Origin: a bacterium
GTDB lineage: Bacteria > Oederibacteriota > Muellerivitia > Muellerivitales > Muellerivitaceae
Assembly (NCBI GenBank): GCA_035549195.1
Contig: DASZRK010000075.1
Span: 62,001-126,000 of the forward strand
Length of the DNA: 64,000 nt
Direction of reading: 5' to 3'
The notes below the pieces were generated by a model. It was not told the origin of the DNA, made no database searches, and worked only from the letters and a program-made list of their open reading frames with translations. Each line of letters opens with the position of its first letter. The first letter of the stretch is position 1. Both the position numbers and the translations under genes were made by a program. Positions 1-64,000 of this stretch are shown in pieces.

Positions 1-1
1 G

Positions 2-442
2 GCCGGCGCCAAGCTCTCCAAGAGCCCCAAGGGTTTCGCCAATTGGATGATGGGGGACATGGCCGCCAAGATGAAGGAGCAGGAAAAGGGCCTGAAGGAC
101 CTCAAGTTCGACCAGAAGAAGCTGGCCGAGCTGGTGGACCTGGTCGAGGGCGGCACGATCAACAGCAAACAGGCCAAGGAAGTCTTCGCCGAGATGTTCG
201 ACCTGGGTGTTTCGCCCGCCGAGGTGGTGAAGAGCCGGGGCATGGCCCAGGTCTCGGACCCCAAAGCCATCGAAGCGGCGGTGGATAAGGTCCTCTCCGA
301 GAACCCCAGCGTGGTGGCCGACTACAAGGGCGGCAAGCAGGGCGTCATCGGCTTCCTGGTGGGCAAGGTCATGCAGGCCAGCCAAGGCAAAGCGAACCCT
401 AAGTTGGTAAATGATGTTTTGAAAAATAAATTAGGTAATTAA
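2..442 (+). CDS. gatB: Asp/Glu-tRNA amidotransferase subunit B, C-terminal part (5' end outside window)
   Basis: The first 146 codons in the window are the tail of GatB, the subunit that binds tRNA in the GatCAB complex and helps convert Glu-tRNA(Gln) or Asp-tRNA(Asn) to the amide form. The visible part carries the helical GatB/YqeY domain, with the KSRGMAQVSDP stretch and the typical family ending NPKLVNDVLKNKL. The frame is open from base 2 and ends at TAA 440-442. The last dozen or so codons turn abruptly AT-rich while the protein sequence stays family-like, and the next gene is AT-rich throughout. The catalytic N-terminal cradle domain lies upstream and cannot be judged. Confidence 0.93.
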   Translation, partial: AGAKLSKSPKGFANWMMGDMAAKMKEQEKGLKDLKFDQKKLAELVDLVEGGTINSKQAKEVFAEMFDLGVSPAEVVKSRGMAQVSDPKAIEAAVDKVLSENPSVVADYKGGKQGVIGFLVGKVMQASQGKANPKLVNDVLKNKLGN

Positions 443-462
443 AATTTTTTGAGGATATTTTT

Positions 463-906
463 TTGGGACTTATTAAGCAAAACCGACCTTTTGGAATAAC
501 TTTTCTTTCGGTTTCTTCTTTGGCGGCTGGGCTTTATGGTATTTCTTTACTTTTCAATAATTTATCTACAATTTACCAGGCCTTCTCTCCTGGGGCAGTA
601 GGGATGATGAAAGCCGTTGGGGGACTTTCTGCTACCTTTACTTGCTGTCTCTTCTTAATTGCTACAGCTTATGGATTATGGAAGATGGTTAAATGGGGAT
701 GGATTTACGCCATAATAATTTATGGTCTTATAGTTATTGCAAGAGTTACCGGAACAATTTTTGTAATTTATCAACAGCATCATTTTCGTGTCTCGATGAG
801 GTGGGTAATCGGAAACGTTTTTTTTATATTTGCATTGGTGTATTTGCTTCAACCGAAAGTAAAAAAGTTGTTTGAATCGAAAGTTGTGGAAAAATTTGGT
901 GACTAG
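463..906 (+). CDS. AT-rich orphan four-helix membrane protein
   Basis: This encodes 147 residues with four predicted membrane segments at about 10-31, 50-72, 77-101 and 112-130, a short charged N-terminus and a Lys-rich cytoplasmic tail. I do not recognise the family. The start is TTG at 463, with the Shine-Dalgarno GAGGAT at 451-456 seven bases upstream. Base composition is strikingly low in GC compared with every neighbour, and codons end mostly in A or T, which suggests recent acquisition. It follows gatB by 20 bases but has no evident functional link to it. The function is unknown; a small integral membrane protein is all that can be said. Confidence 0.8.
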   Translation: MGLIKQNRPFGITFLSVSSLAAGLYGISLLFNNLSTIYQAFSPGAVGMMKAVGGLSATFTCCLFLIATAYGLWKMVKWGWIYAIIIYGLIVIARVTGTIFVIYQQHHFRVSMRWVIGNVFFIFALVYLLQPKVKKLFESKVVEKFGD

Positions 907-919
907 AGTGGATTGGTAA

Positions 920-1510
920 TTGAGCCCTGTTTCCTACGGCCCTTCCGATATCAACAATCCCCGCGGCACCCCCTTTGGGGGGCCTGTTCCCGAAAGCTAT
1001 TGGCTGACCAAAGCGCTCATCTTCGACTTCGAATGGGTCATGGCCGAGGCCCAGAACCTGGGTTACGACAAGAAAGATTATGAAGACCCCACCCCCCTGA
1101 CCGCCTTGAAGGATTGCCTGAGGACCCTCCGCAGTTACGAGGTCCGACTCTCCCTGACCACCAACCGCAAGACCCAGGAGATCATGCCCGAACTCCACCG
1201 CTTGAACCTGGCGGAGGATTTTGACAACATCCGCTGTGCTGAGGACGTGAAGAACCTGAAGCCCTCCCCGGAACTGCACCAGCTCACGATGGACATGCTG
1301 GGGGTCAAGCCCTGGCGGGTGGTGGCTTTTGAAAGCAAGACGGTGGGGGTCGAGGCGGCGAAAGCGGCGGGTATTTTCTGCGTGGGGCATCCGCCCATGG
1401 CGGACCAGGTGGATATGACCTTGGATTCCTTCACGGGCCTTCCCCTCATCCGGCTCTTGGAACTGATCGACAACAATAAACGGGTCAAGATGGGGTTGGT
1501 CCAGCCCTAG
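920..1510 (+). CDS. HAD-superfamily-like protein with altered catalytic motifs
   Basis: This 196-residue protein has a HAD hydrolase layout. Motif I is IFDFEW with D36 as the possible nucleophile, but the second Asp is replaced by E38. Motif II is LTTN (T80/T81), motif III is K114 in NLKPSPE, and motif IV reads FESKTVGVEAAKAAG, so the usual acidic pair is reduced to E138-S139. These changes could alter metal binding or abolish phosphatase activity. The start is TTG at 920. The gene ends in the tetranucleotide CTAG, which it shares with the stop of the convergent hydrolase gene. The substrate cannot be predicted. Confidence 0.8.
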   Translation: MSPVSYGPSDINNPRGTPFGGPVPESYWLTKALIFDFEWVMAEAQNLGYDKKDYEDPTPLTALKDCLRTLRSYEVRLSLTTNRKTQEIMPELHRLNLAEDFDNIRCAEDVKNLKPSPELHQLTMDMLGVKPWRVVAFESKTVGVEAAKAAGIFCVGHPPMADQVDMTLDSFTGLPLIRLLELIDNNKRVKMGLVQP

Positions 1511-2349
1511 TCTTGGTGGGCCTTCAGGGTGGCCTTCACGAAATCCATGATGGGCTTCTTATATTGGTAGGCCACGCTGGGGAAGCTGTTGTGATCGATC
1601 CCCTTGATCTCCAGCCATTGCTTGGGGGGCGCAGCTTCCTCAAAGACCTGTCTTCCCAGGCTTTCCGGGATGATGGTGTCCTTTTCCGCGTGGGTCTCCA
1701 GGAGCGGGCAAGTCCTTGCCTGCACGTATTTCTCCGTCTCGAACTTGTCCTTCACCATGAAATCGGCCACCAGGAGCCAGGGTTTCCTTTGGCGGCTCAC
1801 GGAAAGCACCGAGGGGAAAGCCCCTTCCAGGATGAGCCCGGCGGGTTGGACCTTGGTGGCCAATTGGGCGGCCACCGAGGAGCCGAGGGAATGGCCCCAG
1901 ATGAAGATGCGATCCTCGGGGATGTCCTTGGTCTTGAGCCAGATATAGGCCGCGAGGGCGTCGCCGTCGAGCGCGGCCTCGCTCAAGGGGGCCTTCTGGC
2001 TGTCGCCATAGCTGCGGTAATCGAAGAGGAGGGTGTCGAAGCCGAAGTCGTAGAAGATCTTGGCCACCTGGGCCAGGTCGGAGAGGCAATCGGCGTTCCC
2101 GTGGCAATAAAGGAGGACGGGCCGTTTCGGGTCCGCCTTGGGGTGCTCGACCCACCAGCCGGTCAGGGAGACCCCGTCCCCGGAGGCGAAGGACACTTCC
2201 TGGTAGTTCTTCAGGCCGAACTGGACGGGGGTGGTGCCGTTGCGGGCCACGGGATGGAAGATCATGGCCCTTTGCAGGAGGACATAGAAGAAAAGGATGG
2301 TGCAATAGGCCAGCACAAGCGGGACGACAACGCGGGATAAATGTTTCAA
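1507..2349 (-). CDS. Membrane-anchored alpha/beta hydrolase (Bem46/ABHD-like)
   Basis: This encodes 280 residues. An N-terminal membrane anchor (about 7-27) precedes an alpha/beta hydrolase domain with the oxyanion HGN at 83-85, the nucleophile elbow GHSLGS (S154), a candidate acid D224 in EKDTIIP and H253 in GIDHNSF. The family contains serine esterases or lipases; the substrate is unknown. The TTG start at 2349 is chosen because AGGAG lies six bases upstream. The frame stays open further upstream, but that extension runs antisense through the cupin gene and has no domain. It is convergent with the HAD-like gene and divergent from the cupin gene. Confidence 0.88.
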   Translation of the reverse strand: MKHLSRVVVPLVLAYCTILFFYVLLQRAMIFHPVARNGTTPVQFGLKNYQEVSFASGDGVSLTGWWVEHPKADPKRPVLLYCHGNADCLSDLAQVAKIFYDFGFDTLLFDYRSYGDSQKAPLSEAALDGDALAAYIWLKTKDIPEDRIFIWGHSLGSSVAAQLATKVQPAGLILEGAFPSVLSVSRQRKPWLLVADFMVKDKFETEKYVQARTCPLLETHAEKDTIIPESLGRQVFEEAAPPKQWLEIKGIDHNSFPSVAYQYKKPIMDFVKATLKAHQD

Positions 2350-2482
2350 GTCATGCTCCTGGAAGGAAAGGCGGGTCAATTCAGGATGCCTTGGATGTTT
2401 TATCAGAAATACTTGATTTCGATGAAACAAAAAGGCAATGGTAGGGGTATTCCAAGTGACCAGCCGTCCGGACAGGTGAACG

Positions 2483-2848
2483 ATGATGGAACCCAAGAAT
2501 CCCTTGAAGTGGCCGTTGGAAAGCAAGCTCAGTGAGATGGACTGGGGGAGCATGGAGTGGTTGTTGGACGACTCCATCGCCCCGGGCGCCGACATGAGCG
2601 TGGCGGTCATGACCGTGAAGGGCGGGGAGCTTTCCCCGGCCCATTCCCACCCCAACTGCAACGAATTCCTTCTGCTGACCCGTGGGTCGGTGGAACAGGT
2701 CTCCGGCGGCGAGAAGAAGGTCCTCCAGGCGGGGGACTCGGTCTTCGTCCCCGCCGGAACGGTCCATTCGGTCCGGAACCTCGGGGCCACGGACGCCCAA
2801 ATGCTGGTCACCTATTCGGCGGGCGTCCGCAAATACGAGTCGGCCTGA
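2483..2848 (+). CDS. Small single-domain cupin protein
   Basis: This 121-residue protein is a single conserved beta-barrel (cupin_2). Metal ligands are visible as H54, H56 and E61 in the HSHPNCNE segment and H95 in PAGTVHS. Such proteins range from isomerases and dioxygenases to ligand sensors, and nothing here fixes the activity. The start is ATG 2483, with ATG 2486 equally possible. It is divergently arranged from the alpha/beta hydrolase, with 133 bases between the starts, and convergent with the cytochrome gene, with only seven bases between the stops. Confidence 0.88.
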   Translation: MMEPKNPLKWPLESKLSEMDWGSMEWLLDDSIAPGADMSVAVMTVKGGELSPAHSHPNCNEFLLLTRGSVEQVSGGEKKVLQAGDSVFVPAGTVHSVRNLGATDAQMLVTYSAGVRKYESA

Positions 2849-2855
2849 ACCTGCC

Positions 2856-3380
2856 TTAGCCGTTCTTCACGCTCTTGATGGCCTTCCAATCCTTTTGGAC
2901 CGCCGGGGTCAGGGAATCCATATGCTTGAGGAAGAGCACCATTTTCCAGATCTGATCGTCGTTCAAGGTCGGGCTGAAGGCCGGCATCCCGGTCAGCCGG
3001 ATCCCATGCTTGACCTTCCAGAAGATCTCACCCTCGGGATCGTCCTCGACCCCATGCTTGGCCAATTGGGGGGCGTGCTGGTAAAGGCCCATCGCGATGT
3101 TGGAGGCTTGCCCGTCGGAGGCCCCGTGGCAGACGGCGCAGTTCTGCGCGTAGAGCTTGATCCCTTCCTTCAGATTGGCGTCGGTCAGCGCCATCGGCAC
3201 GGCCCCTTTGGGTGATTCCCGGTCGATGGAAGCGTGGAGGGACTTGCGGGCCATCCATTTCTCGATCGCCGGAGGCTTGCCGTCCGCGTTGGCGGGCATG
3301 AGGCCCATGGAAATGAAAAGGTAGCCCCCGAACAACAGGGCCAAGAGGGTCACCACGACACCGGATACGAAAGCTTTCAT
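2856..3380 (-). CDS. Membrane-anchored class I cytochrome c
   Basis: This 174-residue protein has an N-terminal hydrophobic segment (about 5-27) that is either an anchor or an uncleaved signal. One haem c site is CAVCH at 81-85, and the likely axial ligand is M132 in LTGMPAF. It would be an electron carrier on the outer face of the cytoplasmic membrane. The start at 3380 follows a strong AAGGAGG Shine-Dalgarno. It lies 60 bases downstream of the GH2 gene on the same strand, so it could be cotranscribed, but the functions do not obviously match. No oxidase or cytochrome-maturation genes are in the window. Confidence 0.92.
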   Translation of the reverse strand: MKAFVSGVVVTLLALLFGGYLFISMGLMPANADGKPPAIEKWMARKSLHASIDRESPKGAVPMALTDANLKEGIKLYAQNCAVCHGASDGQASNIAMGLYQHAPQLAKHGVEDDPEGEIFWKVKHGIRLTGMPAFSPTLNDDQIWKMVLFLKHMDSLTPAVQKDWKAIKSVKNG

Positions 3381-3440
3381 CGAATCCTCCTTGAAATGGA
3401 TACTCGGGGATTTGGACGTCTTTCCCCGGTTTTCAACCTT

Positions 3441-5165
3441 TTACCGGTCCCCTTTCCAGGCCCTTTTCAGGACCCGAACGGCTTTTTTCGGTTTCCGGTC
3501 CCGGCCAAAGACCCCCTTATAGTTCATGCCGTTGGGCCGGTGCGTGGCCTGGGCGGTGCGGAAGTCGTTCAGGTTCCAGACGTGGGCCCCGGCTACGAAG
3601 GGCTTGCGGGCCATGATCCTCAAATAGCCATCGATCAGGGCGGCTTGGTATTCCTCGCTGAAGAGCGCGGGCGGGTCCGCGTGGCTTCCGGGAATGGCGT
3701 CGGCGCCGAATTCGGTGACCAATACCGGCTTTTTGAACCGCCGACCCATGGAGTCCAGATCCTTGGAAAGCCGGGGTAGGGCTTTTGCCAAGTCGCCCGG
3801 TTCCGAGTACCAACCGAAATAGCGGTTCACACAGACCGTATCCAGGAACGAGAAGGACGCTTCCTTGGTTCCCAAATAACTGACCAGGGTCACGGGACGG
3901 GTGGGGTCCAAGGTCCGGGCCAAACTGGCCAAGTCCTTGAAGAAGGGAAGGGCCGCGGGCCGGTGGGAATGGGGCTCATTGGCCAGGCTCCACATGACCA
4001 CACTGGGGTGGTTCTTGTCGCGTTCGATCATGTCCCGGGTCATTTGGCGGCAAAGGGCCAGCCGTTTTTTCAGTCCCTCTTTCCGGAAGAAAAGGCCCAC
4101 GGCCGGGGTTTCGTCGATGACGAGGAATCCCAACCGGTCGGCCAGGTCCAGGTCCTTTTCGGAATAGGGATAGTGGGAAGTCCGGTAGGAATTGGCCCCG
4201 ACAGCGAGCATGTTCCGGAAATCCTTTTGCCGCTCCCGGTCCGTGAGGCCGCGTCCCAACCTGGGGGAATCCTCGTGCCTTCCGAAGCCCTTCAGGGAAA
4301 TGGGTTTTCCATTCAGCAACAATTTCTCCCCGTGGACCTCGAAGGTCCGGATGCCGACCGGAAGGTCCACCCGGTCCACCGGGCGGCCGTTCTTCATCCG
4401 TTCGACCGTCAGACCATAAAGGGATGGGGAACCTGGGGCCCAAAGTTTGGCCTGGGGGACCCGAAAGACGGTCTCGGGGGAGGGGCCTTCGACCTGGAGG
4501 GGCCGCCCATGGCCGGAAAGCTTCATCCGGAATTCAGATCCCTCGGGAGCCGCCACCTGGACATGCACCAAGCCGGTGGGACCATCCGAGCGGGTCGAGA
4601 CCGTCAGGTCCCGGACGGATTCTTTCGGCGTGCTGTAAAGGACGACCTCTCGTTGGATACCGCAATAGGGGAAGAAGTCGAAGGAGGCGGGCGGGTTGAA
4701 TTGGTTGTTGAAAGCATCCTTGGGATGAAAGGGGACGTTGCCGGGCGGGACCCGGTCGGGCCGCAAAAGGCCCTCGACCCGCACCACCAGACGATCCATG
4801 CCTTTCCTTGGGATGTCAGTGACCTCGAACTGGAAAGGAAGATGTCCTCCCTCGTGCGAACCGAGCCTAAGCCCGTTCAACCAGACGGTGGCGTGGTAAT
4901 GGACCGACCCGAAGCGCAGGAAGGTCCTGGAACCGCGAGGGGATGAAAAAGGCCGAAAGGTGGTTTGATACCAGCCGGGGCCCAGATAGTCCCAGAGGTC
5001 CTGGGCCTGCTCGTTCCAACTGGCGGGGACGGGGAGGAACCGGTCCTTCTTGAAGCCTTTTCCCCAACCCTTCCTGAGGCCCAGGTCCATGGGGTCCTTG
5101 CGGAATTCCCACCGGCCATCGAGAGCCCGCAACTTCCGGAACCGGTTCTTTTGGGGGCGGATCAT
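3441..5165 (-). CDS. Glycoside hydrolase family 2 enzyme, beta-glucuronidase-like
   Basis: This encodes 574 residues in the GH2 layout: an N-terminal jelly-roll sugar-binding domain (about 10-180), an Ig-like domain (about 180-275) and a TIM barrel (about 275-565). The general acid/base is E397 in SLANEPHSH and the nucleophile is E485 in VTEFGAD. The length and the HYPYSE and MNYKG segments resemble UidA-type beta-glucuronidases more than the much longer LacZ enzymes. No signal peptide is seen, so it is probably cytoplasmic. Its ATG overlaps the stop of an upstream 48-codon gene (ATGA), implying translational coupling; upstream of that is an AEC transporter. Specificity is inferred, not proven. 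Confidence 0.93.
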   Translation of the reverse strand: MIRPQKNRFRKLRALDGRWEFRKDPMDLGLRKGWGKGFKKDRFLPVPASWNEQAQDLWDYLGPGWYQTTFRPFSSPRGSRTFLRFGSVHYHATVWLNGLRLGSHEGGHLPFQFEVTDIPRKGMDRLVVRVEGLLRPDRVPPGNVPFHPKDAFNNQFNPPASFDFFPYCGIQREVVLYSTPKESVRDLTVSTRSDGPTGLVHVQVAAPEGSEFRMKLSGHGRPLQVEGPSPETVFRVPQAKLWAPGSPSLYGLTVERMKNGRPVDRVDLPVGIRTFEVHGEKLLLNGKPISLKGFGRHEDSPRLGRGLTDRERQKDFRNMLAVGANSYRTSHYPYSEKDLDLADRLGFLVIDETPAVGLFFRKEGLKKRLALCRQMTRDMIERDKNHPSVVMWSLANEPHSHRPAALPFFKDLASLARTLDPTRPVTLVSYLGTKEASFSFLDTVCVNRYFGWYSEPGDLAKALPRLSKDLDSMGRRFKKPVLVTEFGADAIPGSHADPPALFSEEYQAALIDGYLRIMARKPFVAGAHVWNLNDFRTAQATHRPNGMNYKGVFGRDRKPKKAVRVLKRAWKGDR

Positions 5166-5308
5166 CGTTGCTTTTTCCTCGGGGGGTGGGCGGTCCTCTT
5201 GGGTTGGGGGTATTTGCTTTCGTAGGGATTGAGCATGTTCTTATACGAGGGATTCTTCCAGAGATCCTTGGGGGCGGTCCGCTTGGGTTTTCGGGTGGCG
5301 CGTTTCAA
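5162..5308 (-). CDS. Tiny highly basic protein coupled to the transporter and GH2 genes
   Basis: This reading frame encodes 48 residues, rich in Lys, Arg and Pro and with no hydrophobic stretch. It begins MKRATRKPKR and ends RTAHPPRKKQR. The start TTG (5308-5306) overlaps the TGA of the AEC transporter in TTGA, and its own TGA overlaps the GH2 ATG in ATGA. Both junctions match the coupling style used by accepted gene pairs in this window. It exactly fills the 139-base gap between two genes. There is no strong Shine-Dalgarno and I recognise no family. It could bind nucleic acid, or only serve to carry ribosomes across the gap. Confidence 0.5.
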   Translation of the reverse strand: MKRATRKPKRTAPKDLWKNPSYKNMLNPYESKYPQPKRTAHPPRKKQR

Positions 5309-6219
5309 AAGAGCGAGGCGGAGAGGCTGATGATCAGCGTGACGGTCACGGCCGAGACCAGGGTGGTGATGGAGACCACGGCCGCGGCGAAATGGGGCTC
5401 CTTGTCGTATTCGATCCCGAAAAGGACCACCGCGACGGCGGTGGGGAAGGCGCTGGAGACGAAAAGGACCCGCGCCAGGAGCCCGTGGAGCCCCATGAGT
5501 TGGATGATCAGGAAGGCCAGGAAGGGGGAAAGAAGGAGCCGCGCGGCGGTCGTGACCCAGACCTCCCGGGGGTGCCGGAGGGAAACCCCGCTTTTCCCCA
5601 ACTGGGCCCCCAGGGTCAAAAGCGCGATGGGGAGCATGCCGTCGGAGACCCATTTCAAGGGGGTGATGATGGCGTCGGGCGGGTCCCAGTCCACCGCCCG
5701 AAGCAATAGGGCGGCGATGAGGGAATAAATAATGGGCATCCGGATGATGCTCTGAAGGCCCTTGCGCCATTCGCTCCAGCCGCCCGCGACAAGGATCCCC
5801 AGGGTATAGGTCAGCACGTTCATGGCGGTGATGGTGATGACCTGGATGGCCACCCCTTCGCCCTGGAAGGCCAATTGGACCACCGGGATCCCGTAATTGG
5901 CGGAGTTGAAGATCATCACGCCCAGGGTGGCCGAGGCGGCCAGGCTGGCCCTGAGCTTGAGCCAGCGGCCCAGGGCATAGGCGGCCCCGAAGTTGGCGCA
6001 GGCCAAAAGGGTGTTGAACAGGACGCTGTCGGCCATCTCGCGGTTGCCGGGCTTGAAGATGAGCAGGCTATAGAACATGAAGGCCGGCACGAAGACGTAG
6101 AAGTTGAGCTTGGAGAGGGTGGCCAGGTCGATGTGGAACTTCTGGTAGGTCCAGAAGCCGAGGGCCATGACCAGGAAGATGGGAAGGATGATGTCGCGGG
6201 CGATGGTCAGGAAGAACAA
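5305..6219 (-). CDS. AEC (auxin efflux carrier) family transporter
   Basis: This 304-residue integral membrane protein has about ten hydrophobic segments in two five-helix halves, as in the AEC/BASS-like transporter fold. Family marks include LNFYVFVPAFMF near the N-terminus, FNSANYGIP in the first half and the Pro-containing VSSAFPTAVAVVLF near the C-terminus. Bacterial AEC proteins carry out organic anions such as malate or malonate; the substrate here is unknown. The start is TTG at 6219 with GAGG upstream. It is the first gene of a minus-strand unit with the 48-residue basic protein and the GH2 enzyme, so sugar-acid transport is a reasonable guess. Confidence 0.9.
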   Translation of the reverse strand: MFFLTIARDIILPIFLVMALGFWTYQKFHIDLATLSKLNFYVFVPAFMFYSLLIFKPGNREMADSVLFNTLLACANFGAAYALGRWLKLRASLAASATLGVMIFNSANYGIPVVQLAFQGEGVAIQVITITAMNVLTYTLGILVAGGWSEWRKGLQSIIRMPIIYSLIAALLLRAVDWDPPDAIITPLKWVSDGMLPIALLTLGAQLGKSGVSLRHPREVWVTTAARLLLSPFLAFLIIQLMGLHGLLARVLFVSSAFPTAVAVVLFGIEYDKEPHFAAAVVSITTLVSAVTVTLIISLSASLF

Positions 6220-6285
6220 GGTCGGCCTCGCAGGCGGGGATGCGCGTCGCCAAAATTGTAACCGAAGGCCCGGAAAACAAATATC

Positions 6286-6315
6286 TTCAAAAGGCCGCTG
6301 CGTCTCGGCTATACT
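6286..6315 (+). promoter_or_regulatory. Probable sigma-70 promoter for ftsK
   Basis: TTCAAA (6286-6291), an 18-base spacer and TATACT (6310-6315). The predicted start of transcription is about 6322, almost on the ATG of a 24-codon reading frame (6324-6398) whose stop abuts the ftsK ATG. Confidence 0.5.
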
Positions 6316-6398
6316 TTCGTTCCATGAAGGTTTTGTTAACGAACTCCCTCAAAACGCTCCCGCCGGGTCCCTCCCGGTGCCTTTCCGTGGTCCCCTAA

Positions 6399-8810
6399 AT
6401 GGCCGACACGAAACGCCGCCAGTTCCTGGCGGTCCTTCTGACCGGAAGTTTCTGCCTTTTGACCGCCCTCTCCCTCGTCCCGACCGGGTCCAGGCATAAC
6501 CTTTTGGGACCGGCGGGCGCCCTGGTCGGCTCCTTCCTTTATTACGGTTTCGGTCTTTGGGCCTGGCTCTTCCCCTTCCTTTTCCTCCGTCTCACCCTTC
6601 ACCGCCTGCGTAAGGAACCCCTGGTCGAGCCCGGGTTCAAGATCCTGGGTTTGATCCTGGCCCTCCTTTCCTTTTGTTCCATCACCCGGGTCCTCTGGCC
6701 CGGCCGCCAAATGCTCGACGGCGTGGAGTGGGGCGGGTGGATCGGCATCCACATGGGGGACTGGCTCATCGGCGTCTTCAGCCCCGTGGGGTCGGTGGTC
6801 GTGGGGGTGCTGGTGCTGATCCTGGCCGCCTGGCTTTTGGAGAAAGAGGAGCATCTCTTGACCGCCGCCAAGAGCACCGTCAACGGGTTGAGCCGCGGCG
6901 GCAACTGGTTCCGCGAGCACGGCTTCGAGGCCCTGGCGACCCTGCAGGAAAGGCTTTCGGCCGCTCTCCAGGCCTGGAAGGACCGGCGCCAGGAAAAGAA
7001 GATCGGGGAGGAAGGCCGCCGGAAACTGGGGGTGGAGAAGGCCCCGGAACGCCCCAGCGAAAAACCCGCCCTATCCCGGCCCGCTCCCGCGACGGTCCTG
7101 TCGCCGGCCCCGGTCTCCCGGGTGGAGAAACCTTCGGTCCGTTCGCGCCCCCTCTTCACCGGTGAGGCGGAGGAGACCCCCGTTCCGCCCATGCCCGGGC
7201 CCGCGGAGGATGTGGTCTCCGCCGCGCTGGCGGAGGCCAAGGGGACGGGTCCGGAGGCCATGAGCCTGAAGCAAAAGATGGAGGCCGCCAGTATCGAGAT
7301 GGCCGAGGAGGAACCGGAGGAAGAAAAGAAACCGGCCCGGGTCGTCCGCTCATGGCAGCTGCCTGCCGTGCATATCCTCAAGACCGTGGAGGATCCCAAC
7401 GACAAGATGGTGGCCGATTTCGAGGGGGTGAGCCGCACCTTGAAGGAGACCCTCACCAATTTCGGCGTCGAGGCCACCGTGGTGGGCGTGAACCCCGGAC
7501 CGACCGTGACCCAATACGAGGTCCAACCCGCGGCGGGGGTCAAGATCACCCGCATCGCGTCCTTGGCCGACGACCTGGCCCTGGCCTTGAAGTGCGGCCA
7601 GGTGCGGGTGGTGGCGCCCATTCCGGGCAAGGCCACCGTGGGCATCGAGGTGCCCAACGCCCAAGGCCGGTTGGTCACCTTCAAGGAGCTCATTTCCCAG
7701 GAGGAGTTCCTGGCGTCCAAAAAGAAACTGGGCGTGGCGCTGGGCAAGGACATCGCGGGCGCCACCTTCATCGCCTCCTTGAAGGAGATGCCCCACGTGC
7801 TCATCGCCGGGTCCACGGGTTCGGGCAAGAGCGTCTGCGTGAACACCCTCATCGCCAGCCTCATCTTCAAGTACACGCCCGAGGAAATGCGCCTGGTCCT
7901 GGTGGACCCGAAACGGGTGGAGATGACCATCTACCAGGGCCTGCCCCACCTTGCCCTGCCCGTCATGAACGATTCCAAACAGGCCCACCTGGCCTTGAAG
8001 TGGCTGGTGCGCGAGATGGAGGAGCGCTACGAGCAGTTGGCCCATATCGGCGCCCGGGACATCGACAGCTACAACGCCAAGGTCGCCCAGAAGCGCGAGG
8101 CGGGCGACACGGACATCTACCCCATGTATTACATCGTGGTGCTCGTGGACGAGCTGGCGGACCTGATGATGGTGGCGAAGGACCAGGTGGAGGAATCCAT
8201 CACCCGGCTGGCCCAGATGGCCCGCGCGGTGGGCATCCATCTTTGCCTGGCGACCCAGCGTCCGTCGGTCGAGGTCATCACGGGCATCATCAAGGCCAAC
8301 TTCCCCAGCCGCATCGCCTTCCAAGTGGCGTCCAAGGTGGACTCGCGCACCATCCTCGACATGAACGGCGCGGAAGCGCTTTTGGGCCGCGGGGACATGC
8401 TTTACCTCCCGCCCGGCGCTCCCAAACCCTTGCGGCTCCAGGGGGCCTATGTTACGTTGGAAGAAATCGAGCGTTTGGTGGACTTTTGGAAGTCCCAGGG
8501 CGCCCCGATCTTCTCGGCGGAGCTCAACCCGGCCAAGGCCAAGGACCTGGTCACCGAGGAGTCCGAGGACGAACTCTACGAACAGGCCAAGGAGATCGTG
8601 CTCAGGGCCAAACAGGCGTCCACTTCCTTGCTTCAAAGGCGTCTAAAGGTAGGCTACAGCCGGGCGGCCCGGCTCCTGGACGACATGGAAATGCGGGGGG
8701 TCGTGGGCCCCGCCGATGGGAACAAACCCCGGAAGATCCTCGTCCCAGGGGGCGGGGGACAGGCACCTTTGGAAGGCGGGGATGAGGAATTCGATGAGAA
8801 CAATGCGTGA
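6399..8810 (+). CDS. ftsK: DNA translocase FtsK/SpoIIIE
   Basis: This 803-residue motor pumps chromosomal DNA at the division septum and helps resolve dimers. About four membrane helices lie within residues 10-150, followed by a Pro/Ala/Glu-rich linker to about 320. The RecA-like motor has Walker A GSTGSGKS near 470 and Walker B VLVDELADL near 580. A C-terminal winged-helix gamma domain (about 730-790) recognises polar DNA sequences. ATG 6399 is directly preceded by an in-frame TAA, so no longer form is possible. The linker is short compared with E. coli FtsK and typical of the SpoIIIE/SftA size class. It overlaps the following LolA-like gene by 17 bases. Confidence 0.97.
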   Translation: MADTKRRQFLAVLLTGSFCLLTALSLVPTGSRHNLLGPAGALVGSFLYYGFGLWAWLFPFLFLRLTLHRLRKEPLVEPGFKILGLILALLSFCSITRVLWPGRQMLDGVEWGGWIGIHMGDWLIGVFSPVGSVVVGVLVLILAAWLLEKEEHLLTAAKSTVNGLSRGGNWFREHGFEALATLQERLSAALQAWKDRRQEKKIGEEGRRKLGVEKAPERPSEKPALSRPAPATVLSPAPVSRVEKPSVRSRPLFTGEAEETPVPPMPGPAEDVVSAALAEAKGTGPEAMSLKQKMEAASIEMAEEEPEEEKKPARVVRSWQLPAVHILKTVEDPNDKMVADFEGVSRTLKETLTNFGVEATVVGVNPGPTVTQYEVQPAAGVKITRIASLADDLALALKCGQVRVVAPIPGKATVGIEVPNAQGRLVTFKELISQEEFLASKKKLGVALGKDIAGATFIASLKEMPHVLIAGSTGSGKSVCVNTLIASLIFKYTPEEMRLVLVDPKRVEMTIYQGLPHLALPVMNDSKQAHLALKWLVREMEERYEQLAHIGARDIDSYNAKVAQKREAGDTDIYPMYYIVVLVDELADLMMVAKDQVEESITRLAQMARAVGIHLCLATQRPSVEVITGIIKANFPSRIAFQVASKVDSRTILDMNGAEALLGRGDMLYLPPGAPKPLRLQGAYVTLEEIERLVDFWKSQGAPIFSAELNPAKAKDLVTEESEDELYEQAKEIVLRAKQASTSLLQRRLKVGYSRAARLLDDMEMRGVVGPADGNKPRKILVPGGGGQAPLEGGDEEFDENNA

Positions 8811-9474
8811 AATGGGCCGTTCGGCCCTCCTGGTCCTTTCCTTCGTCCTTCCCGTTTCCCTTTCGGCCGACGAGGCCAAGAAACCCCTGACCGTCGAGGA
8901 GATCTCCGAAAAGGTGGACGCCGCCCAGTCGGGCGTGAAGGACGCCCAGATGGACCTTAAGATGGAAATGAAGGACGCCCTCTCGGGCCAGGTCCAGCGC
9001 ATCAAGGGCCAGGTCAAGATCAAGAACCCCGACAAGGTCTTCGTGCACTACAACGAACCCATCGACCAGGACCTCTATGTGTCCGGTCCCCTGGCCCAGA
9101 TGTACCAGCCCGCCCAGAAGATGGTCTATCGCCGGGAGAACAAGACCGGGGAAGAGGCACAGACCCCTCTTTATGTCGGGGTGGGGAAGGAACTCAAACG
9201 CTACATGGGCATCAGCAAGGTCACCCTCCTGGAGGACTCGGACCAGCAGGTCCGCCTCCTCTTCAAGGCCAAGAGCGATGACGCCGGGTTCGACGAGATG
9301 AAGGTCACGCTCCGTAAATCCGACTGGTGGCCCACGCGCATGGAGGTGACCACCCCCTCGGCCACCACCCGCGCCGAGTTCACCCGGTTCCGGTTCGACC
9401 AAGGCCTGAAGGACGGCCTCTTCCAATTCACCCCTCCGAAGGACGTCGAGGTGGTGGACGGGGCGGTCTTCTGA
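8794..9474 (+). CDS. LolA-like periplasmic lipoprotein carrier
   Basis: The protein has about 226 residues with an N-terminal signal peptide (cleavage likely after SLSA, before DEAKK) and a LolA/LolB-type fold. The typical late motif is FQFTPPKDVEVVDG. LolA carries lipoproteins across the periplasm to the outer membrane, so its presence supports a diderm cell, although the family also includes sorting-unrelated proteins. The start ATG 8794 has AGGA eight bases upstream; ATG 8782, preceded by GGAAGG, is the alternative. Both lie inside the end of ftsK. Its TGA overlaps the ATG of the next gene (TGATG). An ftsK-lolA order is found in several bacterial groups. Confidence 0.85.
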   Translation: MRTMREMGRSALLVLSFVLPVSLSADEAKKPLTVEEISEKVDAAQSGVKDAQMDLKMEMKDALSGQVQRIKGQVKIKNPDKVFVHYNEPIDQDLYVSGPLAQMYQPAQKMVYRRENKTGEEAQTPLYVGVGKELKRYMGISKVTLLEDSDQQVRLLFKAKSDDAGFDEMKVTLRKSDWWPTRMEVTTPSATTRAEFTRFRFDQGLKDGLFQFTPPKDVEVVDGAVF

Positions 9475-10373
9475 TGAGCATCGGTTCCGACCTGAAGGCG
9501 GCCCGGGTGGCCCGCAAGATCGACCTGGAGACGATCTCGGCCCGCACCCGTATCCCCCCGAAATACCTGGAAGCCCTGGAAGAGGACCGTTTCGACGTCT
9601 TCCCGTCCCAGACCTATGTGACCGGCTTCCTGCGCGCCTATGCCAAGGTCGTGGGGATGGACCAAGCCGAATTGACCCGCCGTTTCAAGGCCGAGACCCG
9701 GCCCCAAGAGATCCGGATCGAACCCATGAACGCCGAGGCCGAGTTGGAAAAGACCCTGGGTTGGAAGCCGACCCTGCACCGGCCCCCCGTCTTCCGCCCG
9801 GCCGACGAGGAAGAGGCCCTGCAGGAGACCCTGGAGGAGGACTTCGGCGAGAACATCCAGCACGAGGCCTCGGTCATGCGGCGGAGGGCCCGGCTCGGGC
9901 GCCGCTTCCGCTCCCTTCAAAAGTTTGGGCGCACGGCCTTGAGTGTCCTGGCGGCGGCGCTCCTGGCGGGAGGCGCCTATTACGGATTCAAAGCCCTTCC
10001 CAAATGGAAGTTGGGCACCGCGACCGCACCCGAGTCCGCTGCGGCCCCCACCGGGGACGGTTACACCGTCCCGGACAAGTACCAGCATCTTCTCCTGAAG
10101 GCCTTGGACCGCTCCTGGGTCCTGGTCACCACCGATGACGGAGCGACCCGCACCCAATTGGCCCTGGAGGCGGGACAATTCAAGACATTCAAAGCCCTCA
10201 AGAACTTTCGCCTGCGCGTGGGCAATGCCGGCGGGGTGGTGGTGCAATATAACCAAACACCCCTAGGGGTCCTGGGCACCACCGGCCAAGTGGTGGAAGT
10301 CCAGTTGCCTCCGGGCCCCCAAGGGATGCGGGCACTCTCGCCGGATGGGACCCCGGACAAGAACCCGGACTGA
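9474..10373 (+). CDS. rodZ: RodZ-like helix-turn-helix membrane protein
   Basis: This encodes 299 residues. A cytoplasmic HTH_25 domain lies at about 3-75 (segments LEALEEDRFD and TYVTGFLRAYAKV), then a linker, one membrane helix at about 155-175, and a C-terminal beta-rich DUF4115 domain (about 200-290) outside the membrane. RodZ links MreB filaments to the cell-wall elongation machinery and supports rod shape; no mreB lies in this window. ATG 9474 overlaps the LolA-like TGA by one base (TGATG), which sets the start well downstream of other in-frame candidates and leaves the HTH domain at the N-terminus as expected. Confidence 0.88.
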   Translation: MSIGSDLKAARVARKIDLETISARTRIPPKYLEALEEDRFDVFPSQTYVTGFLRAYAKVVGMDQAELTRRFKAETRPQEIRIEPMNAEAELEKTLGWKPTLHRPPVFRPADEEEALQETLEEDFGENIQHEASVMRRRARLGRRFRSLQKFGRTALSVLAAALLAGGAYYGFKALPKWKLGTATAPESAAAPTGDGYTVPDKYQHLLLKALDRSWVLVTTDDGATRTQLALEAGQFKTFKALKNFRLRVGNAGGVVVQYNQTPLGVLGTTGQVVEVQLPPGPQGMRALSPDGTPDKNPD

Positions 10374-10459
10374 CCTGTTTTTCCCGTCCTCCCCGCCCCC
10401 CTTTGTTCCCCCGCTTGGGTTAGAATCCTCCCCACATCCAATGAAAGCCGGGGTGCCCC

Positions 10460-10960
10460 ATGGCCGATAGCTATTCCTTCGACGTCGTCTCCGAGGTGGA
10501 CCTGCAGGAGGTCGATAACGCCGTCAACCAGGCGATGAAGGAGATCTCCCAGCGTTACGACTTCAAGGGCAGCATCAGCCAGGTGACCCTGAAAAAAGCC
10601 GAGAAGGAATTGGAGATCGTCTCCGACAACGAGACCCGATTGCAGGCCGTGGTCGACGTCCTGAAGGGCAAGTTCATCAAGCGCAACATCTCCCCCAAGG
10701 CCATGGACTTCCAGAAGGTGGAGGCGGCCTTCAGCGGGACGGTCAACCAGAAGGTCAAGATCGTCAGCGGGCTTCCCATGGAGGCGGCCAAGGACATCGT
10801 GAAACGCGTCAAGGACTCCAAGCTCAAGGTCCAGGTCTCCATCGTGGACGAAAAGGTCCGCGTATCGGGAAAATCCAAGGACGACCTGCAGGCCGTCATG
10901 CAGATGCTCCGGGGCGCCGCCGATATCAAGGTGGCCCTGCAGTTCAATAATTACCGCTAG
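10460..10960 (+). CDS. yajQ: YajQ family nucleotide-binding protein
   Basis: This 166-residue protein is close to the usual YajQ length. It begins MADSYSFDVVSEVDLQEV and contains the family stretches RYDFKGS and KKAEKELEI. YajQ proteins have two ferredoxin-like domains; some bind cyclic di-GMP and act with transcription factors in virulence or phage biology, and others bind GTP or tRNA in vitro. The role in this organism is unknown. Start ATG 10460 is preceded by GGGGTG. A TAGAAT box at 10421-10426 could be a -10 element. Seven bases separate it from the next gene, so the two are probably cotranscribed. Confidence 0.95.
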   Translation: MADSYSFDVVSEVDLQEVDNAVNQAMKEISQRYDFKGSISQVTLKKAEKELEIVSDNETRLQAVVDVLKGKFIKRNISPKAMDFQKVEAAFSGTVNQKVKIVSGLPMEAAKDIVKRVKDSKLKVQVSIVDEKVRVSGKSKDDLQAVMQMLRGAADIKVALQFNNYR

Positions 10961-10967
10961 GGACCCC

Positions 10968-11894
10968 ATGGAAAGATCCGCCCCCCCTTCCTTCTTCGCC
11001 ACCTATGCCTTGGCCGGTCGCCAGGCCTTGAAGGTCTGGCCCCTTTTCCTGGTGGAGTTCCTCTTCATGGTCCTCAAATACGGTGCTTTTTTACTTTCCC
11101 TGGCCGTCCTTTTTGGGCCCTTCCTGGCGCGCAACATGGGACGCCTCCTGGAGGGCCTGAAAGATCCAAAAGGTTATGATTGGTCCGAGGTGGTGGGGGA
11201 TTGGTTGGGGATGGTCTCCGACGTTTCCTGGTGGGTCATCCTGGGGGTGGTGGTCCTGCTGGCCACGACCTGGTGGTGCCTCCTGGCGGCCCTGGAGGAT
11301 GGCGGGATCTATGGGACCTTTTGGGACCTGGCCCGGGAAGGGAACCTCTTCTCCTTCGGTCGTTTCCTCGAGCGGGCCTTCCAGTTGTTGCTTCCCATGA
11401 TCTGGCTCCAGATCTATCTGGGCCTTTTCGTGCTCTTGGCGCTGGCCTTCTGGGTGGTACTGGGGCTTTTAGCGGCCGGGTTCCTGGGGCTTTTGGGTTT
11501 TCCCTTCGGATTAGGCCTGGCGTTGGGGGTCCTCTTGGGCGCCCTTTTCCTGCTCTTTTGGGTCCTGTTCGGGATTGGGTTCGGGGCCTTCTCCTACTTG
11601 GCCAAGGCCTACGTTGCCCTGGGGGTCGGTGCGGGGGATTCCATCCGGCGGGCCTATGCCAAGTTCAAGGCCGACAGCTGGCGGGTGGGATTGGGAATGA
11701 CGGTGGCACTGGTCCTTTACATCGCCGTGACCACGGCCATCCGGACCTTCTTCGTGTTCCTGGGGATGATCCCCTTGCTCGGCATCCTTTTCAAAATGGT
11801 GGATATGCTCATCGCCCTGGTCCTGGCCCTCTTGGTCCTGGTCCTGTTCCCGGGGCTTTCGGTGACCTACCTTCAGGATGAGGCGGAGGCTTGA
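10968..11894 (+). CDS. Multi-pass membrane protein of unknown function
   Basis: This 308-residue protein is very hydrophobic, with six or seven membrane segments, in four clusters at about 25-50, 85-110, 143-215 and 240-300. It is rich in Gly, Leu and Trp. I recognise no catalytic motif; the layout resembles uncharacterised membrane domains found near housekeeping genes. The start ATG 10968 lies seven bases after yajQ. Its TGA overlaps the TTG start of recO (TTGA), so recO is probably translated by coupling to this gene. Confidence 0.85.
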   Translation: MERSAPPSFFATYALAGRQALKVWPLFLVEFLFMVLKYGAFLLSLAVLFGPFLARNMGRLLEGLKDPKGYDWSEVVGDWLGMVSDVSWWVILGVVVLLATTWWCLLAALEDGGIYGTFWDLAREGNLFSFGRFLERAFQLLLPMIWLQIYLGLFVLLALAFWVVLGLLAAGFLGLLGFPFGLGLALGVLLGALFLLFWVLFGIGFGAFSYLAKAYVALGVGAGDSIRRAYAKFKADSWRVGLGMTVALVLYIAVTTAIRTFFVFLGMIPLLGILFKMVDMLIALVLALLVLVLFPGLSVTYLQDEAEA

Positions 11895-12655
11895 ACGGGA
11901 TTTCCGCCCGGGGTTTCACCCTGGCGCTTCGCCCTTTTTCCGAGTCGGACAAGATCGTCCAGCTCTATACCCTGCAATGGGGACTCCTGCGCGCCTTGGT
12001 CAAGGGGGCCCGCAAACCCAAGAGCAAATTGGCGCCCGCCCTGGAACTCTTCAGCGAATCGGACCTGATGCTCACCAAGAAACCATCCGGGGACCTTTAT
12101 CTCCTCACCCAGGTCAAGGTGGCGCGGGGCCACGGGGACTTGAGGAAGGACCTGGGTTCCATCACCCGGCTCCAGGTCCTGGCCGACCTTTTGATCCAGG
12201 CCCTGCCGGGGACCGAACCCCATCCCGAGGTCTATCACCTTTTGCGTGGGACCCTGGAAGCCCTGGAGGCGCATCCGGAGGCGGGCGAGACCCTGCTCAT
12301 CGCCTTCGCCCTCAAATTCCTCGAATGCCTGGGCCATCCCTTGGAACTGTCGGCTTGCGCCCATTGCGGGTCCGAACTCCCCAAGCGGCCCGTCTTCCTC
12401 GTGCCGCACCGGGGCGGGGCCCTTTGCGCCGACTGCGGTCCCGCGGGAACGTCCCGGCTCTCGGTGAGCCCGGCGGGTCTCGGCATCCTGACGAAGATCC
12501 GGACCCTCTCCATGGACAAGGTGGACCGGGTGAAGGTCCCGCCCATCCAGGCCCGGGCCCTTTTCCTGGCGGTCATGGATTACGCGGAGCGGACCCTGGA
12601 AAGGGAATTGAAGACCATTCCCTACTATCTCACCCTGGAGCCCCTGCCCGGATGA
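11891..12655 (+). CDS. recO: DNA repair and recombination mediator RecO
   Basis: This 254-residue RecO protein loads RecA on SSB-coated single strands with RecR in the RecFOR pathway. It has an N-terminal OB-fold (about 1-80, with ARGFTLALRPFSESDKIVQLYT), a helical middle, and a zinc site from two Cys pairs (CAHC and CADC) at about 157-184. The start is TTG 11891, overlapping the previous TGA. Its own TGA overlaps the ATG of the gluconokinase gene. recF and recR are not in the window; RuvA, RuvC and MutS are. Confidence 0.95.
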   Translation: MNGISARGFTLALRPFSESDKIVQLYTLQWGLLRALVKGARKPKSKLAPALELFSESDLMLTKKPSGDLYLLTQVKVARGHGDLRKDLGSITRLQVLADLLIQALPGTEPHPEVYHLLRGTLEALEAHPEAGETLLIAFALKFLECLGHPLELSACAHCGSELPKRPVFLVPHRGGALCADCGPAGTSRLSVSPAGLGILTKIRTLSMDKVDRVKVPPIQARALFLAVMDYAERTLERELKTIPYYLTLEPLPG

Positions 12656-13155
12656 TCGTCCTGCTCATGGGCCCCATGGGGTCGGGAAAGACCACGGTCG
12701 GCCGGCTTTTGGCCGAAAGGCTCCGGGTCCCATTCCTCGACGCCGACGACCTTCACCCGAAAACCAACCGGGACAAGATGGCCCAGGGAGTATCCTTGGA
12801 CGATCGCGACCGGGAGCCCTGGCTTATGGCCGTTCGCGAGAGGATCCTGCCTTACCGGGGAAAGGGACCGGAAGGGGTGCTGGCCTGTTCGGCGCTCAAG
12901 GCCCGCTACCGGGACTTTTTATCGGAGGGGACCCGGATCCAATGGTTTTATTTGAAGGGTGACCAGGAACTCTTGGGAGAGCGTTTGAAGGGTCGACAAG
13001 GGCATTTTGCCTCGCCAAAGTTACTGACGGGTCAATTGGCGGACCTGGAAGAGCCATCAAATATGACCTGGATTGATATCCGACTGGATCCTACTATTAT
13101 CGTCGATGGGGTCCTGAAGGAACTGGAGGCTTCCCATGATGGCCACACCGGGTAG
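12652..13155 (+). CDS. gntK: Gluconokinase (GntK-type)
   Basis: This 167-residue P-loop kinase phosphorylates gluconate to 6-phosphogluconate. The Walker A motif is GPMGSGKT (residues 7-14). The family-specific block DADDLHPKTNRDKM, then DDRDREPWL, holds the substrate-binding residues; CSALKARYRDFL and the HFAS segment also match GntK. The length equals the family norm. The start ATG overlaps the recO TGA (ATGA). No gluconate transporter or Entner-Doudoroff genes are nearby, so the link to sugar metabolism is by family only. It overlaps the next small gene by 20 bases. Confidence 0.92.
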   Translation: MIVLLMGPMGSGKTTVGRLLAERLRVPFLDADDLHPKTNRDKMAQGVSLDDRDREPWLMAVRERILPYRGKGPEGVLACSALKARYRDFLSEGTRIQWFYLKGDQELLGERLKGRQGHFASPKLLTGQLADLEEPSNMTWIDIRLDPTIIVDGVLKELEASHDGHTG

Positions 13156-13324
13156 TGGAAAATGGGTCGCCGCCATGATCTTCGCCATCCTCGTGGCGGT
13201 GGTTTGGACCTTCCCCCAGCAGACCCTTTTTCTCCTTAAGTTCTTCCGGGATCTCGTCGCCTTGAATCTCCAGTCTTTTTTCGATTCCGTGGCCCAGATG
13301 GTCCACCAGCATTTCTCCCACTAG
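13136..13324 (+). CDS. Small single-helix membrane protein
   Basis: This 62-residue protein has one membrane helix (about 8-25), then an amphipathic Phe/Leu-rich segment ending in HQHFSH. A clear GGAGG seven bases before ATG 13136 supports translation, although the start lies inside the end of gntK. I do not recognise a family. It is the last gene before the SUF promoter. A membrane-associated peptide of unknown role. Confidence 0.65.
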   Translation: MMATPGSGKWVAAMIFAILVAVVWTFPQQTLFLLKFFRDLVALNLQSFFDSVAQMVHQHFSH

Positions 13325-13355
13325 GGCCCATCGGGCCTAAAATTCATGAAAAACC

Positions 13356-13383
13356 TTGATTTGGAAAGCCCGATTCCTATACT
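13356..13383 (+). promoter_or_regulatory. Sigma-70 promoter of the SUF operon
   Basis: TTGATT (13356-13361), a 16-base spacer and TATACT (13378-13383), about 70 bases upstream of the Rrf2 start. The -10 box overlaps the proposed Rrf2 operator, which would suit repression by steric blocking. Confidence 0.7.
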
Positions 13384-13403
13384 TGACTTTCTTTTCAAGA
13401 TTG
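13379..13403 (+). promoter_or_regulatory. Candidate Rrf2/IscR-type operator
   Basis: The segment starts with ATACTTGACT, which fits the left half of the IscR type-1 consensus (ATASYYGACT). It contains the inverted repeat CTTGA (13382-13386), eight bases, TCAAG (13395-13399). The right half is weaker and the spacer is one base shorter than in IscR sites. It overlaps the -10 element and the likely transcription start of the operon led by an Rrf2 gene, so autoregulation is the natural reading. Confidence 0.5.
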
Positions 13404-13453
13404 CGGAAGGTTGAAGGGTAGGGAAAGAAACTCCCTTTGAGGCGAGGTGCCGG

Positions 13454-13938
13454 ATGAAATTCTCAACCACCGAGGAATACGGGCTTCGGTGCATGCTCCA
13501 AATGGCCAAAAAAGGTCCCAAAGGAATGGTGACCCTGGTCGAGCTTTCCCAAAAGGAAGGGCTGACCACCGCCTATGTGGCCAAGATCATGGGTATGCTC
13601 CGCAAAGCCGGACTGGTCCAGAGCCTTCGGGGCCAAAGCGGCGGCTACCAGCTCGCCCGGGAGCCCCAGGCCATCGACGTCAATGAAGTGATGGAAGCCT
13701 TGGGGGGCAAGTTCTTTTCCAAGGAAGAGGTCTGCTCCACTCCCGGGGAACACGAGGTCTGCATCCATTCGATGGATTGCGCCATCCGGTCCCTTTGGAC
13801 CGGCCTAGCCTTCTCCATGACCCACTATCTCAAGAAGTGCCGCCTTTCGGACCTGGTCACCACCGAACCCGAGATGGAACGGTGGGTGAGCCAGAGGGCC
13901 TCGGAGCCCTTCAGCCCGGCACGCCCTGGAGCGAAGCC

Positions 13939-13942
<4 letters not shown>
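13454..13942 (+). CDS. Rrf2 family regulator of the SUF operon (IscR/SufR-like)
   Basis: This 162-residue winged-helix repressor begins [15 protein letters not shown], and the recognition region [19 protein letters not shown] lies at about 37-55. Three cysteines, C94, C103 and C109, fall where IscR binds a 2Fe-2S cluster (C92, C98 and C104 in E. coli), so the protein probably senses Fe-S status. It heads an operon of sufB-C-D-S-U-T and overlaps sufB (ATGA). A promoter and an inverted repeat resembling an IscR site lie just upstream, suggesting feedback control of Fe-S assembly. The C-terminal tail beyond 130 is longer than minimal Rrf2 proteins. Confidence 0.92.
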
Positions 13943-15387
<1,445 letters not shown>

Positions 15388-15400
15388 GGAAAGGACCAGC

Positions 15401-16165
15401 ATGCTCGAGATCAAGGACCTACAAGTGAAGGCGGGGGACCAGCCGATCCTCCAAGGGATCAATCTGACGGTCAAGGCGGGGGAAGTGCACGCCATCATGG
15501 GCCCCAATGGCTCGGGCAAGAGCACCCTGGCCCACGTGTTGGCCGGGCGCGATGGATACGAGGTGACGGGCGGCCAAGTGCTCTTCGAGGGGAAGGACCT
15601 GTTGGCCCTGGCCCCGGAGGACCGGGCCCGCGCCGGTATCTTCCTGGCCTTCCAATACCCGGTGGAGATCCCCGGGGTGAACAACACCTATTTCCTCAAG
15701 GCCGCCCTGAACGCCCTGCGCAAGTCCCGCGGGGAAGAGGAACTGGACGCCATGGACTTCTTGGAACTGGTGAAGGCCAAGCTCAAGCCCTTGAAGATGG
15801 ACGAATCCATGTTGCAGCGTTCGGTGAACGAGGGTTTCTCGGGCGGGGAAAAGAAGAAGAACGAGGTGCTCCAGATGGCGGTGCTCGAACCCAAATTGGC
15901 GATCCTGGACGAGACCGATTCGGGGCTCGATATCGACGCCCTCAAGGTGGTGGCCGAGGGGGTGAACGCCCTCAAGGACGCCCAACGGTCCTTCCTCATG
16001 GTCACCCACTACCAGCGCCTGCTCGACTACATCGTGCCCGACCGGGTCCATGTGCTGGCCAAGGGCCGTATCGTCAAGAGCGGCGGCAAGGAACTGGCCC
16101 TGGAACTGGAAGAGAAGGGCTACGGCTGGGTCGCCCCCGAGGGGAAAAAGGAAGCGAAGGTCTGA
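15401..16165 (+). CDS. sufC: SUF complex ATPase SufC
   Basis: This 254-residue ABC-type ATPase powers shape changes of the SufB-SufD scaffold; it is soluble, not a transporter. Walker A is GPNGSGKST (34-42), the signature is FSGGEKKKNE and Walker B is LAILDETDSGLDID. The DETDSGLD variant and the YQRLLDYI segment are typical of SufC. It begins 13 bases after sufB, and sufD begins one base after its stop. Confidence 0.97.
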   Translation: MLEIKDLQVKAGDQPILQGINLTVKAGEVHAIMGPNGSGKSTLAHVLAGRDGYEVTGGQVLFEGKDLLALAPEDRARAGIFLAFQYPVEIPGVNNTYFLKAALNALRKSRGEEELDAMDFLELVKAKLKPLKMDESMLQRSVNEGFSGGEKKKNEVLQMAVLEPKLAILDETDSGLDIDALKVVAEGVNALKDAQRSFLMVTHYQRLLDYIVPDRVHVLAKGRIVKSGGKELALELEEKGYGWVAPEGKKEAKV

Positions 16166-16166
16166 T

Positions 16167-17486
16167 ATGAACGCCGTCGATTTCAAGAAGAACTACCTGG
16201 AAGCCTTCAACGACTGGGAAAAGTCCGCGCTGACCAAGGACCCCTTCTGGATCCGCGAGACCCGCGAGGCCGCCTTGGCCTATTTCGAGAAGGCCGCCCT
16301 TCCCACCGCCGAGGAAGAGGCCTGGCGTTACGCCGACCTGGACCCCCTCTTCAAGGTCTCCTTCGCCCTCCAGGGCGACCGCCGCTCCAAGGAGACCGTG
16401 GCCCGGGAACTGGCTTCCCTGGGGTTCGACATGGGAAAGGCCGATCTGTTGGTCTTCGTGAACGGGCATCATTCCCCGGCGCTCTCGGCGGTCCAGGAAA
16501 TGCCCCGCGGGGTGAAGGTCCAGAGCCTCATCCAGAGCCTGTCCGACGGCCCCCTGAAGCGCTATTTCTCCCATATCTTGCCCTTCGAGAACCGGCCTTT
16601 CGTGGCCCTCAATTACGCCTATTTCACCGATGGTCTTTTCCTCCATGTCCCCAAAGGAAGGTCCCTGGAGCGTCCCTTGCATGTGGTCTACCTCTCGAGC
16701 AATTCGGGGCGGCCGACCCAATCCCATGTGCGGAACCTCATCTTGATGGAGGAAGGGTCCAGCGCCAAGGTAGTCGAACACTACTGGGGCAACAATCTGA
16801 ACCCCTATTTCACCAACGCGGTCACCAAGATCGCGCTCGAAAAGGACACGCGGCTGGAACATACCAAGATCCAGCAAGAAAGCGACCTGTCCTTCCACCT
16901 GGGGGTGGTGGCGGTGCGCCAATCCCAAGGAAGCCGCTTCCTGTCACGGACCCTTTCCACCGGCGGGGCGCTGGGACGGAGCGAGGTCGAGGTGGCCCTG
17001 GCCGAACCCCACGCCGAGTGCGCCCTGGAGGGGTTGTCCTTGTCCCGGGGCAAGCAGATGCTGGAACTCCACAGTTTCGTGGACCATCAGGCGCCCTACG
17101 GGACCAGCGACCAATTGTTCAAGGCTGTGGCCGATAAGGGTTCCGCCTCGGTCTTCGACGGGCGGGTGCTGGTGCGCGAGGGCGCCCAAAAGACCGATGC
17201 CCGCCAATCCAACAAGAACCTGGAACTGTCCAAGGACGCCAAGGTCTATGCCAAGCCCCAATTGCAGATCTACGCCAACGACGTGAAGTGCTCCCACGGC
17301 TCCGCCACGGGCCAACTGGACGAGGAGGCCCTTTTCTACTTCCGTTCGCGCGGCATCGGCCGGGAGGAGGCCCTCCGGAGCCTGGTCTATGCCTTCGCCG
17401 GCGAAATGGTGGGAAGGGTCCAGGACGCCCATTTGCAAGGGCCTTACCGGAAGATGGTGGAGGAGTGGCTGGAGGGGAAACCATGA
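16167..17486 (+). CDS. sufD: Fe-S cluster assembly protein SufD
   Basis: This 439-residue paralogue of SufB forms the second half of the SufBC2D scaffold. The N-terminal helical part leads to the beta-helix core. The C-terminal block VKCSHGSATGQLDEEALFYF carries the conserved His (H360-type) that helps cluster formation, followed by the SRGIGREEA segment shared with SufB. ATG 16167 directly follows the sufC stop. The ATG of sufS overlaps its TGA. Confidence 0.96.
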   Translation: MNAVDFKKNYLEAFNDWEKSALTKDPFWIRETREAALAYFEKAALPTAEEEAWRYADLDPLFKVSFALQGDRRSKETVARELASLGFDMGKADLLVFVNGHHSPALSAVQEMPRGVKVQSLIQSLSDGPLKRYFSHILPFENRPFVALNYAYFTDGLFLHVPKGRSLERPLHVVYLSSNSGRPTQSHVRNLILMEEGSSAKVVEHYWGNNLNPYFTNAVTKIALEKDTRLEHTKIQQESDLSFHLGVVAVRQSQGSRFLSRTLSTGGALGRSEVEVALAEPHAECALEGLSLSRGKQMLELHSFVDHQAPYGTSDQLFKAVADKGSASVFDGRVLVREGAQKTDARQSNKNLELSKDAKVYAKPQLQIYANDVKCSHGSATGQLDEEALFYFRSRGIGREEALRSLVYAFAGEMVGRVQDAHLQGPYRKMVEEWLEGKP

Positions 17487-18778
17487 AACTCACGGTGCCA
17501 AGGCAACACACGACACGGAGCCACAAGGCCGCGAAGGAAAGCATTTCCGCGAAAGACAAGACCTTCAATGTTCAAAGGTTCCGAAAGGACTTTCCGATCC
17601 TGCGCGAGAAGGTGCATGGAAAGCCGCTCATCTACCTGGACAACGCCGCGACCACCCAAAAACCCGAGGCGGTCCTCGAGGCCTTGGACGGTTACTACCG
17701 CCATACCAACGCCAACATCCACCGGGGCGTGCATTTCCTGAGCGAGAAAGCCACGGCCCAGTACGAAGGGGCGCGGGAGAAGGTCCGCGCCTTCCTGAAC
17801 GCCAAGTCGGCCTCCGAGATCGTTTTCACCCGGGGAGCCACCGAGGCCATCAACCTGGTGGCCCAGACCTGGGGCCGGCAGAACTTGGGGCCGGGCGATG
17901 AGATCCTCCTGACCGTGATGGAGCACCATTCCAATATCGTGCCTTGGCAGATGATCGCGGCCGAGCGGGGCGCCAAGGTCAAGGCGGTGCCGATCAACGA
18001 CCGGGGCGAGCTCATTCCGGAGGAATTGGGGAAGCTCCTGACCCCCCAAGTGAAGCTCTTGGCCCTGACCCATGTATCGAACGCCCTGGGCACCGTCAAT
18101 CCGATCAAGGGGATCGTGGCCCTGGCCCATGCCGTGGGAGCCAAGGTGTTGGTGGACGGCGCCCAGGCCGTGCCCCATGTACCGGTGGATGTCCAGGACC
18201 TGGACTGCGATTTCTACGTGTTCTCGGGCCATAAGGTCTATGGACCCACGGGGATCGGCGTCCTTTATGGAAAGTACGCCCTTTTGGATGCCGTGCCGCC
18301 CTACCAAGGCGGCGGGGACATGATCATGTCCGTCACGATCGAGAAGACCCTCTATAAGAAACCGCCCCACAAGTTCGAGGCGGGAACACCGGCCATCGCC
18401 GAGGTCATTGGCCTGGGCGCCGCGCTGGATTACGTCTCCGCCATCGGGCTCTCCGCCATCGCCGCCCACGAGAAATCCCTCTTGGAATATGGAACGGCCC
18501 TTCTTAAGGAGATACCCGGGGTGATGCCGGTGGGGACCGCCGCCCACAAGGCAGGGGTGCTTTCCTTCACCTTGGGCGAGATCCATCCCCACGACATCGG
18601 GACCATCCTGGACCGGCAGGGCATCGCCATCCGCGCCGGGCACCATTGCGCCCAGCCGGTCATGGACCGTTTCGATATCCCGGCGACCGCCCGCGCTTCG
18701 CTGGGGCTTTACAACACCAAGGAAGAGTTGGATGCGCTGGCCAAGGGGATCAAGAAAGTCATCGAAGTATTTCGATGA
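17483..18778 (+). CDS. sufS: Cysteine desulfurase SufS with an unusual N-terminal extension
   Basis: This 431-residue PLP enzyme takes sulfur from cysteine as a persulfide for cluster building. The PLP lysine is in FSGHKVYGP (about residue 250) and the persulfide Cys is in RAGHHCAQPV (about 388). The ATG overlaps the sufD TGA. The conserved domain starts only near residue 30 (VQRFRKDFPIL). The first 25 or so residues are basic and polar and are encoded by low-complexity CACGACACGGAG-type DNA that looks like an interspersed repeat rather than SufS sequence. Pairing with SufU downstream suggests the SufS-SufU zinc-dependent sulfur relay. Confidence 0.96.
   Translation: MKLTVPRQHTTRSHKAAKESISAKDKTFNVQRFRKDFPILREKVHGKPLIYLDNAATTQKPEAVLEALDGYYRHTNANIHRGVHFLSEKATAQYEGAREKVRAFLNAKSASEIVFTRGATEAINLVAQTWGRQNLGPGDEILLTVMEHHSNIVPWQMIAAERGAKVKAVPINDRGELIPEELGKLLTPQVKLLALTHVSNALGTVNPIKGIVALAHAVGAKVLVDGAQAVPHVPVDVQDLDCDFYVFSGHKVYGPTGIGVLYGKYALLDAVPPYQGGGDMIMSVTIEKTLYKKPPHKFEAGTPAIAEVIGLGAALDYVSAIGLSAIAAHEKSLLEYGTALLKEIPGVMPVGTAAHKAGVLSFTLGEIHPHDIGTILDRQGIAIRAGHHCAQPVMDRFDIPATARASLGLYNTKEELDALAKGIKKVIEVFR
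17489..17542. repeat. Low-complexity repeat-like DNA at the 5' end of sufS
   Basis: This stretch is built from short CACGACACGGAG, CCACAAGG and GCGAAGG words, unlike normal codon usage in the window. It encodes the non-conserved start of SufS. It looks like an interspersed repeat captured in frame; other copies cannot be searched for here. Confidence 0.4.
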
Positions 18779-18786
18779 CAATTTTC

Positions 18787-18818
18787 AATTTTGAATTCTT
18801 AGTTTTGAATTCAAAATT
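18787..18818. repeat. AT-rich perfect inverted repeat between sufS and sufU
   Basis: Arms AATTTTGAATTC (18787-18798) and GAATTCAAAATT (18807-18818) are perfect complements around an 8-base loop. The gap 18779-18848 is nearly all A and T in a GC-rich chromosome. It may be a mobile short repeat, or an RNA hairpin that tunes expression of sufUT. It has no U-tract typical of an intrinsic terminator. Confidence 0.6.
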
Positions 18819-18848
18819 AAGAATTAAAAATTAAGAATCGAGGCTTTG

Positions 18849-19313
18849 ATGTCGGATTTCAGCGACCTCTATCAGGACCTGATCCTGGACCATCAGAAGA
18901 ACCCGCGCAATTTCGGGGAACTGGCCGAAGCCAACCGCCACGCGGATGGTTTCAACCCGCTTTGCGGCGATAAGATCGCGTTGGACCTGAAGGTGGGCGT
19001 GGATGGCCGGATCGAGGACGTGAAATTCAAAGGGTCGGGCTGCGCCATTTCCAAGGCCTCGGCCTCGATGATGACCATGGCCCTGAAGGGGAAAAAGACC
19101 GAGGAGGCGGAGCGGATGTTCCACCAGTTCCACGACATGGTGATGGGCAAGGAAGGCGCCAAACCGACCGAGCTGGGCAAGCTCAAGGTCTTCCAGGGTG
19201 TGCGGGATTACCCGGCCCGGGTCAAGTGCGCCAGCCTGGCCTGGCACACCCTGGAAGCGGCCCTGCACCAGTCCAAGGACCTGGTCTCCACCGACGACGG
19301 GGTGGCGCCATGA
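18849..19313 (+). CDS. sufU: Fe-S assembly sulfurtransferase SufU
   Basis: This 154-residue IscU-fold protein carries the expected zinc or cluster ligands C39 and D41 (LCGDK), C65 (GSGCAIS) and C127 (VKCASLAW). The insertion between the third and fourth ligands marks the SufU type, which accepts sulfur from SufS in a zinc-dependent way, rather than a true IscU. Start ATG 18849 has GAGG upstream; a TTG directly before it is less likely. Its TGA overlaps the next ATG. Confidence 0.95.
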   Translation: MSDFSDLYQDLILDHQKNPRNFGELAEANRHADGFNPLCGDKIALDLKVGVDGRIEDVKFKGSGCAISKASASMMTMALKGKKTEEAERMFHQFHDMVMGKEGAKPTELGKLKVFQGVRDYPARVKCASLAWHTLEAALHQSKDLVSTDDGVAP

Positions 19314-19882
19314 GCCAGACCCAGGAACTGGTCACCCTCGCCCGGGATTGCAAGGTCATCACCATTCCCTATGGGACCGAGTCGGTGGTCTTCAAGGATG
19401 AGAAGGTCTATATCACCCAGAACCTGGGTGGAAGCTTCACCTTGCAAAGGGACAACGGCCAACTGGTCCGTCTCGACGGCAAGGACGCCGACGTGATCGG
19501 CAAGGAAGTGCCCGAGGAAGCCAAGGTCTTCAAGCTGGAATATGGCGATGAAACCCCCCGGGACGCCAAGGAGGTGGAGGACGACGTCTGGAAACAGCTT
19601 CGCACCTGCTACGACCCTGAGATCCCGGTGGATATCGTCGAACTGGGCCTGATCTACGAATGCTCCGTCGAGGACCACTCCCAGGGGGGGAAGAAGGTCC
19701 ACGTGGTCATGACCCTGACCGCTCCCGGCTGCGGGATGTCGACCGTCCTCAAGGCCGAGATCGAGCAAAAGCTCAAGCGCATCCAGGGGGTCAAGGAAGC
19801 CCTGGTGGATGTCACTTTCGAGCCGCCCTGGAACCAATCCCTCATGAGCGAGGCCGCCCGGCTCCAATTGGGAATGATGTAA
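19310..19882 (+). CDS. sufT: SUF-associated Fe-S maturation protein SufT
   Basis: This 190-residue protein has a SufT-specific N-terminal half (about 1-90) and a MIP18/DUF59 domain (about 95-190) with YDPEIPVDIVELGLIY, the Cys-containing TAPGCGMS and FEPPWNQSLMSE. DUF59 proteins help transfer Fe-S clusters to targets, and SufT is needed when Fe-S demand is high in some bacteria. ATG 19310 overlaps the sufU TGA (ATGA). It is the last gene of the SUF operon. Confidence 0.92.
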   Translation: MSQTQELVTLARDCKVITIPYGTESVVFKDEKVYITQNLGGSFTLQRDNGQLVRLDGKDADVIGKEVPEEAKVFKLEYGDETPRDAKEVEDDVWKQLRTCYDPEIPVDIVELGLIYECSVEDHSQGGKKVHVVMTLTAPGCGMSTVLKAEIEQKLKRIQGVKEALVDVTFEPPWNQSLMSEAARLQLGMM

Positions 19883-19922
19883 GCGTCCCGTTAAAACCCC
19901 GGGTTCCGGCGGCAAAAAGGAT

Positions 19923-19951
19923 TAGAAAGGGCGTAAGGCGGGGCATACAAT
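19923..19951 (+). promoter_or_regulatory. Probable sigma-70 promoter
   Basis: TAGAAA (19923-19928), a 17-base spacer and TACAAT (19946-19951), some 40 bases before the start of the next membrane-protein gene. No terminator is evident after sufT. Confidence 0.5.
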
Positions 19952-19990
19952 GTCCCCCGTCAAAATCCCCGCACTCAAGAAGAGATCCTC

Positions 19991-20467
19991 ATGCCCGATG
20001 CGTCCTGGAGATCCACAGCCCGCCTGATCCTCATGAAAACGTTGGGAGTCGTCCTCTGCGTCCTTTTCCTCCTAATGGGGTTGGCGCTGCTGAGTTTCCC
20101 GATGGTGGCCCTTTTGACCAACCAAGGCGGCGTGGACGGCAAGGTGGTCGCCGTGTCCGACCGCACCCACGGTTGCCATACGGGCACCCGGGTGGGGGGG
20201 CTTTTCACCCTTTCGGTCACGAATTCATCGGAAGAACCGTCCCCTAAGAAGAAGCCCCAGGTCCATCCGAACGTGTACGGCGTCTACCCCGCTTGGCCGG
20301 ACCATCTGGAACCCACGGCCGGGGACGAGGTGCGGATCTGGCCCGGGAAAAAGCCCCTTTTGGCCATGCCGGCCATCGAGGGATGGGGTTGGATCCTGTT
20401 GGGCACCGTATTGGTGGTAGGGTTGATCTTCCTGGAGTTCTCCTTACTTTCCCTGACCCTGCATTGA
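19991..20467 (+). CDS. Two-helix membrane protein of unknown function
   Basis: This 158-residue protein has membrane helices at about 16-43 and 133-155, flanking an extracytoplasmic domain of about 90 residues with a single HGCHTGT segment and several Pro-rich turns. The layout resembles DUF3592-type proteins, but I cannot assign it firmly. It has its own likely promoter upstream and stands alone between the SUF operon and the cold-shock gene. ATG 19991 is the first good start; ATG 20033 would trim the N-terminus to just before the helix. Confidence 0.75.
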   Translation: MPDASWRSTARLILMKTLGVVLCVLFLLMGLALLSFPMVALLTNQGGVDGKVVAVSDRTHGCHTGTRVGGLFTLSVTNSSEEPSPKKKPQVHPNVYGVYPAWPDHLEPTAGDEVRIWPGKKPLLAMPAIEGWGWILLGTVLVVGLIFLEFSLLSLTLH

Positions 20468-20493
20468 CCGCTTTTCGGCCCTTTAAAAAAATC

Positions 20494-20522
20494 TTAAAAG
20501 CCCCGTTTTCTTGATTTAAAAT
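20494..20522 (+). promoter_or_regulatory. Probable promoter of the cold-shock gene
   Basis: TTAAAA (20494-20499), a 17-base spacer and TAAAAT (20517-20522). The leader that follows contains the inverted repeat CTCCTGG (20528-20534) and CCAGGAG (20545-20551), then a T-rich tract before the GAGG ribosome site. Confidence 0.5.
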
Positions 20523-20581
20523 AACCGCTCCTGGAGCTTCCATCCCAGGAGTTGTTAATTCAATTTTTTGAGGTTCGCAGA

Positions 20582-20782
20582 ATGGCTCAAGGTACCGTGA
20601 AGTGGTTCAAGAACGAGAAGGGCTTTGGATTCATCTCCCAGGACGGAGGCGAAGATGTGTTCGTGCATTTTTCCTCCATTCAGGCTGACGGGTTCAAGAC
20701 TTTGAACGAGGGTGACCGCGTCGAATTCGACGTGACCCAAGGTCAAAAGGGCCTGAAGGCTGAGAACGTCCGCCGGATCTGA
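20582..20782 (+). CDS. cspA: Cold-shock domain protein (CspA family)
   Basis: This 66-residue single cold-shock domain has RNP1 KGFGFIS and RNP2 VFVHFS. It binds single-stranded RNA or DNA and melts secondary structure at low temperature or in growth transitions. ATG 20582 is chosen because GAGG lies eight bases upstream and the domain starts at once (MAQGTVKWF); an in-frame TTG ten codons earlier would add unrelated residues. The leader holds a 7-bp hairpin, and a strong terminator follows. Confidence 0.97.
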
Positions 20783-20800
20783 AGCACGGCTAGAACGTTG

Positions 20801-20835
20801 AAAAGCCCCCGGCGGAAGCCAGGGGCTTTTTTTTT
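20801..20835 (+). terminator. Intrinsic terminator after the cold-shock gene
   Basis: AAAAGCCCC and GGGGCTTTT arms around a GC-rich loop, followed by a run of T (20827-20835). Confidence 0.9.
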
Positions 20836-20867
20836 GCCTTTCATCCGCGTAAAAAGGCCTTTTTAGC

Positions 20868-20896
20868 TTGCGAAGTTTTTTTAAATCCCTTATTTT
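20868..20896 (+). promoter_or_regulatory. Probable promoter of glyQS
   Basis: TTGCGA (20868-20873), a 17-base spacer and TATTTT (20891-20896), just after the cold-shock terminator and the palindrome AAAAAGGCCTTTTT (20851-20864). No T-box leader is present. Confidence 0.5.
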
Positions 20897-20924
20897 CCAA
20901 ACACCCCATTTTCCCAGGAAAAGC

Positions 20925-21806
20925 ATGGCCCCCTCGTTCCAAGAACTCATTTTTACCCTCAACCAATTCTGGGGCCGCCAGGGTTGCGTGGTTCAACAGC
21001 CCTATGACCTTGAAAAGGGCGCGGGAACCTTCAACCCGGCCACCTTTTTCCGTGTCCTGGGCCCCGAACCCTACCATGTGGCCTATGTGGACCCCTGCCG
21101 CCGCCCCAAGGACGGCCGTTACGGCGAGAATCCCAACCGGATGCAGCATTACTACCAATACCAGATCATCCTGAAACCTTCCCCGGACAACATGGTGGAG
21201 CTCTACTTGGAGAGCTTGGAACAGATCGGCATCCGCCAGGACGAACACGACATCCGTTTCGTGGAGGACGACTGGGAATCCCCGACCCTGGGGGCCTCGG
21301 GGCTGGGCTGGCAGGTCTGGATGGACGGGATCGAGATCACCCAATTCACCTTCTTCCAGGTGACCGGCGGGCTGGAACTGAAACCCGTGTCCGGCGAGAT
21401 CACCTTCGGACTGGAACGCATCGCCTCGGTCATCCAGGGAGTGGACAGCGTCTGGGACCTGCATTACGGGGGCAAGGACATCACCTACCGGGACATCTTC
21501 CTCCAGTCGGAGAAACAGTTCTCGGCCTTCAACTTCGAGCATGCCAACACGAAGATGTTGCTACGCCATTTCAAGGATTACGAAGGGGAGGTCCGGCGGC
21601 TCCTCGAACTCCGGTTGACCGCCCCGGCCTATGACTATGTCATCAAGGCCTCGCACACCTTCAATCTGCTGGACGCCCGGGGGGCCATTTCGGTGGCCGA
21701 GCGTACCCACTACATCGCCCGGGTGCGGGCGATGGCCAAGGCGGTGGCCACCGTCTATGTGAAGGAAAGGGAAGAGCTGGGTTTTCCGCTCTTGAAAAAA
21801 GGTTAA
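20925..21806 (+). CDS. glyQ: Glycyl-tRNA synthetase alpha subunit
   Basis: This 293-residue class II catalytic subunit of the bacterial alpha2beta2 GlyRS activates glycine with ATP. It matches the family throughout: the [19 protein letters not shown] opening, [14 protein letters not shown], and the motif 3 region [15 protein letters not shown] 20925 has AGGA upstream. The start at 20868 on the same frame would lie in the promoter and is rejected. The beta-subunit gene follows after three bases. Confidence 0.98.
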
Positions 21807-21809
21807 GCC

Positions 21810-23933
21810 ATGTACCTGACCAAGGACGCCATCCTGGAGATCGGTTGCGAGGAACTCCCTTCCTCCTATATCCGGCCGGCCATCGACCAGATGGTCGCGG
21901 CCGCGGAAGCTTCCTTGAAAGAACATAAGATCAGTTACCAGTACCTCTACACCTATTACACCCCCCGGCGCTTGGCCCTTTTCTTCAAGGGATTGCCTGA
22001 GATGCAGCAGGAGATCATGAAGGAAGTGACCGGGCCTCCGGTGTCGGTGGCTTTCGACGAGCATGGGCTGCCCACCCGCGCCGGGGAGGGTTTTGCCAAG
22101 GCGCAGGGCGTGTCGGCGGCCTCCCTGAAACGCATGATGACCCCCAAGGGCGAGGTGGTGGTGGCCCACAAGAAGAGCGGTGGGCGCATGACCTCCGAGA
22201 TCATGGCCGAGGTCTTCCCCGAGGTCATCAAGAAGATCCGGTTCCCCAAGGTCCAACGCTGGGGCAATGGGGATTTCCTCTTCGCCCGCCCCATCCGCTG
22301 GGTTTGTTCGGTCTATTCCCGATCGGTCATCCCCTTCGGGATCGCAGGCCTTTACAGCAGCCGGGAGACCCGGGGTTTAAGGGCCCTCAAGCAGGGGCCT
22401 TTGGACGTGGTGGAAGCGGGGGATTACCTGGATGTCCTGCGCAGCGCCGGCGTGGTGGCCGCTCCCGACGAGCGCCGCCAGACCATCTGGAACAAGGTCC
22501 AACAGGCCGCCGCCGAACGGAACACCACGGTCATCGCCGACCCGGAACTTTTGGACGATGTGAACAACCTCATCGAGGCCCCGGACGTCATCATGGGGTC
22601 CTTCGACCCCCAGTACCTCACCCTCCCCGAACAGGTCATCGTGACGGCCATGCGGGAACACCAGAAATACTTCGCGGTGCGCGACGCCCAAGGCAACCTG
22701 GCCCCCTATTTCATCGGGGTCATCAATGGGACCCCCAGGGACAAAGCGGTGGTCATCCGCTCCAATGAGGCCGTCCTCAAGGCCCGGCTCGAGGACGCCA
22801 AGTTCTTCGTCGCCGAGGACCTGAAACTGCCATTGGAAGGTTGGGCCGAGAAGGTGGCCGGCATCACCTGGTTGGAGGGGATGGGGACCATGGCCGACAA
22901 GGCCGAACGCTTGTCCGGCCTGGTCAAGAAATTGGGCCCCCTTTGCGGCATCCCGAAGGAAAAGGTCGAGACGGCGGCCCAGGCGGCCCTCCTTTGCAAG
23001 GCGGACCTGGCGACCAACATCATCCGCGAGAAGGAATTCAACAGCCTCCAAGGCGTCATGGGCGGGCTCTACGCGGCCCAACAAGGCAAGCCGGAGGTCG
23101 GCGAGGCCGTTCAGTTCCATTATTTCCCCCGGTTCTCCGGGGACAAACTGCCGCCCGCCGGGGCATCGTCCCTTCTGAGCATGGCCGACAAGCTCGATAC
23201 CATCGTGGGGTGCTTCCTGGCCGGGGTCATCCCGACGGGCTCCCAGGACCCCTTCGCCCTTCGGCGCCAGGCCTTGGGGATCATGCAGATCCTCTTGGAA
23301 AGCCGCTTGAAAGTCTCCTTGGACGACCTGGTGACCACCACCCAGAAACAGTTCGGGGGCAAGGTGAGTTCGAAGGTCACGGCCCAGATCCTCGATTTCT
23401 TCAATGGGCGCTTACAGACCATCCTGGAAGGACGTGGCCTGGTCTATGACGTCATCAATGCCTCCACGGCGACCGCAGCCCCGACCTTGATCGAGATGAT
23501 CGCCAAGGCCGAGACGATCCAGAAACTCAAGATGGACCCGGATTTCCAGAAACTTGCCACCGCCGCGGGCCGGGTGCTACGCATCCTGCCGCCCAAGAAG
23601 GTGACCGCCAAGGTTTCCAAGCCCCTCCTCAAGATGGAGGAGGAGAGGGACCTTTTCGACAAGGTCCAGTTCGCCCAAAAGCTGGTCGCCGATACGGATC
23701 CTCATGCGGAAAGCTATTACGAGGACCTGATCGGGCACCTGGAGACGCTCATCCAGCCCATCCACGCCTTCTTCGAGAAGGTCATGGTCATGGACAAGAA
23801 CGTCAAGGTGCGGAACAACCGCCTGGCCCTCCTCCAGCAGGCCGCCGAGCTTTTCCTTCGGGTCTGTGATTTCCGGAAATTGGTCTATGCCTCGGAGAAC
23901 GCGGCCTCCCCGGGTTCGAACCCTAAAAGTTGA
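21810..23933 (+). CDS. glyS: Glycyl-tRNA synthetase beta subunit
   Basis: This 707-residue beta subunit recognises tRNA(Gly). It opens with the family motif LEIGCEELPSSYI, has the conserved PKVQRWGNGDFLFARPIRW and HQKYFAVRD segments, an HD-like domain in the middle and a C-terminal anticodon-binding DALR-like domain (about 590-695). The separate GlyQ/GlyS form, instead of the single-chain enzyme, is used by most bacteria other than mycoplasmas, actinobacteria and some others. It follows glyQ by three bases and is cotranscribed. Confidence 0.98.
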   Translation: MYLTKDAILEIGCEELPSSYIRPAIDQMVAAAEASLKEHKISYQYLYTYYTPRRLALFFKGLPEMQQEIMKEVTGPPVSVAFDEHGLPTRAGEGFAKAQGVSAASLKRMMTPKGEVVVAHKKSGGRMTSEIMAEVFPEVIKKIRFPKVQRWGNGDFLFARPIRWVCSVYSRSVIPFGIAGLYSSRETRGLRALKQGPLDVVEAGDYLDVLRSAGVVAAPDERRQTIWNKVQQAAAERNTTVIADPELLDDVNNLIEAPDVIMGSFDPQYLTLPEQVIVTAMREHQKYFAVRDAQGNLAPYFIGVINGTPRDKAVVIRSNEAVLKARLEDAKFFVAEDLKLPLEGWAEKVAGITWLEGMGTMADKAERLSGLVKKLGPLCGIPKEKVETAAQAALLCKADLATNIIREKEFNSLQGVMGGLYAAQQGKPEVGEAVQFHYFPRFSGDKLPPAGASSLLSMADKLDTIVGCFLAGVIPTGSQDPFALRRQALGIMQILLESRLKVSLDDLVTTTQKQFGGKVSSKVTAQILDFFNGRLQTILEGRGLVYDVINASTATAAPTLIEMIAKAETIQKLKMDPDFQKLATAAGRVLRILPPKKVTAKVSKPLLKMEEERDLFDKVQFAQKLVADTDPHAESYYEDLIGHLETLIQPIHAFFEKVMVMDKNVKVRNNRLALLQQAAELFLRVCDFRKLVYASENAASPGSNPKS

Positions 23934-23994
23934 CGGCTCTGGCCAACGGGGCCCAATCCTTGGTTTTTCACCCTCCTTATTTGACCCGCCTTCG

Positions 23995-24022
23995 TTGAAA
24001 AGAAAGACCCCTTTGCTACAAT
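23995..24022 (+). promoter_or_regulatory. Sigma-70 promoter of ppdK
   Basis: TTGAAA (23995-24000), a 16-base spacer and TACAAT (24017-24022). The roughly 120-base leader contains a perfect 7-bp hairpin GCTTTGG (24075-24081) with CCAAAGC (24089-24095). Confidence 0.65.
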
Positions 24023-24148
24023 AACCGCCTTTCCGCCACCCCGACGTTCATGGCCGCTCATCCGCAAGGTTTCCGCTTTGGCCCTTTTCCAAAGCCGCCG
24101 GGATGGCATTGAAGACCCAAATCTTTTGATCCTGCCAGGAGGAAGTCC

Positions 24149-26923
24149 ATGCCGAAGAAAGCCGCGAAGACCAAGAAGGCCGCCGGTAGCAAGAAGGGGA
24201 GCAAGTTCGTCTATTTCTTCGGCAACGGGAAGGCCGAGGGCACCGGCACCATGAAGGCGGAATTGGGCGGGAAGGGAGCGGGCCTCGCCGAAATGACCAA
24301 CGCCGGCGTACCGGTCCCCCCGGGCTTCACCATCACGACCGAGACCTGCCGCATCTATTACGAGAACAACAAGAAGGTCCCCGAATCCATCGACAAGGAA
24401 ATGCAGGTCCACTTGGCCCGCCTGGAGAAATCCCTGGGCAAGAAGTTCGGCGACCGCAACAACCCCCTGCTGGTCTCGGTCCGTTCCGGCGCCAAGTTCT
24501 CCATGCCAGGCATGATGGACACCATCCTGAACCTGGGCCTGAACGATGAGACCATCAAAGGCCTGGTGGCTTCCACCAACAACGAACGTTTCGCCTGGGA
24601 TTCCTACCGCCGTTTCGTGCAGATGTACGGGAACGTGGTGCTGGACATGGGCAAAGAGGTCTTCGAACGCGTCATCGACACCATGAAGGAGGAGAAGAGC
24701 GTGAAGCTGGACACCCAGCTCACCGCCGCCGACCTGAAGGAGCTGGTCGAGAAGTTCAAGAAGCTCATCCGCGAGAAGAAGGGACAGGACTTCCCCCAGG
24801 ACGTCATGGCCCAACTTCGGGGCGCCCGGGACGCGGTCTTCCGTTCCTGGATGAACGACCGGGCCATCTATTACCGCAAGCAGAACGACATCCCCCACGA
24901 CATCGGGACGGCCGTCAACGTGCAGTCCATGGTGTTCGGGAACATGGGCGACGACTCGGGCACCGGTGTGGGGTTCACCCGCAACCCGGCCACGGGCGAG
25001 AAGAAGTTCTACGGCGAATACCTCCTGAATGCCCAGGGCGAGGACGTGGTGGCCGGGATCCGCACCCCCCAGCCCATCGCCAATCTCGAAAAGGACATGC
25101 CCAGCGTCTTCAAGCAGCTCTACGAGACCACCAAGCGCTTGGAGAAACACTATCGTGATATCCAGGATTTCGAGTTCACCATCGAGAAAAAGAAGCTCTT
25201 CATGTTGCAGACCCGCACGGGAAAGCGCACGGCGGCGGCGGCCGTCAAGATCGCCATCGACCTGGTGAACGAGAAGCTCATCACCAAGGAGGAGGCGCTC
25301 CAGCGCGTCGAGCCCATCCAGCTCGACCAATTGCTCCATCCGGTGTTCGATCCCAAGGCCCCGAAAGAGGTCATCACCAAAGGTTTACCGGCCTCCCCTG
25401 GCGCCGCCACCGGCCAGGCGGTCTTTACCGCCGATGAAGCGGTCAATTTCAAGTCCGAGGGCAAGAAGTGCATCCTGGTCCGTCTGGAGACCTCTCCGGA
25501 CGATATCCACGGGATGGACGCGGCGGAAGGCATCCTGACCGCCCGCGGCGGCATGACCTCCCACGCGGCGGTGGTCGCCCGCGGGATGGGCAAGACCTGC
25601 GTGGCAGGTTGCGAGACCATCAAGGTGGACGAGCACAACAAGCGTTTCACGGTCGGTTCCACGGTCATCAACGAGGGTGACTGGGTCTCCATCAATGGGT
25701 CCACCGGCGAAGTGATCAAGGGCAAGGTCCCGACCATCGAGGCCGAGCTTTCCGGCGACTTCGGGGTCCTGATGGCCTGGGCGGACGCTGCTCGCACCCT
25801 CAAGGTGCGCGCCAATGCCGACATCCCGCGCGACGCTAAGGTGGCCCGCGCTTTCGGTGCCGAGGGTATCGGGCTCTGCCGCACCGAGCACATGTTCTTC
25901 GACGAGGATAGGCTCCCCCATATGCAGGCCATGATCCTGGCCACCGACGAGGCTTCCCGCCGGGAAGCCTTGAAGAAACTCCTGCCCATGCAGAAGTCGG
26001 ACTTCCTGGGATTATTCGAGGCCATGGAAGGGTTCCCGGTGACGGTCCGTTTCCTGGACCCGCCCCTGCACGAATTCCTGCCCAAGCGCGAGGAGTTGAT
26101 GGTCGAGGTGGCCAAGATGGAGGCCACCGGAAAGAACAGCACCTCCAACGAAACCATCAAGAAGGCCCTGGAACTGGTCACCGAGGGCGGATCCGACCTG
26201 CAAAAGGCCAAGAGGCTCCTGCACCGGGTGGAGGAACTCCATGAGTTCAACCCCATGCTGGGCCACCGGGGCTGCCGCCTGGGGATCACCTATCCGGAGA
26301 TCACCGAGATGCAGACCGAGGCCGTCATTTCGGCCGCCTGCGAACTGGTGAAGAAGGGCAAGAAGATCGTTCCCGAGATCATGATCCCGCTGGTCGGGGA
26401 CGTGGCCGAGCTCAAGGACCAGAAGGCCATCGTCATCAAGAAGGCCGACGAGACCATCGCCAAGTATGGGGTCAAGCTCGAGTACCTGATCGGGACCATG
26501 ATCGAGCTGCCGCGCGCCGCCGTCACGGCCGACAAGATCGGGGCCGAGGCCGACTTCTTCAGCTTCGGGACCAACGACCTGACCCAGACCACCTTCGGGT
26601 TCTCCCGCGACGACACCGCGAAGATCATCCGCCATTACCAAGACCACGCCATCTACGAGAAGGACCCCTTCCAGGTCCTGGACCGCGGTGGAGTGGGCCA
26701 ATTGGTCAAGATGGGTGTGGAGAAGGGCCGGAGCGTGAAACCCAAGCTCAAAGTGGGGATCTGCGGAGAGCATGGGGGAGACCCCAATTCGGTCGAGTTC
26801 TGCCACATGGTGGGGCTCAACTATGTCTCCTGTTCGCCTTACCGGGTGCCCATCGCCCGTTTGGCCGCGGCCCAGGCCGCGATCCGTCATTCGGGGAAGG
26901 GCAAGGAATATTCCTCGAAGTAA
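24149..26923 (+). CDS. ppdK: Pyruvate, phosphate dikinase
   Basis: This 924-residue enzyme interconverts pyruvate, ATP and phosphate with PEP, AMP and PPi, serving glycolysis or gluconeogenesis. It has an N-terminal ATP-grasp domain, a swivelling phosphohistidine domain with GGMTSHAAVVARGMGK (His near residue 470), and a C-terminal PEP/pyruvate TIM barrel with the active Cys in GICGEHGGDP (near 871). About 25 extra Lys/Ala-rich residues precede the conserved KFVYFFGNG start. ATG 24149 follows a perfect GGAGG, so the extension is probably made. It is a single-gene unit with its own promoter and terminator. Confidence 0.98.
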   Translation: MPKKAAKTKKAAGSKKGSKFVYFFGNGKAEGTGTMKAELGGKGAGLAEMTNAGVPVPPGFTITTETCRIYYENNKKVPESIDKEMQVHLARLEKSLGKKFGDRNNPLLVSVRSGAKFSMPGMMDTILNLGLNDETIKGLVASTNNERFAWDSYRRFVQMYGNVVLDMGKEVFERVIDTMKEEKSVKLDTQLTAADLKELVEKFKKLIREKKGQDFPQDVMAQLRGARDAVFRSWMNDRAIYYRKQNDIPHDIGTAVNVQSMVFGNMGDDSGTGVGFTRNPATGEKKFYGEYLLNAQGEDVVAGIRTPQPIANLEKDMPSVFKQLYETTKRLEKHYRDIQDFEFTIEKKKLFMLQTRTGKRTAAAAVKIAIDLVNEKLITKEEALQRVEPIQLDQLLHPVFDPKAPKEVITKGLPASPGAATGQAVFTADEAVNFKSEGKKCILVRLETSPDDIHGMDAAEGILTARGGMTSHAAVVARGMGKTCVAGCETIKVDEHNKRFTVGSTVINEGDWVSINGSTGEVIKGKVPTIEAELSGDFGVLMAWADAARTLKVRANADIPRDAKVARAFGAEGIGLCRTEHMFFDEDRLPHMQAMILATDEASRREALKKLLPMQKSDFLGLFEAMEGFPVTVRFLDPPLHEFLPKREELMVEVAKMEATGKNSTSNETIKKALELVTEGGSDLQKAKRLLHRVEELHEFNPMLGHRGCRLGITYPEITEMQTEAVISAACELVKKGKKIVPEIMIPLVGDVAELKDQKAIVIKKADETIAKYGVKLEYLIGTMIELPRAAVTADKIGAEADFFSFGTNDLTQTTFGFSRDDTAKIIRHYQDHAIYEKDPFQVLDRGGVGQLVKMGVEKGRSVKPKLKVGICGEHGGDPNSVEFCHMVGLNYVSCSPYRVPIARLAAAQAAIRHSGKGKEYSSK

Positions 26924-26942
26924 GTCCGCAGGTTGAACCTTT

Positions 26943-26972
26943 AAGGAGCGGGGACCACCCCGCTCCTTTTTT
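26943..26972 (+). terminator. Intrinsic terminator of ppdK
   Basis: A perfect 11-bp stem AAGGAGCGGGG with CCCCGCTCCTT around the loop ACCA, ending in a T run (26967-26972). Confidence 0.95.
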
Positions 26973-27172
26973 GTTTAAAGGGCTTTAACCCGCGCTCCTG
27001 AGGGTTTCCGAAAGCCTCTTTTGAGTTTATCGAAAATCGTTTTGTGTTATATTAGCCGGGCTTTTTAAGGCTTTTCGTCGGCGGTTCCGGGGGGCGTCCC
27101 CTCCGGTCTTTTCGCGGCCCAGACCTAATTGAACGTTCGGCTATCCCAGATCCCGGGGTTTTCATCCGATCC

Positions 27173-29011
27173 ATGAAAAAAACGAAACTCTTTTTGTCCC
27201 TTGCCTTCTTCGCCGCCGCCATCGCCCTCCACGCCGATACCCAGGTCCCGTCCTCCATCAACACCGATACCCAATGGGAGGCGTCGGGCAATCCCTACAT
27301 CATCCAGGGCAAGGTGACTGTCGCCAAGGGCGCCACACTCCATATCGGCCCCAATGTGCGGGTCCAGTTCCGGGGTCCGGCGGGCCTGGAGGTGGACGGC
27401 ACCCTTAATGCGGAGGGTTCCGCCGCGGCCCCGGTGGTCCTGGACATGACCGAGGGGGGCCTGAAAAGCGAATTGTTCCTCAATGGGGCGACCGCCCTTT
27501 TGACCAACGTCCGGGTGCTCGGCGGCGTTTTCCTGGTCCAGGATACCCAGCTCCATCTGCAATGGTTCGAGATCACCAAAGGGAGCGGCCTCTATCTGCG
27601 GGGCGCCACCACGGCCAATGTCAAGAACGGGAAGATCTACGGGAACGCGACCGGTTTGGTCCTGGATGGCACCATCCAGGGAACCTTCCAGTTCAACACC
27701 CTGACCCAGAACACCTACGGTCTTTTCCTGAAGAACTTCTCCTATGTTTCGTTCACCTATAACAGCGTCCATGACAACGACAAGGATGTGGTGAACAGCT
27801 CCACGACCACCGCCCCCTTGGGCGGGAACTATTGGGGCAACATGGACGAGAAGACCATCCTGTCCAAGACCCAAGGGCCGGTCGATCTCGAACCCGTCCG
27901 GGACCTGAAAGAGATCCTGCGCCGATACATCCGGACCCAGCTTCCCACCATCACGAAGGAACAAGAAAAGGCCCTGAAGGATCGGGAAAAGAAGCAGGCT
28001 GAATCCGAAGCCGCCAAGAACCCGACCCCCGAGCCCGCCGTTGCTCCCGAAACACCCGCGGCTCCCGCTCCTGAAGCTCCGGCCGAAACGACCCCCGAGG
28101 CACCAGCCGCCCCGGAAGCCGCACCGGCCCCTGAGGAAACTCCGGCCGCCCCGGAGGCTTCCTCGGCTCCCGCAGGCGTGGCACCGGTCAAGGATCTGCC
28201 GGCCGCACCCCACAAGTTGAAAACCCTGACCTTGCCGGCCGACCAAGGCGATCTTTCCAAGATCCCGGGCCATGTCCCAGGTCCTTCCGAGAAACCCGTG
28301 GCCACTGTCGGCCCTGAAACAGTGGGCGCCCCGTCCGCCGCGCCGGAAGCACCCGCACCCGCCGCCGCTCCAGAAGAATCCCCGGCCCCGCCGCCCATGC
28401 CCATGGGCTCGGAAACGGCTCCGCCTCCCCCGGCCGAGAGCGGGACCTTGTCCCCCGTCGGATCGGAATCTGGGACCATGCCTCCCCCGCCGCAGATCGA
28501 CGTGACGGCTCCGCCCGATCTGGATGGCAACTCGGCGTCCCCTTCAACCCCACCGCCTCCTCCGCTCCCCGCTTCAGCGGCCGAGACCGCGGCTCCGACT
28601 CCCGTGGTTGAGACCGTTCCTTTGGCCCCTCCCCCGGTGCCCCAGAGCAGCGTGGCGCCTTCGGATAATGTGAGCGTTCCCCCGCCGCCGGCCCTGAATG
28701 AACAAATGGCCCCTTCGGTGGCTCCGGCTCCGCCGTCGGCACCCCCGACCCCTGCCCCGACCCCGGTGCCCACGGTCAGTGCGGAGGATCAACAGAAAGC
28801 CTTGGAATCCCTGGATGGTGTGAGCGGGGATATCGACGGGATGCAGGCGCCTCCCTTGGACTTGAACCTGGACCTGGCCCCTTCCGACAAGGCGGGGAAC
28901 AACAAGACCGGTCTAACCCTCCCTCCTATGAAGGACAGTAATGTGGCACCCCCGAAGGACTTGGACCTTCCCCCGACGGACGACAGCGGTACCTTGACCC
29001 CGGCCAAGTAA
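27173..29011 (+). CDS. Secreted beta-helix protein with a long Pro/Ala-rich tail
   Basis: This encodes 612 residues with a signal peptide (about 1-22, AIALHADT). Residues about 30-225 form a right-handed parallel beta-helix (PbH1-like repeats such as VKNGKIYGNATGLVLDGT) ending in GGNYWG, as in NosD-type proteins. A charged coil follows (about 240-285), then more than 300 residues rich in Pro, Ala, Glu and Ser, with DLN/DLDLPP clusters at the end. The tail is probably disordered and may span the periplasm or cell surface. No enzyme motif is seen. A TATATT box at 27048-27053 may be the -10 element. The function is unknown; surface polysaccharide binding is only a guess. Confidence 0.85.
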   Translation: MKKTKLFLSLAFFAAAIALHADTQVPSSINTDTQWEASGNPYIIQGKVTVAKGATLHIGPNVRVQFRGPAGLEVDGTLNAEGSAAAPVVLDMTEGGLKSELFLNGATALLTNVRVLGGVFLVQDTQLHLQWFEITKGSGLYLRGATTANVKNGKIYGNATGLVLDGTIQGTFQFNTLTQNTYGLFLKNFSYVSFTYNSVHDNDKDVVNSSTTTAPLGGNYWGNMDEKTILSKTQGPVDLEPVRDLKEILRRYIRTQLPTITKEQEKALKDREKKQAESEAAKNPTPEPAVAPETPAAPAPEAPAETTPEAPAAPEAAPAPEETPAAPEASSAPAGVAPVKDLPAAPHKLKTLTLPADQGDLSKIPGHVPGPSEKPVATVGPETVGAPSAAPEAPAPAAAPEESPAPPPMPMGSETAPPPPAESGTLSPVGSESGTMPPPPQIDVTAPPDLDGNSASPSTPPPPPLPASAAETAAPTPVVETVPLAPPPVPQSSVAPSDNVSVPPPPALNEQMAPSVAPAPPSAPPTPAPTPVPTVSAEDQQKALESLDGVSGDIDGMQAPPLDLNLDLAPSDKAGNNKTGLTLPPMKDSNVAPPKDLDLPPTDDSGTLTPAK

Positions 29012-29115
29012 GGTCGGGTTTTAATTCTCCGAGCGCTCCGTTATCATTTGCTTGAAACCCTTTAGGTCCTGAACGCCCTTCCTCTATCTTTAAACCTTTC
29101 CGAAGCGAGGGAACC

Positions 29116-29598
29116 ATGCCCATTCAAGTCGCCCTTTTTTCCATCGGTGAGAAGTACACGGCTCCCGGGGCCAAGGATGAGGCGGGGGATATCCTGAACG
29201 CTTCCTGTCTCAAGATGGGCTGGGAAGTGGTGGCCCGCATGCCTTTGAGCGGTGAGGAACAGGAATTGGCGGGCCAACTGGTCCAGACGGCCGACAGCGG
29301 GACGGTGGACATCCTCTTCACCATCGATGGGATCGGTTGCGGCGCCCAGGATCGGGTGCCCGAGGCCATGTACCAGGTCTGTGAAAAATGGATCCCGGGC
29401 CTGCCCGAGCTCATTCGCAACAAGGCCTACGAGAAGACCCCGTTGGTGGCCCTGACCCGGGGCGTGGCGGGTATCCGGGGAAAGACCCTGGTCCTGAACC
29501 TGCCGGGTTCGCCGACGGCGGTGAAGGACTCGATGGATATCCTTCGGCCGGTCCTCCGCCTAGCGGTGGACCATATCAAAGGTCACGGCGCTGGCTGA
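29116..29598 (+). CDS. Diverged MoaB/MogA-like molybdopterin-binding protein
   Basis: This 160-residue protein has the MoaB/Mog fold: SIGEKYTAPGAKDEAG at the N-terminus, VAGIRGKTLVLNLPGSPTAV late, matching the conserved LPGSP loop. The hallmark TGGTG loop before the R/QD..PEA segment reads IDGIG, so the molybdopterin and adenylylation site is altered. MoaB/Mog normally adenylate molybdopterin during cofactor synthesis. No other moa, mob or mod genes lie nearby. It ends ten bases before a VanX-like gene whose ribosome site starts at its end, suggesting one transcript. Confidence 0.8.
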   Translation: MPIQVALFSIGEKYTAPGAKDEAGDILNASCLKMGWEVVARMPLSGEEQELAGQLVQTADSGTVDILFTIDGIGCGAQDRVPEAMYQVCEKWIPGLPELIRNKAYEKTPLVALTRGVAGIRGKTLVLNLPGSPTAVKDSMDILRPVLRLAVDHIKGHGAG

Positions 29599-29608
29599 AG
29601 GAGCCCCT

Positions 29609-30304
29609 TTGGGAAGGACACTGGCCTTTCTCGCGGTCCTGCTCTCCCTCTCCGCCGGGCTTCAGGCCCGGACAGCCCTCAAGCACACCAAAGGTTCGCC
29701 CTTGCGCTCCCTTCATGCCCTGGAAAAAGATCTCGACTACGTCGACCTGTCGGCCTTTCCCCACGTGCGTATCAAGCTCAAGTACGCCACGACCGACAAC
29801 TTTATGGGCCTCAACATGTATGGCCCCTTCCGAAAGGCCTTCCTACATAAGGACGCGGCCGCCATGTTCCGCCGGGCGGTGAACCTGCTCCAGAAGGAAA
29901 GGCCGGGTTATTCCTTCGTTGTCTTCGATGCCCTGCGTCCCCATTCGGTGCAATGGATCATGTGGGACCGGGTCAAGGACACCCCCGAACGTAAATACGT
30001 TGCCAACGCCGAGATCGGTTCCCCTCATAATTTCGGGATGGCCATCGACCTGAGCGTTTTGGATGAAAAGGGCAGGGAATTGGATATGGGGACGCCCTTC
30101 GATTCCTTCTCGGAGGTGTCCGAACCGAAATTGGAGCAGAGGTTCTTGGAGGAAGGGAAGTTGACGAAAGGCCAGATGGAGAACCGTCTTATCCTGCGCC
30201 GGGCCATGACCGGGGCGGGCTTTCTGCAGCTTTCCCATGAATGGTGGCACTACAACGGTCTGCCCGAACCGGAGATCCGCAAGAAATATAAGATCGTGGA
30301 ATGA
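29609..30304 (+). CDS. Exported D-Ala-D-Ala dipeptidase (VanX/DdpX-like, M15D)
   Basis: This 231-residue zinc peptidase has a signal peptide (about 1-20). Zinc and catalytic residues are in place: R110 in FDALRP, H140 and D147 in SPHNFGMAIDLS, and E211 with H214 in HEWWHY. The family cleaves D-alanyl-D-alanine dipeptide, either for recycling cell-wall D-Ala or, in vancomycin clusters, for resistance. No vanH or vanA genes are present, so a recycling role is more likely. The TTG start at 29609 follows AAGGAG with a normal spacer. It is convergent with the PBP1A gene, 18 bases away. Confidence 0.93.
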   Translation: MGRTLAFLAVLLSLSAGLQARTALKHTKGSPLRSLHALEKDLDYVDLSAFPHVRIKLKYATTDNFMGLNMYGPFRKAFLHKDAAAMFRRAVNLLQKERPGYSFVVFDALRPHSVQWIMWDRVKDTPERKYVANAEIGSPHNFGMAIDLSVLDEKGRELDMGTPFDSFSEVSEPKLEQRFLEEGKLTKGQMENRLILRRAMTGAGFLQLSHEWWHYNGLPEPEIRKKYKIVE

Positions 30305-30322
30305 CCCGGCCGGATGACCGGA

Positions 30323-32530
30323 TCAGAAACCCTCGTCGGGGTAGGCTTCCTGGGAGACCGGGGCGGTTTTGGCGGGTTCCTCCTCCTCGGGGGTTGTATT
30401 GGGGGTCGCGCTCTTGACCATCGCCGGGGCACCCATTTCTAAAAGGTCGCCAGCGGGTTGGCCCGCGCCGTTATCGTTCGAAGAGGAATCAAGACCGTTG
30501 AGGGTCGCACCGCCCGTATGCAGGTTGCAGAGCCGGGTCGGGGCCGTTTCCTTCCGGAAGATCTCGTCCCTGGTCCGGGGACAGAAGGCGCTGGCCAAAA
30601 GTCCGCTATCCAGGCAGATCTTCTTGTGCACGAAATCGGCCTCGGTTCCCTTGGGAGGCTGGAAGTCCTCCACCGGTTTGCCTTCCATGGCCACTTTCAT
30701 GAATTCGGCCCAGATCGGGGCCGCGGCCTCACCACCCGTTTGCCGGTGGCCCAGGCTTTGGCGTTCGTCATAGCCCACCCAAACCCCGCAGGTCAGGCTG
30801 GGTGTGTAGCCGATGAACCAGGCATCCACATTGTCGTTGGTGGTCCCGGTCTTGCCCGCCGCCGGGTAGGTGAACCCGAGCCGGCGGACGATACGCCCGG
30901 TCCCGTTATCCACGACGTCCTTCATGGTATGGGCCATGATGTAGGCCACCTCGGGGTCCAGGGCGTCCTGGGCAGAAGGGGTGTTGGTCTCCAGGACCTT
31001 GCCGGAAGAGTCCTTGACCGAAAGAATGGCGAAGGGTTCGACCCGGACCCCCTGATTGGCGAAGACCGAAAAGGCCTGGACCAGGTCCTGGAGCGTTACC
31101 TCCGAGGTGCCCAAACCCAATGTCAAGTTGGGCTTGATGGGGGTACTGATGCCCATCCGGCGCGCCACGCTCACCACCGGTTGGATCCCCAGTTTTTCCA
31201 GCAGCTTGATGGTGACCACGTTGATGGAATACATGAGGGCGGTGTGCAACGTGGTGGGACCCCTGAACTTGCCCGAGAAATTGGTGGGTCGCCAGGGTTT
31301 GCCCGTGGAAGGGTCGTCATAGACGACCGGCGAATCGAGGAACACATCGGCCATGGTGTAGCCGTTCTCGATGGCGGCCGCGTAGATGAAAGGCTTGAAG
31401 GCGGATCCGGGCTGGCGCTTGGCTTGGATGGCCCGATTGAAGACGCTCTTGCGGTAGTCGATGCCCCCGATCATGGCGCGGATGGCCCCGGTGTGGGGGT
31501 CCATGGCCAGCAGGGCCCCTTGGATGGGTTGGTCCACCGGGATCGTGGTCTGGCGGACCCGGCGGGCCACGATCTCGGCGTTGGCCACGCCCCTGGACAA
31601 GGCCTTTTGGGCCGCTTCCTGCATCTTCAGGTCGAGGGTGGTATAGACCGATAGCCCGCCCTTGTAGACCATTTGGGACCCATAACGTTGCTCCAACTGC
31701 TGGCGGACATATTCCACGAAATAAGGGGCGTTCTGCACCTCGATCTTCTTGAGCTCGATGGGAGTGTTGCGGGCTTCGGTGCACTCTTGTTGGGTGATGA
31801 AGCCGTGGTCGGCCATGAGGGAGAGGTCCAGGTTGCGGCGGGCCAAGGCATCCAGGGGCCTTTTATAAGGATCATAGTCATTGGGGGCCTTGGGCAGGCT
31901 GGCCAGCAGGGCGCATTCGGGAAGGGTCAGGTCCTCGACGTGTTTCCCGAAGTAGCTGCGGGCGGCCGATTCGACCCCATAGGCGCCTTCCCCGAAGTAG
32001 ATCTGGTTCAGGTACATCTCCAGGATCTCCTTCTTGGAATAGTTCCTTTCGATCTGGAGGGCCAGCAGGATCTCGCGGATCTTCCGCGAGAAGGTCTTCT
32101 CATGGGTGAGGAAGAGGTTCCGGGCCAACTGTTGGGTCAGGGTGCTGGCGCCCTGGAGCTTCTGGCCGCCGTGCCGGACGTTCTGGATGAAGGCGCGGGC
32201 CATCCCGATGGGATCGATGCCGATATGGCGGTAGAAACGGTCGTCCTCGATGGCGATGAGGGCGTCCTGCAGGGTCTGGGGGATCTTGTCGAGGGAGACC
32301 ACGGTGCGCTGCTCGAGCCAAAGCTGGCTGATGACCTCGCCGTTGACGTCATAGATGCGCGTGGCCTGGGCCGGGTTGGAGGTCTGGAGAAGTTTGATAT
32401 CGGGGAGTTCCTGGAGCTGGGCGTAAAGGAAGCCCAGGACGATCCCGGACAGGGCGAAGCCCAGGATGAAGGCGTATTTCAGGAAGGTCAGGAATGGTTT
32501 GCGGGCTTTCTCGACTTTCTCGATCGGCAT
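30323..32530 (-). CDS. mrcA: Class A penicillin-binding protein 1A
   Basis: This 735-residue bifunctional cell-wall synthase has a short cytoplasmic tail, a membrane helix (about 15-38), a GT51 glycosyltransferase domain (about 50-230, catalytic E95 in EDDRFYRH and the QGASTLTQQLARN motif) and a transpeptidase domain with SAFK (Ser near 375), SIN in MYSIN and KTGTT near 558. It polymerises and crosslinks peptidoglycan. The last about 70 residues are low-complexity and Pro/Glu-rich. The ATG at 32530 has AGGG upstream. It is divergent from tyrS, 100 bases away. Confidence 0.97.
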   Translation of the reverse strand: MPIEKVEKARKPFLTFLKYAFILGFALSGIVLGFLYAQLQELPDIKLLQTSNPAQATRIYDVNGEVISQLWLEQRTVVSLDKIPQTLQDALIAIEDDRFYRHIGIDPIGMARAFIQNVRHGGQKLQGASTLTQQLARNLFLTHEKTFSRKIREILLALQIERNYSKKEILEMYLNQIYFGEGAYGVESAARSYFGKHVEDLTLPECALLASLPKAPNDYDPYKRPLDALARRNLDLSLMADHGFITQQECTEARNTPIELKKIEVQNAPYFVEYVRQQLEQRYGSQMVYKGGLSVYTTLDLKMQEAAQKALSRGVANAEIVARRVRQTTIPVDQPIQGALLAMDPHTGAIRAMIGGIDYRKSVFNRAIQAKRQPGSAFKPFIYAAAIENGYTMADVFLDSPVVYDDPSTGKPWRPTNFSGKFRGPTTLHTALMYSINVVTIKLLEKLGIQPVVSVARRMGISTPIKPNLTLGLGTSEVTLQDLVQAFSVFANQGVRVEPFAILSVKDSSGKVLETNTPSAQDALDPEVAYIMAHTMKDVVDNGTGRIVRRLGFTYPAAGKTGTTNDNVDAWFIGYTPSLTCGVWVGYDERQSLGHRQTGGEAAAPIWAEFMKVAMEGKPVEDFQPPKGTEADFVHKKICLDSGLLASAFCPRTRDEIFRKETAPTRLCNLHTGGATLNGLDSSSNDNGAGQPAGDLLEMGAPAMVKSATPNTTPEEEEPAKTAPVSQEAYPDEGF

Positions 32531-32630
32531 GGGTCCCTTCGGGGAAATGGAAAATTAGAGACGGTCATTATATCGACTGCGTCCCATTTCAACAGCCATC
32601 CCCGGGCCTTTTTGTTATCATGAGGCCCTT

Positions 32631-33872
32631 GTGAGCACCCCATTCGATAAAACCCCCGAACAACAATTGGAGATCCTGCTTCAAGGAACGGCCGAGGTCA
32701 TCTCGAAGGCCGAACTTTTGGAGAAGCTCAAGGCCGCCCACAAAGAAGGCCGGCCCTTGCTCGTGAAGTGGGGAGCGGACCCTTCGGCCCCCGACATCCA
32801 CCTGGGCCATACGGTGGTCCTTCGCAAGTTGCGCCAGTTCCAGGACCTGGGCCACAAGGTGCAGTTCCTCATCGGCGACTTCACCGCCATGATCGGTGAC
32901 CCCACGGGTAAATCGGCCACCCGCAAACCCCTGAGCCGCGAAGAGGTGGCTGCCAACGCCAAGACCTATCTGGAGCAGGTCTTCCGGGTGCTCGACAAGG
33001 ACCCGGCCAAGATCGAGGTCCGCTACAACAGTGAATGGTGCCGGCCCATGAGCTTCGAGGACGTCATTCGACTGGCCTCCCGATATACGGTGGCGCGTAT
33101 CCTGGAGCGGGACGATTTCACCAACCGCATGAAGGAACAACGGCCCATCAGTTTGCACGAACTGCTCTATCCGCTCATCCAGGGTTATGACTCAGTGGTC
33201 CTGAAGTCCGACGTGGAAATGTGCGGGACCGACCAAAAATTCAATTGCCTGGTGGGCCGGGCCCTACAGGAGGAAGCGGGACAGCGGCCCGAAGCCATCC
33301 TTTCCATGCCCATCTTGGAGGGCCTGGACGGGGTCAAGAAGATGTCGAAAAGTCTGGGGAACTACGTCGGTGTGACCGATACGCCCAATGAAATGTTCGC
33401 CAAGCTGATGAGCGTTTCGGATGAACTTATGTGGAAATATTACGAACTTTTGTCCGACCTGTCCCCGGGGGCACAAAAGGACCGGAAGGCCCAGGTGGAA
33501 AAGGGCCAATTCCACCCGAAGACCGCCAAGCAGGAACTGGCCCGGGAGATCACCCAAAGGTTCCATGGCGAGGTCAAGGCGAAGGAAGCCTGGGACTATT
33601 TCGAGAACCGTCACAACCTGGACCAGTCGGTCGATTACGAAAAGGTCCAGGTCCCGCCCGGGGCCCATAAGGCGGCGGACTTCCTTTTGATGGTCGGCAT
33701 CGTCAAGACCAAGAGCGATGCCAAGCGGCTCATCGAGCAGGGGGCGGTGGAGTGGGTGGACGCGGACCAGAAGAAAAGGAAGATCGGTTCCTTCAACGAG
33801 GTCATCGAAATGGGGCCAGCCCAATCCGGTTTGATCCGTGCGGGAAAGGTGTTCTTGAAGGTCGTTTCTTAA
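32631..33872 (+). CDS. tyrS: Tyrosyl-tRNA synthetase
   Basis: This 413-residue class I synthetase has HLGH (57-60) as the HIGH motif, the KKMSKSLGN loop near 236 and a C-terminal S4 RNA-binding domain (about 345-410). It charges tRNA(Tyr). The length and the [12 protein letters not shown] segment place it in the longer of the two bacterial TyrRS groups. The start is GTG 32631 with GAGG upstream; a four-codon frame (32620-32634) overlaps the start. There is no T-box. It ends at 33872 before a 297-base gap. Confidence 0.97.
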
Positions 33873-33968
33873 AGGTCTTTTCCACGGGGCGTGCCAGGTC
33901 GACCCGGACAAACGGTCGAAATTTCCCTTTTTCCTCCTTCGATTTTTTCCGAACTTCCGCCTTTTCCC

Positions 33969-33997
33969 TAGGCAGTCCCCGGGCCCCTGGCTATAAT
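33969..33997 (+). promoter_or_regulatory. Probable sigma-70 promoter for yebC-ruvC
   Basis: TAGGCA (33969-33974), a 17-base spacer and a perfect TATAAT (33992-33997). Transcription would start near 34004, right before the hairpin. Confidence 0.6.
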
Positions 33998-34005
33998 CCG
34001 AAAAG

Positions 34006-34048
34006 AAAGGCCCGCTCTCTTGAGATGCCATCAAGTCAGCGGCCTTTT
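34006..34048 (+). promoter_or_regulatory. Long hairpin at the predicted 5' end of the yebC transcript
   Basis: The arm at 34006-34023 pairs with 34031-34048 around the loop GATGCCA, with one bulged C and a two-base internal loop, ending in CCTTTTGT. It could stabilise the mRNA end, act as an attenuator, or be the end of a transcript from upstream. Confidence 0.5.
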
Positions 34049-34169
34049 GTCGTTTCAGGGGACAAATAAGCGCCCTAAAGCCCTTGTTTCCAGGGGGCGG
34101 GCCGGCCCTTGGGGGTGTCCTCGAGGCCTGAAATGGAAAAAAATCGGTAAATTTTTTTAGGGGTCGGAC

Positions 34170-34919
34170 ATGAGTGGTCACAATAAATGGGCGAAGATCA
34201 AGAGGACCAAGGGCGTCCTGGACCAGAAGCGTGGGCAGGTCTTCTCCCGTTTGGCCAAGGAGATCCAACTGGCCGCCAAGAGCGGCGGCGATCCGAATAC
34301 CAACCTGAAACTGCGCACCATCCTGCTCAAGGCCAAGGAAGCCAGTATGCCCGCCGATACCATCAAGCGGGCCATCAACAAGGGGACCGGCGCCGAGGCG
34401 GGGGCCGCCCTGGAGGAAATGCTCTATGAGGGCTATGGGCCCGCCGGCGTGGCCATCCTGGTGGAGGCCGTGTCCGACAATCGTAACCGCACCGCCGCCG
34501 ATATCCGCTCCATCTTCTCCAAATACAACGGGAACATGGGGGAATCGGGTTCGGTGAGCTTCCTGTTCGACAAGAAGGGCGTGATCCTGGTCAAGAAGGA
34601 AGCCATCGGCGAGGACGACCTGATGGGACTGGTCCTGGAGGCGGGTGCGGAGGACCTCAAGGGGGACAAGGCCGACGTATATGAGGTCACCACCGCCCCG
34701 GAGGCCTTCGACAAGGTCAAGAACGCATTGGATGAGAAAAAAGTCCCGACCGAGAGCGCCGAGGTCACCATGATCCCCAAGACCACGGTCCCTCTCGACG
34801 AGAAAAAGGCCGAGTCGGTCCTGAAACTTTATGACGCCCTGGACGAGCATGACGACGTCCAAAATGTACACGCGAACTTCGAGATCACCGACGAGGTGAT
34901 GGCGAAACTTGGCCGGTAA
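34170..34919 (+). CDS. yebC: YebC/TACO1 family protein
   Basis: This 249-residue protein matches YebC throughout: MSGHNKWAKIKRTKG at the start, KEASMPADTIKRAINKGTG and YEGYGPAGVAILVE. Members were first named transcriptional regulators, but several help ribosomes translate proline-rich stretches, like TACO1 in mitochondria. That would fit a genome with many Pro-rich proteins such as the one at 27173. ATG 34170 has AGGGG upstream. It overlaps ruvC by 11 bases, and a yebC-ruvC pair is widely conserved. Confidence 0.97.
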   Translation: MSGHNKWAKIKRTKGVLDQKRGQVFSRLAKEIQLAAKSGGDPNTNLKLRTILLKAKEASMPADTIKRAINKGTGAEAGAALEEMLYEGYGPAGVAILVEAVSDNRNRTAADIRSIFSKYNGNMGESGSVSFLFDKKGVILVKKEAIGEDDLMGLVLEAGAEDLKGDKADVYEVTTAPEAFDKVKNALDEKKVPTESAEVTMIPKTTVPLDEKKAESVLKLYDALDEHDDVQNVHANFEITDEVMAKLGR

Positions 34920-35496
34920 AGTCCCAAGCCCGGGCTCCGGGCAGGTGGTCCTTGGGATCGATCCGGGACTGGCCCGGATGGGCTACGGGGCGGTGGTCCA
35001 GCGGGGCCATCAGATGAAGGCGGGCACCTACGGCACCTTGACCACCCCGGCGGGCGGGACCCTGGAGTCGCGGTTGGTCCTTCTCTTCGGGCGGCTCCAG
35101 GAACTCCTGGGAAAAGTGAAGCCGCAAGCGGTGGCGATGGAGGAACTGTTCTTCTCCAAGAACGTCAAGACCGCCCTGGCGGTGGGACAGGCCCGAGGGG
35201 TCGCTCTTTTGGCCTGCGGGCTGGCGAAGGTGCCGGTCTTCGAATACCGGCCCATGGAAGTGAAACAGGCCGTGGCGGGATATGGCGGGGCCGATAAGGC
35301 CCAGGTGCAGAGGATGGTGAAGATCCTCCTGGGGCTCCAGGAGGTGCCCAAACCGGACGATACGGCGGACGCGTTGGCCATCGCCATCGCCCATGCGCAA
35401 AGTTCGGGAACCGCGCTCTCCCAGGCGGTCAAGCGGATGAGCCGGGATAAGAACCTTTCGCCGGCCCTTTGGAAGGGTTCGGGGAAGGTCCAATAA
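34909..35496 (+). CDS. ruvC: Holliday junction resolvase RuvC
   Basis: This 195-residue endonuclease cuts Holliday junctions symmetrically. Acidic active-site residues are visible: D18 in LGIDPGLARMGYG, the Glu of AMEELFFSKN (about 78) and the Asp pair of PDDTADALA (about 149-152). The start is TTG 34909 inside the end of yebC. The N-terminus is a little longer than in E. coli and the tail beyond 170 is family-variable. The next gene is an unknown zinc-ribbon protein and then ruvA; ruvB is not in the window. Confidence 0.95.
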   Translation: MAGKVPSPGSGQVVLGIDPGLARMGYGAVVQRGHQMKAGTYGTLTTPAGGTLESRLVLLFGRLQELLGKVKPQAVAMEELFFSKNVKTALAVGQARGVALLACGLAKVPVFEYRPMEVKQAVAGYGGADKAQVQRMVKILLGLQEVPKPDDTADALAIAIAHAQSSGTALSQAVKRMSRDKNLSPALWKGSGKVQ

Positions 35497-35515
35497 AGGA
35501 CGGAAGGGAACCGAT

Positions 35516-36085
35516 ATGTTGATGAAATGCAAGAATTGCCGCAACAAGCTCTACGAGAACGCCCGTTACTGTCCCGAGTGCGGTTATCCCGCGGACGAGA
35601 AATTCAACGTGACCGCCGAGGACTTCCTCCGGGACACCGAGAACAAGGGCAAATCGGACAAGCTGAGCCCCGACAGCGGCCAACCCCTGACCATCCTGGA
35701 ACACCAGGGCCAGCAATATCTTTGGGACGAGGAGAACATGGGCGTCTGGATCGACGGAAAGATCCTGGAAGGCATCGACCGGGAAGCGGCCCAGGTGGTC
35801 TTTGAGAACCTGAACGACGAGGACCAGAAATACTTCAACCAGGCCAAGGAGCACATCAAACTGCGCTCTTCCGGGCTCACCAGCCCCTTTTCCCAGAACG
35901 AGCTGGATGAGCATTATTTCAAGGCCCTGGTCATCGACGAGGACTATGAGACCAAGGGCATTTGGCTGGACTCCAACGTGATCTCCTTCTGGTACGCCGC
36001 CACCCAGAACAAAGAGGCCCCGGCCTTGACCCAGGTCGAGGAACTCTTGCATGTGTTGGTCCACCTGAAATTCCTGGAAGACTGA
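35516..36085 (+). CDS. Zinc-ribbon protein between ruvC and ruvA
   Basis: This 189-residue protein starts with a four-Cys zinc ribbon, CKNC and CPEC at about residues 5-24, joined to an acidic, mostly hydrophilic region with no membrane helix and no motif I recognise (WDEENMGVWIDGKILEG in the middle). It lies 19 bases after ruvC and 29 before ruvA, so it is probably on the same transcript. Its place inside a Holliday-junction operon is suggestive, but nothing in the sequence shows a DNA role. ATG 35516 or 35522 could start it. Confidence 0.8.
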   Translation: MLMKCKNCRNKLYENARYCPECGYPADEKFNVTAEDFLRDTENKGKSDKLSPDSGQPLTILEHQGQQYLWDEENMGVWIDGKILEGIDREAAQVVFENLNDEDQKYFNQAKEHIKLRSSGLTSPFSQNELDEHYFKALVIDEDYETKGIWLDSNVISFWYAATQNKEAPALTQVEELLHVLVHLKFLED

Positions 36086-36114
36086 CCGCCATCCTGAACG
36101 GCGAGAGGTGATCC

Positions 36115-36723
36115 TTGATCGCTTTCCTCCAAGGGATCCTGACCGGCAAACAGGCCGACCGCGTGGAACTGGACGTGAACGGGGTGGGCTATGAGGCCTT
36201 CGTCTCCCAAAGGACCCTGGCCGCCCTTCCCGCGCCCGGCGCCAACGTTTCCCTGAAGACCTACCTGCATGTGCGCGAGGATGCCCTGCTATTGTTCGGG
36301 TTCCTGAAAGAAGCGGAGAAACAGGCCTTTCTCCTGGCCCTTTCGGTCTCCGGTGTGGGGCCCAAGGCCGCCCTGGGGCTTTTATCGGCGCTGGACCCGG
36401 AATCCTTCTATCAGTGCATCCTTCACAACGACCTCAACCGTCTAAAATCCGTACCGGGCATCGGCCAGAAGACGGCCCAGCACCTGGTGTTGGAATTGAA
36501 GGACAAGGTCGCCAAGTTGACCGGCCCGGCGGCCCTGGCCGGCGAAAGTGTTTTTAACGCTGAAACACGCAATATCGCCGATGCCATCGAGGGGTTGATG
36601 GGCCTGGGTTATTCGGCGGCCGAATCGCGCCGGGCGGTGTTGGCGGCGGCCCAGGACCTGGGCGGGAATTCGACGGTTGAAGAACTTTTAAGGGCGGGAT
36701 TAAAATTAACGGCCTCCCATTGA
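36115..36723 (+). CDS. ruvA: Holliday junction branch-migration protein RuvA
   Basis: This 202-residue protein binds four-way junctions and loads the RuvB motor. The N-terminal OB-fold (about 1-65), two helix-hairpin-helix motifs (SGVGPKAALGLLSAL and VPGIGQKTAQHLVLEL at about 79-125) and the C-terminal RuvB-binding domain (about 150-200, LMGLGYSAAESRRAV) are all present. The start is TTG 36115 with GAGAGGTG just upstream. ruvB does not follow, unlike the common ruvAB pair. Confidence 0.97.
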   Translation: MIAFLQGILTGKQADRVELDVNGVGYEAFVSQRTLAALPAPGANVSLKTYLHVREDALLLFGFLKEAEKQAFLLALSVSGVGPKAALGLLSALDPESFYQCILHNDLNRLKSVPGIGQKTAQHLVLELKDKVAKLTGPAALAGESVFNAETRNIADAIEGLMGLGYSAAESRRAVLAAAQDLGGNSTVEELLRAGLKLTASH

Positions 36724-36746
36724 GCCGGCCCGATCGAGGAGCTTTC

Positions 36747-36929
36747 ATGAAGAATTTCAGCCTTCCGCGTTTAGCCTTCCTTTTGTGGTTCCTGAACTAC
36801 GCCCTATTCGCGCTGATGCGATACGCCATGGGCGGCGGGCGGGTGGAGATCTTTTCCTTCATCGTTTCCGCGTCGGTCTGGACGGTCGTCGAGCTGGTCT
36901 GCCTGGGTTTCATCGAAGAGAAGTTCTGA
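36747..36929 (+). CDS. Small two-helix membrane protein
   Basis: This 60-residue protein has membrane segments at about 9-25 and 34-55 around a short Gly-rich turn (MGGGRVE). ATG 36747 follows GAGGAG with a six-base spacer, good evidence for translation, and lies 23 bases after ruvA. I recognise no family. It is followed at once by a secreted protein gene with its own strong ribosome site. Confidence 0.7.
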   Translation: MKNFSLPRLAFLLWFLNYALFALMRYAMGGGRVEIFSFIVSASVWTVVELVCLGFIEEKF

Positions 36930-37034
36930 GCCGGGAGGCTGGGGGCGGGGTTTTGGCGGCCCCGTTGAACCGCTCCAACCTTCCTGGCCCGATGTCGGGG
37001 TTTCGGTTCGTAAAGAAATGAAAAGGAGAAACGA

Positions 37035-38156
37035 ATGAAAAAGTTCTTGAGCTTGTTCTTGGCCCTGGGGTTGCTGCAAGCCGGGGCCGCCTTCGGCGGG
37101 GTCATCCAGGATTGGAGCAATGTCCAATCGGGCAACGCGGGCCCCTACAATGACAGTGCCTCCAAGGTGGAGTTCACCTTCGACGCAGGCCCCAAGGGCG
37201 GGGAGAAATCCCTGAAGATCACCAGCAACATTTCGGCCAACGGTTATGCGGGGATCTACACCAACCCGGGCGGAGTGGACCTTTCCAAATTCGGGAATCT
37301 GAAGTTCATGGCCAAGGCCACCGTTCCGGGCGATGTCCAGATCGCCATTACGGACGCCTTCGGCGTCCAGTACGTCTCCAAGTTCACCATCCCTTCCAAG
37401 GATTGGACCGAAGTGAACGTTCCTTTGGCCTCCTTCTCCAAGGACCCCTACTACACACCGCCCCAGGCGGTCCTGGGCCATCCAATGGACCTGAGCAAGG
37501 TCGGCAATTTGAACTTCTCCCCGCAGGCCAAGGGGGATGAGATCATCTGGGTGGGACCCGTTTCCGCCGATGGGGCCCCGGGCGCTTCCGCCGCCTCGAG
37601 CGCTTCCGCCTCTTCTTCCACGACGTCCGCGGTCGCCGTGCCCAGCGGCCCGAGTGTGCCGGTGTTGGACATCGCCACGCTCGATTCCAAGAGCGCCGGG
37701 ACCTTTCAGGACAGCCAAGGCTCCTCCTTCACTTTTACCACGAAGGAAAACCCGAGCAAGAAAGGTGACCAGTACCTGGCCATTAATTATGTGCTCACCC
37801 AAGGGGGCTATTGCGGGATGTGGGCCCGGGCGGGCGGGAACGATTGGAACGGGGTCAACCTGAAGGATAAGAAGGTCATCAGCATGACCATCTATTCCAA
37901 GGAGCCGGTCTCCCTGGGATTGGCCATCAAGGATGCCACGAACAACCAATATGTGCTGGACACGCCCATGACCAAGGGCGGGAAGTGGGAAACCGTCGTG
38001 GTCAATCTTTCCGACTTCAAACTGGACCCCTATTACACCCCGCCGGACGCCAAGAAGGGCGCCCCCGAGGACCTGAGCAAGGTGACGGGGTTCAATATCC
38101 AGGCCAAGACGGTCGGGAAGTTCACGGTCGCCGTGGATAACGTCGTCGCCAAGTAA
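37035..38156 (+). CDS. Secreted protein with a duplicated carbohydrate-binding-like domain
   Basis: This 373-residue protein has a signal peptide (about 1-21). Two similar beta-sandwich halves, about 23-175 and 212-372, are joined by a Ser/Ala-rich linker. Each half ends in the shared motif PYYTPP followed by a DLSKV segment and each has a YxGxW/Y-type patch, so they arose by duplication. The fold resembles CIA30/CBM11-type domains that bind sugars. No catalytic residues are seen. It starts after AAAGGAG and is closed by a strong terminator. The role may be surface carbohydrate binding; this is inference. Confidence 0.82.
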   Translation: MKKFLSLFLALGLLQAGAAFGGVIQDWSNVQSGNAGPYNDSASKVEFTFDAGPKGGEKSLKITSNISANGYAGIYTNPGGVDLSKFGNLKFMAKATVPGDVQIAITDAFGVQYVSKFTIPSKDWTEVNVPLASFSKDPYYTPPQAVLGHPMDLSKVGNLNFSPQAKGDEIIWVGPVSADGAPGASAASSASASSSTTSAVAVPSGPSVPVLDIATLDSKSAGTFQDSQGSSFTFTTKENPSKKGDQYLAINYVLTQGGYCGMWARAGGNDWNGVNLKDKKVISMTIYSKEPVSLGLAIKDATNNQYVLDTPMTKGGKWETVVVNLSDFKLDPYYTPPDAKKGAPEDLSKVTGFNIQAKTVGKFTVAVDNVVAK

Positions 38157-38173
38157 TACTCGGCTCGTTCCTG

Positions 38174-38210
38174 ATCCCCGGATTTCGTTCGAAATCCGGG
38201 GATTTTTGTT
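38174..38210 (+). terminator. Intrinsic terminator after the duplicated-domain gene
   Basis: A perfect 13-bp stem, ATCCCCGGATTTC with GAAATCCGGGGAT, around GTTC, then a T run. Confidence 0.93.
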
Positions 38211-38221
38211 TTTATTGATAA

Positions 38222-38250
38222 TTGACGGGCTAGGGGTGCAAAGATAAACT
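38222..38250 (+). promoter_or_regulatory. Sigma-70 promoter of tRNA-Thr
   Basis: TTGACG (38222-38227), a 17-base spacer and TAAACT (38245-38250), about 25 bases before the mature tRNA. Confidence 0.7.
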
Positions 38251-38275
38251 TTGGCTCCTTTTGGACGACCCGAAC

Positions 38276-38351
38276 GCTGGGGTAGCTCAGCTGGTAGAGC
38301 AGCTGTTTCGTAAACAGCAGGTCGCCGGTTCAAACCCGGTCCCCAGCTCCA
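38276..38351 (+). tRNA. tRNA-Thr (anticodon CGT)
   Basis: The acceptor stem GCTGGGG pairs with CCCCAGC; the D arm, the anticodon stem GCTGT/ACAGC with loop TTCGTAA, and the T arm with TTCAAAC are all present. Anticodon CGT reads ACG (Thr). The discriminator is T and the CCA end is encoded. It has its own promoter. Confidence 0.96.
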
Positions 38352-38655
38352 TTTTCAAGCGAATGGGATCGAACCCGGGAAAGGGCCGGTAGAACGGAAG
38401 TTTGACTGGATGTGCTTCAGGGATCCGCAAGGGGAACTTCCCTGGCAAGTGCGAAGCGCCAAGACGGTTTCCTGCCTCCGATTTCCCCCTAAAACCCGAG
38501 GTTTTCATCGGCCCCGGGCCTATTTCCTTGACTTGCCATGGACGGTTTTTTTAATATCCATCTCCCTTTGGCCCAGGCCCGGGGTTGCGGTGGTCTTCGG
38601 TCTGCCCGATCTTTCATCGTGAAAATCAAAATTGAATCGTCCGTGAGGAGGAGCC
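38352..38655. other. Non-coding gap with the ribosomal operon promoter
   Basis: About 300 bases between tRNA-Thr and rpsP. I see no credible gene. The only clear signal is the promoter at 38528-38557 with its roughly 90-base leader. Confidence 0.6.
38528..38557 (+). promoter_or_regulatory. Sigma-70 promoter of the rpsP-rplS operon
   Basis: TTGACT (38528-38533) with TAATAT (38552-38557) at 18 bases, or TTTAAT (38550-38555) at 16 bases. Confidence 0.7.
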
Positions 38656-38907
38656 GTGTCCGTCAAGATCCGTTTGAAACGCATTGGAAGCAAGAAGAAG
38701 CCGAGCTATCGCATCGTGGTCCTGGATTCGACCATGTCGGGCAAAGGCCGCCGGGTCGAGGATCTGGGGACCTATAATCCCCGCGCCAAGGAAGAGGCCC
38801 AAGTCCTCAACCTGAAGAAGGAAAACATCCAAGCCTGGATCAAAAAGGGCGCGGTCCCTTCCGATTCCGTTTCCGGGATCCTGCGCAAAGCCGGGATGGC
38901 GGTTTAA
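38656..38907 (+). CDS. rpsP: 30S ribosomal protein S16
   Basis: This 83-residue protein matches S16 along its length: VKIRLKRIGSKKKPSYRIVV at the start and the DLGTYNP segment. It binds 16S rRNA early in 30S assembly. The start is GTG 38656 directly after AGGAGGA. It leads the conserved order rpsP-khpA-rimM-trmD-rplS. Confidence 0.98.
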   Translation: MSVKIRLKRIGSKKKPSYRIVVLDSTMSGKGRRVEDLGTYNPRAKEEAQVLNLKKENIQAWIKKGAVPSDSVSGILRKAGMAV

Positions 38908-38985
38908 GACTCCCCTCGGGGACCCCGGGGAGCCTGCGCTTAACGGCGCGAGCGGGGGCCCGCAGTCCATGAAAGAGGTGTGGCT
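38908..38985 (+). promoter_or_regulatory. GC-rich structured gap between rpsP and khpA
   Basis: The 78 bases can form two hairpins: CTCCCC with GGGGAG near the start, and CTGCG with CGCAG spanning a GC-rich loop before the khpA ribosome site. It may adjust the ratio of S16 to the downstream proteins. No match to a known riboswitch or r-protein leader is recognised. Confidence 0.35.
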
Positions 38986-39216
38986 ATGAAGGAATTGGTC
39001 GAATACGTCGCGAAGTCGCTGGTGGACAAGCCGGAGAGCGTGGCGATCCAGCAAAGGCTCGAAGGCAACCTGACGGTCCTGGAATTACGCGTCTCCCGGG
39101 ACGATTACGGAAAGGTCATCGGGAAGCAAGGGCGGACCATCAAGGCCCTGCGCACCCTGGTGTCCGCCTCCTGCGCCAAGAACGGGTTGAAATACTCCCT
39201 CGAAGTCGTTGAGTAA
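38986..39216 (+). CDS. khpA: KH-domain RNA-binding protein KhpA
   Basis: This 76-residue single KH domain has the GxxG loop in VIGKQGRT. KhpA (YlqC) binds RNA, often with KhpB, and affects cell division and elongation in several bacteria. ATG 38986 is preferred over GTG 38980 because AGAGG would be too close to the latter. The stop is overlapped by the TTG start of rimM. Confidence 0.93.
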   Translation: MKELVEYVAKSLVDKPESVAIQQRLEGNLTVLELRVSRDDYGKVIGKQGRTIKALRTLVSASCAKNGLKYSLEVVE

Positions 39217-39763
39217 CCCTCCTCCGTCCCCAAGCACCCCGAACGACTTCACCGTGTTGGCGGTCATCGTCCGCCCCCATGGCCTCAAGGGCGAGGTCAA
39301 GGTGAACCTCCTTTGCTCGGGTTTGGACCGGCTGAAGACCTGCCCGAACCTCCGGCTGGTCAAGGACGGCCGAGAGCTCAAGGCCGTCACGGTCGGGCGT
39401 TCGTTCATGCATAACGACGGGGATGCGGTGGTCCGGTTGATGGAAGTGGAGGGCGTGGACGAGGCGGAGTCCTTGCGGGGGGCCTATTTGGCCATCCGGT
39501 CCGGCGAGAGACCGGACCTGCCCGAAGGGGCCTATTACGTGGATGACCTGCTGGGTCTGGCCGTGGAGAACCCTCGGGGGGTCCTCCTGGGACATATCGA
39601 GGAAGTCATGGACGGCCTGGCCAACGCGGTCTATGTGGTCAGGGACGGCAAGAACGAGGTCCTGGTCCCGGGCTTAAGATCGGTGGTCCGAAGCGTGGAC
39701 CTGAAGGCCCGCCGAATGGTGGTGGACCTTCCGGAAGAGATCGATGGCGAAACCGCGGATTGA
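39209..39763 (+). CDS. rimM: 16S rRNA processing protein RimM
   Basis: This 184-residue protein has the RimM N-terminal barrel (IVRPHGLKGEVKV at about 17-30) and the PRC-barrel C-terminal domain (from about 105, YYVDDLLGLAV). RimM helps mature the 30S head and binds S19. TTG 39209 overlaps the end of khpA. trmD begins inside its last codons. Confidence 0.96.
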   Translation: MSNPPPSPSTPNDFTVLAVIVRPHGLKGEVKVNLLCSGLDRLKTCPNLRLVKDGRELKAVTVGRSFMHNDGDAVVRLMEVEGVDEAESLRGAYLAIRSGERPDLPEGAYYVDDLLGLAVENPRGVLLGHIEEVMDGLANAVYVVRDGKNEVLVPGLRSVVRSVDLKARRMVVDLPEEIDGETAD

Positions 39764-40493
39764 CATCCTAACGCTCTTCCCGGAGTACTTCGAAGGCCCC
39801 TTTTCGGTGAGCATCGTGAAGCGGGCGCTGGACAAGAAGGCCCTGACCCTCAAGACGCACTACCTGAGGAAATGGGCCAAGGACAAACGAAAGACCGTGG
39901 ATGATGTGCCTTACGGGGGCGGCGCTGGAATGGTGTTGAAGCCGGACATCCTGGAGAAGGCCCTGGCGGCCATCAAGAGGGGCCGCCGGAAGGTGCGGAC
40001 CCTTTATCTCTCGCCGCAGGGGAAGCGCTTCGACCACGCCATGGCGTTGGAACTGTCGAAGGAAAAGGACCTGCTGCTGGTCTGTGGCCATTACGAGGGA
40101 TTGGATGAGCGGGCCATGGGGTGGATGGATGGGGAAGTGAGCATCGGGGATTTCGTGCTCACCGGCGGGGAACCGGCGGCCGCCGTGATAGTGGATGCCC
40201 TGGTGCGTTTCCTACCGGGTGTGGTAGGGGACCGGTCCTCGGTGGAGAAGGACAGCTTTTTTAATGGATTATTGGACCACCCGCACTATACTCGTCCCCG
40301 CCTTTTCAAGGGGATGGAGGTGCCGGAAGTCCTCTTGTCGGGGAACCACGCGCTGATCGATAAGTGGCGCAAGAAGCAGTCGCTGAAGAGCACCCTGGCC
40401 AAGCGGCCCGACCTTTTAAAGGCGGTCCAATTGGATGACGAGGAAAAGAAGCTTCTCGCCGAGGCCGAACGGGAGTTGGAGCAGGGAAGTTAG
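39744..40493 (+). CDS. trmD: tRNA (guanine-37-N1) methyltransferase TrmD
   Basis: This 249-residue SPOUT (trefoil-knot) methyltransferase adds m1G37 to tRNA, preventing frameshifts. Family blocks include LTLFPEYFEGPF at the start, VDDVPYGGGAGMVLKP, LVCGHYEGLDERA and IGDFVLTGGEPAA in the AdoMet knot. ATG 39744 lies 20 bases inside rimM, with GAAGAG upstream. Confidence 0.98.
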   Translation: MAKPRIDILTLFPEYFEGPFSVSIVKRALDKKALTLKTHYLRKWAKDKRKTVDDVPYGGGAGMVLKPDILEKALAAIKRGRRKVRTLYLSPQGKRFDHAMALELSKEKDLLLVCGHYEGLDERAMGWMDGEVSIGDFVLTGGEPAAAVIVDALVRFLPGVVGDRSSVEKDSFFNGLLDHPHYTRPRLFKGMEVPEVLLSGNHALIDKWRKKQSLKSTLAKRPDLLKAVQLDDEEKKLLAEAERELEQGS

Positions 40494-40520
40494 GCAAAGT
40501 CAAAGAAGGAGTGGTAGGTC

Positions 40521-40976
40521 ATGAACGCGACGATAAAGAAGATCGAGGATGCCCAGATCATCCGCAAGAATGTCCCTTTCAGGGTCGGTGATACCGTTAA
40601 GGTCTCCCTGAGGATCAAGGAAGGGGAGAAAGAACGTATCCAGGCCTACGAGGGCGTGGTGATCGGGATCCAGGGCAAAGGTGGGAAGATGCGTTTCACC
40701 GTGCGCAAGATCTCCTACGGGGTCGGCGTGGAAAAGACCTTTTACTTCCAGTCCCCCATGATCAAGGACGTCAAGACCGTCCGTTCCGGCAAGGTGCGCC
40801 GGGGCAAGCTCTTCTACCTGCGCGGGAAGCTCAATAAGAAGGATGCCCGCATCCAGGAGAACAAAAAGGGCCTGCAGGTCCCGGCCGAAGGCGCCGCTGA
40901 GGCCGCTTCGGCGGCCAACGTGGAGCCGGCCCCTGTCGAGGCTCCGGCCGCCCCTGCCCCTGAAACCAAGGCCTAA
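40521..40976 (+). CDS. rplS: 50S ribosomal protein L19 with a longer C-terminal tail
   Basis: The first about 115 residues are a normal L19 ([29 protein letters not shown]), which sits at the 30S-50S interface. About 35 further residues are rich in Ala, Pro and Glu and are not part of the core family. A very similar Ala/Pro composition occurs in other tails in this window. A strong GAAGGAG precedes ATG 40521, and a terminator follows the gene. Confidence 0.97.
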
Positions 40977-41003
40977 AAGGGCCCAATCTTTCCTGCCGTT
41001 CTA

Positions 41004-41031
41004 GGCCGCCCCGAATGGGGCGGCTTTTTTA
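41004..41031 (+). terminator. Intrinsic terminator of the rpsP-rplS operon
   Basis: GGCCGCCCC and GGGGCGGCT arms around GAAT, followed by TTTTTT. Confidence 0.93.
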
Positions 41032-41137
41032 TTTCCGGACCAAGGCCCTGACCGGGTTCGTTCGGGGCGTTCCGAACGTCCAAAGGCATATGCGAAGGAG
41101 CCTGGTCTTGGGCAGGGCGCTGGGCCCGGCCTCTCCC

Positions 41138-41166
41138 TTGCGGTGGAAAGACACCCTGGGTAGGAT
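41138..41166 (+). promoter_or_regulatory. Probable promoter giving a leaderless transcript
   Basis: TTGCGG (41138-41143), a 17-base spacer and TAGGAT (41161-41166), only seven bases before ATG 41174. The transcript may begin at or next to the start codon. Confidence 0.5.
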
Positions 41167-41173
41167 AGCCCCC

Positions 41174-42721
41174 ATGAAAAAAGCCCTCTTTCTCCTCCCT
41201 CTGGCCGCCGGGCTGGCCTTTCATTGGGCTTGCACAGGTAGCGGGGCGGTCAGCCCCCTTTCCCCCGCCAAGGCTTCCACACCCGAGGCTTCTTCCTATA
41301 ACGATTCCCAAGTGGTCTATTGGGCGCCCTTTCCCTTGGCCGCACCCGTTTCCGAGGTCTTGAACGGGGTCTGCCTCCTCTCCAAGAAGCAAGGATGGGC
41401 CTGCGGCAATAATGGACTTGTCCTGAAATTCGACGGGGAGACCTGGGCCTCGGTCGATACGGGCCTGGCCAAGAACGAGAACCTCATGGCCATCGCCTTC
41501 GCCAGCGAGAGGGAAGGATGGGCCGTCGGCACCCATGGCATCATCCTGCATTACAACAACGGCAACTGGAGCTCGGACGCATCCCAGACCCAGGAACTCC
41601 TTTATGGCCTGGCGGTCAGTCCTTCCCGTACGGTCTGGGTCGTGGGTTCCAACGGGACCCTGCTGACCTACAACGGTGTTTCCTGGGGCAAGATCACCGG
41701 GATCCCGGGGCCGACCGCCGGGACCACCCTGGTGGAGGACCTTTATGACGTCGGATTCTCCAGCCCCAATAACGGTTGGGCGGTGGGCAACCGGGGGACC
41801 ATCCTTCGCTATGACGGGCAGAAGTGGACCTCCTTCCCGGCCTCGCCCACGACGGAGCGGATCAACTCGGTCTCCGTCCTTGACGATGCCCAGGCCTGGG
41901 CGGTCGGGGCCTTCGGGACCATCCTGCGGTTCAATGGGACCGCCTGGAACAAGATGGGCAGCGCCTTTTCCGGGGTGGACCTCTACAAGGTCCGCATGAA
42001 GAGCGATGACGACGGCTGGGCCGTGGGCCAGGATGGGACCCTCATTTATTACGACGGATCCCGTTGGATCTCCCATGTGAAGCCCGAAGGGAAACCCTCC
42101 CTGAACGGGGTGGCTTTTTACAAGGAGGTGGGTTTCGTGGTGGGGCAGAACGGGACCATCCTTCGGTATCAACCCAATGGGGACACGGCCCAATTCTCCT
42201 TCCTGTTCAAGGGTTTGGCCTCCCAGGACCTGGCCAAGACCCCGGCCCAATGGACCCTGGTCTATACCCTCCTGAACCAAAGTCCCAAAGCCTCGCCCCT
42301 GGTCACCTTCAGCCTTCCCCTCCCCAAGGGTTTTGAGGCCTTCACGCCCCAGCCCACGCCTTCCCCCACGGGGACCCTGATCCCCACCGCGACCTCCACC
42401 CCCAGCGCCACCCCGACGGCCACGACGGAAGCCAAGGGGACCCCGTCCTCCCCCAAGGCCGAAAGCGCGGGAAAGCCCATTCCGCTCTCGGGGACCTGGA
42501 AGGTGAAGGATGACCGCCTGGAATGGGAAGTGGGGAACATGGCGATAGGCGAATATAAGTCCCTTTCCATCCAGGTGCGGGAAAAGAAGGGTGAGAAGGC
42601 CGAGCCGCCGGTCGTCTTCCGGGCCCAGATCAAGTCCGCCGACAAGGTCGTTTCCGAGGCGGCGCCTCTGACCATCCTCCAAGCGCCGACGGCTCATGGC
42701 TCCCCGACTCCAGGCCATTGA
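41174..42721 (+). CDS. Exported repeat-propeller protein (Ycf48/BNR-like)
   Basis: This 515-residue protein has a signal or lipoprotein-like N-terminus (WACTGSG; the lipobox is not canonical). Six or seven repeats of the pattern GWAVGxxGTIL(R/H)YDG cover about 60-335, as in Ycf48-like and BNR beta-propellers. A Thr/Pro-rich linker (about 390-435) leads to a beta-sandwich C-terminal domain (about 435-510). No enzyme residues are seen. ATG 41174 is chosen for the signal-like start; in-frame sequence upstream crosses the rplS terminator. It overlaps rnhB by 26 bases. Confidence 0.85.
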   Translation: MKKALFLLPLAAGLAFHWACTGSGAVSPLSPAKASTPEASSYNDSQVVYWAPFPLAAPVSEVLNGVCLLSKKQGWACGNNGLVLKFDGETWASVDTGLAKNENLMAIAFASEREGWAVGTHGIILHYNNGNWSSDASQTQELLYGLAVSPSRTVWVVGSNGTLLTYNGVSWGKITGIPGPTAGTTLVEDLYDVGFSSPNNGWAVGNRGTILRYDGQKWTSFPASPTTERINSVSVLDDAQAWAVGAFGTILRFNGTAWNKMGSAFSGVDLYKVRMKSDDDGWAVGQDGTLIYYDGSRWISHVKPEGKPSLNGVAFYKEVGFVVGQNGTILRYQPNGDTAQFSFLFKGLASQDLAKTPAQWTLVYTLLNQSPKASPLVTFSLPLPKGFEAFTPQPTPSPTGTLIPTATSTPSATPTATTEAKGTPSSPKAESAGKPIPLSGTWKVKDDRLEWEVGNMAIGEYKSLSIQVREKKGEKAEPPVVFRAQIKSADKVVSEAAPLTILQAPTAHGSPTPGH

Positions 42722-43652
42722 GGCGGAAGCCCTCCAAAAGCCTTCCCTTCAAGAAGCCTTGGATTTCGTCCGTCTGCAATTAGGCCCGGAGGATTCGGCC
42801 GGGGCCAAGCGTCTGCTCGAAAAATTCGAACGCAAGGCCGCCAAAGAAGAGAAGGAGAAGGACCGGCTCAAGACCCTCCTTCGTTATGAGACGGAAGCCC
42901 GCCAAAAGGGATGGGTCCGTGTAGCGGGGGTGGACGAGGCGGGGCGGGGACCCTTGGCCGGGCCGGTGGTGGCCGCCGCGGTCATTTTGGACCCGGACTT
43001 GCCGCTCGCGGGCGTGAACGATTCCAAGAAGTTGACCCCCGAAAAGCGTGAAAGCCTCTTTCCGATCATCCAAGACAAGTCGTTGGCCTACGGCATCGGG
43101 ATGGCGTCGGTGGAGGAGATCGACAGCCTCAATATCTACAAGGCGGCCCGGTTGGCCATGGAACGGGCGGTCGAAGCGATCGCGCCCCCGCCGGACATGC
43201 TCTTGACCGATGCCATGCCGCTCCCCAAGTTCCAGGTCCCCCAGAAACCCTTGGTCCATGGGGATGCCCTTTCCCTGAGCATCGCGGCGGCCTCCATCCT
43301 GGCCAAGGTGACCCGGGACCGGATGATGGCCGAACTCCACGATCGATACCCCCATTACGGTTTTGGGAACCATATGGGCTATGGCACCGCCGAGCATCTC
43401 CAGGCCTTGGAAGAGCACGGACCCTGCCCGGAACACCGCCTGACCTTCGGCCCGGTCCTCAACTCCCTGGCCAGGAAATTCCCGGACGGGCCTTTGGGGT
43501 TCTGGCGGCATCAGTTGGAGAACGCCCAAGACGCGGACCAACTCCAGCAGGTGGGGGTCCGCATCAAGCGGCTCACCGGGGGCCAGTTCACGGAAGTACA
43601 AATGGAGGGTTTGCGGGAGGTCTTTCGCAGTAGGCGGGCCCAATGGCCATGA
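42696..43652 (+). CDS. rnhB: Ribonuclease HII with long terminal extensions
   Basis: This 318-residue enzyme removes ribonucleotides and primers from DNA-RNA duplexes. The catalytic core (about 74-255) opens VAGVDEAGRGPLAGP (D80, E81) and includes LLTDAMPL and ASILAKVTRDRMM. About 70 charged, coiled-coil-like residues precede it, as in B. subtilis RnhB, and about 60 follow, with a GGQFTEVQ segment I do not recognise. ATG 42696 lies inside the previous gene. The rplS-rnhB-yraN order is common. Confidence 0.95.
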   Translation: MAPRLQAIEAEALQKPSLQEALDFVRLQLGPEDSAGAKRLLEKFERKAAKEEKEKDRLKTLLRYETEARQKGWVRVAGVDEAGRGPLAGPVVAAAVILDPDLPLAGVNDSKKLTPEKRESLFPIIQDKSLAYGIGMASVEEIDSLNIYKAARLAMERAVEAIAPPPDMLLTDAMPLPKFQVPQKPLVHGDALSLSIAAASILAKVTRDRMMAELHDRYPHYGFGNHMGYGTAEHLQALEEHGPCPEHRLTFGPVLNSLARKFPDGPLGFWRHQLENAQDADQLQQVGVRIKRLTGGQFTEVQMEGLREVFRSRRAQWP

Positions 43653-44044
43653 AAAAGAAGCCCAGTACCCACTCCCAAGGGAAGCGCGCCGAGGAAACGG
43701 CGGCCCTTTTCCTGAAGCTCAAGGGATACCGGGTCCTGGAAGCCAATTACCGGGTGCCCCAGGGAGAGATCGACCTGATCGCGTCCCGGGGAGGGGCTTT
43801 GGTCTTCGTCGAGGTGAAGAGCCGAAATGGAAAAACCCAGGGAACGCCATTGGAGGCCGTTACGCCCCGAAAAGTGAAACGCCTCACGGCCGCCGCATCC
43901 ATCTATCTTTCCAACCGGCCCGAAGAAGAAAGGGAATGCCGATTCGATGTGGTCACCCTAGGCCCGGACAAGAACCTACTGGGCCTTCCCAAGATCCGTC
44001 ATTTCGAGAACGCCTTCTCGCCCGAGGGCTTTTTCAACGTTTGA
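43643..44044 (+). CDS. yraN: YraN/UPF0102 family nuclease-like protein
   Basis: This 133-residue protein has a predicted PD-(D/E)xK nuclease fold, with D44 in GEIDLIA and E57/K59 in VFVEVKS. The biochemical role is not settled; it is often next to rnhB, as here. ATG 43643 overlaps rnhB by ten bases; ATG 43649, which overlaps the rnhB TGA as ATGA, is equally likely. Confidence 0.93.
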   Translation: MAMKKKPSTHSQGKRAEETAALFLKLKGYRVLEANYRVPQGEIDLIASRGGALVFVEVKSRNGKTQGTPLEAVTPRKVKRLTAAASIYLSNRPEEERECRFDVVTLGPDKNLLGLPKIRHFENAFSPEGFFNV

Positions 44045-44161
44045 CCGCTTGGTATCACCCTAAGGTCCCGGGTAAATCGTATCTCCATTCCCGGCCCCGA
44101 AAACCCATCCCTGGCCGTCCTCCCCATCCTATGATGGGTCCATTCTTCAGGAGGAACCCGA

Positions 44162-45424
44162 TTGGCCACCCCCTCGTTCAAGATACCGTCCAAGACCCTC
44201 AAACTGCTGAGGATGCTCGGCCGTCTCGCCGACGAACGGGGCGAGGCCGCCTACGCGGTGGGGGGCTTCGTGCGGGACCTTTTGCTCAAGCGTTCCGGGG
44301 TCGATATCGACATCACGGTCGAGGGGGATGGGCTCACCTTCGCCGAGGCCCTGGCCAGGAGGACCGGCTCGGAGGTGGAGGCCTTCACCCGCTTCGGCAC
44401 TTCCATCGTGGTCATTCCGGGCTTCGGTAAGGTGGACGTGGCCACCGCCCGCACGGAAAGTTATGACCATCCGGGTGCCCTTCCTTCCGTGAAGAAGGGA
44501 GGGATCGTCCAGGACCTCTTCCGGCGGGATTTCACCCTCAACGCCATGGCCCTGAGCCTTTCCCCGGGTTTTTTCCTCAAGCTCCTGGACCCCTTCGGAG
44601 GCCTGGCGGACCTGCGGAAAGGCCGTATCCGGGCGCTCCATGAGAAGAGTTTCATCGATGATCCGACCCGCATTTTCCGGGCGGTTCGGTTCGAGCAGCG
44701 CTTCCAGGAAAGGATCGAGCCCCAGACCCAGAAGTGGCTCCTGGCATCGGTCAAGGCCGACCATATCCAGCGGGTCTCGGGTGAAAGGCTTCGCAACGAA
44801 CTCCGGCTCATCTTCCAGGAAGCCAAGCCCGAGAAGGCGGTCCTTCGGTTGGAGGAATTGGGAGTTTTGCCCCATATCCATCCGTCCCTGGGAGTGACAA
44901 AAACGGCCCGTAAGGTCCTGGTCCGCATCCCCCCAAGCCTCGCTTTTTTCCGCCGGACCGGTATTCGGCTGGAGGACGAGAAAATGGTCTGGTTCCAGAC
45001 CCTTTTCACGCATCCGGACGAAAAAGGGGCCGCCGGCATCGTCAAGCGATTGATGCTGTCCCGCTCCGAGGAAAAGATCGTGCGCCAATCGGCCCGGGCC
45101 TTTCCCGTCCTTTTGGCCCGGCTCGGCCGCAAGGAAATGTCCGTCAGCCGCCTTTATAAGGAACTTTGTCCCCTGAAGCCGGAGGTCCAGTGTTTTTTGC
45201 TGGCGGCCAGCGAAGGTGTCCTGCGCCGCAAACTGGAACATTATTTCCGGAAGGTCCAGGGTTCGAAACCCTGGGTACGCGGTAAGGACCTGCAGGCCCT
45301 GGGGATCCCGGCCGGGTTCCGTTACAGCTTCATCCTGCTGGAAGCCCTGAACGGCCAACTGGACGGAAAATTCAAGGACCGGCGTCAGGCCCTGGAGTGG
45401 GTCAAGAATTCCTTCGTCGCCTGA
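44162..45424 (+). CDS. CCA-adding/poly(A) polymerase family nucleotidyltransferase
   Basis: This 420-residue class II nucleotidyltransferase has the GG..RD motif AVGGFVRDLLL (about 32-42), the metal pair D48/D50 in DIDITVEGDG, and RRDFTLNAMAL and RIFRAVRFEQRF, which distinguish CCA enzymes and poly(A) polymerases. It may add or repair the tRNA 3' CCA; the tRNA-Thr here already encodes CCA. There is no CBS or HD domain and the C-terminal half is variable. The TTG start follows AGGAGG. I would not choose between CCA and poly(A) activity without alignment. Confidence 0.9.
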   Translation: MATPSFKIPSKTLKLLRMLGRLADERGEAAYAVGGFVRDLLLKRSGVDIDITVEGDGLTFAEALARRTGSEVEAFTRFGTSIVVIPGFGKVDVATARTESYDHPGALPSVKKGGIVQDLFRRDFTLNAMALSLSPGFFLKLLDPFGGLADLRKGRIRALHEKSFIDDPTRIFRAVRFEQRFQERIEPQTQKWLLASVKADHIQRVSGERLRNELRLIFQEAKPEKAVLRLEELGVLPHIHPSLGVTKTARKVLVRIPPSLAFFRRTGIRLEDEKMVWFQTLFTHPDEKGAAGIVKRLMLSRSEEKIVRQSARAFPVLLARLGRKEMSVSRLYKELCPLKPEVQCFLLAASEGVLRRKLEHYFRKVQGSKPWVRGKDLQALGIPAGFRYSFILLEALNGQLDGKFKDRRQALEWVKNSFVA

Positions 45425-45495
45425 ACGTTGAAGTTGGACCTTCCTTCCGATAAAGTTGTCCCTCCGGATCCCAATGAACGAAAGATGGTGGTGTG

Positions 45496-46176
45496 ATGAC
45501 CGAAGGGCGTATCTTCGAAGCGATCCTCAAGCTCGGGATCCTGGTGTTCTCCCTGAGCCTCCACGAGTTCGGGCATGCCTACGCGGCCTACCGGCTGGGG
45601 GACCCGACGGCCAAGATGTTGGGTCGTTTGACCCTGGATCCCCGCGCCCACGCGGACCTGATCGGGACCATCCTCATGCCCCTTTTGATGATCCTGAACC
45701 CGGGTTTGAGGCTCTTTGGTTGGGCCAAGCCGGTCCCCGTCACGCCCGAGAATTTCCAGAACCCCAAAAGGGACGGCGCCCTGGTGGCCTTGGCGGGTCC
45801 GGCGGCCAATCTGCTGCTCTGTGTCTTTTCCCTGGCAGCCCTTTCCATCCTGGACCTGACGGGCTTCCTGGGCCTGTCCGAGGATACCTTGCCCATCGTC
45901 CTCCAGTTCTTCCGGACCTTCTTCTGGCTCAATTTCGTCCTGGCCGTCTTCAACCTCATCCCCCTCTATCCCCTGGACGGCAATTGGATCCTCAAGTATT
46001 TCCTTCCCGGCAAGCTCTCCTATTCCTTCGCCCGCCTGGACCGCTTCAGCGGGATGATCCTTTTGGTGGTCTTCTTCACCGGGGGGTTCAACCTCCTCTT
46101 TTCCCCCCTGGCGAACGGCCTGTTCGATGTCATGCACTTGGCGGGCATGGGCCGTTTGTCCCGCATGATCTTTTGA
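45496..46176 (+). CDS. Site-2 protease family membrane metalloprotease (M50)
   Basis: This 226-residue membrane protease has the zinc motif HEFGH (23-27) in the first helix and NLIPLYPLDGN (about 155-168) with the third ligand. It has about five or six membrane segments and no PDZ domain. Related genes are common beside trpS and scpA in many genomes, as here. It may cut membrane regulators; substrates are unknown. ATG 45496 is used; a GTG directly before it is less likely. trpS follows after seven bases. Confidence 0.93.
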   Translation: MTEGRIFEAILKLGILVFSLSLHEFGHAYAAYRLGDPTAKMLGRLTLDPRAHADLIGTILMPLLMILNPGLRLFGWAKPVPVTPENFQNPKRDGALVALAGPAANLLLCVFSLAALSILDLTGFLGLSEDTLPIVLQFFRTFFWLNFVLAVFNLIPLYPLDGNWILKYFLPGKLSYSFARLDRFSGMILLVVFFTGGFNLLFSPLANGLFDVMHLAGMGRLSRMIF

Positions 46177-46183
46177 GGGTCCC

Positions 46184-47215
46184 TTGAGCCAGACCTCCCC
46201 CGCCCCTTCCCGCATCCTTTCCGGCGTCCAGTCCAATGGCCGCCTTCACTTGGGCAACTATTTCGGGGCCATCCGCAACCACATCCGCCTCCAAGAAGAA
46301 GGGGAGTGCTTCTATTTCATCGCCAATTACCATTCCCTGACCACCCTTCAGGACGCGGCCCAATTGTCCAAGTTCACCTTCGCCGCGGCGGCCGATTACC
46401 TGGCCTTGGGGCTGGATCCCTCCCGAGCCGCCCTTTTCCGCCAGAGCGACGTCCCCGAGGTGGCCGAGCTCTCCTGGCTGCTTTCCACGGTGACGGGGAT
46501 GGGCCTTATGGAACGAGCCCATTCCTATAAGGACAAGGTGGCCCGGGGCATCGCCCCCAGCCTGGGTCTCTTCTTCTACCCGGCCCTCATGGCCGCCGAC
46601 ATCCTCATCTACCAGAGCGACAAGGTGCCTGTGGGACAGGACCAGATCCAGCACATCGAGATGTGCCGGGACATGGCGGGTTACTTCAACCACACCTTCA
46701 AGAAGGAAGTGTTCAAGTTGCCCGAAGGGGTCCTTTCCGATGTGCCCAAGGTGGTGGGACTCACGGGGGGCAAGATGAGCAAGAGCGACGAGGCCAGCGT
46801 CATCCCCATCTTCGGCGAGCCTTCCGAGATCAAGAAGCGGGTCATGTCCATCGTGACCGATTCCAAGGGTGTGTCCGAACCCAAGGATCCGGAGACCAAT
46901 GTCATTTATATCCTTTATAAGTTGGTGGCCGAACCGTCGGAGATCGAGACGATGGAAAAGGGGTTCCGCCAGGGCGGCATGGGCTATGGCGACGCCAAGA
47001 AGCTTTTGCTGGCCAAATTGGAGCAGGTTTTCGGGGGAGAGCGCCGGGAGAAACGAAAAAAGCTGGAGCAAAACCCCGACCAGGTGGAAGATGTGCTCCT
47101 GGAAGGGGCCCGCAAGGCCCGCCGGGTGGCGGCCCGGACCATGGAACAAGCCTATGAGGCCGCCGGCATCCCTGTTTCGAAGGCCAAGAAAGCCTTCTTG
47201 AACGCCTCCTTCTGA
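46184..47215 (+). CDS. trpS: Tryptophanyl-tRNA synthetase
   Basis: This 343-residue class I synthetase has the HIGH-like GRLHLGNYFGAI near the N-terminus, the KMSKSDEA loop near 195 and the Trp-binding region with ADILIYQSDKVPVGQDQ. It charges tRNA(Trp). The TTG start at 46184 follows GAGGG. It lies in a cluster with an M50 protease and scpA-scpB. Confidence 0.98.
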   Translation: MSQTSPAPSRILSGVQSNGRLHLGNYFGAIRNHIRLQEEGECFYFIANYHSLTTLQDAAQLSKFTFAAAADYLALGLDPSRAALFRQSDVPEVAELSWLLSTVTGMGLMERAHSYKDKVARGIAPSLGLFFYPALMAADILIYQSDKVPVGQDQIQHIEMCRDMAGYFNHTFKKEVFKLPEGVLSDVPKVVGLTGGKMSKSDEASVIPIFGEPSEIKKRVMSIVTDSKGVSEPKDPETNVIYILYKLVAEPSEIETMEKGFRQGGMGYGDAKKLLLAKLEQVFGGERREKRKKLEQNPDQVEDVLLEGARKARRVAARTMEQAYEAAGIPVSKAKKAFLNASF

Positions 47216-47294
47216 CCTTTTCGGCCCTCGAAATCCTTCCCACGCCTGCCTGGAGCCACTAAAATCCGTCGGCTATCCCGACCCCGAGGGGAAC

Positions 47295-48158
47295 TTGAGC
47301 GACAACCAACCGGAAAACAAGAGCGAGAAGGGGCCCGTCGAGATCTCCCTTTCCACGACCACATCTTCGGTGACCATCCAAGAGGTGGTCAACGAGCAGG
47401 ACCAAAGGCCCACCTACCGCATTACGCTCCCCCTTTTCGACGGCCCCATGGACCTCCTGCTCCATCTCATCAAAGAGCATGAACTGGACATTTACGACAT
47501 CCCCATTTCCCGCATCACCCGGGAATACCTGACCTACCTGGACCTGATGCAATCCCTCAACTTGGAGATCGCCGGGGACTTCCTGGTCATGGCCGCCACG
47601 CTCATGCAGATCAAGAGCCGCATGCTGCTCCCGGTGGACCCCACGCCCGATGAGCCCCAGGAGGACCCCCGGCTGGAACTAATGCGGCGCCTCATCGAAT
47701 ACAAGAAATTCAAGGACGCCGCCGACCAGCTCCTGGAACGGGAAAAGGGCCAACAGAAGCTCATTCCCCGCAACGTGCCCTCCGAGATGCTGGAAGTGGG
47801 CGAGGAGGAACATCTGGAGGAGGTCACCCTCTTCGGGCTCTTGGCGGCCTTCAAGGACGTGCTCATCCACGCCCAAGAGGACGTGACCGCCGAATTGAGC
47901 CGGCCCGAGATCACGGTCAGCCAGAAGATCAACGACCTCATGGACGTGCTGCAGGCCGAGCGGAAGCTCCTGTTCCGACCCCTGATGACGGCCTGCCGGA
48001 CCAAGATCGAGAAGATCGTGGCCCTTTTAGCCCTGCTGGAACTGGTGCGGTTGAAGCTGGTACGGGTCTTCCAGAACAAGGTCTTCGGGGAGATCGAGGT
48101 TTTCCTCAACGTGGACGAGGTCCCCGCCGCTTCGGACGCCCATGGGACCACGGAGTGA
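47295..48158 (+). CDS. scpA: Segregation and condensation protein ScpA
   Basis: This 287-residue kleisin bridges the SMC arms in the SMC-ScpAB condensin. The conserved start of the domain, FDGPMDLLLHLIKEHELDIYDIPI, is at about 45-70, and a winged helix closes the protein. About 40 polar residues precede the domain. The start is TTG 47295 after GAGGGG. scpB follows 95 bases later; smc is not in the window. Confidence 0.96.
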   Translation: MSDNQPENKSEKGPVEISLSTTTSSVTIQEVVNEQDQRPTYRITLPLFDGPMDLLLHLIKEHELDIYDIPISRITREYLTYLDLMQSLNLEIAGDFLVMAATLMQIKSRMLLPVDPTPDEPQEDPRLELMRRLIEYKKFKDAADQLLEREKGQQKLIPRNVPSEMLEVGEEEHLEEVTLFGLLAAFKDVLIHAQEDVTAELSRPEITVSQKINDLMDVLQAERKLLFRPLMTACRTKIEKIVALLALLELVRLKLVRVFQNKVFGEIEVFLNVDEVPAASDAHGTTE

Positions 48159-48253
48159 ACAGGGATAACGGACGAGGTCTTTGGACCGGGTCCTCGGCGC
48201 TCCCTGGTGAAAAGCCGTTGAATTATGGACCGGAACGGAGAAAATCGTAGCCC

Positions 48254-48958
48254 ATGGAACAAGACAAGCTCAAAAAGGTGCTGGAAAGCCTCCTCTTCGT
48301 CAGCGAGACGCCGCTGACCGCCAAGAAGATCGCCTCCTTCGTGAAGGATGTGACGGTCGAGGAGGCCCAGTCGGCCATGACGGGCCTTCAGGAGGAGATC
48401 AACGCCCTGGACCGCAGCTTCCAGGTCATCCAGATCGCCGAGGGTTTTCAACTGGTGACCCGGCCCGAGTACCACAAGTGGGCCAAGGAGCTCTACAAGG
48501 TCATCACCAAGACCCGCCTTTCCAAACCGTCCATGGAGGCGCTGGCCATCATCGCCTATAAACAGCCCGTGACGCGGGCGGAGATCGAGGCCATCCGGGG
48601 AGTGGAGGTGAGCAACCTCATCCAATCCCTGCTGGAGAAGAGGATGGTCCGCATCCTGGGCCGCGCCGAGACGCCGGGCCGTCCCCTGCTCTACGGCACC
48701 ACCCAGGAGTTCCTGGTCCATTTCGGCCTGAAGGACCTGGTCGACCTTCCCAAGGTCTCCGAGATCCAGGAGTTGGCCGGGGACCGCCCCTCGCCCGAGT
48801 TCCTCAAGGAGATGGAGGGGGAACTGCGGCGCCGCGAGACCAAGATGGGACTCTCCCCCGTGGAGGCCCCCGTCCTGGAGGGCGATCCCGAGGGGCCGTC
48901 GGCGTCCGAAGGGACGCCGCCCGAAGGAACCCCGTCCGGGACCACGCCCGAAGGCTGA
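48254..48958 (+). CDS. scpB: Segregation and condensation protein ScpB
   Basis: This 234-residue partner of ScpA has two winged-helix domains (about 1-85 and 85-165) with the family marks LESLLFVSETPLTAKKIA and ALAIIAYKQPVTRAEIE, and GRPLLYGTT near 155. The tail after about 195 is rich in Gly, Pro, Glu and Ser and probably disordered. ATG 48254 lacks a close strong ribosome site. Confidence 0.96.
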   Translation: MEQDKLKKVLESLLFVSETPLTAKKIASFVKDVTVEEAQSAMTGLQEEINALDRSFQVIQIAEGFQLVTRPEYHKWAKELYKVITKTRLSKPSMEALAIIAYKQPVTRAEIEAIRGVEVSNLIQSLLEKRMVRILGRAETPGRPLLYGTTQEFLVHFGLKDLVDLPKVSEIQELAGDRPSPEFLKEMEGELRRRETKMGLSPVEAPVLEGDPEGPSASEGTPPEGTPSGTTPEG

Positions 48959-48994
48959 CGTTCTCACGACGCCCGCATCCTATCTTTCCCCCGT

Positions 48995-49023
48995 TTGACA
49001 CCCCCTAGCGGGTTGTTTATAGT
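48995..49023 (+). promoter_or_regulatory. Near-consensus sigma-70 promoter for the adenylate cyclase gene
   Basis: A perfect TTGACA (48995-49000), a 17-base spacer and TATAGT (49018-49023). It is the best promoter match in the window. Confidence 0.85.
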
Positions 49024-49054
49024 TAGGTCGTTATCCGCGCCCCGACCCAACTTC

Positions 49055-50716
49055 ATGGAGCCTTTTTTGAGCCCAGAAGCCCCCAGCCCCGCCTCTCCCA
49101 AGAAACCAGCGCGAAAGCACCACCTTTTCTCCCTCCGGGTCAAGTTCATCCTGGTCCTGACGGTCCTTATTTGCACGGTCATGGGGGTGGTCACCTGGCT
49201 GGTGCTGGACCAGATGCGACAGACCCTCATCCAGCAGGTCATCGACCGTGGGGAAGCCCAGGCTCGTAGCCTGGCCCTGAACAGCCTCAATCCCATGTTG
49301 AACATCCTGGCCCGGGCCACCACCAATACCGGGGGCATGGCGGGGCTGGAGGATATCGACGTGGACCTCATGCAGTTGGTCACCGACGCCATGAAGGTCG
49401 AATCCACCGCCTCCAAACGGGAGATCCCCACCGGTCTTTCCCCCTTTCAGGAACAATTGATGGGCTATACCAACACCCTCAACGAGATGGCCCGCAAGGC
49501 CATCTGGCCGGATGAGAACGTCCTCAAGACCAACGGGGACATGGAATACGCGGTCATCATCAACAAGGATGGGAAGGTCATCGCGCACAACGACATCTCC
49601 AAGGTCAACCAACCGGCCTCGGAGATCCTGCCCCCCGGCCTCAAGCCCCTGGATGGCCTCAAGGAGAACTCCACCTTCACCCAGGCCTGCAAGACCCGGG
49701 ATGGGAGGGAGATCTACGACATCGGGGCCCCGGTCCTGACCTTCACCGTGGATGCGGCGGGACAAAGGGTCAACCTGAAGGTGGGCGAGGCCCACATCGG
49801 CATGAACCAGAACACCATCACCAAGGCCGTGCGCTATGTGGCCATGGCCATCATCCTCACCACCGTCATGATCCTCCTCATCGGCATCCTCTTCATGACC
49901 ATCTTCGTGACCATCCTGGTCAAGCCCATCCGTCTCCTGGTCAACGGCGTTTCGGCCATCGCATCCGGCGATTTCGACCAGAAGATCAACATCAAGCGCG
50001 CCGACGAATTGGGCGACCTGACCGACGCCTTCAACGACATGGCCAAATCCCTGCGGGAAAAGGAGGTCATCAAGGGGGCCTTCTCCAAGTACGTGACCAA
50101 GAGCGTGGTGGACCGCATCCTCCAGCACCAGGATGGCCTGAAGCTGGGTGGCGAGAAAAAAACGGTGACGGTGTTCTTCTCCGATATCCGGGGGTTCACT
50201 CCCATGTCGGAAGTGCTCACCGCCGAGCAGGTGGTCCATATCCTCAACGAATACTTCACCGCCATGACCGCCATCATCTTCAAGTACGAGGGGACCCTGG
50301 ACAAGTTCATGGGCGACGCCATCATGGCGGTCTACGGCGCCCCCATCGATTTTCCCGACCATGCCGAGCGGGCGGTCCTGGCGGCCCTCGAGATGAGCGA
50401 GAAGATGAAGGAGCTCCAGGCCAAATGGCGCTCGGAGGGAAAGCGGGAAGTGAACATCGGCATCGGCATCAATACGGGCGAGGTCGTCGTGGGGAACATC
50501 GGGTCCAACGAGCGGATGGAATATACGGCCATCGGCGACAATGTGAACCTGACCCAGCGGCTCGAATCGGTCGCCGAGAAGGGCCAGATCCTCATCTCTT
50601 CCGCCACTTATGAGAAGGTCAAGCACAAGGTCGATGCCGTCATGTTGGACCCCATCAAGGTCAAGGGAAAGGCCGAGAAGGTCGTGGCCTACAGCGTGAT
50701 CGGGCTCAAGAGCTGA
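49055..50716 (+). CDS. Membrane adenylate/guanylate cyclase with HAMP domain
   Basis: This encodes about 553 residues: cytoplasmic tail, membrane helix (about 30-52), extracytoplasmic sensor domain (about 53-258), second helix (about 259-290), HAMP (about 290-345) and a class III cyclase domain (about 370-535). VFFSDIRGFTPMSE and DKFMGDAIMAVYGAP carry the metal-binding Asps, and the GDNVNLTQRLE segment is present. It makes cAMP or cGMP in response to an outside signal. ATG 49055 is used; TTG 49067, with GGAG six bases upstream, is a strong alternative. Any start before 49024 would lie in the promoter. No cAMP receptor is in the window. Confidence 0.93.
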   Translation: MEPFLSPEAPSPASPKKPARKHHLFSLRVKFILVLTVLICTVMGVVTWLVLDQMRQTLIQQVIDRGEAQARSLALNSLNPMLNILARATTNTGGMAGLEDIDVDLMQLVTDAMKVESTASKREIPTGLSPFQEQLMGYTNTLNEMARKAIWPDENVLKTNGDMEYAVIINKDGKVIAHNDISKVNQPASEILPPGLKPLDGLKENSTFTQACKTRDGREIYDIGAPVLTFTVDAAGQRVNLKVGEAHIGMNQNTITKAVRYVAMAIILTTVMILLIGILFMTIFVTILVKPIRLLVNGVSAIASGDFDQKINIKRADELGDLTDAFNDMAKSLREKEVIKGAFSKYVTKSVVDRILQHQDGLKLGGEKKTVTVFFSDIRGFTPMSEVLTAEQVVHILNEYFTAMTAIIFKYEGTLDKFMGDAIMAVYGAPIDFPDHAERAVLAALEMSEKMKELQAKWRSEGKREVNIGIGINTGEVVVGNIGSNERMEYTAIGDNVNLTQRLESVAEKGQILISSATYEKVKHKVDAVMLDPIKVKGKAEKVVAYSVIGLKS

Positions 50717-50843
50717 GCCCGGCCATTTTCCCGTCCAAATAGCCGGAAAAACCGATGCTCCACGGGCCGGGACCCCGCCGGAAGGGTTCCCGCGATAGGA
50801 TGGAAGGGGCGGGAACGTCCAAAGGAAAAGCCGAGGGGAAGCC

Positions 50844-52106
50844 ATGTCCGAAGACAAAGCGATGATCGTCAAGATGGCCTTCCTCTACGTCCAGGGAGGG
50901 GAATGGTACAAGGCCATCGAGGAATACAAGAAGCTGCTCGCCATGGATCCGGAGGACGCCCATGTGCACAACATGATGGGCGACGCCTACGCCAAGAAGA
51001 AGGACGATGTGGACGCCCTCCAGAGCTACTTGAGGTCCAAGGAGATCTACGAGCGGCAGGGCCAGACCAACAAGATCGCCAATATCGACAAGAAGATCGG
51101 GAAGCTCTCCACCGACCGGATGGACATCAAGCAGAAGCAGTATTTCCTCTCCATCACCAAGACCCTGGAGGCGGACCGGCTGGCCGCCGAGGGACGTTTG
51201 GAGGAGGCCATCGCCTTCTTCCACCAGCTCATCGCCGCGGAGCCCATCAATTTCTCCTACCGGGAAAAACTCTCCAACCTGCTGCTGGAGAACGCCATGG
51301 TCTCGGAAGCGGCGGCCCAATTGCGGGCCATCGCCGAGGCCCACCTGGGCGAAGGACGGCTGGAACCCGCCCAAGCCTATGCCGGGAAGTTGTCCCTGAT
51401 CGATCCCGACGGGCTGGACACCCATCGTCTCCTGGGGACCTTGGCCAAGAGGACGGGACAGGAGGAGACATCCCTCCACCACCATTCCCGTCTGGCCCAG
51501 TTGGCCCTGGAGGCGGGGCTTTACGAAGAGGCCCAAAGGGCCGCCCAGGAGGTCCTGGCGTCCCAACCGGGGCGTTCGGACCTGAAACTCATCCTGGCCA
51601 AGGCGTTCCTTGGACAGAAGAAGAACACCGAGGCCAAACAACAGTTGGAGAGCCTGCTGAAGGATAATCCCGGCGACGATGCCCTGGTCGAACAGCTCCT
51701 GGCCATGAGCGAAGAGGCCAAGGACTGGGCGGGGGCTTTGAACCATGTCCAAGCCCTCCTCGCCAAGCGGCCCGACGATCCGAAGTTAAAACCGCGCCTG
51801 GCCCGGGCGCTCCTCCAAACGGGGAAAAGGCCGGAAGCCCTGCAGGTCTACCAAGGCCTGGCCCTGGGCGCATTGGCCGAGAACCGGGTCGAGGCCGCCA
51901 TGAGCTATTTCGATTCGATCCTGGCGCTCGACCCCGAGAACACCGAGGTCCTCAAGAAAAAGGGCGAGATCTACCTCAAGCTCAACAAGAAGCAGGAACT
52001 CATCGACACCTACAAGAAGCTCCAGACGGTCTATACCAACAAGAAGATGATCGAGGAAGCCAAGAAGGTGGGGTTGGTGCTCACCCGCCTGGCCGGGATG
52101 AAATAA
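50844..52106 (+). CDS. Tetratricopeptide-repeat protein
   Basis: This 420-residue soluble protein is made of TPR-like helical repeats almost throughout, with clear units at about 15-50, 75-110, 200-235 and 310-410. It is a likely protein-binding scaffold with no enzyme motif. The Lys/Glu-rich end suggests a cytoplasmic location. A GAGGGGAAG ribosome site precedes ATG 50844. It lies between the cyclase and a small zinc-ribbon gene whose start is three bases after its stop, suggesting a shared transcript. Its partners are unknown. Confidence 0.85.
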   Translation: MSEDKAMIVKMAFLYVQGGEWYKAIEEYKKLLAMDPEDAHVHNMMGDAYAKKKDDVDALQSYLRSKEIYERQGQTNKIANIDKKIGKLSTDRMDIKQKQYFLSITKTLEADRLAAEGRLEEAIAFFHQLIAAEPINFSYREKLSNLLLENAMVSEAAAQLRAIAEAHLGEGRLEPAQAYAGKLSLIDPDGLDTHRLLGTLAKRTGQEETSLHHHSRLAQLALEAGLYEEAQRAAQEVLASQPGRSDLKLILAKAFLGQKKNTEAKQQLESLLKDNPGDDALVEQLLAMSEEAKDWAGALNHVQALLAKRPDDPKLKPRLARALLQTGKRPEALQVYQGLALGALAENRVEAAMSYFDSILALDPENTEVLKKKGEIYLKLNKKQELIDTYKKLQTVYTNKKMIEEAKKVGLVLTRLAGMK

Positions 52107-52109
52107 CCC

Positions 52110-52412
52110 TTGGGAAAGCCTCAGCCGTCCCACTTCGGCCTCGCGGGCGACGTGAAATGCCTGCGTTGCGGGGCGACGAACATCCCCGATAACAGGATCT
52201 GTGGCCGCTGCGGCGCCAACCTGCCCCTGGTCTACGACGAGGAGGGGAGCGTGGTGCGCTTGGAGGAGAATTCCTTCCGGGTGACCCGCTCGGCCAAGCG
52301 TTCCGGGGCGGCGAAAGGCCCGTCGGTGAACCGGACCCGTTGGATGTTGAGGGTCTTGGTCATCCTGTTCGCCCTCTTTACGGCGGCTTGGTTCCTGGCC
52401 CACAAAGGATAA
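52110..52412 (+). CDS. Small zinc-ribbon protein with a C-terminal membrane anchor
   Basis: This 100-residue protein has a double CxxC zinc ribbon (CLRC and CGRC, about 17-35), a basic stretch, then one C-terminal membrane helix (about 75-97). The TTG start is three bases after the TPR gene. The shape (ribbon inside, tail anchor) is seen in diverse zinc-ribbon membrane proteins; the role is unknown. It may work with the TPR protein at the membrane. Confidence 0.72.
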   Translation: MGKPQPSHFGLAGDVKCLRCGATNIPDNRICGRCGANLPLVYDEEGSVVRLEENSFRVTRSAKRSGAAKGPSVNRTRWMLRVLVILFALFTAAWFLAHKG

Positions 52413-52446
52413 AAAGGTAGCCCTACGATTTCCTCTGGAAATCTCT

Positions 52447-52519
52447 GGGTCGAGACGGTCGCAGGGTGGGTTTTTGTCACTGGAACCTTGTTCCAGTGAC
52501 TTCTCCGACCGTCTAACCC
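52447..52519. repeat. Nested inverted repeat upstream of miaB
   Basis: An outer pair AGACGGTCG (52453-52461) with CGACCGTCT (52506-52514), extended by GGGT/ACCC, encloses a perfect 11-bp inner hairpin GTCACTGGAAC (52476-52486) with GTTCCAGTGAC (52490-52500). It may be a structured RNA leader or a mobile short element. No long T-run follows. Confidence 0.6.
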
Positions 52520-52595
52520 TTTAAGCCGCCGGACCCATCCTGTAAAATCAGGGCCTTTCCTTCGACACTTTCCCATTTTCAACCTGAAGGGTCCC

Positions 52596-54035
52596 ATGAC
52601 TCCTTGGTCCGAGCCCAAAACCGAAAAGAAGGTCTTTCTGGAGACCTTCGGATGCCAATCCAACGTCCTGGAATCGGACCATGTAACGGGGCTCCTGCTC
52701 AAGGGCCGTTTTTCCATGACCCAGGAACCGGAGGAAGCGGACGTCATCCTTTTCAACACCTGTTCGATCCGGGACCACGCGGAACACAAGGTCTTCTCGC
52801 GGCTCGGCCAACTGGCCGAATGGAAAAGGGAGCGGGATGGCCGGGTGATCGGTGTCATGGGCTGCATGGCCACCAGCTACAAGGATCAGTTGCTCGAAAG
52901 GGCGCCCCATTTGGACCTGGTCGTGGGGCCGGACCAATATCCCAGGATCCCCCAAGTGTTGGAGGAGGCCTCCCGCACCGGCCAAAGCCAGGTCCTGGCC
53001 GATTTCGACCCCATCTATTTTCCCGAGAACGACCCGGCCCGTTTGGCCCAGCCCCACCGGGCTTTCATCGAGATCATGAAGGGATGCGACAAGTTCTGCA
53101 CCTTTTGCGTGGTGCCCTTCACGCGCGGCCGCGAGGTCTCACGGCCCGCCGAAAGTATCCTGGAGGAGGTCGCCCGCATCGCCGGGGCCGGGGTGAAGGA
53201 AGTGATGCTCCTGGGACAGAACGTGAACTCCTATGGGCGGCCTGGTTTTTCAATTGAAAAAATAAATAATGGACAACGAGGCAAGCCCAGTTCTCCTATA
53301 ACGACGGATGGGGGAACAGGGCTGGGGCTCTCCTCCCCGGGCCGCACCCTCACCTTCGCCCGACTTTTAAGGGAGGTCGCCTCGGTCCGGGGTATCCAAC
53401 GGGTGCGGTTCATGACCTCCCACCCCCTGGACCTGTCCGACGAACTGGTCGAGGTCATGGCCTCGACCCCGGCGGTCTGCGGCTCCATCCACCTGCCGGT
53501 CCAAAGCGGTTCGGATACGGTCCTCAAGCGCATGAACCGGAAATACAGCGTGGCCCATTACCTCGAAAGGGTCCGGGCCCTGAGACGGCAGGTGAAGGAC
53601 CTTTACGTCACCACCGACCTAATCGTGGGGTTCCCGGGAGAGACCGAGGCGGACTTCCAGGCGACCTTGGACCTGCTGGAGGAGGTCCGTTATGACGCGG
53701 TCTATAGCTTCAAATATTCCCCGCGCCTGGGCACCCCCGCCGCCCGGATGTTGAACCAAGTCGAGGAGGAGGTCCAGGACGAGCGTTTGGCCCGTCTCAA
53801 CAACGTGGCCTGGAAACATGCCGCCGAGTCCTGCGAAAAGAGGATGGGGAAGGTGGAGGAAGTGATGGTGGAGGGTCCTGCGGACAAGACCCCGGACGCC
53901 TTCTATGGTAAGAGCCGCCAGAACCGGACCGTGGTCTTCCCGGGGCGGGGGTATGGCGCGGGAGATGTGGTGAAAGTCAAAATCGAAGGTCATAAAGTGG
54001 CGAACCTCTACGGGGTCGTCGTAGAACAGGGATGA
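52596..54035 (+). CDS. miaB: tRNA methylthiotransferase MiaB with an internal insertion
   Basis: This 479-residue radical-SAM enzyme adds a methylthio group to i6A37 of tRNA, using two Fe-S clusters. The auxiliary cluster cysteines are C20, C56 and C90, and the radical SAM triad is C164, C168 and C171 (CDKFCTFC). A TRAM domain closes the protein. Residues about 216-250, right after GQNVNSYG, are extra compared with the family and are encoded by partly AT-rich DNA with a 16-bp palindrome; the frame is kept. Its TGA overlaps the ATG of the next gene (ATGA). Confidence 0.95.
   Translation: MTPWSEPKTEKKVFLETFGCQSNVLESDHVTGLLLKGRFSMTQEPEEADVILFNTCSIRDHAEHKVFSRLGQLAEWKRERDGRVIGVMGCMATSYKDQLLERAPHLDLVVGPDQYPRIPQVLEEASRTGQSQVLADFDPIYFPENDPARLAQPHRAFIEIMKGCDKFCTFCVVPFTRGREVSRPAESILEEVARIAGAGVKEVMLLGQNVNSYGRPGFSIEKINNGQRGKPSSPITTDGGTGLGLSSPGRTLTFARLLREVASVRGIQRVRFMTSHPLDLSDELVEVMASTPAVCGSIHLPVQSGSDTVLKRMNRKYSVAHYLERVRALRRQVKDLYVTTDLIVGFPGETEADFQATLDLLEEVRYDAVYSFKYSPRLGTPAARMLNQVEEEVQDERLARLNNVAWKHAAESCEKRMGKVEEVMVEGPADKTPDAFYGKSRQNRTVVFPGRGYGAGDVVKVKIEGHKVANLYGVVVEQG
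53246..53261. repeat. AT-rich palindrome inside miaB
   Basis: TTTTTCAATTGAAAAA is a perfect 16-bp palindrome at the start of the non-conserved insertion of miaB. It resembles the AT-rich inverted repeat upstream of sufU in composition only. Confidence 0.55.
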
Positions 54036-55246
54036 AAATGATGAACGCGGATAAAAAGATCGAAGAAAAAAGGGTCCGGATCATCGGCGCCCATCCTTAT
54101 TTATCCCTGTTTTTAATGTTCTTCGCCTTGGGGTCTTTTGCCGCAGAGCCCACCCCCAAACCGACGGAAGACACCCACTCCCTTTTCGAGAAGGCCCAAA
54201 AGCTCTTCGACCAAAAGGACTACCAGGAAGCCAAGGACACGCTGAACCAGTTGGTGGCCAAACACCCGATGGACGAGTACATCCCCAGGGCCCGTCTGCT
54301 TTTGGCGAACCTGCAGGAAGATTTCAACGTCTCCATCGCCCAATTCAAAAGCCTGGCGGCGGAATACGCCGATAAGCCCGAGGGAGAGGAGGCCCAGAAG
54401 GACCTGGGGGCCCGTTATTACCTGGCGGATAAATACGAGGAAGCGGCCAAGAGCTACCACGAGTTCCTGGAGACCTACCCGAAGAGCCTGGCCCTGCCGG
54501 AGGTCCATTATTGGTACGCAGCCTCCCTGGCGGCCATGGACAAGAACGACCAAGCGGTCGATGAATATAAGAAGGTCCTGGACCTTTCCAAGGACAGTGC
54601 CTGGGCGCCCAAGGCGTTCCTGGGAATGGGAAACGCCTATTTCAAGATGAAGAAATACGATGACGCCCGCGACCAGTACCTGAGGATCCTGGACCGCTAC
54701 CACCTTTATGATGAACTGAACCTCGTCTATTTCCGCTTGGGCCAGACCTACGAGGCCCAGCAAAAATGGCGGGAAGCCCACGCGGCTTTCCAGACCCTGA
54801 TCCAGCAATATCCCAGGTCCTTCGAGGTCGCCGAGGCACGGGACCACTTGCGGGCCCTGGAAAGCCTCCATGCGGACATTGCCCACGCTCCCGAGGCGGA
54901 GGAGCCTACCCCCACCCCAACGGTCGTCACGGTCCAAGCTGCGCCCGTCCCCCATCCGGGGGTCACGCCCGAGCCGGTCCTTTCCAAACTGCCATCCTCG
55001 CTTGCGCCCAAACCCTTCCATGTACAAGTGGGGGTCTATTCGAAGAAAGTCAACGCGGACAAGGCCCGCCAGGCCATCCACAAGGCGGGTTACAGTTCCT
55101 ATGTCGTCACGGCCAAGCAGGAAGGGGTCCCCTATCCCTATTACAAGGTGCGGGTCGGGAATTACGCCGACCGGGCCTCCGCCGAGAAGGTCGCCAAGAT
55201 CCTGGCCCAGAAGACCAAAGAAAAAGCCATCGTGATCGAAGATTAG
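54032..55246 (+). CDS. Exported TPR protein with a C-terminal SPOR domain
   Basis: This 404-residue protein has a signal peptide (about 1-38), TPR repeats (about 48-280) of the YfiO/YbgF kind, a Pro/Thr-rich linker and a SPOR domain (about 325-402, FHVQVGVYSKKVNADKARQAI). SPOR domains bind denuded glycan strands of peptidoglycan, often at the division site. It is coupled to miaB by ATGA overlap, with no obvious functional tie. Two ATG codons (54032 and 54041) could start it. Confidence 0.88.
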   Translation: MKMMNADKKIEEKRVRIIGAHPYLSLFLMFFALGSFAAEPTPKPTEDTHSLFEKAQKLFDQKDYQEAKDTLNQLVAKHPMDEYIPRARLLLANLQEDFNVSIAQFKSLAAEYADKPEGEEAQKDLGARYYLADKYEEAAKSYHEFLETYPKSLALPEVHYWYAASLAAMDKNDQAVDEYKKVLDLSKDSAWAPKAFLGMGNAYFKMKKYDDARDQYLRILDRYHLYDELNLVYFRLGQTYEAQQKWREAHAAFQTLIQQYPRSFEVAEARDHLRALESLHADIAHAPEAEEPTPTPTVVTVQAAPVPHPGVTPEPVLSKLPSSLAPKPFHVQVGVYSKKVNADKARQAIHKAGYSSYVVTAKQEGVPYPYYKVRVGNYADRASAEKVAKILAQKTKEKAIVIED

Positions 55247-55300
55247 CTGTCAGCCGTCAGTTGTCAGGTATCAGCTGATAACTGAAACCTGAAAACTTGG
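55247..55300. repeat. Palindromic GTCAG/CTGA repeat between genes
   Basis: The gap before mutS is made of repeated GTCAG and CTGA words around the palindrome TATCAGCTGATA (55269-55280), flanked by TCAG and CTGA. Sequences of this type often recur between genes as short interspersed repeats. Confidence 0.55.
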
Positions 55301-55312
55301 AACTGGGGTCCA

Positions 55313-57961
55313 ATGGACGATCTAACGCCAATGATGCGGCAGTACCTGGAGATGAAGCGGGTCTATAAGGACCAGGTCCTTTTCTTCCGCTTGGGCGATT
55401 TCTACGAGATGTTCTTCGAGGACGCCAAGACCGCGGCCCGGGTCCTTCACCTCACCTTGACCGCCCGTTCCGGGGGGAACGACCGCAAGATCCCCATGGC
55501 GGGCATCCCCTTCCACGCCGCCGACAACTACATCGCTAAGCTGGTCAAGGCGGGCTATTCCATCGCCATCTGCGAACAGGCCGAGGATCCGGCGCTGGCC
55601 AAGGGCCTGGTCAAGCGGGAGATCGCCCGGGTCATCACCCCGGGCACCATCCTGGCCCCGTCCATGCTGGAGGAAAAGGCCAACAACTACCTGGTTTCCG
55701 TGGCCCCTTCGGCCCAGGGATTGGGGCTGGGCGTGGTGGACGTCACCACCGGGGAGTTCAAGGCCTGTGAATTGACCGGCCCCACCCGTTTTTCCGTGGC
55801 CGCCGACGAACTTTCCAAGTTCAACCCATCGGAGATCCTGATCCCCCAAACCCAACCGGAGACCGAGGAATGGGCGGGCCTGCTCAAGGCCGTCAACGGC
55901 GCGACCCGTTCCCATATCGAGGACTGGAAGTTCTCCACCGACGAAGGCCGGGAAGCCCTGGAGGAGCATTTCCAGGTGAAGTCGCTCGAGGGCTTCGGTC
56001 TGTCGGGGCAACCCCAGGCGGTACGGGCGGCGGGGGCCATCCTCCAATACCTGAAAGAGACCACCCACAGCGTTCTTTCGCACCTGGTGAGCCTTTCCAC
56101 CTTCCAGGTCGGAGAGGGGATGGTGCTGGACGCCACCACCCAACGCAACCTCGAGATCGTGAAGCCCATGCGGGACGACGGCAAGGAGGGGACCCTGCTC
56201 TCGGTCCTGGACGAGACGGTCACTTCCATGGGCGGGCGGTTGCTCCGCCAATGGCTCATCACGCCCCTGACCTCGGTCTCGGCCATCAAGCGCCGCCAGG
56301 ATGCGGTGGAAGAGCTTTTGGCCCGCCAGGAGGACCGGGAAACCCTGCGGGAGTTCTTCCGGCAGGTCTCCGACCTGGAACGCCTCGCGGGGCGCATCGG
56401 CTGCGGCACCGCCAACGCCCGGGACCTGGTGGCCCTTAGGACCACCCTTTCCCTTTTGCCCAAGGTGCACCAGGTGCTCAACGGGTTCAAATCCCAGGCC
56501 ATCCGGGACCGGGTGGAAGGGTGGGACAACCTGACCGAGATCCAGCAACTCCTGGAAAAAGCCATCCATGACGAACCGCCCCTGGCGCTGCGGGAAGGGG
56601 GGCTCATCAAGGCCGGTTATAGCCCTGAACTCGACGAGCTCAAGGGCGCCTCGGTGGAAGGCAAGGGCTGGATCGCCCAATTGGAGGAGAAGGAGAAGCA
56701 ACGCACCGGCATCTCCTCCCTCAAGGTGCGTTATACCTCGGTCTTCGGCTATTACATCGAGGTCTCCAAGGCCAACCTGGACAAGGTCCCCAAGGATTAC
56801 CACCGCAAACAGACCCTGGTGAACGCCGAGCGCTTCATCACCGACGAGCTCAAGGGCATGGAAGGGAAGGTCCTGGGGGCCCAGGAGAAGGCCGACAAGC
56901 TCGAGTATGAGATCTTCGAGAAGGTCCGCGCCCAGGTGGCCCAGGAACTCTCCCGCCTCCAACGCGTCGCCCGGGCCCTGGCCGAACTGGATGTCTATGC
57001 CTGCATGGCGGCGGTGGCCGACCGGGGACGTTACGTGCGGCCCGAGGTGGACGATGGTCCCGAGCTTTCCATCGTGGAAGGGCGTCATCCGGTGCTGGAT
57101 CGCATCCTCTCCAGCGACCAATTCGTGCCCAACGACACCCACTTGGGGGTGGAGGGGGTGGAGATCGTGGTCCTGACCGGGCCCAATATGGCGGGGAAGA
57201 GCACCTATATCCGCCAGGTGGCCCTGCTTTCCCTCATGGCCCAGGTCGGGTTCTATGTCCCCGCCCAGAAGATGAAGGCGGGCATCGTGGACCGTATCTT
57301 TTCCCGGGTGGGGGCCTCCGATGCCCTCACCCAGGGCCAGAGCACCTTCATGGTGGAGATGGTGGAGACCGCCAATATCCTCAATCACGCCACCCACCGA
57401 AGCCTCCTCATCCTCGATGAGGTGGGCCGGGGCACCAGCACCTACGACGGGGTCTCCATCGCCTGGGCGGTGGTGGAGTATATCGCGACGAAACTCAAGG
57501 CCCGGACCCTCTTCGCCACCCACTACCACGAACTGACGAGGCTCTCCGGCACATTCCCCAACGTGAAGAACTTCAATATCGCGGTGCGAGAATGGAACGA
57601 GCAGATCCTGTTCCTGCGCAAGATCGTGGAGGGCGGCACCGACAAGAGTTATGGCATCCAAGTGGCCCGCTTGGCCGGGGTGCCCAAGGAAGTGGTCAAC
57701 CGCGCCAAGAAGATCCTGGCCGGTCTTGAAACCGGTACCTTCCTTTCGAACCCCTCCAAGGGCCCTTCCAAGGAAACTGTCGAGGCCGAAGAGAGACCCG
57801 ACGCGGGGACACCCGATCCAACGGCGCCCCAGTTGTCCTTTTTCGGGACCGGCGCCAAGCATCCCATCCTGGAGGAACTGAAGGGCCTCGATGTGGATGG
57901 TCTCACCCCCCGGGACGCCCTCAATATCTTGGGGGAATGGAAGAAGAAGGTCGAAGAGTAG
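55313..57961 (+). CDS. mutS: DNA mismatch repair protein MutS
   Basis: This 882-residue mismatch sensor has the mismatch-reading FYE (30-32) in RLGDFYEMF, the connector and lever domains, the clamp, and an ABC ATPase with GPNMAGKST (about 622), DEVGRGTSTYDG and FATHYHELT. A short C-terminal region follows, with a Pro/Glu-rich linker and a final helix likely for tetramer formation. mutL is not in the window. Confidence 0.98.
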   Translation: MDDLTPMMRQYLEMKRVYKDQVLFFRLGDFYEMFFEDAKTAARVLHLTLTARSGGNDRKIPMAGIPFHAADNYIAKLVKAGYSIAICEQAEDPALAKGLVKREIARVITPGTILAPSMLEEKANNYLVSVAPSAQGLGLGVVDVTTGEFKACELTGPTRFSVAADELSKFNPSEILIPQTQPETEEWAGLLKAVNGATRSHIEDWKFSTDEGREALEEHFQVKSLEGFGLSGQPQAVRAAGAILQYLKETTHSVLSHLVSLSTFQVGEGMVLDATTQRNLEIVKPMRDDGKEGTLLSVLDETVTSMGGRLLRQWLITPLTSVSAIKRRQDAVEELLARQEDRETLREFFRQVSDLERLAGRIGCGTANARDLVALRTTLSLLPKVHQVLNGFKSQAIRDRVEGWDNLTEIQQLLEKAIHDEPPLALREGGLIKAGYSPELDELKGASVEGKGWIAQLEEKEKQRTGISSLKVRYTSVFGYYIEVSKANLDKVPKDYHRKQTLVNAERFITDELKGMEGKVLGAQEKADKLEYEIFEKVRAQVAQELSRLQRVARALAELDVYACMAAVADRGRYVRPEVDDGPELSIVEGRHPVLDRILSSDQFVPNDTHLGVEGVEIVVLTGPNMAGKSTYIRQVALLSLMAQVGFYVPAQKMKAGIVDRIFSRVGASDALTQGQSTFMVEMVETANILNHATHRSLLILDEVGRGTSTYDGVSIAWAVVEYIATKLKARTLFATHYHELTRLSGTFPNVKNFNIAVREWNEQILFLRKIVEGGTDKSYGIQVARLAGVPKEVVNRAKKILAGLETGTFLSNPSKGPSKETVEAEERPDAGTPDPTAPQLSFFGTGAKHPILEELKGLDVDGLTPRDALNILGEWKKKVEE

Positions 57962-58058
57962 AAAAATCTTGATTTTTCCCGGTCCGAAGGGCCATAACTA
58001 ATCCATCGGTCTTTCGTCCAAAGGACAAGGCCGTGGATCCCGGATCAGGAGCGTTCCC

Positions 58059-58385
58059 TTGAAGAAAAAGCCGTTCTTCTTCCTGAAACACCTGATCGTG
58101 GCCATCCTGTTGGGCCTGATCTTCCGGCCGGTCATCGTTTCCGCCCAGACGAAGGGTTTGCTCCATTCTTCCCATGCCCTTAAAAGCCCCGCCAAGGCCG
58201 TCGTTCGGTCCAAGACCGTCAAGGCCTCCTTCCGGCATTTGGACCGGGAAAGGCCCGAGTCGATGGCCGTCGCGCCGGTCTTCGGGACGACGATGGTCTT
58301 TTCCGCTTTTTGCCGTGCCGCCGTTCCCTCCGCTCTCTCGCATCCCCCCATCCGCTCGAACAGCCCGCTGATCCTCCGAATCTGA
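58059..58385 (+). CDS. Small exported protein of unknown function
   Basis: This 108-residue protein has a convincing signal peptide (KKK start, hydrophobic core to about 28, cleavage before QTKG). The mature part is basic, rich in Ser, Arg and Pro, with no known motif. The TTG start at 58059 has AGGAG seven bases upstream. A long antisense frame crosses the region but has no comparable start signal. It is the first of three orphan genes in a row. Confidence 0.6.
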   Translation: MKKKPFFFLKHLIVAILLGLIFRPVIVSAQTKGLLHSSHALKSPAKAVVRSKTVKASFRHLDRERPESMAVAPVFGTTMVFSAFCRAAVPSALSHPPIRSNSPLILRI

Positions 58386-58471
58386 TCGTTCCTTTCCGCT
58401 AGGCGGCCCTGCGTCCATTGGACCCGGGCCGGAACCGCGTTCGCGCGGAATCCTCGTGAAAGGAGCGTTCT

Positions 58472-58831
58472 ATGAAACGTGATGAATGGATCCTCGGCAT
58501 CCTGCTTTATTCCCTCATCCTCCTGGCCGCCAATTCCGGCCCCCTGGCCGCGAAATTGGAACAATGGCATTGGGACCGGCCCCTTTTCGCCGGCCGGACC
58601 CAATTTTGGACCGTCCTGGTGCCACGCTCCTGGGGGGCTTGGATCGAACATTGGACCGCCCGGGTCCAGGAGGGCCTTTCCACTTGGGCGTCCTTCGGAC
58701 GGACCTTGATGCGCTCTGGGCCGTCCTTCGATTTTTTCTTCCCCGGCAGATCCCGTTCGTTGGCCCATGGGAAGGTGACTTTGCCCGATGAAAGGAGGAA
58801 CTTGAATGGAAAAGAACCACAAAAAGGTTGA
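58472..58831 (+). CDS. Small membrane protein of unknown function
   Basis: This 119-residue protein has an N-terminal hydrophobic segment (about 7-26) that is either anchor or signal, then a Trp-rich region (WHWDRP, QFWTVLVPRSWGAWIEHW) and a basic tail. AAAGGAG precedes ATG 58472. It overlaps the next gene by 26 bases, so the two are probably coupled. No family is recognised. Confidence 0.65.
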   Translation: MKRDEWILGILLYSLILLAANSGPLAAKLEQWHWDRPLFAGRTQFWTVLVPRSWGAWIEHWTARVQEGLSTWASFGRTLMRSGPSFDFFFPGRSRSLAHGKVTLPDERRNLNGKEPQKG

Positions 58832-59180
58832 GGGAGGGATCATAGTGGCCGCCAAGCGGGCGCCGCGTATGGCGCGGGGCCCGGTGGTCCGGTCGAACCC
58901 CTTCGGATTGATAAAGCTTTTCCTCAAGGGATACCTGAGAAAAGACCATTTGGTCCGCCAGAAAAAGGTGGCCGATTGGCTCTCCGTGGCCCCCCGGGTC
59001 CGGATGTCCCAGATGGCCAAATGGGCCGACTTGACCCGCAACGCGATCGTGGAATCCGCCACGGAGACATTCCAGGCCTCGTTCAAAAGGGACCTTTCGG
59101 AATCGGAAAAGGTCTTCATGCGGGTCCATGTCGAGGAATTCGTCCAGAAGGTCGGTGACGACCGGGGCCGGCGCCCCTGA
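58806..59180 (+). CDS. Small basic protein of unknown function
   Basis: This 124-residue protein starts basic (MEKNHKKVEGG) with no signal peptide. Residues about 40-80 are Lys/Arg-rich and helical (KKVADWLSVAPRVRMSQMAKW), and about 80-118 form an acidic helical tail. ATG 58806 follows AAAGGAGG. It may bind DNA or RNA, but no known fold is evident. A hairpin 30 bases after the stop may end the transcript. Confidence 0.65.
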   Translation: MEKNHKKVEGGIIVAAKRAPRMARGPVVRSNPFGLIKLFLKGYLRKDHLVRQKKVADWLSVAPRVRMSQMAKWADLTRNAIVESATETFQASFKRDLSESEKVFMRVHVEEFVQKVGDDRGRRP

Positions 59181-59499
59181 CCCGCAAGCCGGCTCTTATG
59201 CCGATATCCCTTGAGGACCGAAGAAAGGGACCTCAAGGGAAGAAGGTTTTTGAAGGTCCTCATTTCCCAAAAGGCCCGGTTTGCAGCGCCGGGACCTTGC
59301 CCGGTCCTTCCTGACCGGGCGAAACACCTGTCCCCGGGGCCGGCGGGTCCGACCCGATGGGCCATTTGCCGGGCTTTTCCCGGGCCTGGAGGTTGATAAA
59401 GGCGCTGTCAACCCCCCTTTCCCTTGGCTAAAATAACCTCCTTGGCCGGTCGAACCCGGCCCCGACACCTTTCCGACACCTTATGAAGCCAGGTGGGCC
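59181..59499. other. Non-coding gap with two perfect hairpins
   Basis: No credible gene lies in these 319 bases. Hairpin one: TCCCTTGAGG (59207-59216) with CCTCAAGGGA (59231-59240), followed by AGAAGGTTTTT, a likely terminator for the orphan genes. Hairpin two: GCCCGGTC (59299-59306) with GACCGGGC (59313-59320). TAAAAT at 59429-59434 could be the -10 box of the following giant gene. Confidence 0.55.
59207..59250 (+). terminator. Likely terminator of the three-gene orphan unit
   Basis: A perfect 10-bp stem (TCCCTTGAGG with CCTCAAGGGA, 14-base loop), with TTTTT eleven bases after the stem; the U-tract is not directly adjacent, so termination may be partial. Confidence 0.5.
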
Positions 59500-62400
59500 T
59501 TGCTGAAAAAAGACGACAAGATCCAAAAAAAGAACTTCCCTTACGACCTGCCGGTCGAGATCGAGACCCGGGCCCATGGCCAAGTCATGGCCCGTTGCCC
59601 CCTGCTTCCGGGTTGCCAAGCCCAAGGCGCCACCCCCAAGGAAGCCCTGGAAAAATTAAAGAACGTCATCGACCTCTACCTCCGGACCGCTTCCCCGGCC
59701 CTCTTTGAAAGCCTGGAAAAATTCCCCGGGGTGGCCACCCTCTACGACCTGGCCGAGTTCCGGGGCTATCTTTACGCCGCGACCGGACGCGATTCGGTCC
59801 TGAGGTCCTCTTCGGGCGCGGCGGGTTCCTGGAAATCCATCCCCATCACCAACTTGGACACCAAGTTCTATACCCCGACGGGCAAGGATCCGGAGGAGGG
59901 GGGGGACTATGTCACCCAGGTCTACTGCCTTTGCGTCTATGCGCCCCCCGGCAAGGAACCGGTCCTTTACGCGGGCACCAACTTGGGGGGCGGGATCTAC
60001 CGCACCACCGATGGCGAGACCTGGCAGGAAGCCTTCTCCACCGACGAGGACCGTATCCATTCCCTTTGTGTCTTCAAGGGACGGCTCTATGCCGGGACCA
60101 GCTCCCACGGCAAGGTCTATGCTTTCGACGGGACCCAGTGGAACACCGTGGGGGCCCTGAGCGAGGTGGCGGTCACTTCCTTGGGGGTCTATCGGGACCG
60201 TCTTTACGCCGGGACCTATCCTTCGGGGTTCCTTTTCTCCACCCGGGACGGGCTGAACTGGGAGGAAACGGCGGCCACCGGACAGAACTTCATCCAATGT
60301 TTCCATGAGTTCCAGGGCGCCTTCTACGCGGGCACTTCCAGCCCCAAGGGCGTGAAGGTCTTCCGCACCGTCAACGGCGCCGACTGGCTCTGCGTTTATG
60401 AGTCCGTCCGGGAACAGAACCTCTACTGCATGAAGGCCTTCGAGAACACCCTTTACGTGGGCACCGGCAATTCGGGCCGCATCCTCAAGACCCAGGATGG
60501 GAACGAATGGGGGACCGCCTTCGCCGGGGATGAGGAAGGGGTGCGGGCTTTCGCCGTTTTCGGCGACTATCTTTACGCCGCCACCGAGAACGAAGGATCG
60601 CTGCTGCGATCCACCTTCGACATGGCCCGGCCCCCCGAGATCACCGAACTGACCGTAGAGCGGGTCACGTCCTCCACCGCCCTCATCACCTGGACCACCG
60701 ACATCTCCGCCACCACCGAACTGCATTACGGGGAGAAGGGTTCCGAACCCCGCAAGGCGGTGTTGGACCGCAACCTGGTCCTCCAGCATCGGGTGCACCT
60801 GACCGACCTGAAGGCCGAATGCGAATATGAGTTCCAGGCCGCCAGCGCCTTCCGTTCCTCATCGTTGAGCGTGACCGAATCCTCTTCCTTCAAGACGGTC
60901 CCGGTCCCGCCCCCGGCCCTGTCATCGCCCAGCCACCCGATCCCGGGACGGTGGGAGAGATCGAGCGACGTGGAGATCCTCCTGAACCCTCCGGCCGCCC
61001 TTTCCGGTTATTACTACCTGCTCAACCATTATCCGGAGACCGTGCCGGCGCCGCCGGAAGCCTCCTATACCCAGGACCGGCGCGTGGCCCTGTCCGGTAC
61101 GCCCCAGGGCAGTTGGTACTTCCATGTGGTGGGGGTGGACGAAGCGGGCAACATCGGGCGCCTGGCGTCCCATTACCGGTTGCAGGTGGACACCGAGGCG
61201 GCCCCGCCGGTCGAGCTTAAAAGCCCCACCCATCCGGACCCGGAACGCTGGGTGGCCAACCCGACGCCGGTGGTCGCTTGGGAGACCCCCAAGGATCTTT
61301 CCGGGGTGAAGGGCTTCTTCCTCAAGGCCGACCACGACCCCACCACCGTGCCGGGCCCCGGCAATGGGGATTTCCTCGACGGGACCCGCAGTTCCCTCGG
61401 ACCCCTGGAGGACGGCCTCTGGTACGTCCATGTGACCGCCCAGGACGAGGCGGGGAACCTGGGGAGCCAGGCCGCCCATTTCCCCCTGCGCATCGATACG
61501 AAGGCCCTGGCGCCGACGCTCTCCTCCACGACCCACCCCCAGCCCGACCAGTGGTACTCGAACAAGCGGGTCGAGGTGGAGATCCACCCGCCCCACGACC
61601 TGTCGGGGATCGAAGGCTACCACTACGTCTTGGACCACGAGCCGGGGACCCTGCCGGATACGGAAGGGTCCCAATGGACCTCCCAGGCCCGTATCGTCAT
61701 CGAGGAGGTGGCCGACGGCCAATGGTTCCTCCACGTGCGCACCAAGGACCGGGCCGGGAACCTGTCGCCCAACGCCGCCCACCTGAAGCTGAGCATCGAC
61801 ACCCTGGTGGCGCCCCCGAAGGTCTTCTCCTCGACCCATTCGGAGGACGGCCGCTGGTACCAGAACCGCCGGGTGGTCCTGAACTGGGAGGACCCTTTCG
61901 AGCATTCGGGCATCGAGGGCTACTATTACAACATCGACAAGCGCGCCGATACGGTCCCCAACGACAAGAACTCGCTTTTCACCAGCCAGCGAAGCGTCTC
62001 CTTCGAGCTGACCGACGACGGCCTCTGGTATTTCCACATCACCACCAAGGACAAGGCCGGGAACGTGGATTGGAAGGCCGTCCATTACCCCTTGCGGGTG
62101 GATTCCCATGTGGGCCGGGCCGTGATCACCTCCCCCACCCATCCGGACCCGGAAGCCTGGAGCACGGTCCCGAAGGCCCAGTTCAAGTTGACCCCGCCGG
62201 ACGACCTGTCGGGGGTGACGGGCTTTTATTACCTCTTTTCGGAGGACGCCCAGGCCGTTCCCGACGCCAAGAACGGCACCTTTACGGACAAGAACGAGAT
62301 CAACCTCGACATCCCCCGGGACGGGGTCCATACCCTGGCGGTCATCTGCCAGGACAAGGCGGGCAATCTTTCCAAGGAAGTGGCCACCTACCGCGTCCGT

Positions 62401-64000
62401 CTCGATACCCAGGTGGGGCAGGCGGTCCTCCAATCCTCCACCCATCCGGACCCACAGAAGTGGTATGCCGTCCAGCGCGTTGAATTGACCTGGAAGGATC
62501 CCGCCGACCTGTCGGGCATCGAGGGCTATTACTATCACCTGGACCGGGAGGAGCAGTGGGCCCGGGATATCCAGGCCATGACCTGGACCACGGGACGGGG
62601 GACGGTGGTCACCATCCCCGAGGATGGCATCTGGTTCCTCCACCTCGCCGCCAAGGACAAGGCCGGCAATATCGGCGATTGCGCGCGCTATTCCATACGC
62701 ATCGACAGCTCGGCGGGGGTGGCCACCCTGAAGAGCTCCACCCATCCGCCCCACCAATGGGTCAAGACCCAGGTGCCCCTGTTCCAATGGGACCCGCCCC
62801 GGGAGCTTTCCGGGGTCGAGGGGTATTACCTGGGCCTTGACGCCCAGCCCCATTCCATTCCGGGGCCCGGGAACGGCAAATGGGTCACCGAGACATCCCT
62901 CACCGGCCCTTCCCTCAAGGACGGCAAATGGTTCTTCCACGTGGTGGTCAAGGACCTGGTGGGGAACGTGGGGAAGGAAGCCGCCCATTATCCCATCCTG
63001 ATCGATACCCAGGCGCCTAAGTCCCAGATGAAGCCCATGCCCGCCCTTCTGGACAAGACCCAGGTCTATGTGGAATGGAGCGCGGTGGACGCCCATAGCG
63101 GGGTGGCTTCTTATGATGTGCAGGTGAGCACCAACGGGGGGGGCTGGGCCGACTGGCTCACCCATGTCACCGAGACCAACGGGGTCTTTCCGGGCAAGGA
63201 CGCGCAGAAATACGGTTTCCGGGTGCGGGCCCGGGACAACGCGGGCAACGTGGAACCCTATCCCGAAAAAGCCATGGCCTCCACGCAGATCGACATTTCC
63301 GCTCCGGATCCCATCCTCCAGCTCAAGGCCACGCCGAAGGCGGGCGGGGACATCGAATTGAAATGGGCCCCGGTCGCCGACCGCATCTCGGGCACGGACC
63401 ATTACCGGGTCTATCGCTGGGTCGAGGGGGAGCCCAAGACCAAGATCAGCGTGGACGGCCAGGTCAAGACCACCGAGTTCCTGGACCCGGGGGCTTCCCT
63501 CAAGGAGAACATCGCCTACCACTACTGCGTGCAGGCCGTGGACCGCATGGGCAACGAACAGCATGAGGGGAACGCGGAGGCGGTCTCGCTCTCCGACCAT
63601 GGGGTCGGACTTCCGACCGTCACTTCGCCCACCCACTCCAGCGACGATTGGAGCTCCCAGAACTCGGTGGTGCTGGTCTGGGACGCACCCGCCGACGCCA
63701 CGGGCATCGCCGGCTACTATTACAAGCTCGACCAAAGCCCCAACGCGCGCCCGGACGAGACCCCCGACCATTTCCTGGACGGCCGCCGGCTGGAACTCTC
63801 CAGCCTGGAGAGCGGCATCTGGTATTTCCACCTGACGGCGAAGGACCGGGCGGGGAACGTCAGTTCGGAGGCCGCCCATTACCGCCTGCGTATCGACACC
63901 ACCCAGCCTTCGGCGCCCCAGGTGACCTCCACCAGCCACCCCGATCCCCAATGTTGGTATTCGTCCGGGAAGCTGGACCTGCATCTTTCCTCGGCCCCGA
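59500..64000 (+). CDS. Giant repeat protein: HicB-like, beta-propeller, Fn3-like, Ig-like repeats (3' end outside window)
   Basis: The frame is open for 1500 codons to the window end. Residues about 16-62 (MARCPLLPGCQAQGATPKEA) match the HicB/UPF0150 fold of antitoxins. About 75-375 is a six- or seven-blade beta-propeller with repeated LYAGT and DGxxW motifs. About 377-470 is fibronectin-III-like (TALITWTTD). From about 475 on come repeats of roughly 100 residues with a SSTHPDPxxWY start, DLSGIEGYYY middle and GLWYFHxxxKDKAGN end. An in-frame TAA at 59434-59436 and no ATG, GTG or TTG before TTG 59500 fix the start, so there is no room for a signal peptide. AGG lies six bases upstream. Surface-type domains with a cytoplasmic-type N-terminus are unexpected. 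Confidence 0.88.
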   Translation, partial: MLKKDDKIQKKNFPYDLPVEIETRAHGQVMARCPLLPGCQAQGATPKEALEKLKNVIDLYLRTASPALFESLEKFPGVATLYDLAEFRGYLYAATGRDSVLRSSSGAAGSWKSIPITNLDTKFYTPTGKDPEEGGDYVTQVYCLCVYAPPGKEPVLYAGTNLGGGIYRTTDGETWQEAFSTDEDRIHSLCVFKGRLYAGTSSHGKVYAFDGTQWNTVGALSEVAVTSLGVYRDRLYAGTYPSGFLFSTRDGLNWEETAATGQNFIQCFHEFQGAFYAGTSSPKGVKVFRTVNGADWLCVYESVREQNLYCMKAFENTLYVGTGNSGRILKTQDGNEWGTAFAGDEEGVRAFAVFGDYLYAATENEGSLLRSTFDMARPPEITELTVERVTSSTALITWTTDISATTELHYGEKGSEPRKAVLDRNLVLQHRVHLTDLKAECEYEFQAASAFRSSSLSVTESSSFKTVPVPPPALSSPSHPIPGRWERSSDVEILLNPPAALSGYYYLLNHYPETVPAPPEASYTQDRRVALSGTPQGSWYFHVVGVDEAGNIGRLASHYRLQVDTEAAPPVELKSPTHPDPERWVANPTPVVAWETPKDLSGVKGFFLKADHDPTTVPGPGNGDFLDGTRSSLGPLEDGLWYVHVTAQDEAGNLGSQAAHFPLRIDTKALAPTLSSTTHPQPDQWYSNKRVEVEIHPPHDLSGIEGYHYVLDHEPGTLPDTEGSQWTSQARIVIEEVADGQWFLHVRTKDRAGNLSPNAAHLKLSIDTLVAPPKVFSSTHSEDGRWYQNRRVVLNWEDPFEHSGIEGYYYNIDKRADTVPNDKNSLFTSQRSVSFELTDDGLWYFHITTKDKAGNVDWKAVHYPLRVDSHVGRAVITSPTHPDPEAWSTVPKAQFKLTPPDDLSGVTGFYYLFSEDAQAVPDAKNGTFTDKNEINLDIPRDGVHTLAVICQDKAGNLSKEVATYRVRLDTQVGQAVLQSSTHPDPQKWYAVQRVELTWKDPADLSGIEGYYYHLDREEQWARDIQAMTWTTGRGTVVTIPEDGIWFLHLAAKDKAGNIGDCARYSIRIDSSAGVATLKSSTHPPHQWVKTQVPLFQWDPPRELSGVEGYYLGLDAQPHSIPGPGNGKWVTETSLTGPSLKDGKWFFHVVVKDLVGNVGKEAAHYPILIDTQAPKSQMKPMPALLDKTQVYVEWSAVDAHSGVASYDVQVSTNGGGWADWLTHVTETNGVFPGKDAQKYGFRVRARDNAGNVEPYPEKAMASTQIDISAPDPILQLKATPKAGGDIELKWAPVADRISGTDHYRVYRWVEGEPKTKISVDGQVKTTEFLDPGASLKENIAYHYCVQAVDRMGNEQHEGNAEAVSLSDHGVGLPTVTSPTHSSDDWSSQNSVVLVWDAPADATGIAGYYYKLDQSPNARPDETPDHFLDGRRLELSSLESGIWYFHLTAKDRAGNVSSEAAHYRLRIDTTQPSAPQVTSTSHPDPQCWYSSGKLDLHLSSAP

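Follow-up and report, generated by a model that had tools for sequence, protein, structure and literature searches.

Giant proteins built from immunoglobulin (Ig)-like repeats and a propeller are usually assumed to be surface proteins. Giant Ig adhesins such as SiiE lack a signal peptide and leave the cell by type 1 secretion. The HicB/UPF0150 fold is that of the N-domain of antitoxins (PF15919, PF21748), represented by the structures 2DSY (TTHA0281) and 6G1C/6G1N (HicB). In YpHicB3, tetramers form through the HicB N-domains by dimer-of-dimer contacts (PMC11594946). Toxin-antitoxin (TA)-type domains within longer proteins are known from the fused HicA/HicB classes 11-14, which, in the available part of the paper on them, are HicA fusions (HicAB, HicBA, SMC-HicA) and include no HicB-propeller or HicB-Ig fusion (mBio 2024, PMC10865869). 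Nor did a literature search turn up any account of a protein that joins HicB to a propeller or to Ig-like domains.

Within the window, by which we mean the whole 64,000-nt stretch of DNA that was analysed, one gene joins these two kinds of part. A first-pass annotation had read it as a repeat giant of surface type that lacks a signal peptide and has a HicB-type fold fused to it. This reading survived all tests, including both refutations that the annotation had named, a frameshift or assembly error at 59650-59750 and the lack of a HicB match in profile searches. The open frame of at least 1500 codons reported at that stage proved to be 1,856 codons long and to encode one protein. It starts at TTG 59500 on the + strand, its codons 1-1,500 occupy 59500-64000 as judged from the open frame and from orthologs, and its stop lies 1,071 nt past the window end (L002:3501-9071). 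The nearest upstream in-frame stop is a TAA at 59434-59436 (+); the 21 codons that separate it from TTG 59500 encode PPWPVEPGPDTFPTPYEARWA and limit any N-terminal extension to that length, so the argument for TTG 59500 as the earliest start, without a signal peptide, stands. On the opposite strand, an antisense open frame of 1,020 codons (60922-63984, -) overlaps the giant; because its GC3 is low (0.63 compared to about 0.8) and its composition odd, we regard it as a shadow frame.

From N- to C-terminus, the giant consists of a HicB/UPF0150 domain, a propeller, a fibronectin type III (fn3) domain, seven Ig-like repeats, two fn3-like units, three further Ig-like repeats, a CarboxypepD_reg domain, and an end weakly resembling FlgD and Por tails. 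The Asp-box-like beta-propeller (59725-60615, +; residues 76-372) has about seven blades, with six blade motifs spaced about 40 residues apart and a partial seventh. It matches DUF6242 (E 8e-10) and has no significant match among PDB sequences. The fn3 domain follows at 60634-60876 (+; residues 379-459; PF00041, total E 1e-13, best stretch 381-448). Both domains had been recognized in the first pass, as had about nine Ig-like repeats; nine indeed start in the window (residues 476, 575, 676, 777, 878, 979, 1079, 1376, and 1477), and a tenth begins beyond its end, at residue 1578. Repeats R1-R7, each about 101 aa, stand in tandem at 60907-63021 (+), with starts at 60907, 61204, 61507, 61810, 62113, 62416, and 62716, and are defined by Big_13/OmpL47-type matches, an alignment (A3), AlphaFold (AF2), and Foldseek. 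Two fn3-like units (63022-63606, +; three PF00041 stretches and a Big_3_2 match at residues 1223-1256) lie between the two repeat blocks. They are followed by R8 (63607-63909, +), assigned from the repeat motif and the alignment, and by the first part of R9 (63910-64000, +). Reading the remainder of the gene, a check that had been proposed, added the rest of R9, R10, the CarboxypepD_reg domain (about residues 1676-1741), the FlgD/Por-tail-like domain (about 1770-1828), and a basic tail. In an alignment, the eight repeats that the window contains in full are 31-42% identical and share 10 invariant columns. AlphaFold run on their mutual alignment gave a model with pLDDT 94, which Foldseek places among Ig/FnIII/PKD-type sandwiches. 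No paralog of these repeats was found elsewhere in the genome, and we rejected an origin of the giant as a paralog of other Ig proteins there.

The HicB head spans about residues 14-66 (59539-59697, +). In Pfam, a single member matches HicB families weakly (E 0.003-0.009, under the cut-off), and 17 of the 21 orthologs match UPF0150 (best E 3e-5), HicB_lk being the second family matched. When a profile of residues 1-80 was searched against the whole PDB, HicB-family structures ranked first: the top four were 2DSY (E 1e-4), 6G1C (0.004), 6G1N (0.005), and 2YZT (0.03), with 1WV8, also of the HicB family, at E 0.26 and unrelated matches at E of at least 0.16 throughout. In Foldseek, the leading matches of a single-sequence AlphaFold model of the head (pLDDT 74) were 2DSY, 6G1C, and E. 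coli HicB3, with probability 1.00 and E of only about 0.03-0.04. A profile of the HicB domain plus propeller also found stand-alone frames of about 70-90 codons in other phyla (E down to 1e-11), and a HicA-like frame, judged by eye, adjoins seven of the eight that were inspected. The profile searches, the predicted structure, and the stand-alone HicB genes beside HicA agree and support the assignment, in line with the HicB/UPF0150 pattern originally noticed in the N-terminal segment.

One correction is needed: the gene also occurs in other genomes, at a nearly fixed length. It occurs in 23 of the 45 genomes of the phylum, always as a single copy. We compared 21 sequences, namely the giant itself and 20 homologs from other genomes, and assessed domain order through the full alignment rather than by annotating each protein. 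Outside family f5, the 16 complete homologs are colinear nearly end to end and measure 1,845-1,860 codons, with the exception of the G002 copy (1,944 codons counted from the earliest start); the copy from f5 (G011) is longer, at 2,430 codons, and sits on a long branch, and the remaining homologs extend past contig ends. The alignment of the HicB and propeller segments (A1) has a mean column identity of 65%. Of seven pairs, six had a whole-gene dN/dS of 0.03-0.28 and the seventh a saturated dS, and every domain is under strong constraint in the pairs computed. Presence as a single copy in 23/45 genomes, with near-fixed length, the same order, and dN/dS below 1, establishes that the reading frame is no assembly artefact. 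Where resolved, the forks of the tree match the families, as expected under vertical descent, although this tree is that of the giant itself, set against families and not against a species tree; the gene is probably inherited vertically. Families f3, f4, f6, f9, and f12 yielded no copy, nor did two genomes of genus g2 in family f1 (G001 and G005, both at least 94% complete), where the absence is a probable loss within the family. As for the pairing of HicB domain and propeller in other genomes, which the first pass had proposed to look for, it recurs within the phylum, but across three other phyla (111 genomes) the two never occurred in one protein and were present only separately.

Two genomic settings recur. 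In families f1 and f2, the conserved upstream neighbor is a gene (55313-57961, + in the window) that we take to be mutS, with a gap of 27 nt in G008. Between it and the giant, the window holds two small frames (58472-59180; 119 and 124 aa) with no conservation seen in relatives. In families f8, f11, and f13-f16, a ferredoxin-KorABC-GNAT operon precedes the giant instead, with the giant after GNAT and the two reading frames often overlapping by 4 nt. The same gene order is kept in three genomes of the giant-less families f3 and f9 (loci L183, L182, and L186), where other genes or the contig end come next after GNAT. Downstream of the giant in this Kor-operon clade lie genes for a zinc-ribbon membrane protein and for a protein resembling O-antigen ligase. 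The former (L038:11653-12480 and orthologs) has a zinc ribbon, the only part with Pfam matches, one apparent transmembrane (TM) segment, and an extracytoplasmic part of about 200 residues. It comes after the giant in f8, f11, f13, and f14, and f15 has only a truncated copy beside the giant. We considered this protein as an obligate partner and rejected it: strong matches (E < 1e-60) are limited to f8, f11, f13, f14, and f16, and matches elsewhere are weak and cover mostly the zinc ribbon.

No signal peptide was detected in any of the 21 giant sequences, as judged from upstream stops and hydrophobicity, and hydrophobicity likewise indicated no transmembrane segment in the orthologs (0.4-1.6 for the first 60 residues; whole-protein maximum over 19 residues, Kyte-Doolittle scale, 0.7-1.3). 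By comparison, the long FlgD_ig-tailed proteins of the same genome with a readable N-terminus mostly have a Sec-type start, a call made by a hydrophobicity heuristic rather than by SignalP. Composition also sets the giant apart. It contains 5.2% K and 6.3% E (about 11.5% K+E) and 22.8% charged residues, compared to 1.9-4.2% K+E and 7-15% charged residues in the FlgD-tailed proteins (n = 14); within the giant, K+E reaches 20% in the HicB domain and 17% in the C-terminal domains. Because some periplasmic proteins of the window with signal peptides are K+E-rich as well (e.g., 54032-55246, 17%), this composition is a better argument against an ordinary surface protein than for the cytoplasm. Exported and non-exported proteins could not be told apart by their cysteine content. 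Of the three readings offered in the first pass (an unusual export route, a cytoplasmic giant, or a new role for the HicB-like domain), the lack of signal and transmembrane segments, the charge unlike that of exported FlgD-tailed proteins, and the cytoplasmic-gene contexts favor a cytoplasmic protein.

We consider it about an even call that the giant is a scaffold, cytoplasmic and rod-like, in which the HicB head multimerizes copies or docks a partner. The protein would reside in the cytoplasm and form a stiff rod. We favor a multimerized or partner-docked rod because HicB N-domains also make protein-protein contacts; with those of YpHicB3 as a model (PMC11594946), the head may have been co-opted as a contact module and have given up antitoxin action. 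The propeller would be the main putative ligand-binding platform, and the conserved domain at the C-terminus, together with its basic tail, a putative second binding site. Several observations pull the other way. Every non-HicB domain has relatives that are as a rule exported; in the PDB, the Ig repeat matches mostly extracellular domains, although titin and myomesin show intracellular use; the genes downstream in the Kor-operon clade encode the membrane zinc-ribbon and O-antigen ligase-like proteins; and the high K+E of periplasmic window proteins means that composition does not prove location. More tentatively, and at somewhat below even, we propose an intracellular rod of the titin type, restricted to the phylum and constrained in length, which comprises ten Ig-like repeats and a propeller and is multimerized by HicB outside TA biology. 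If true, bacteria also make long intracellular rods out of surface-type parts, and an antitoxin-type domain has been recruited as a structural module.

The main rival to the cytoplasmic scaffold, which we judge unlikely, is that the giant is exported without an N-terminal Sec signal by a type 1-like or unknown system, addressed by its C-terminal region or its HicB head, and serves as a surface rod or adhesin. Its domain set is that of exported proteins, SiiE domains are among the Foldseek matches of the Ig repeat, and conservation of the C-terminus extends right up to its final residues (GKITRYxIRKIKKxK in the Kor-operon clade). Yet the giant has no RTX repeats among its Pfam or NCBIfam matches, no adjoining gene for an ABC exporter or a membrane fusion protein was noticed at any locus inspected, where neighbors are partly annotated, the C-terminal tail is strongly basic, and the composition differs from that of the extracellular FlgD proteins of the same genome.

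It is highly improbable, in our view, that the giant is a T9SS substrate, with the FlgD/Por-like C-terminus as sorting domain and an N-terminus that crosses the inner membrane in an unrecognized way. The first pass had allowed for a C-terminal signal or sorting domain beyond the window. The end is weakly FlgD_ig/Por_Secre_tail-like, and the isolated C-terminal ends of two orthologs match both families (E 2e-4 to 1e-3), but all the C-terminal matches (PF18962, TIGR04183, and PF13860) fall below the curated cut-offs, and the Sec signal that known T9SS cargo require is absent. The FlgD-tailed proteins typical of this genome have both such a signal and a terminal strand of the ...KKVIVLK type, and the giant has neither. 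In 10 of the 45 genomes, this one (G000:C80:157980-158237, below the cut-off) and nine others, SprA_N (T9SS translocon) has weak matches within frames roughly 2,000 codons long; only three of the 45 pass the cut-off, and SprA_N-positive genomes do not track presence of the giant. These weak matches and the 92 that FlgD_ig has in this genome raise the possibility of a divergent T9SS in the phylum.

A slimmer chance still attaches to the HicB domain remaining an antitoxin, such that the giant would neutralize a HicA-type toxin or regulate a TA locus. In favor of this, the domain is genuinely related to HicB antitoxins, whose genes lie beside HicA in other genomes. However, no HicA was found in the giant's own genome (G000, 97.9% complete), HicA is equally frequent with and without the giant (9/23 giant-bearing and 9/22 giant-less genomes), and it never adjoins the giant in any genome, lying on other contigs or 62 kb away in G011. 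An ordinary antitoxin role, through HicA, is therefore unlikely, and the lack of a present or linked HicA favors the new role for the HicB domain raised in the first pass. The giant also has no Pfam match to a DNA-binding domain, and it matched no PADLOC defence system, on which ground we rejected a role as one. Finally, annotation of one genome would not by itself exclude an artefact, whether two genes fused by an assembly or frame error or a wrong start masking a signal peptide, but this has a negligible probability, since the HicB-propeller join is in frame in all 21 sequences from ten families and the upstream stops, 0-47 codons before the conserved start across orthologs, are too close for any hidden signal peptide.

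The component domains of the giant are already known, and its architecture, near-fixed length, and probable location are new. With HicB antitoxins its head shares the fold and the pattern x-F-x-A-x-C-P-x-L-P-G-x-x-x-x-G-x-T-x-x-E-A, but here the domain is the N-terminal approximately 4% of a protein of 1,850 residues with neither a DNA-binding domain nor a hicA partner gene. Like classes 11-14, as far as the available part of their description goes, it has a TA-type domain in a longer protein, but no HicA domain (PMC10865869). The type 1-secreted adhesins of the SiiE, LapA, and BapA type are likewise giant Ig-repeat rods without a Sec signal, from which the giant differs in its lack of RTX matches and of a noticed adjacent exporter and in its HicB-propeller head. 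OmpL47-type/Big_13 Ig-repeat surface proteins and giants with FlgD_ig or Por tails have the repeat families and the FlgD-like end in common with it; unlike them, it is a charge-rich, single-copy protein of near-fixed length and order without a signal peptide. Homologous propeller segments occur in another phylum in proteins of about 745 aa (G142, G143, and G139; E 1e-15 to 1e-12), which, unlike the giant, begin with a signal peptide and have no in-frame HicB domain. Clear signal peptides start four of the propeller homologs inspected in other phyla, and it is this position that the HicB domain occupies in the giant.
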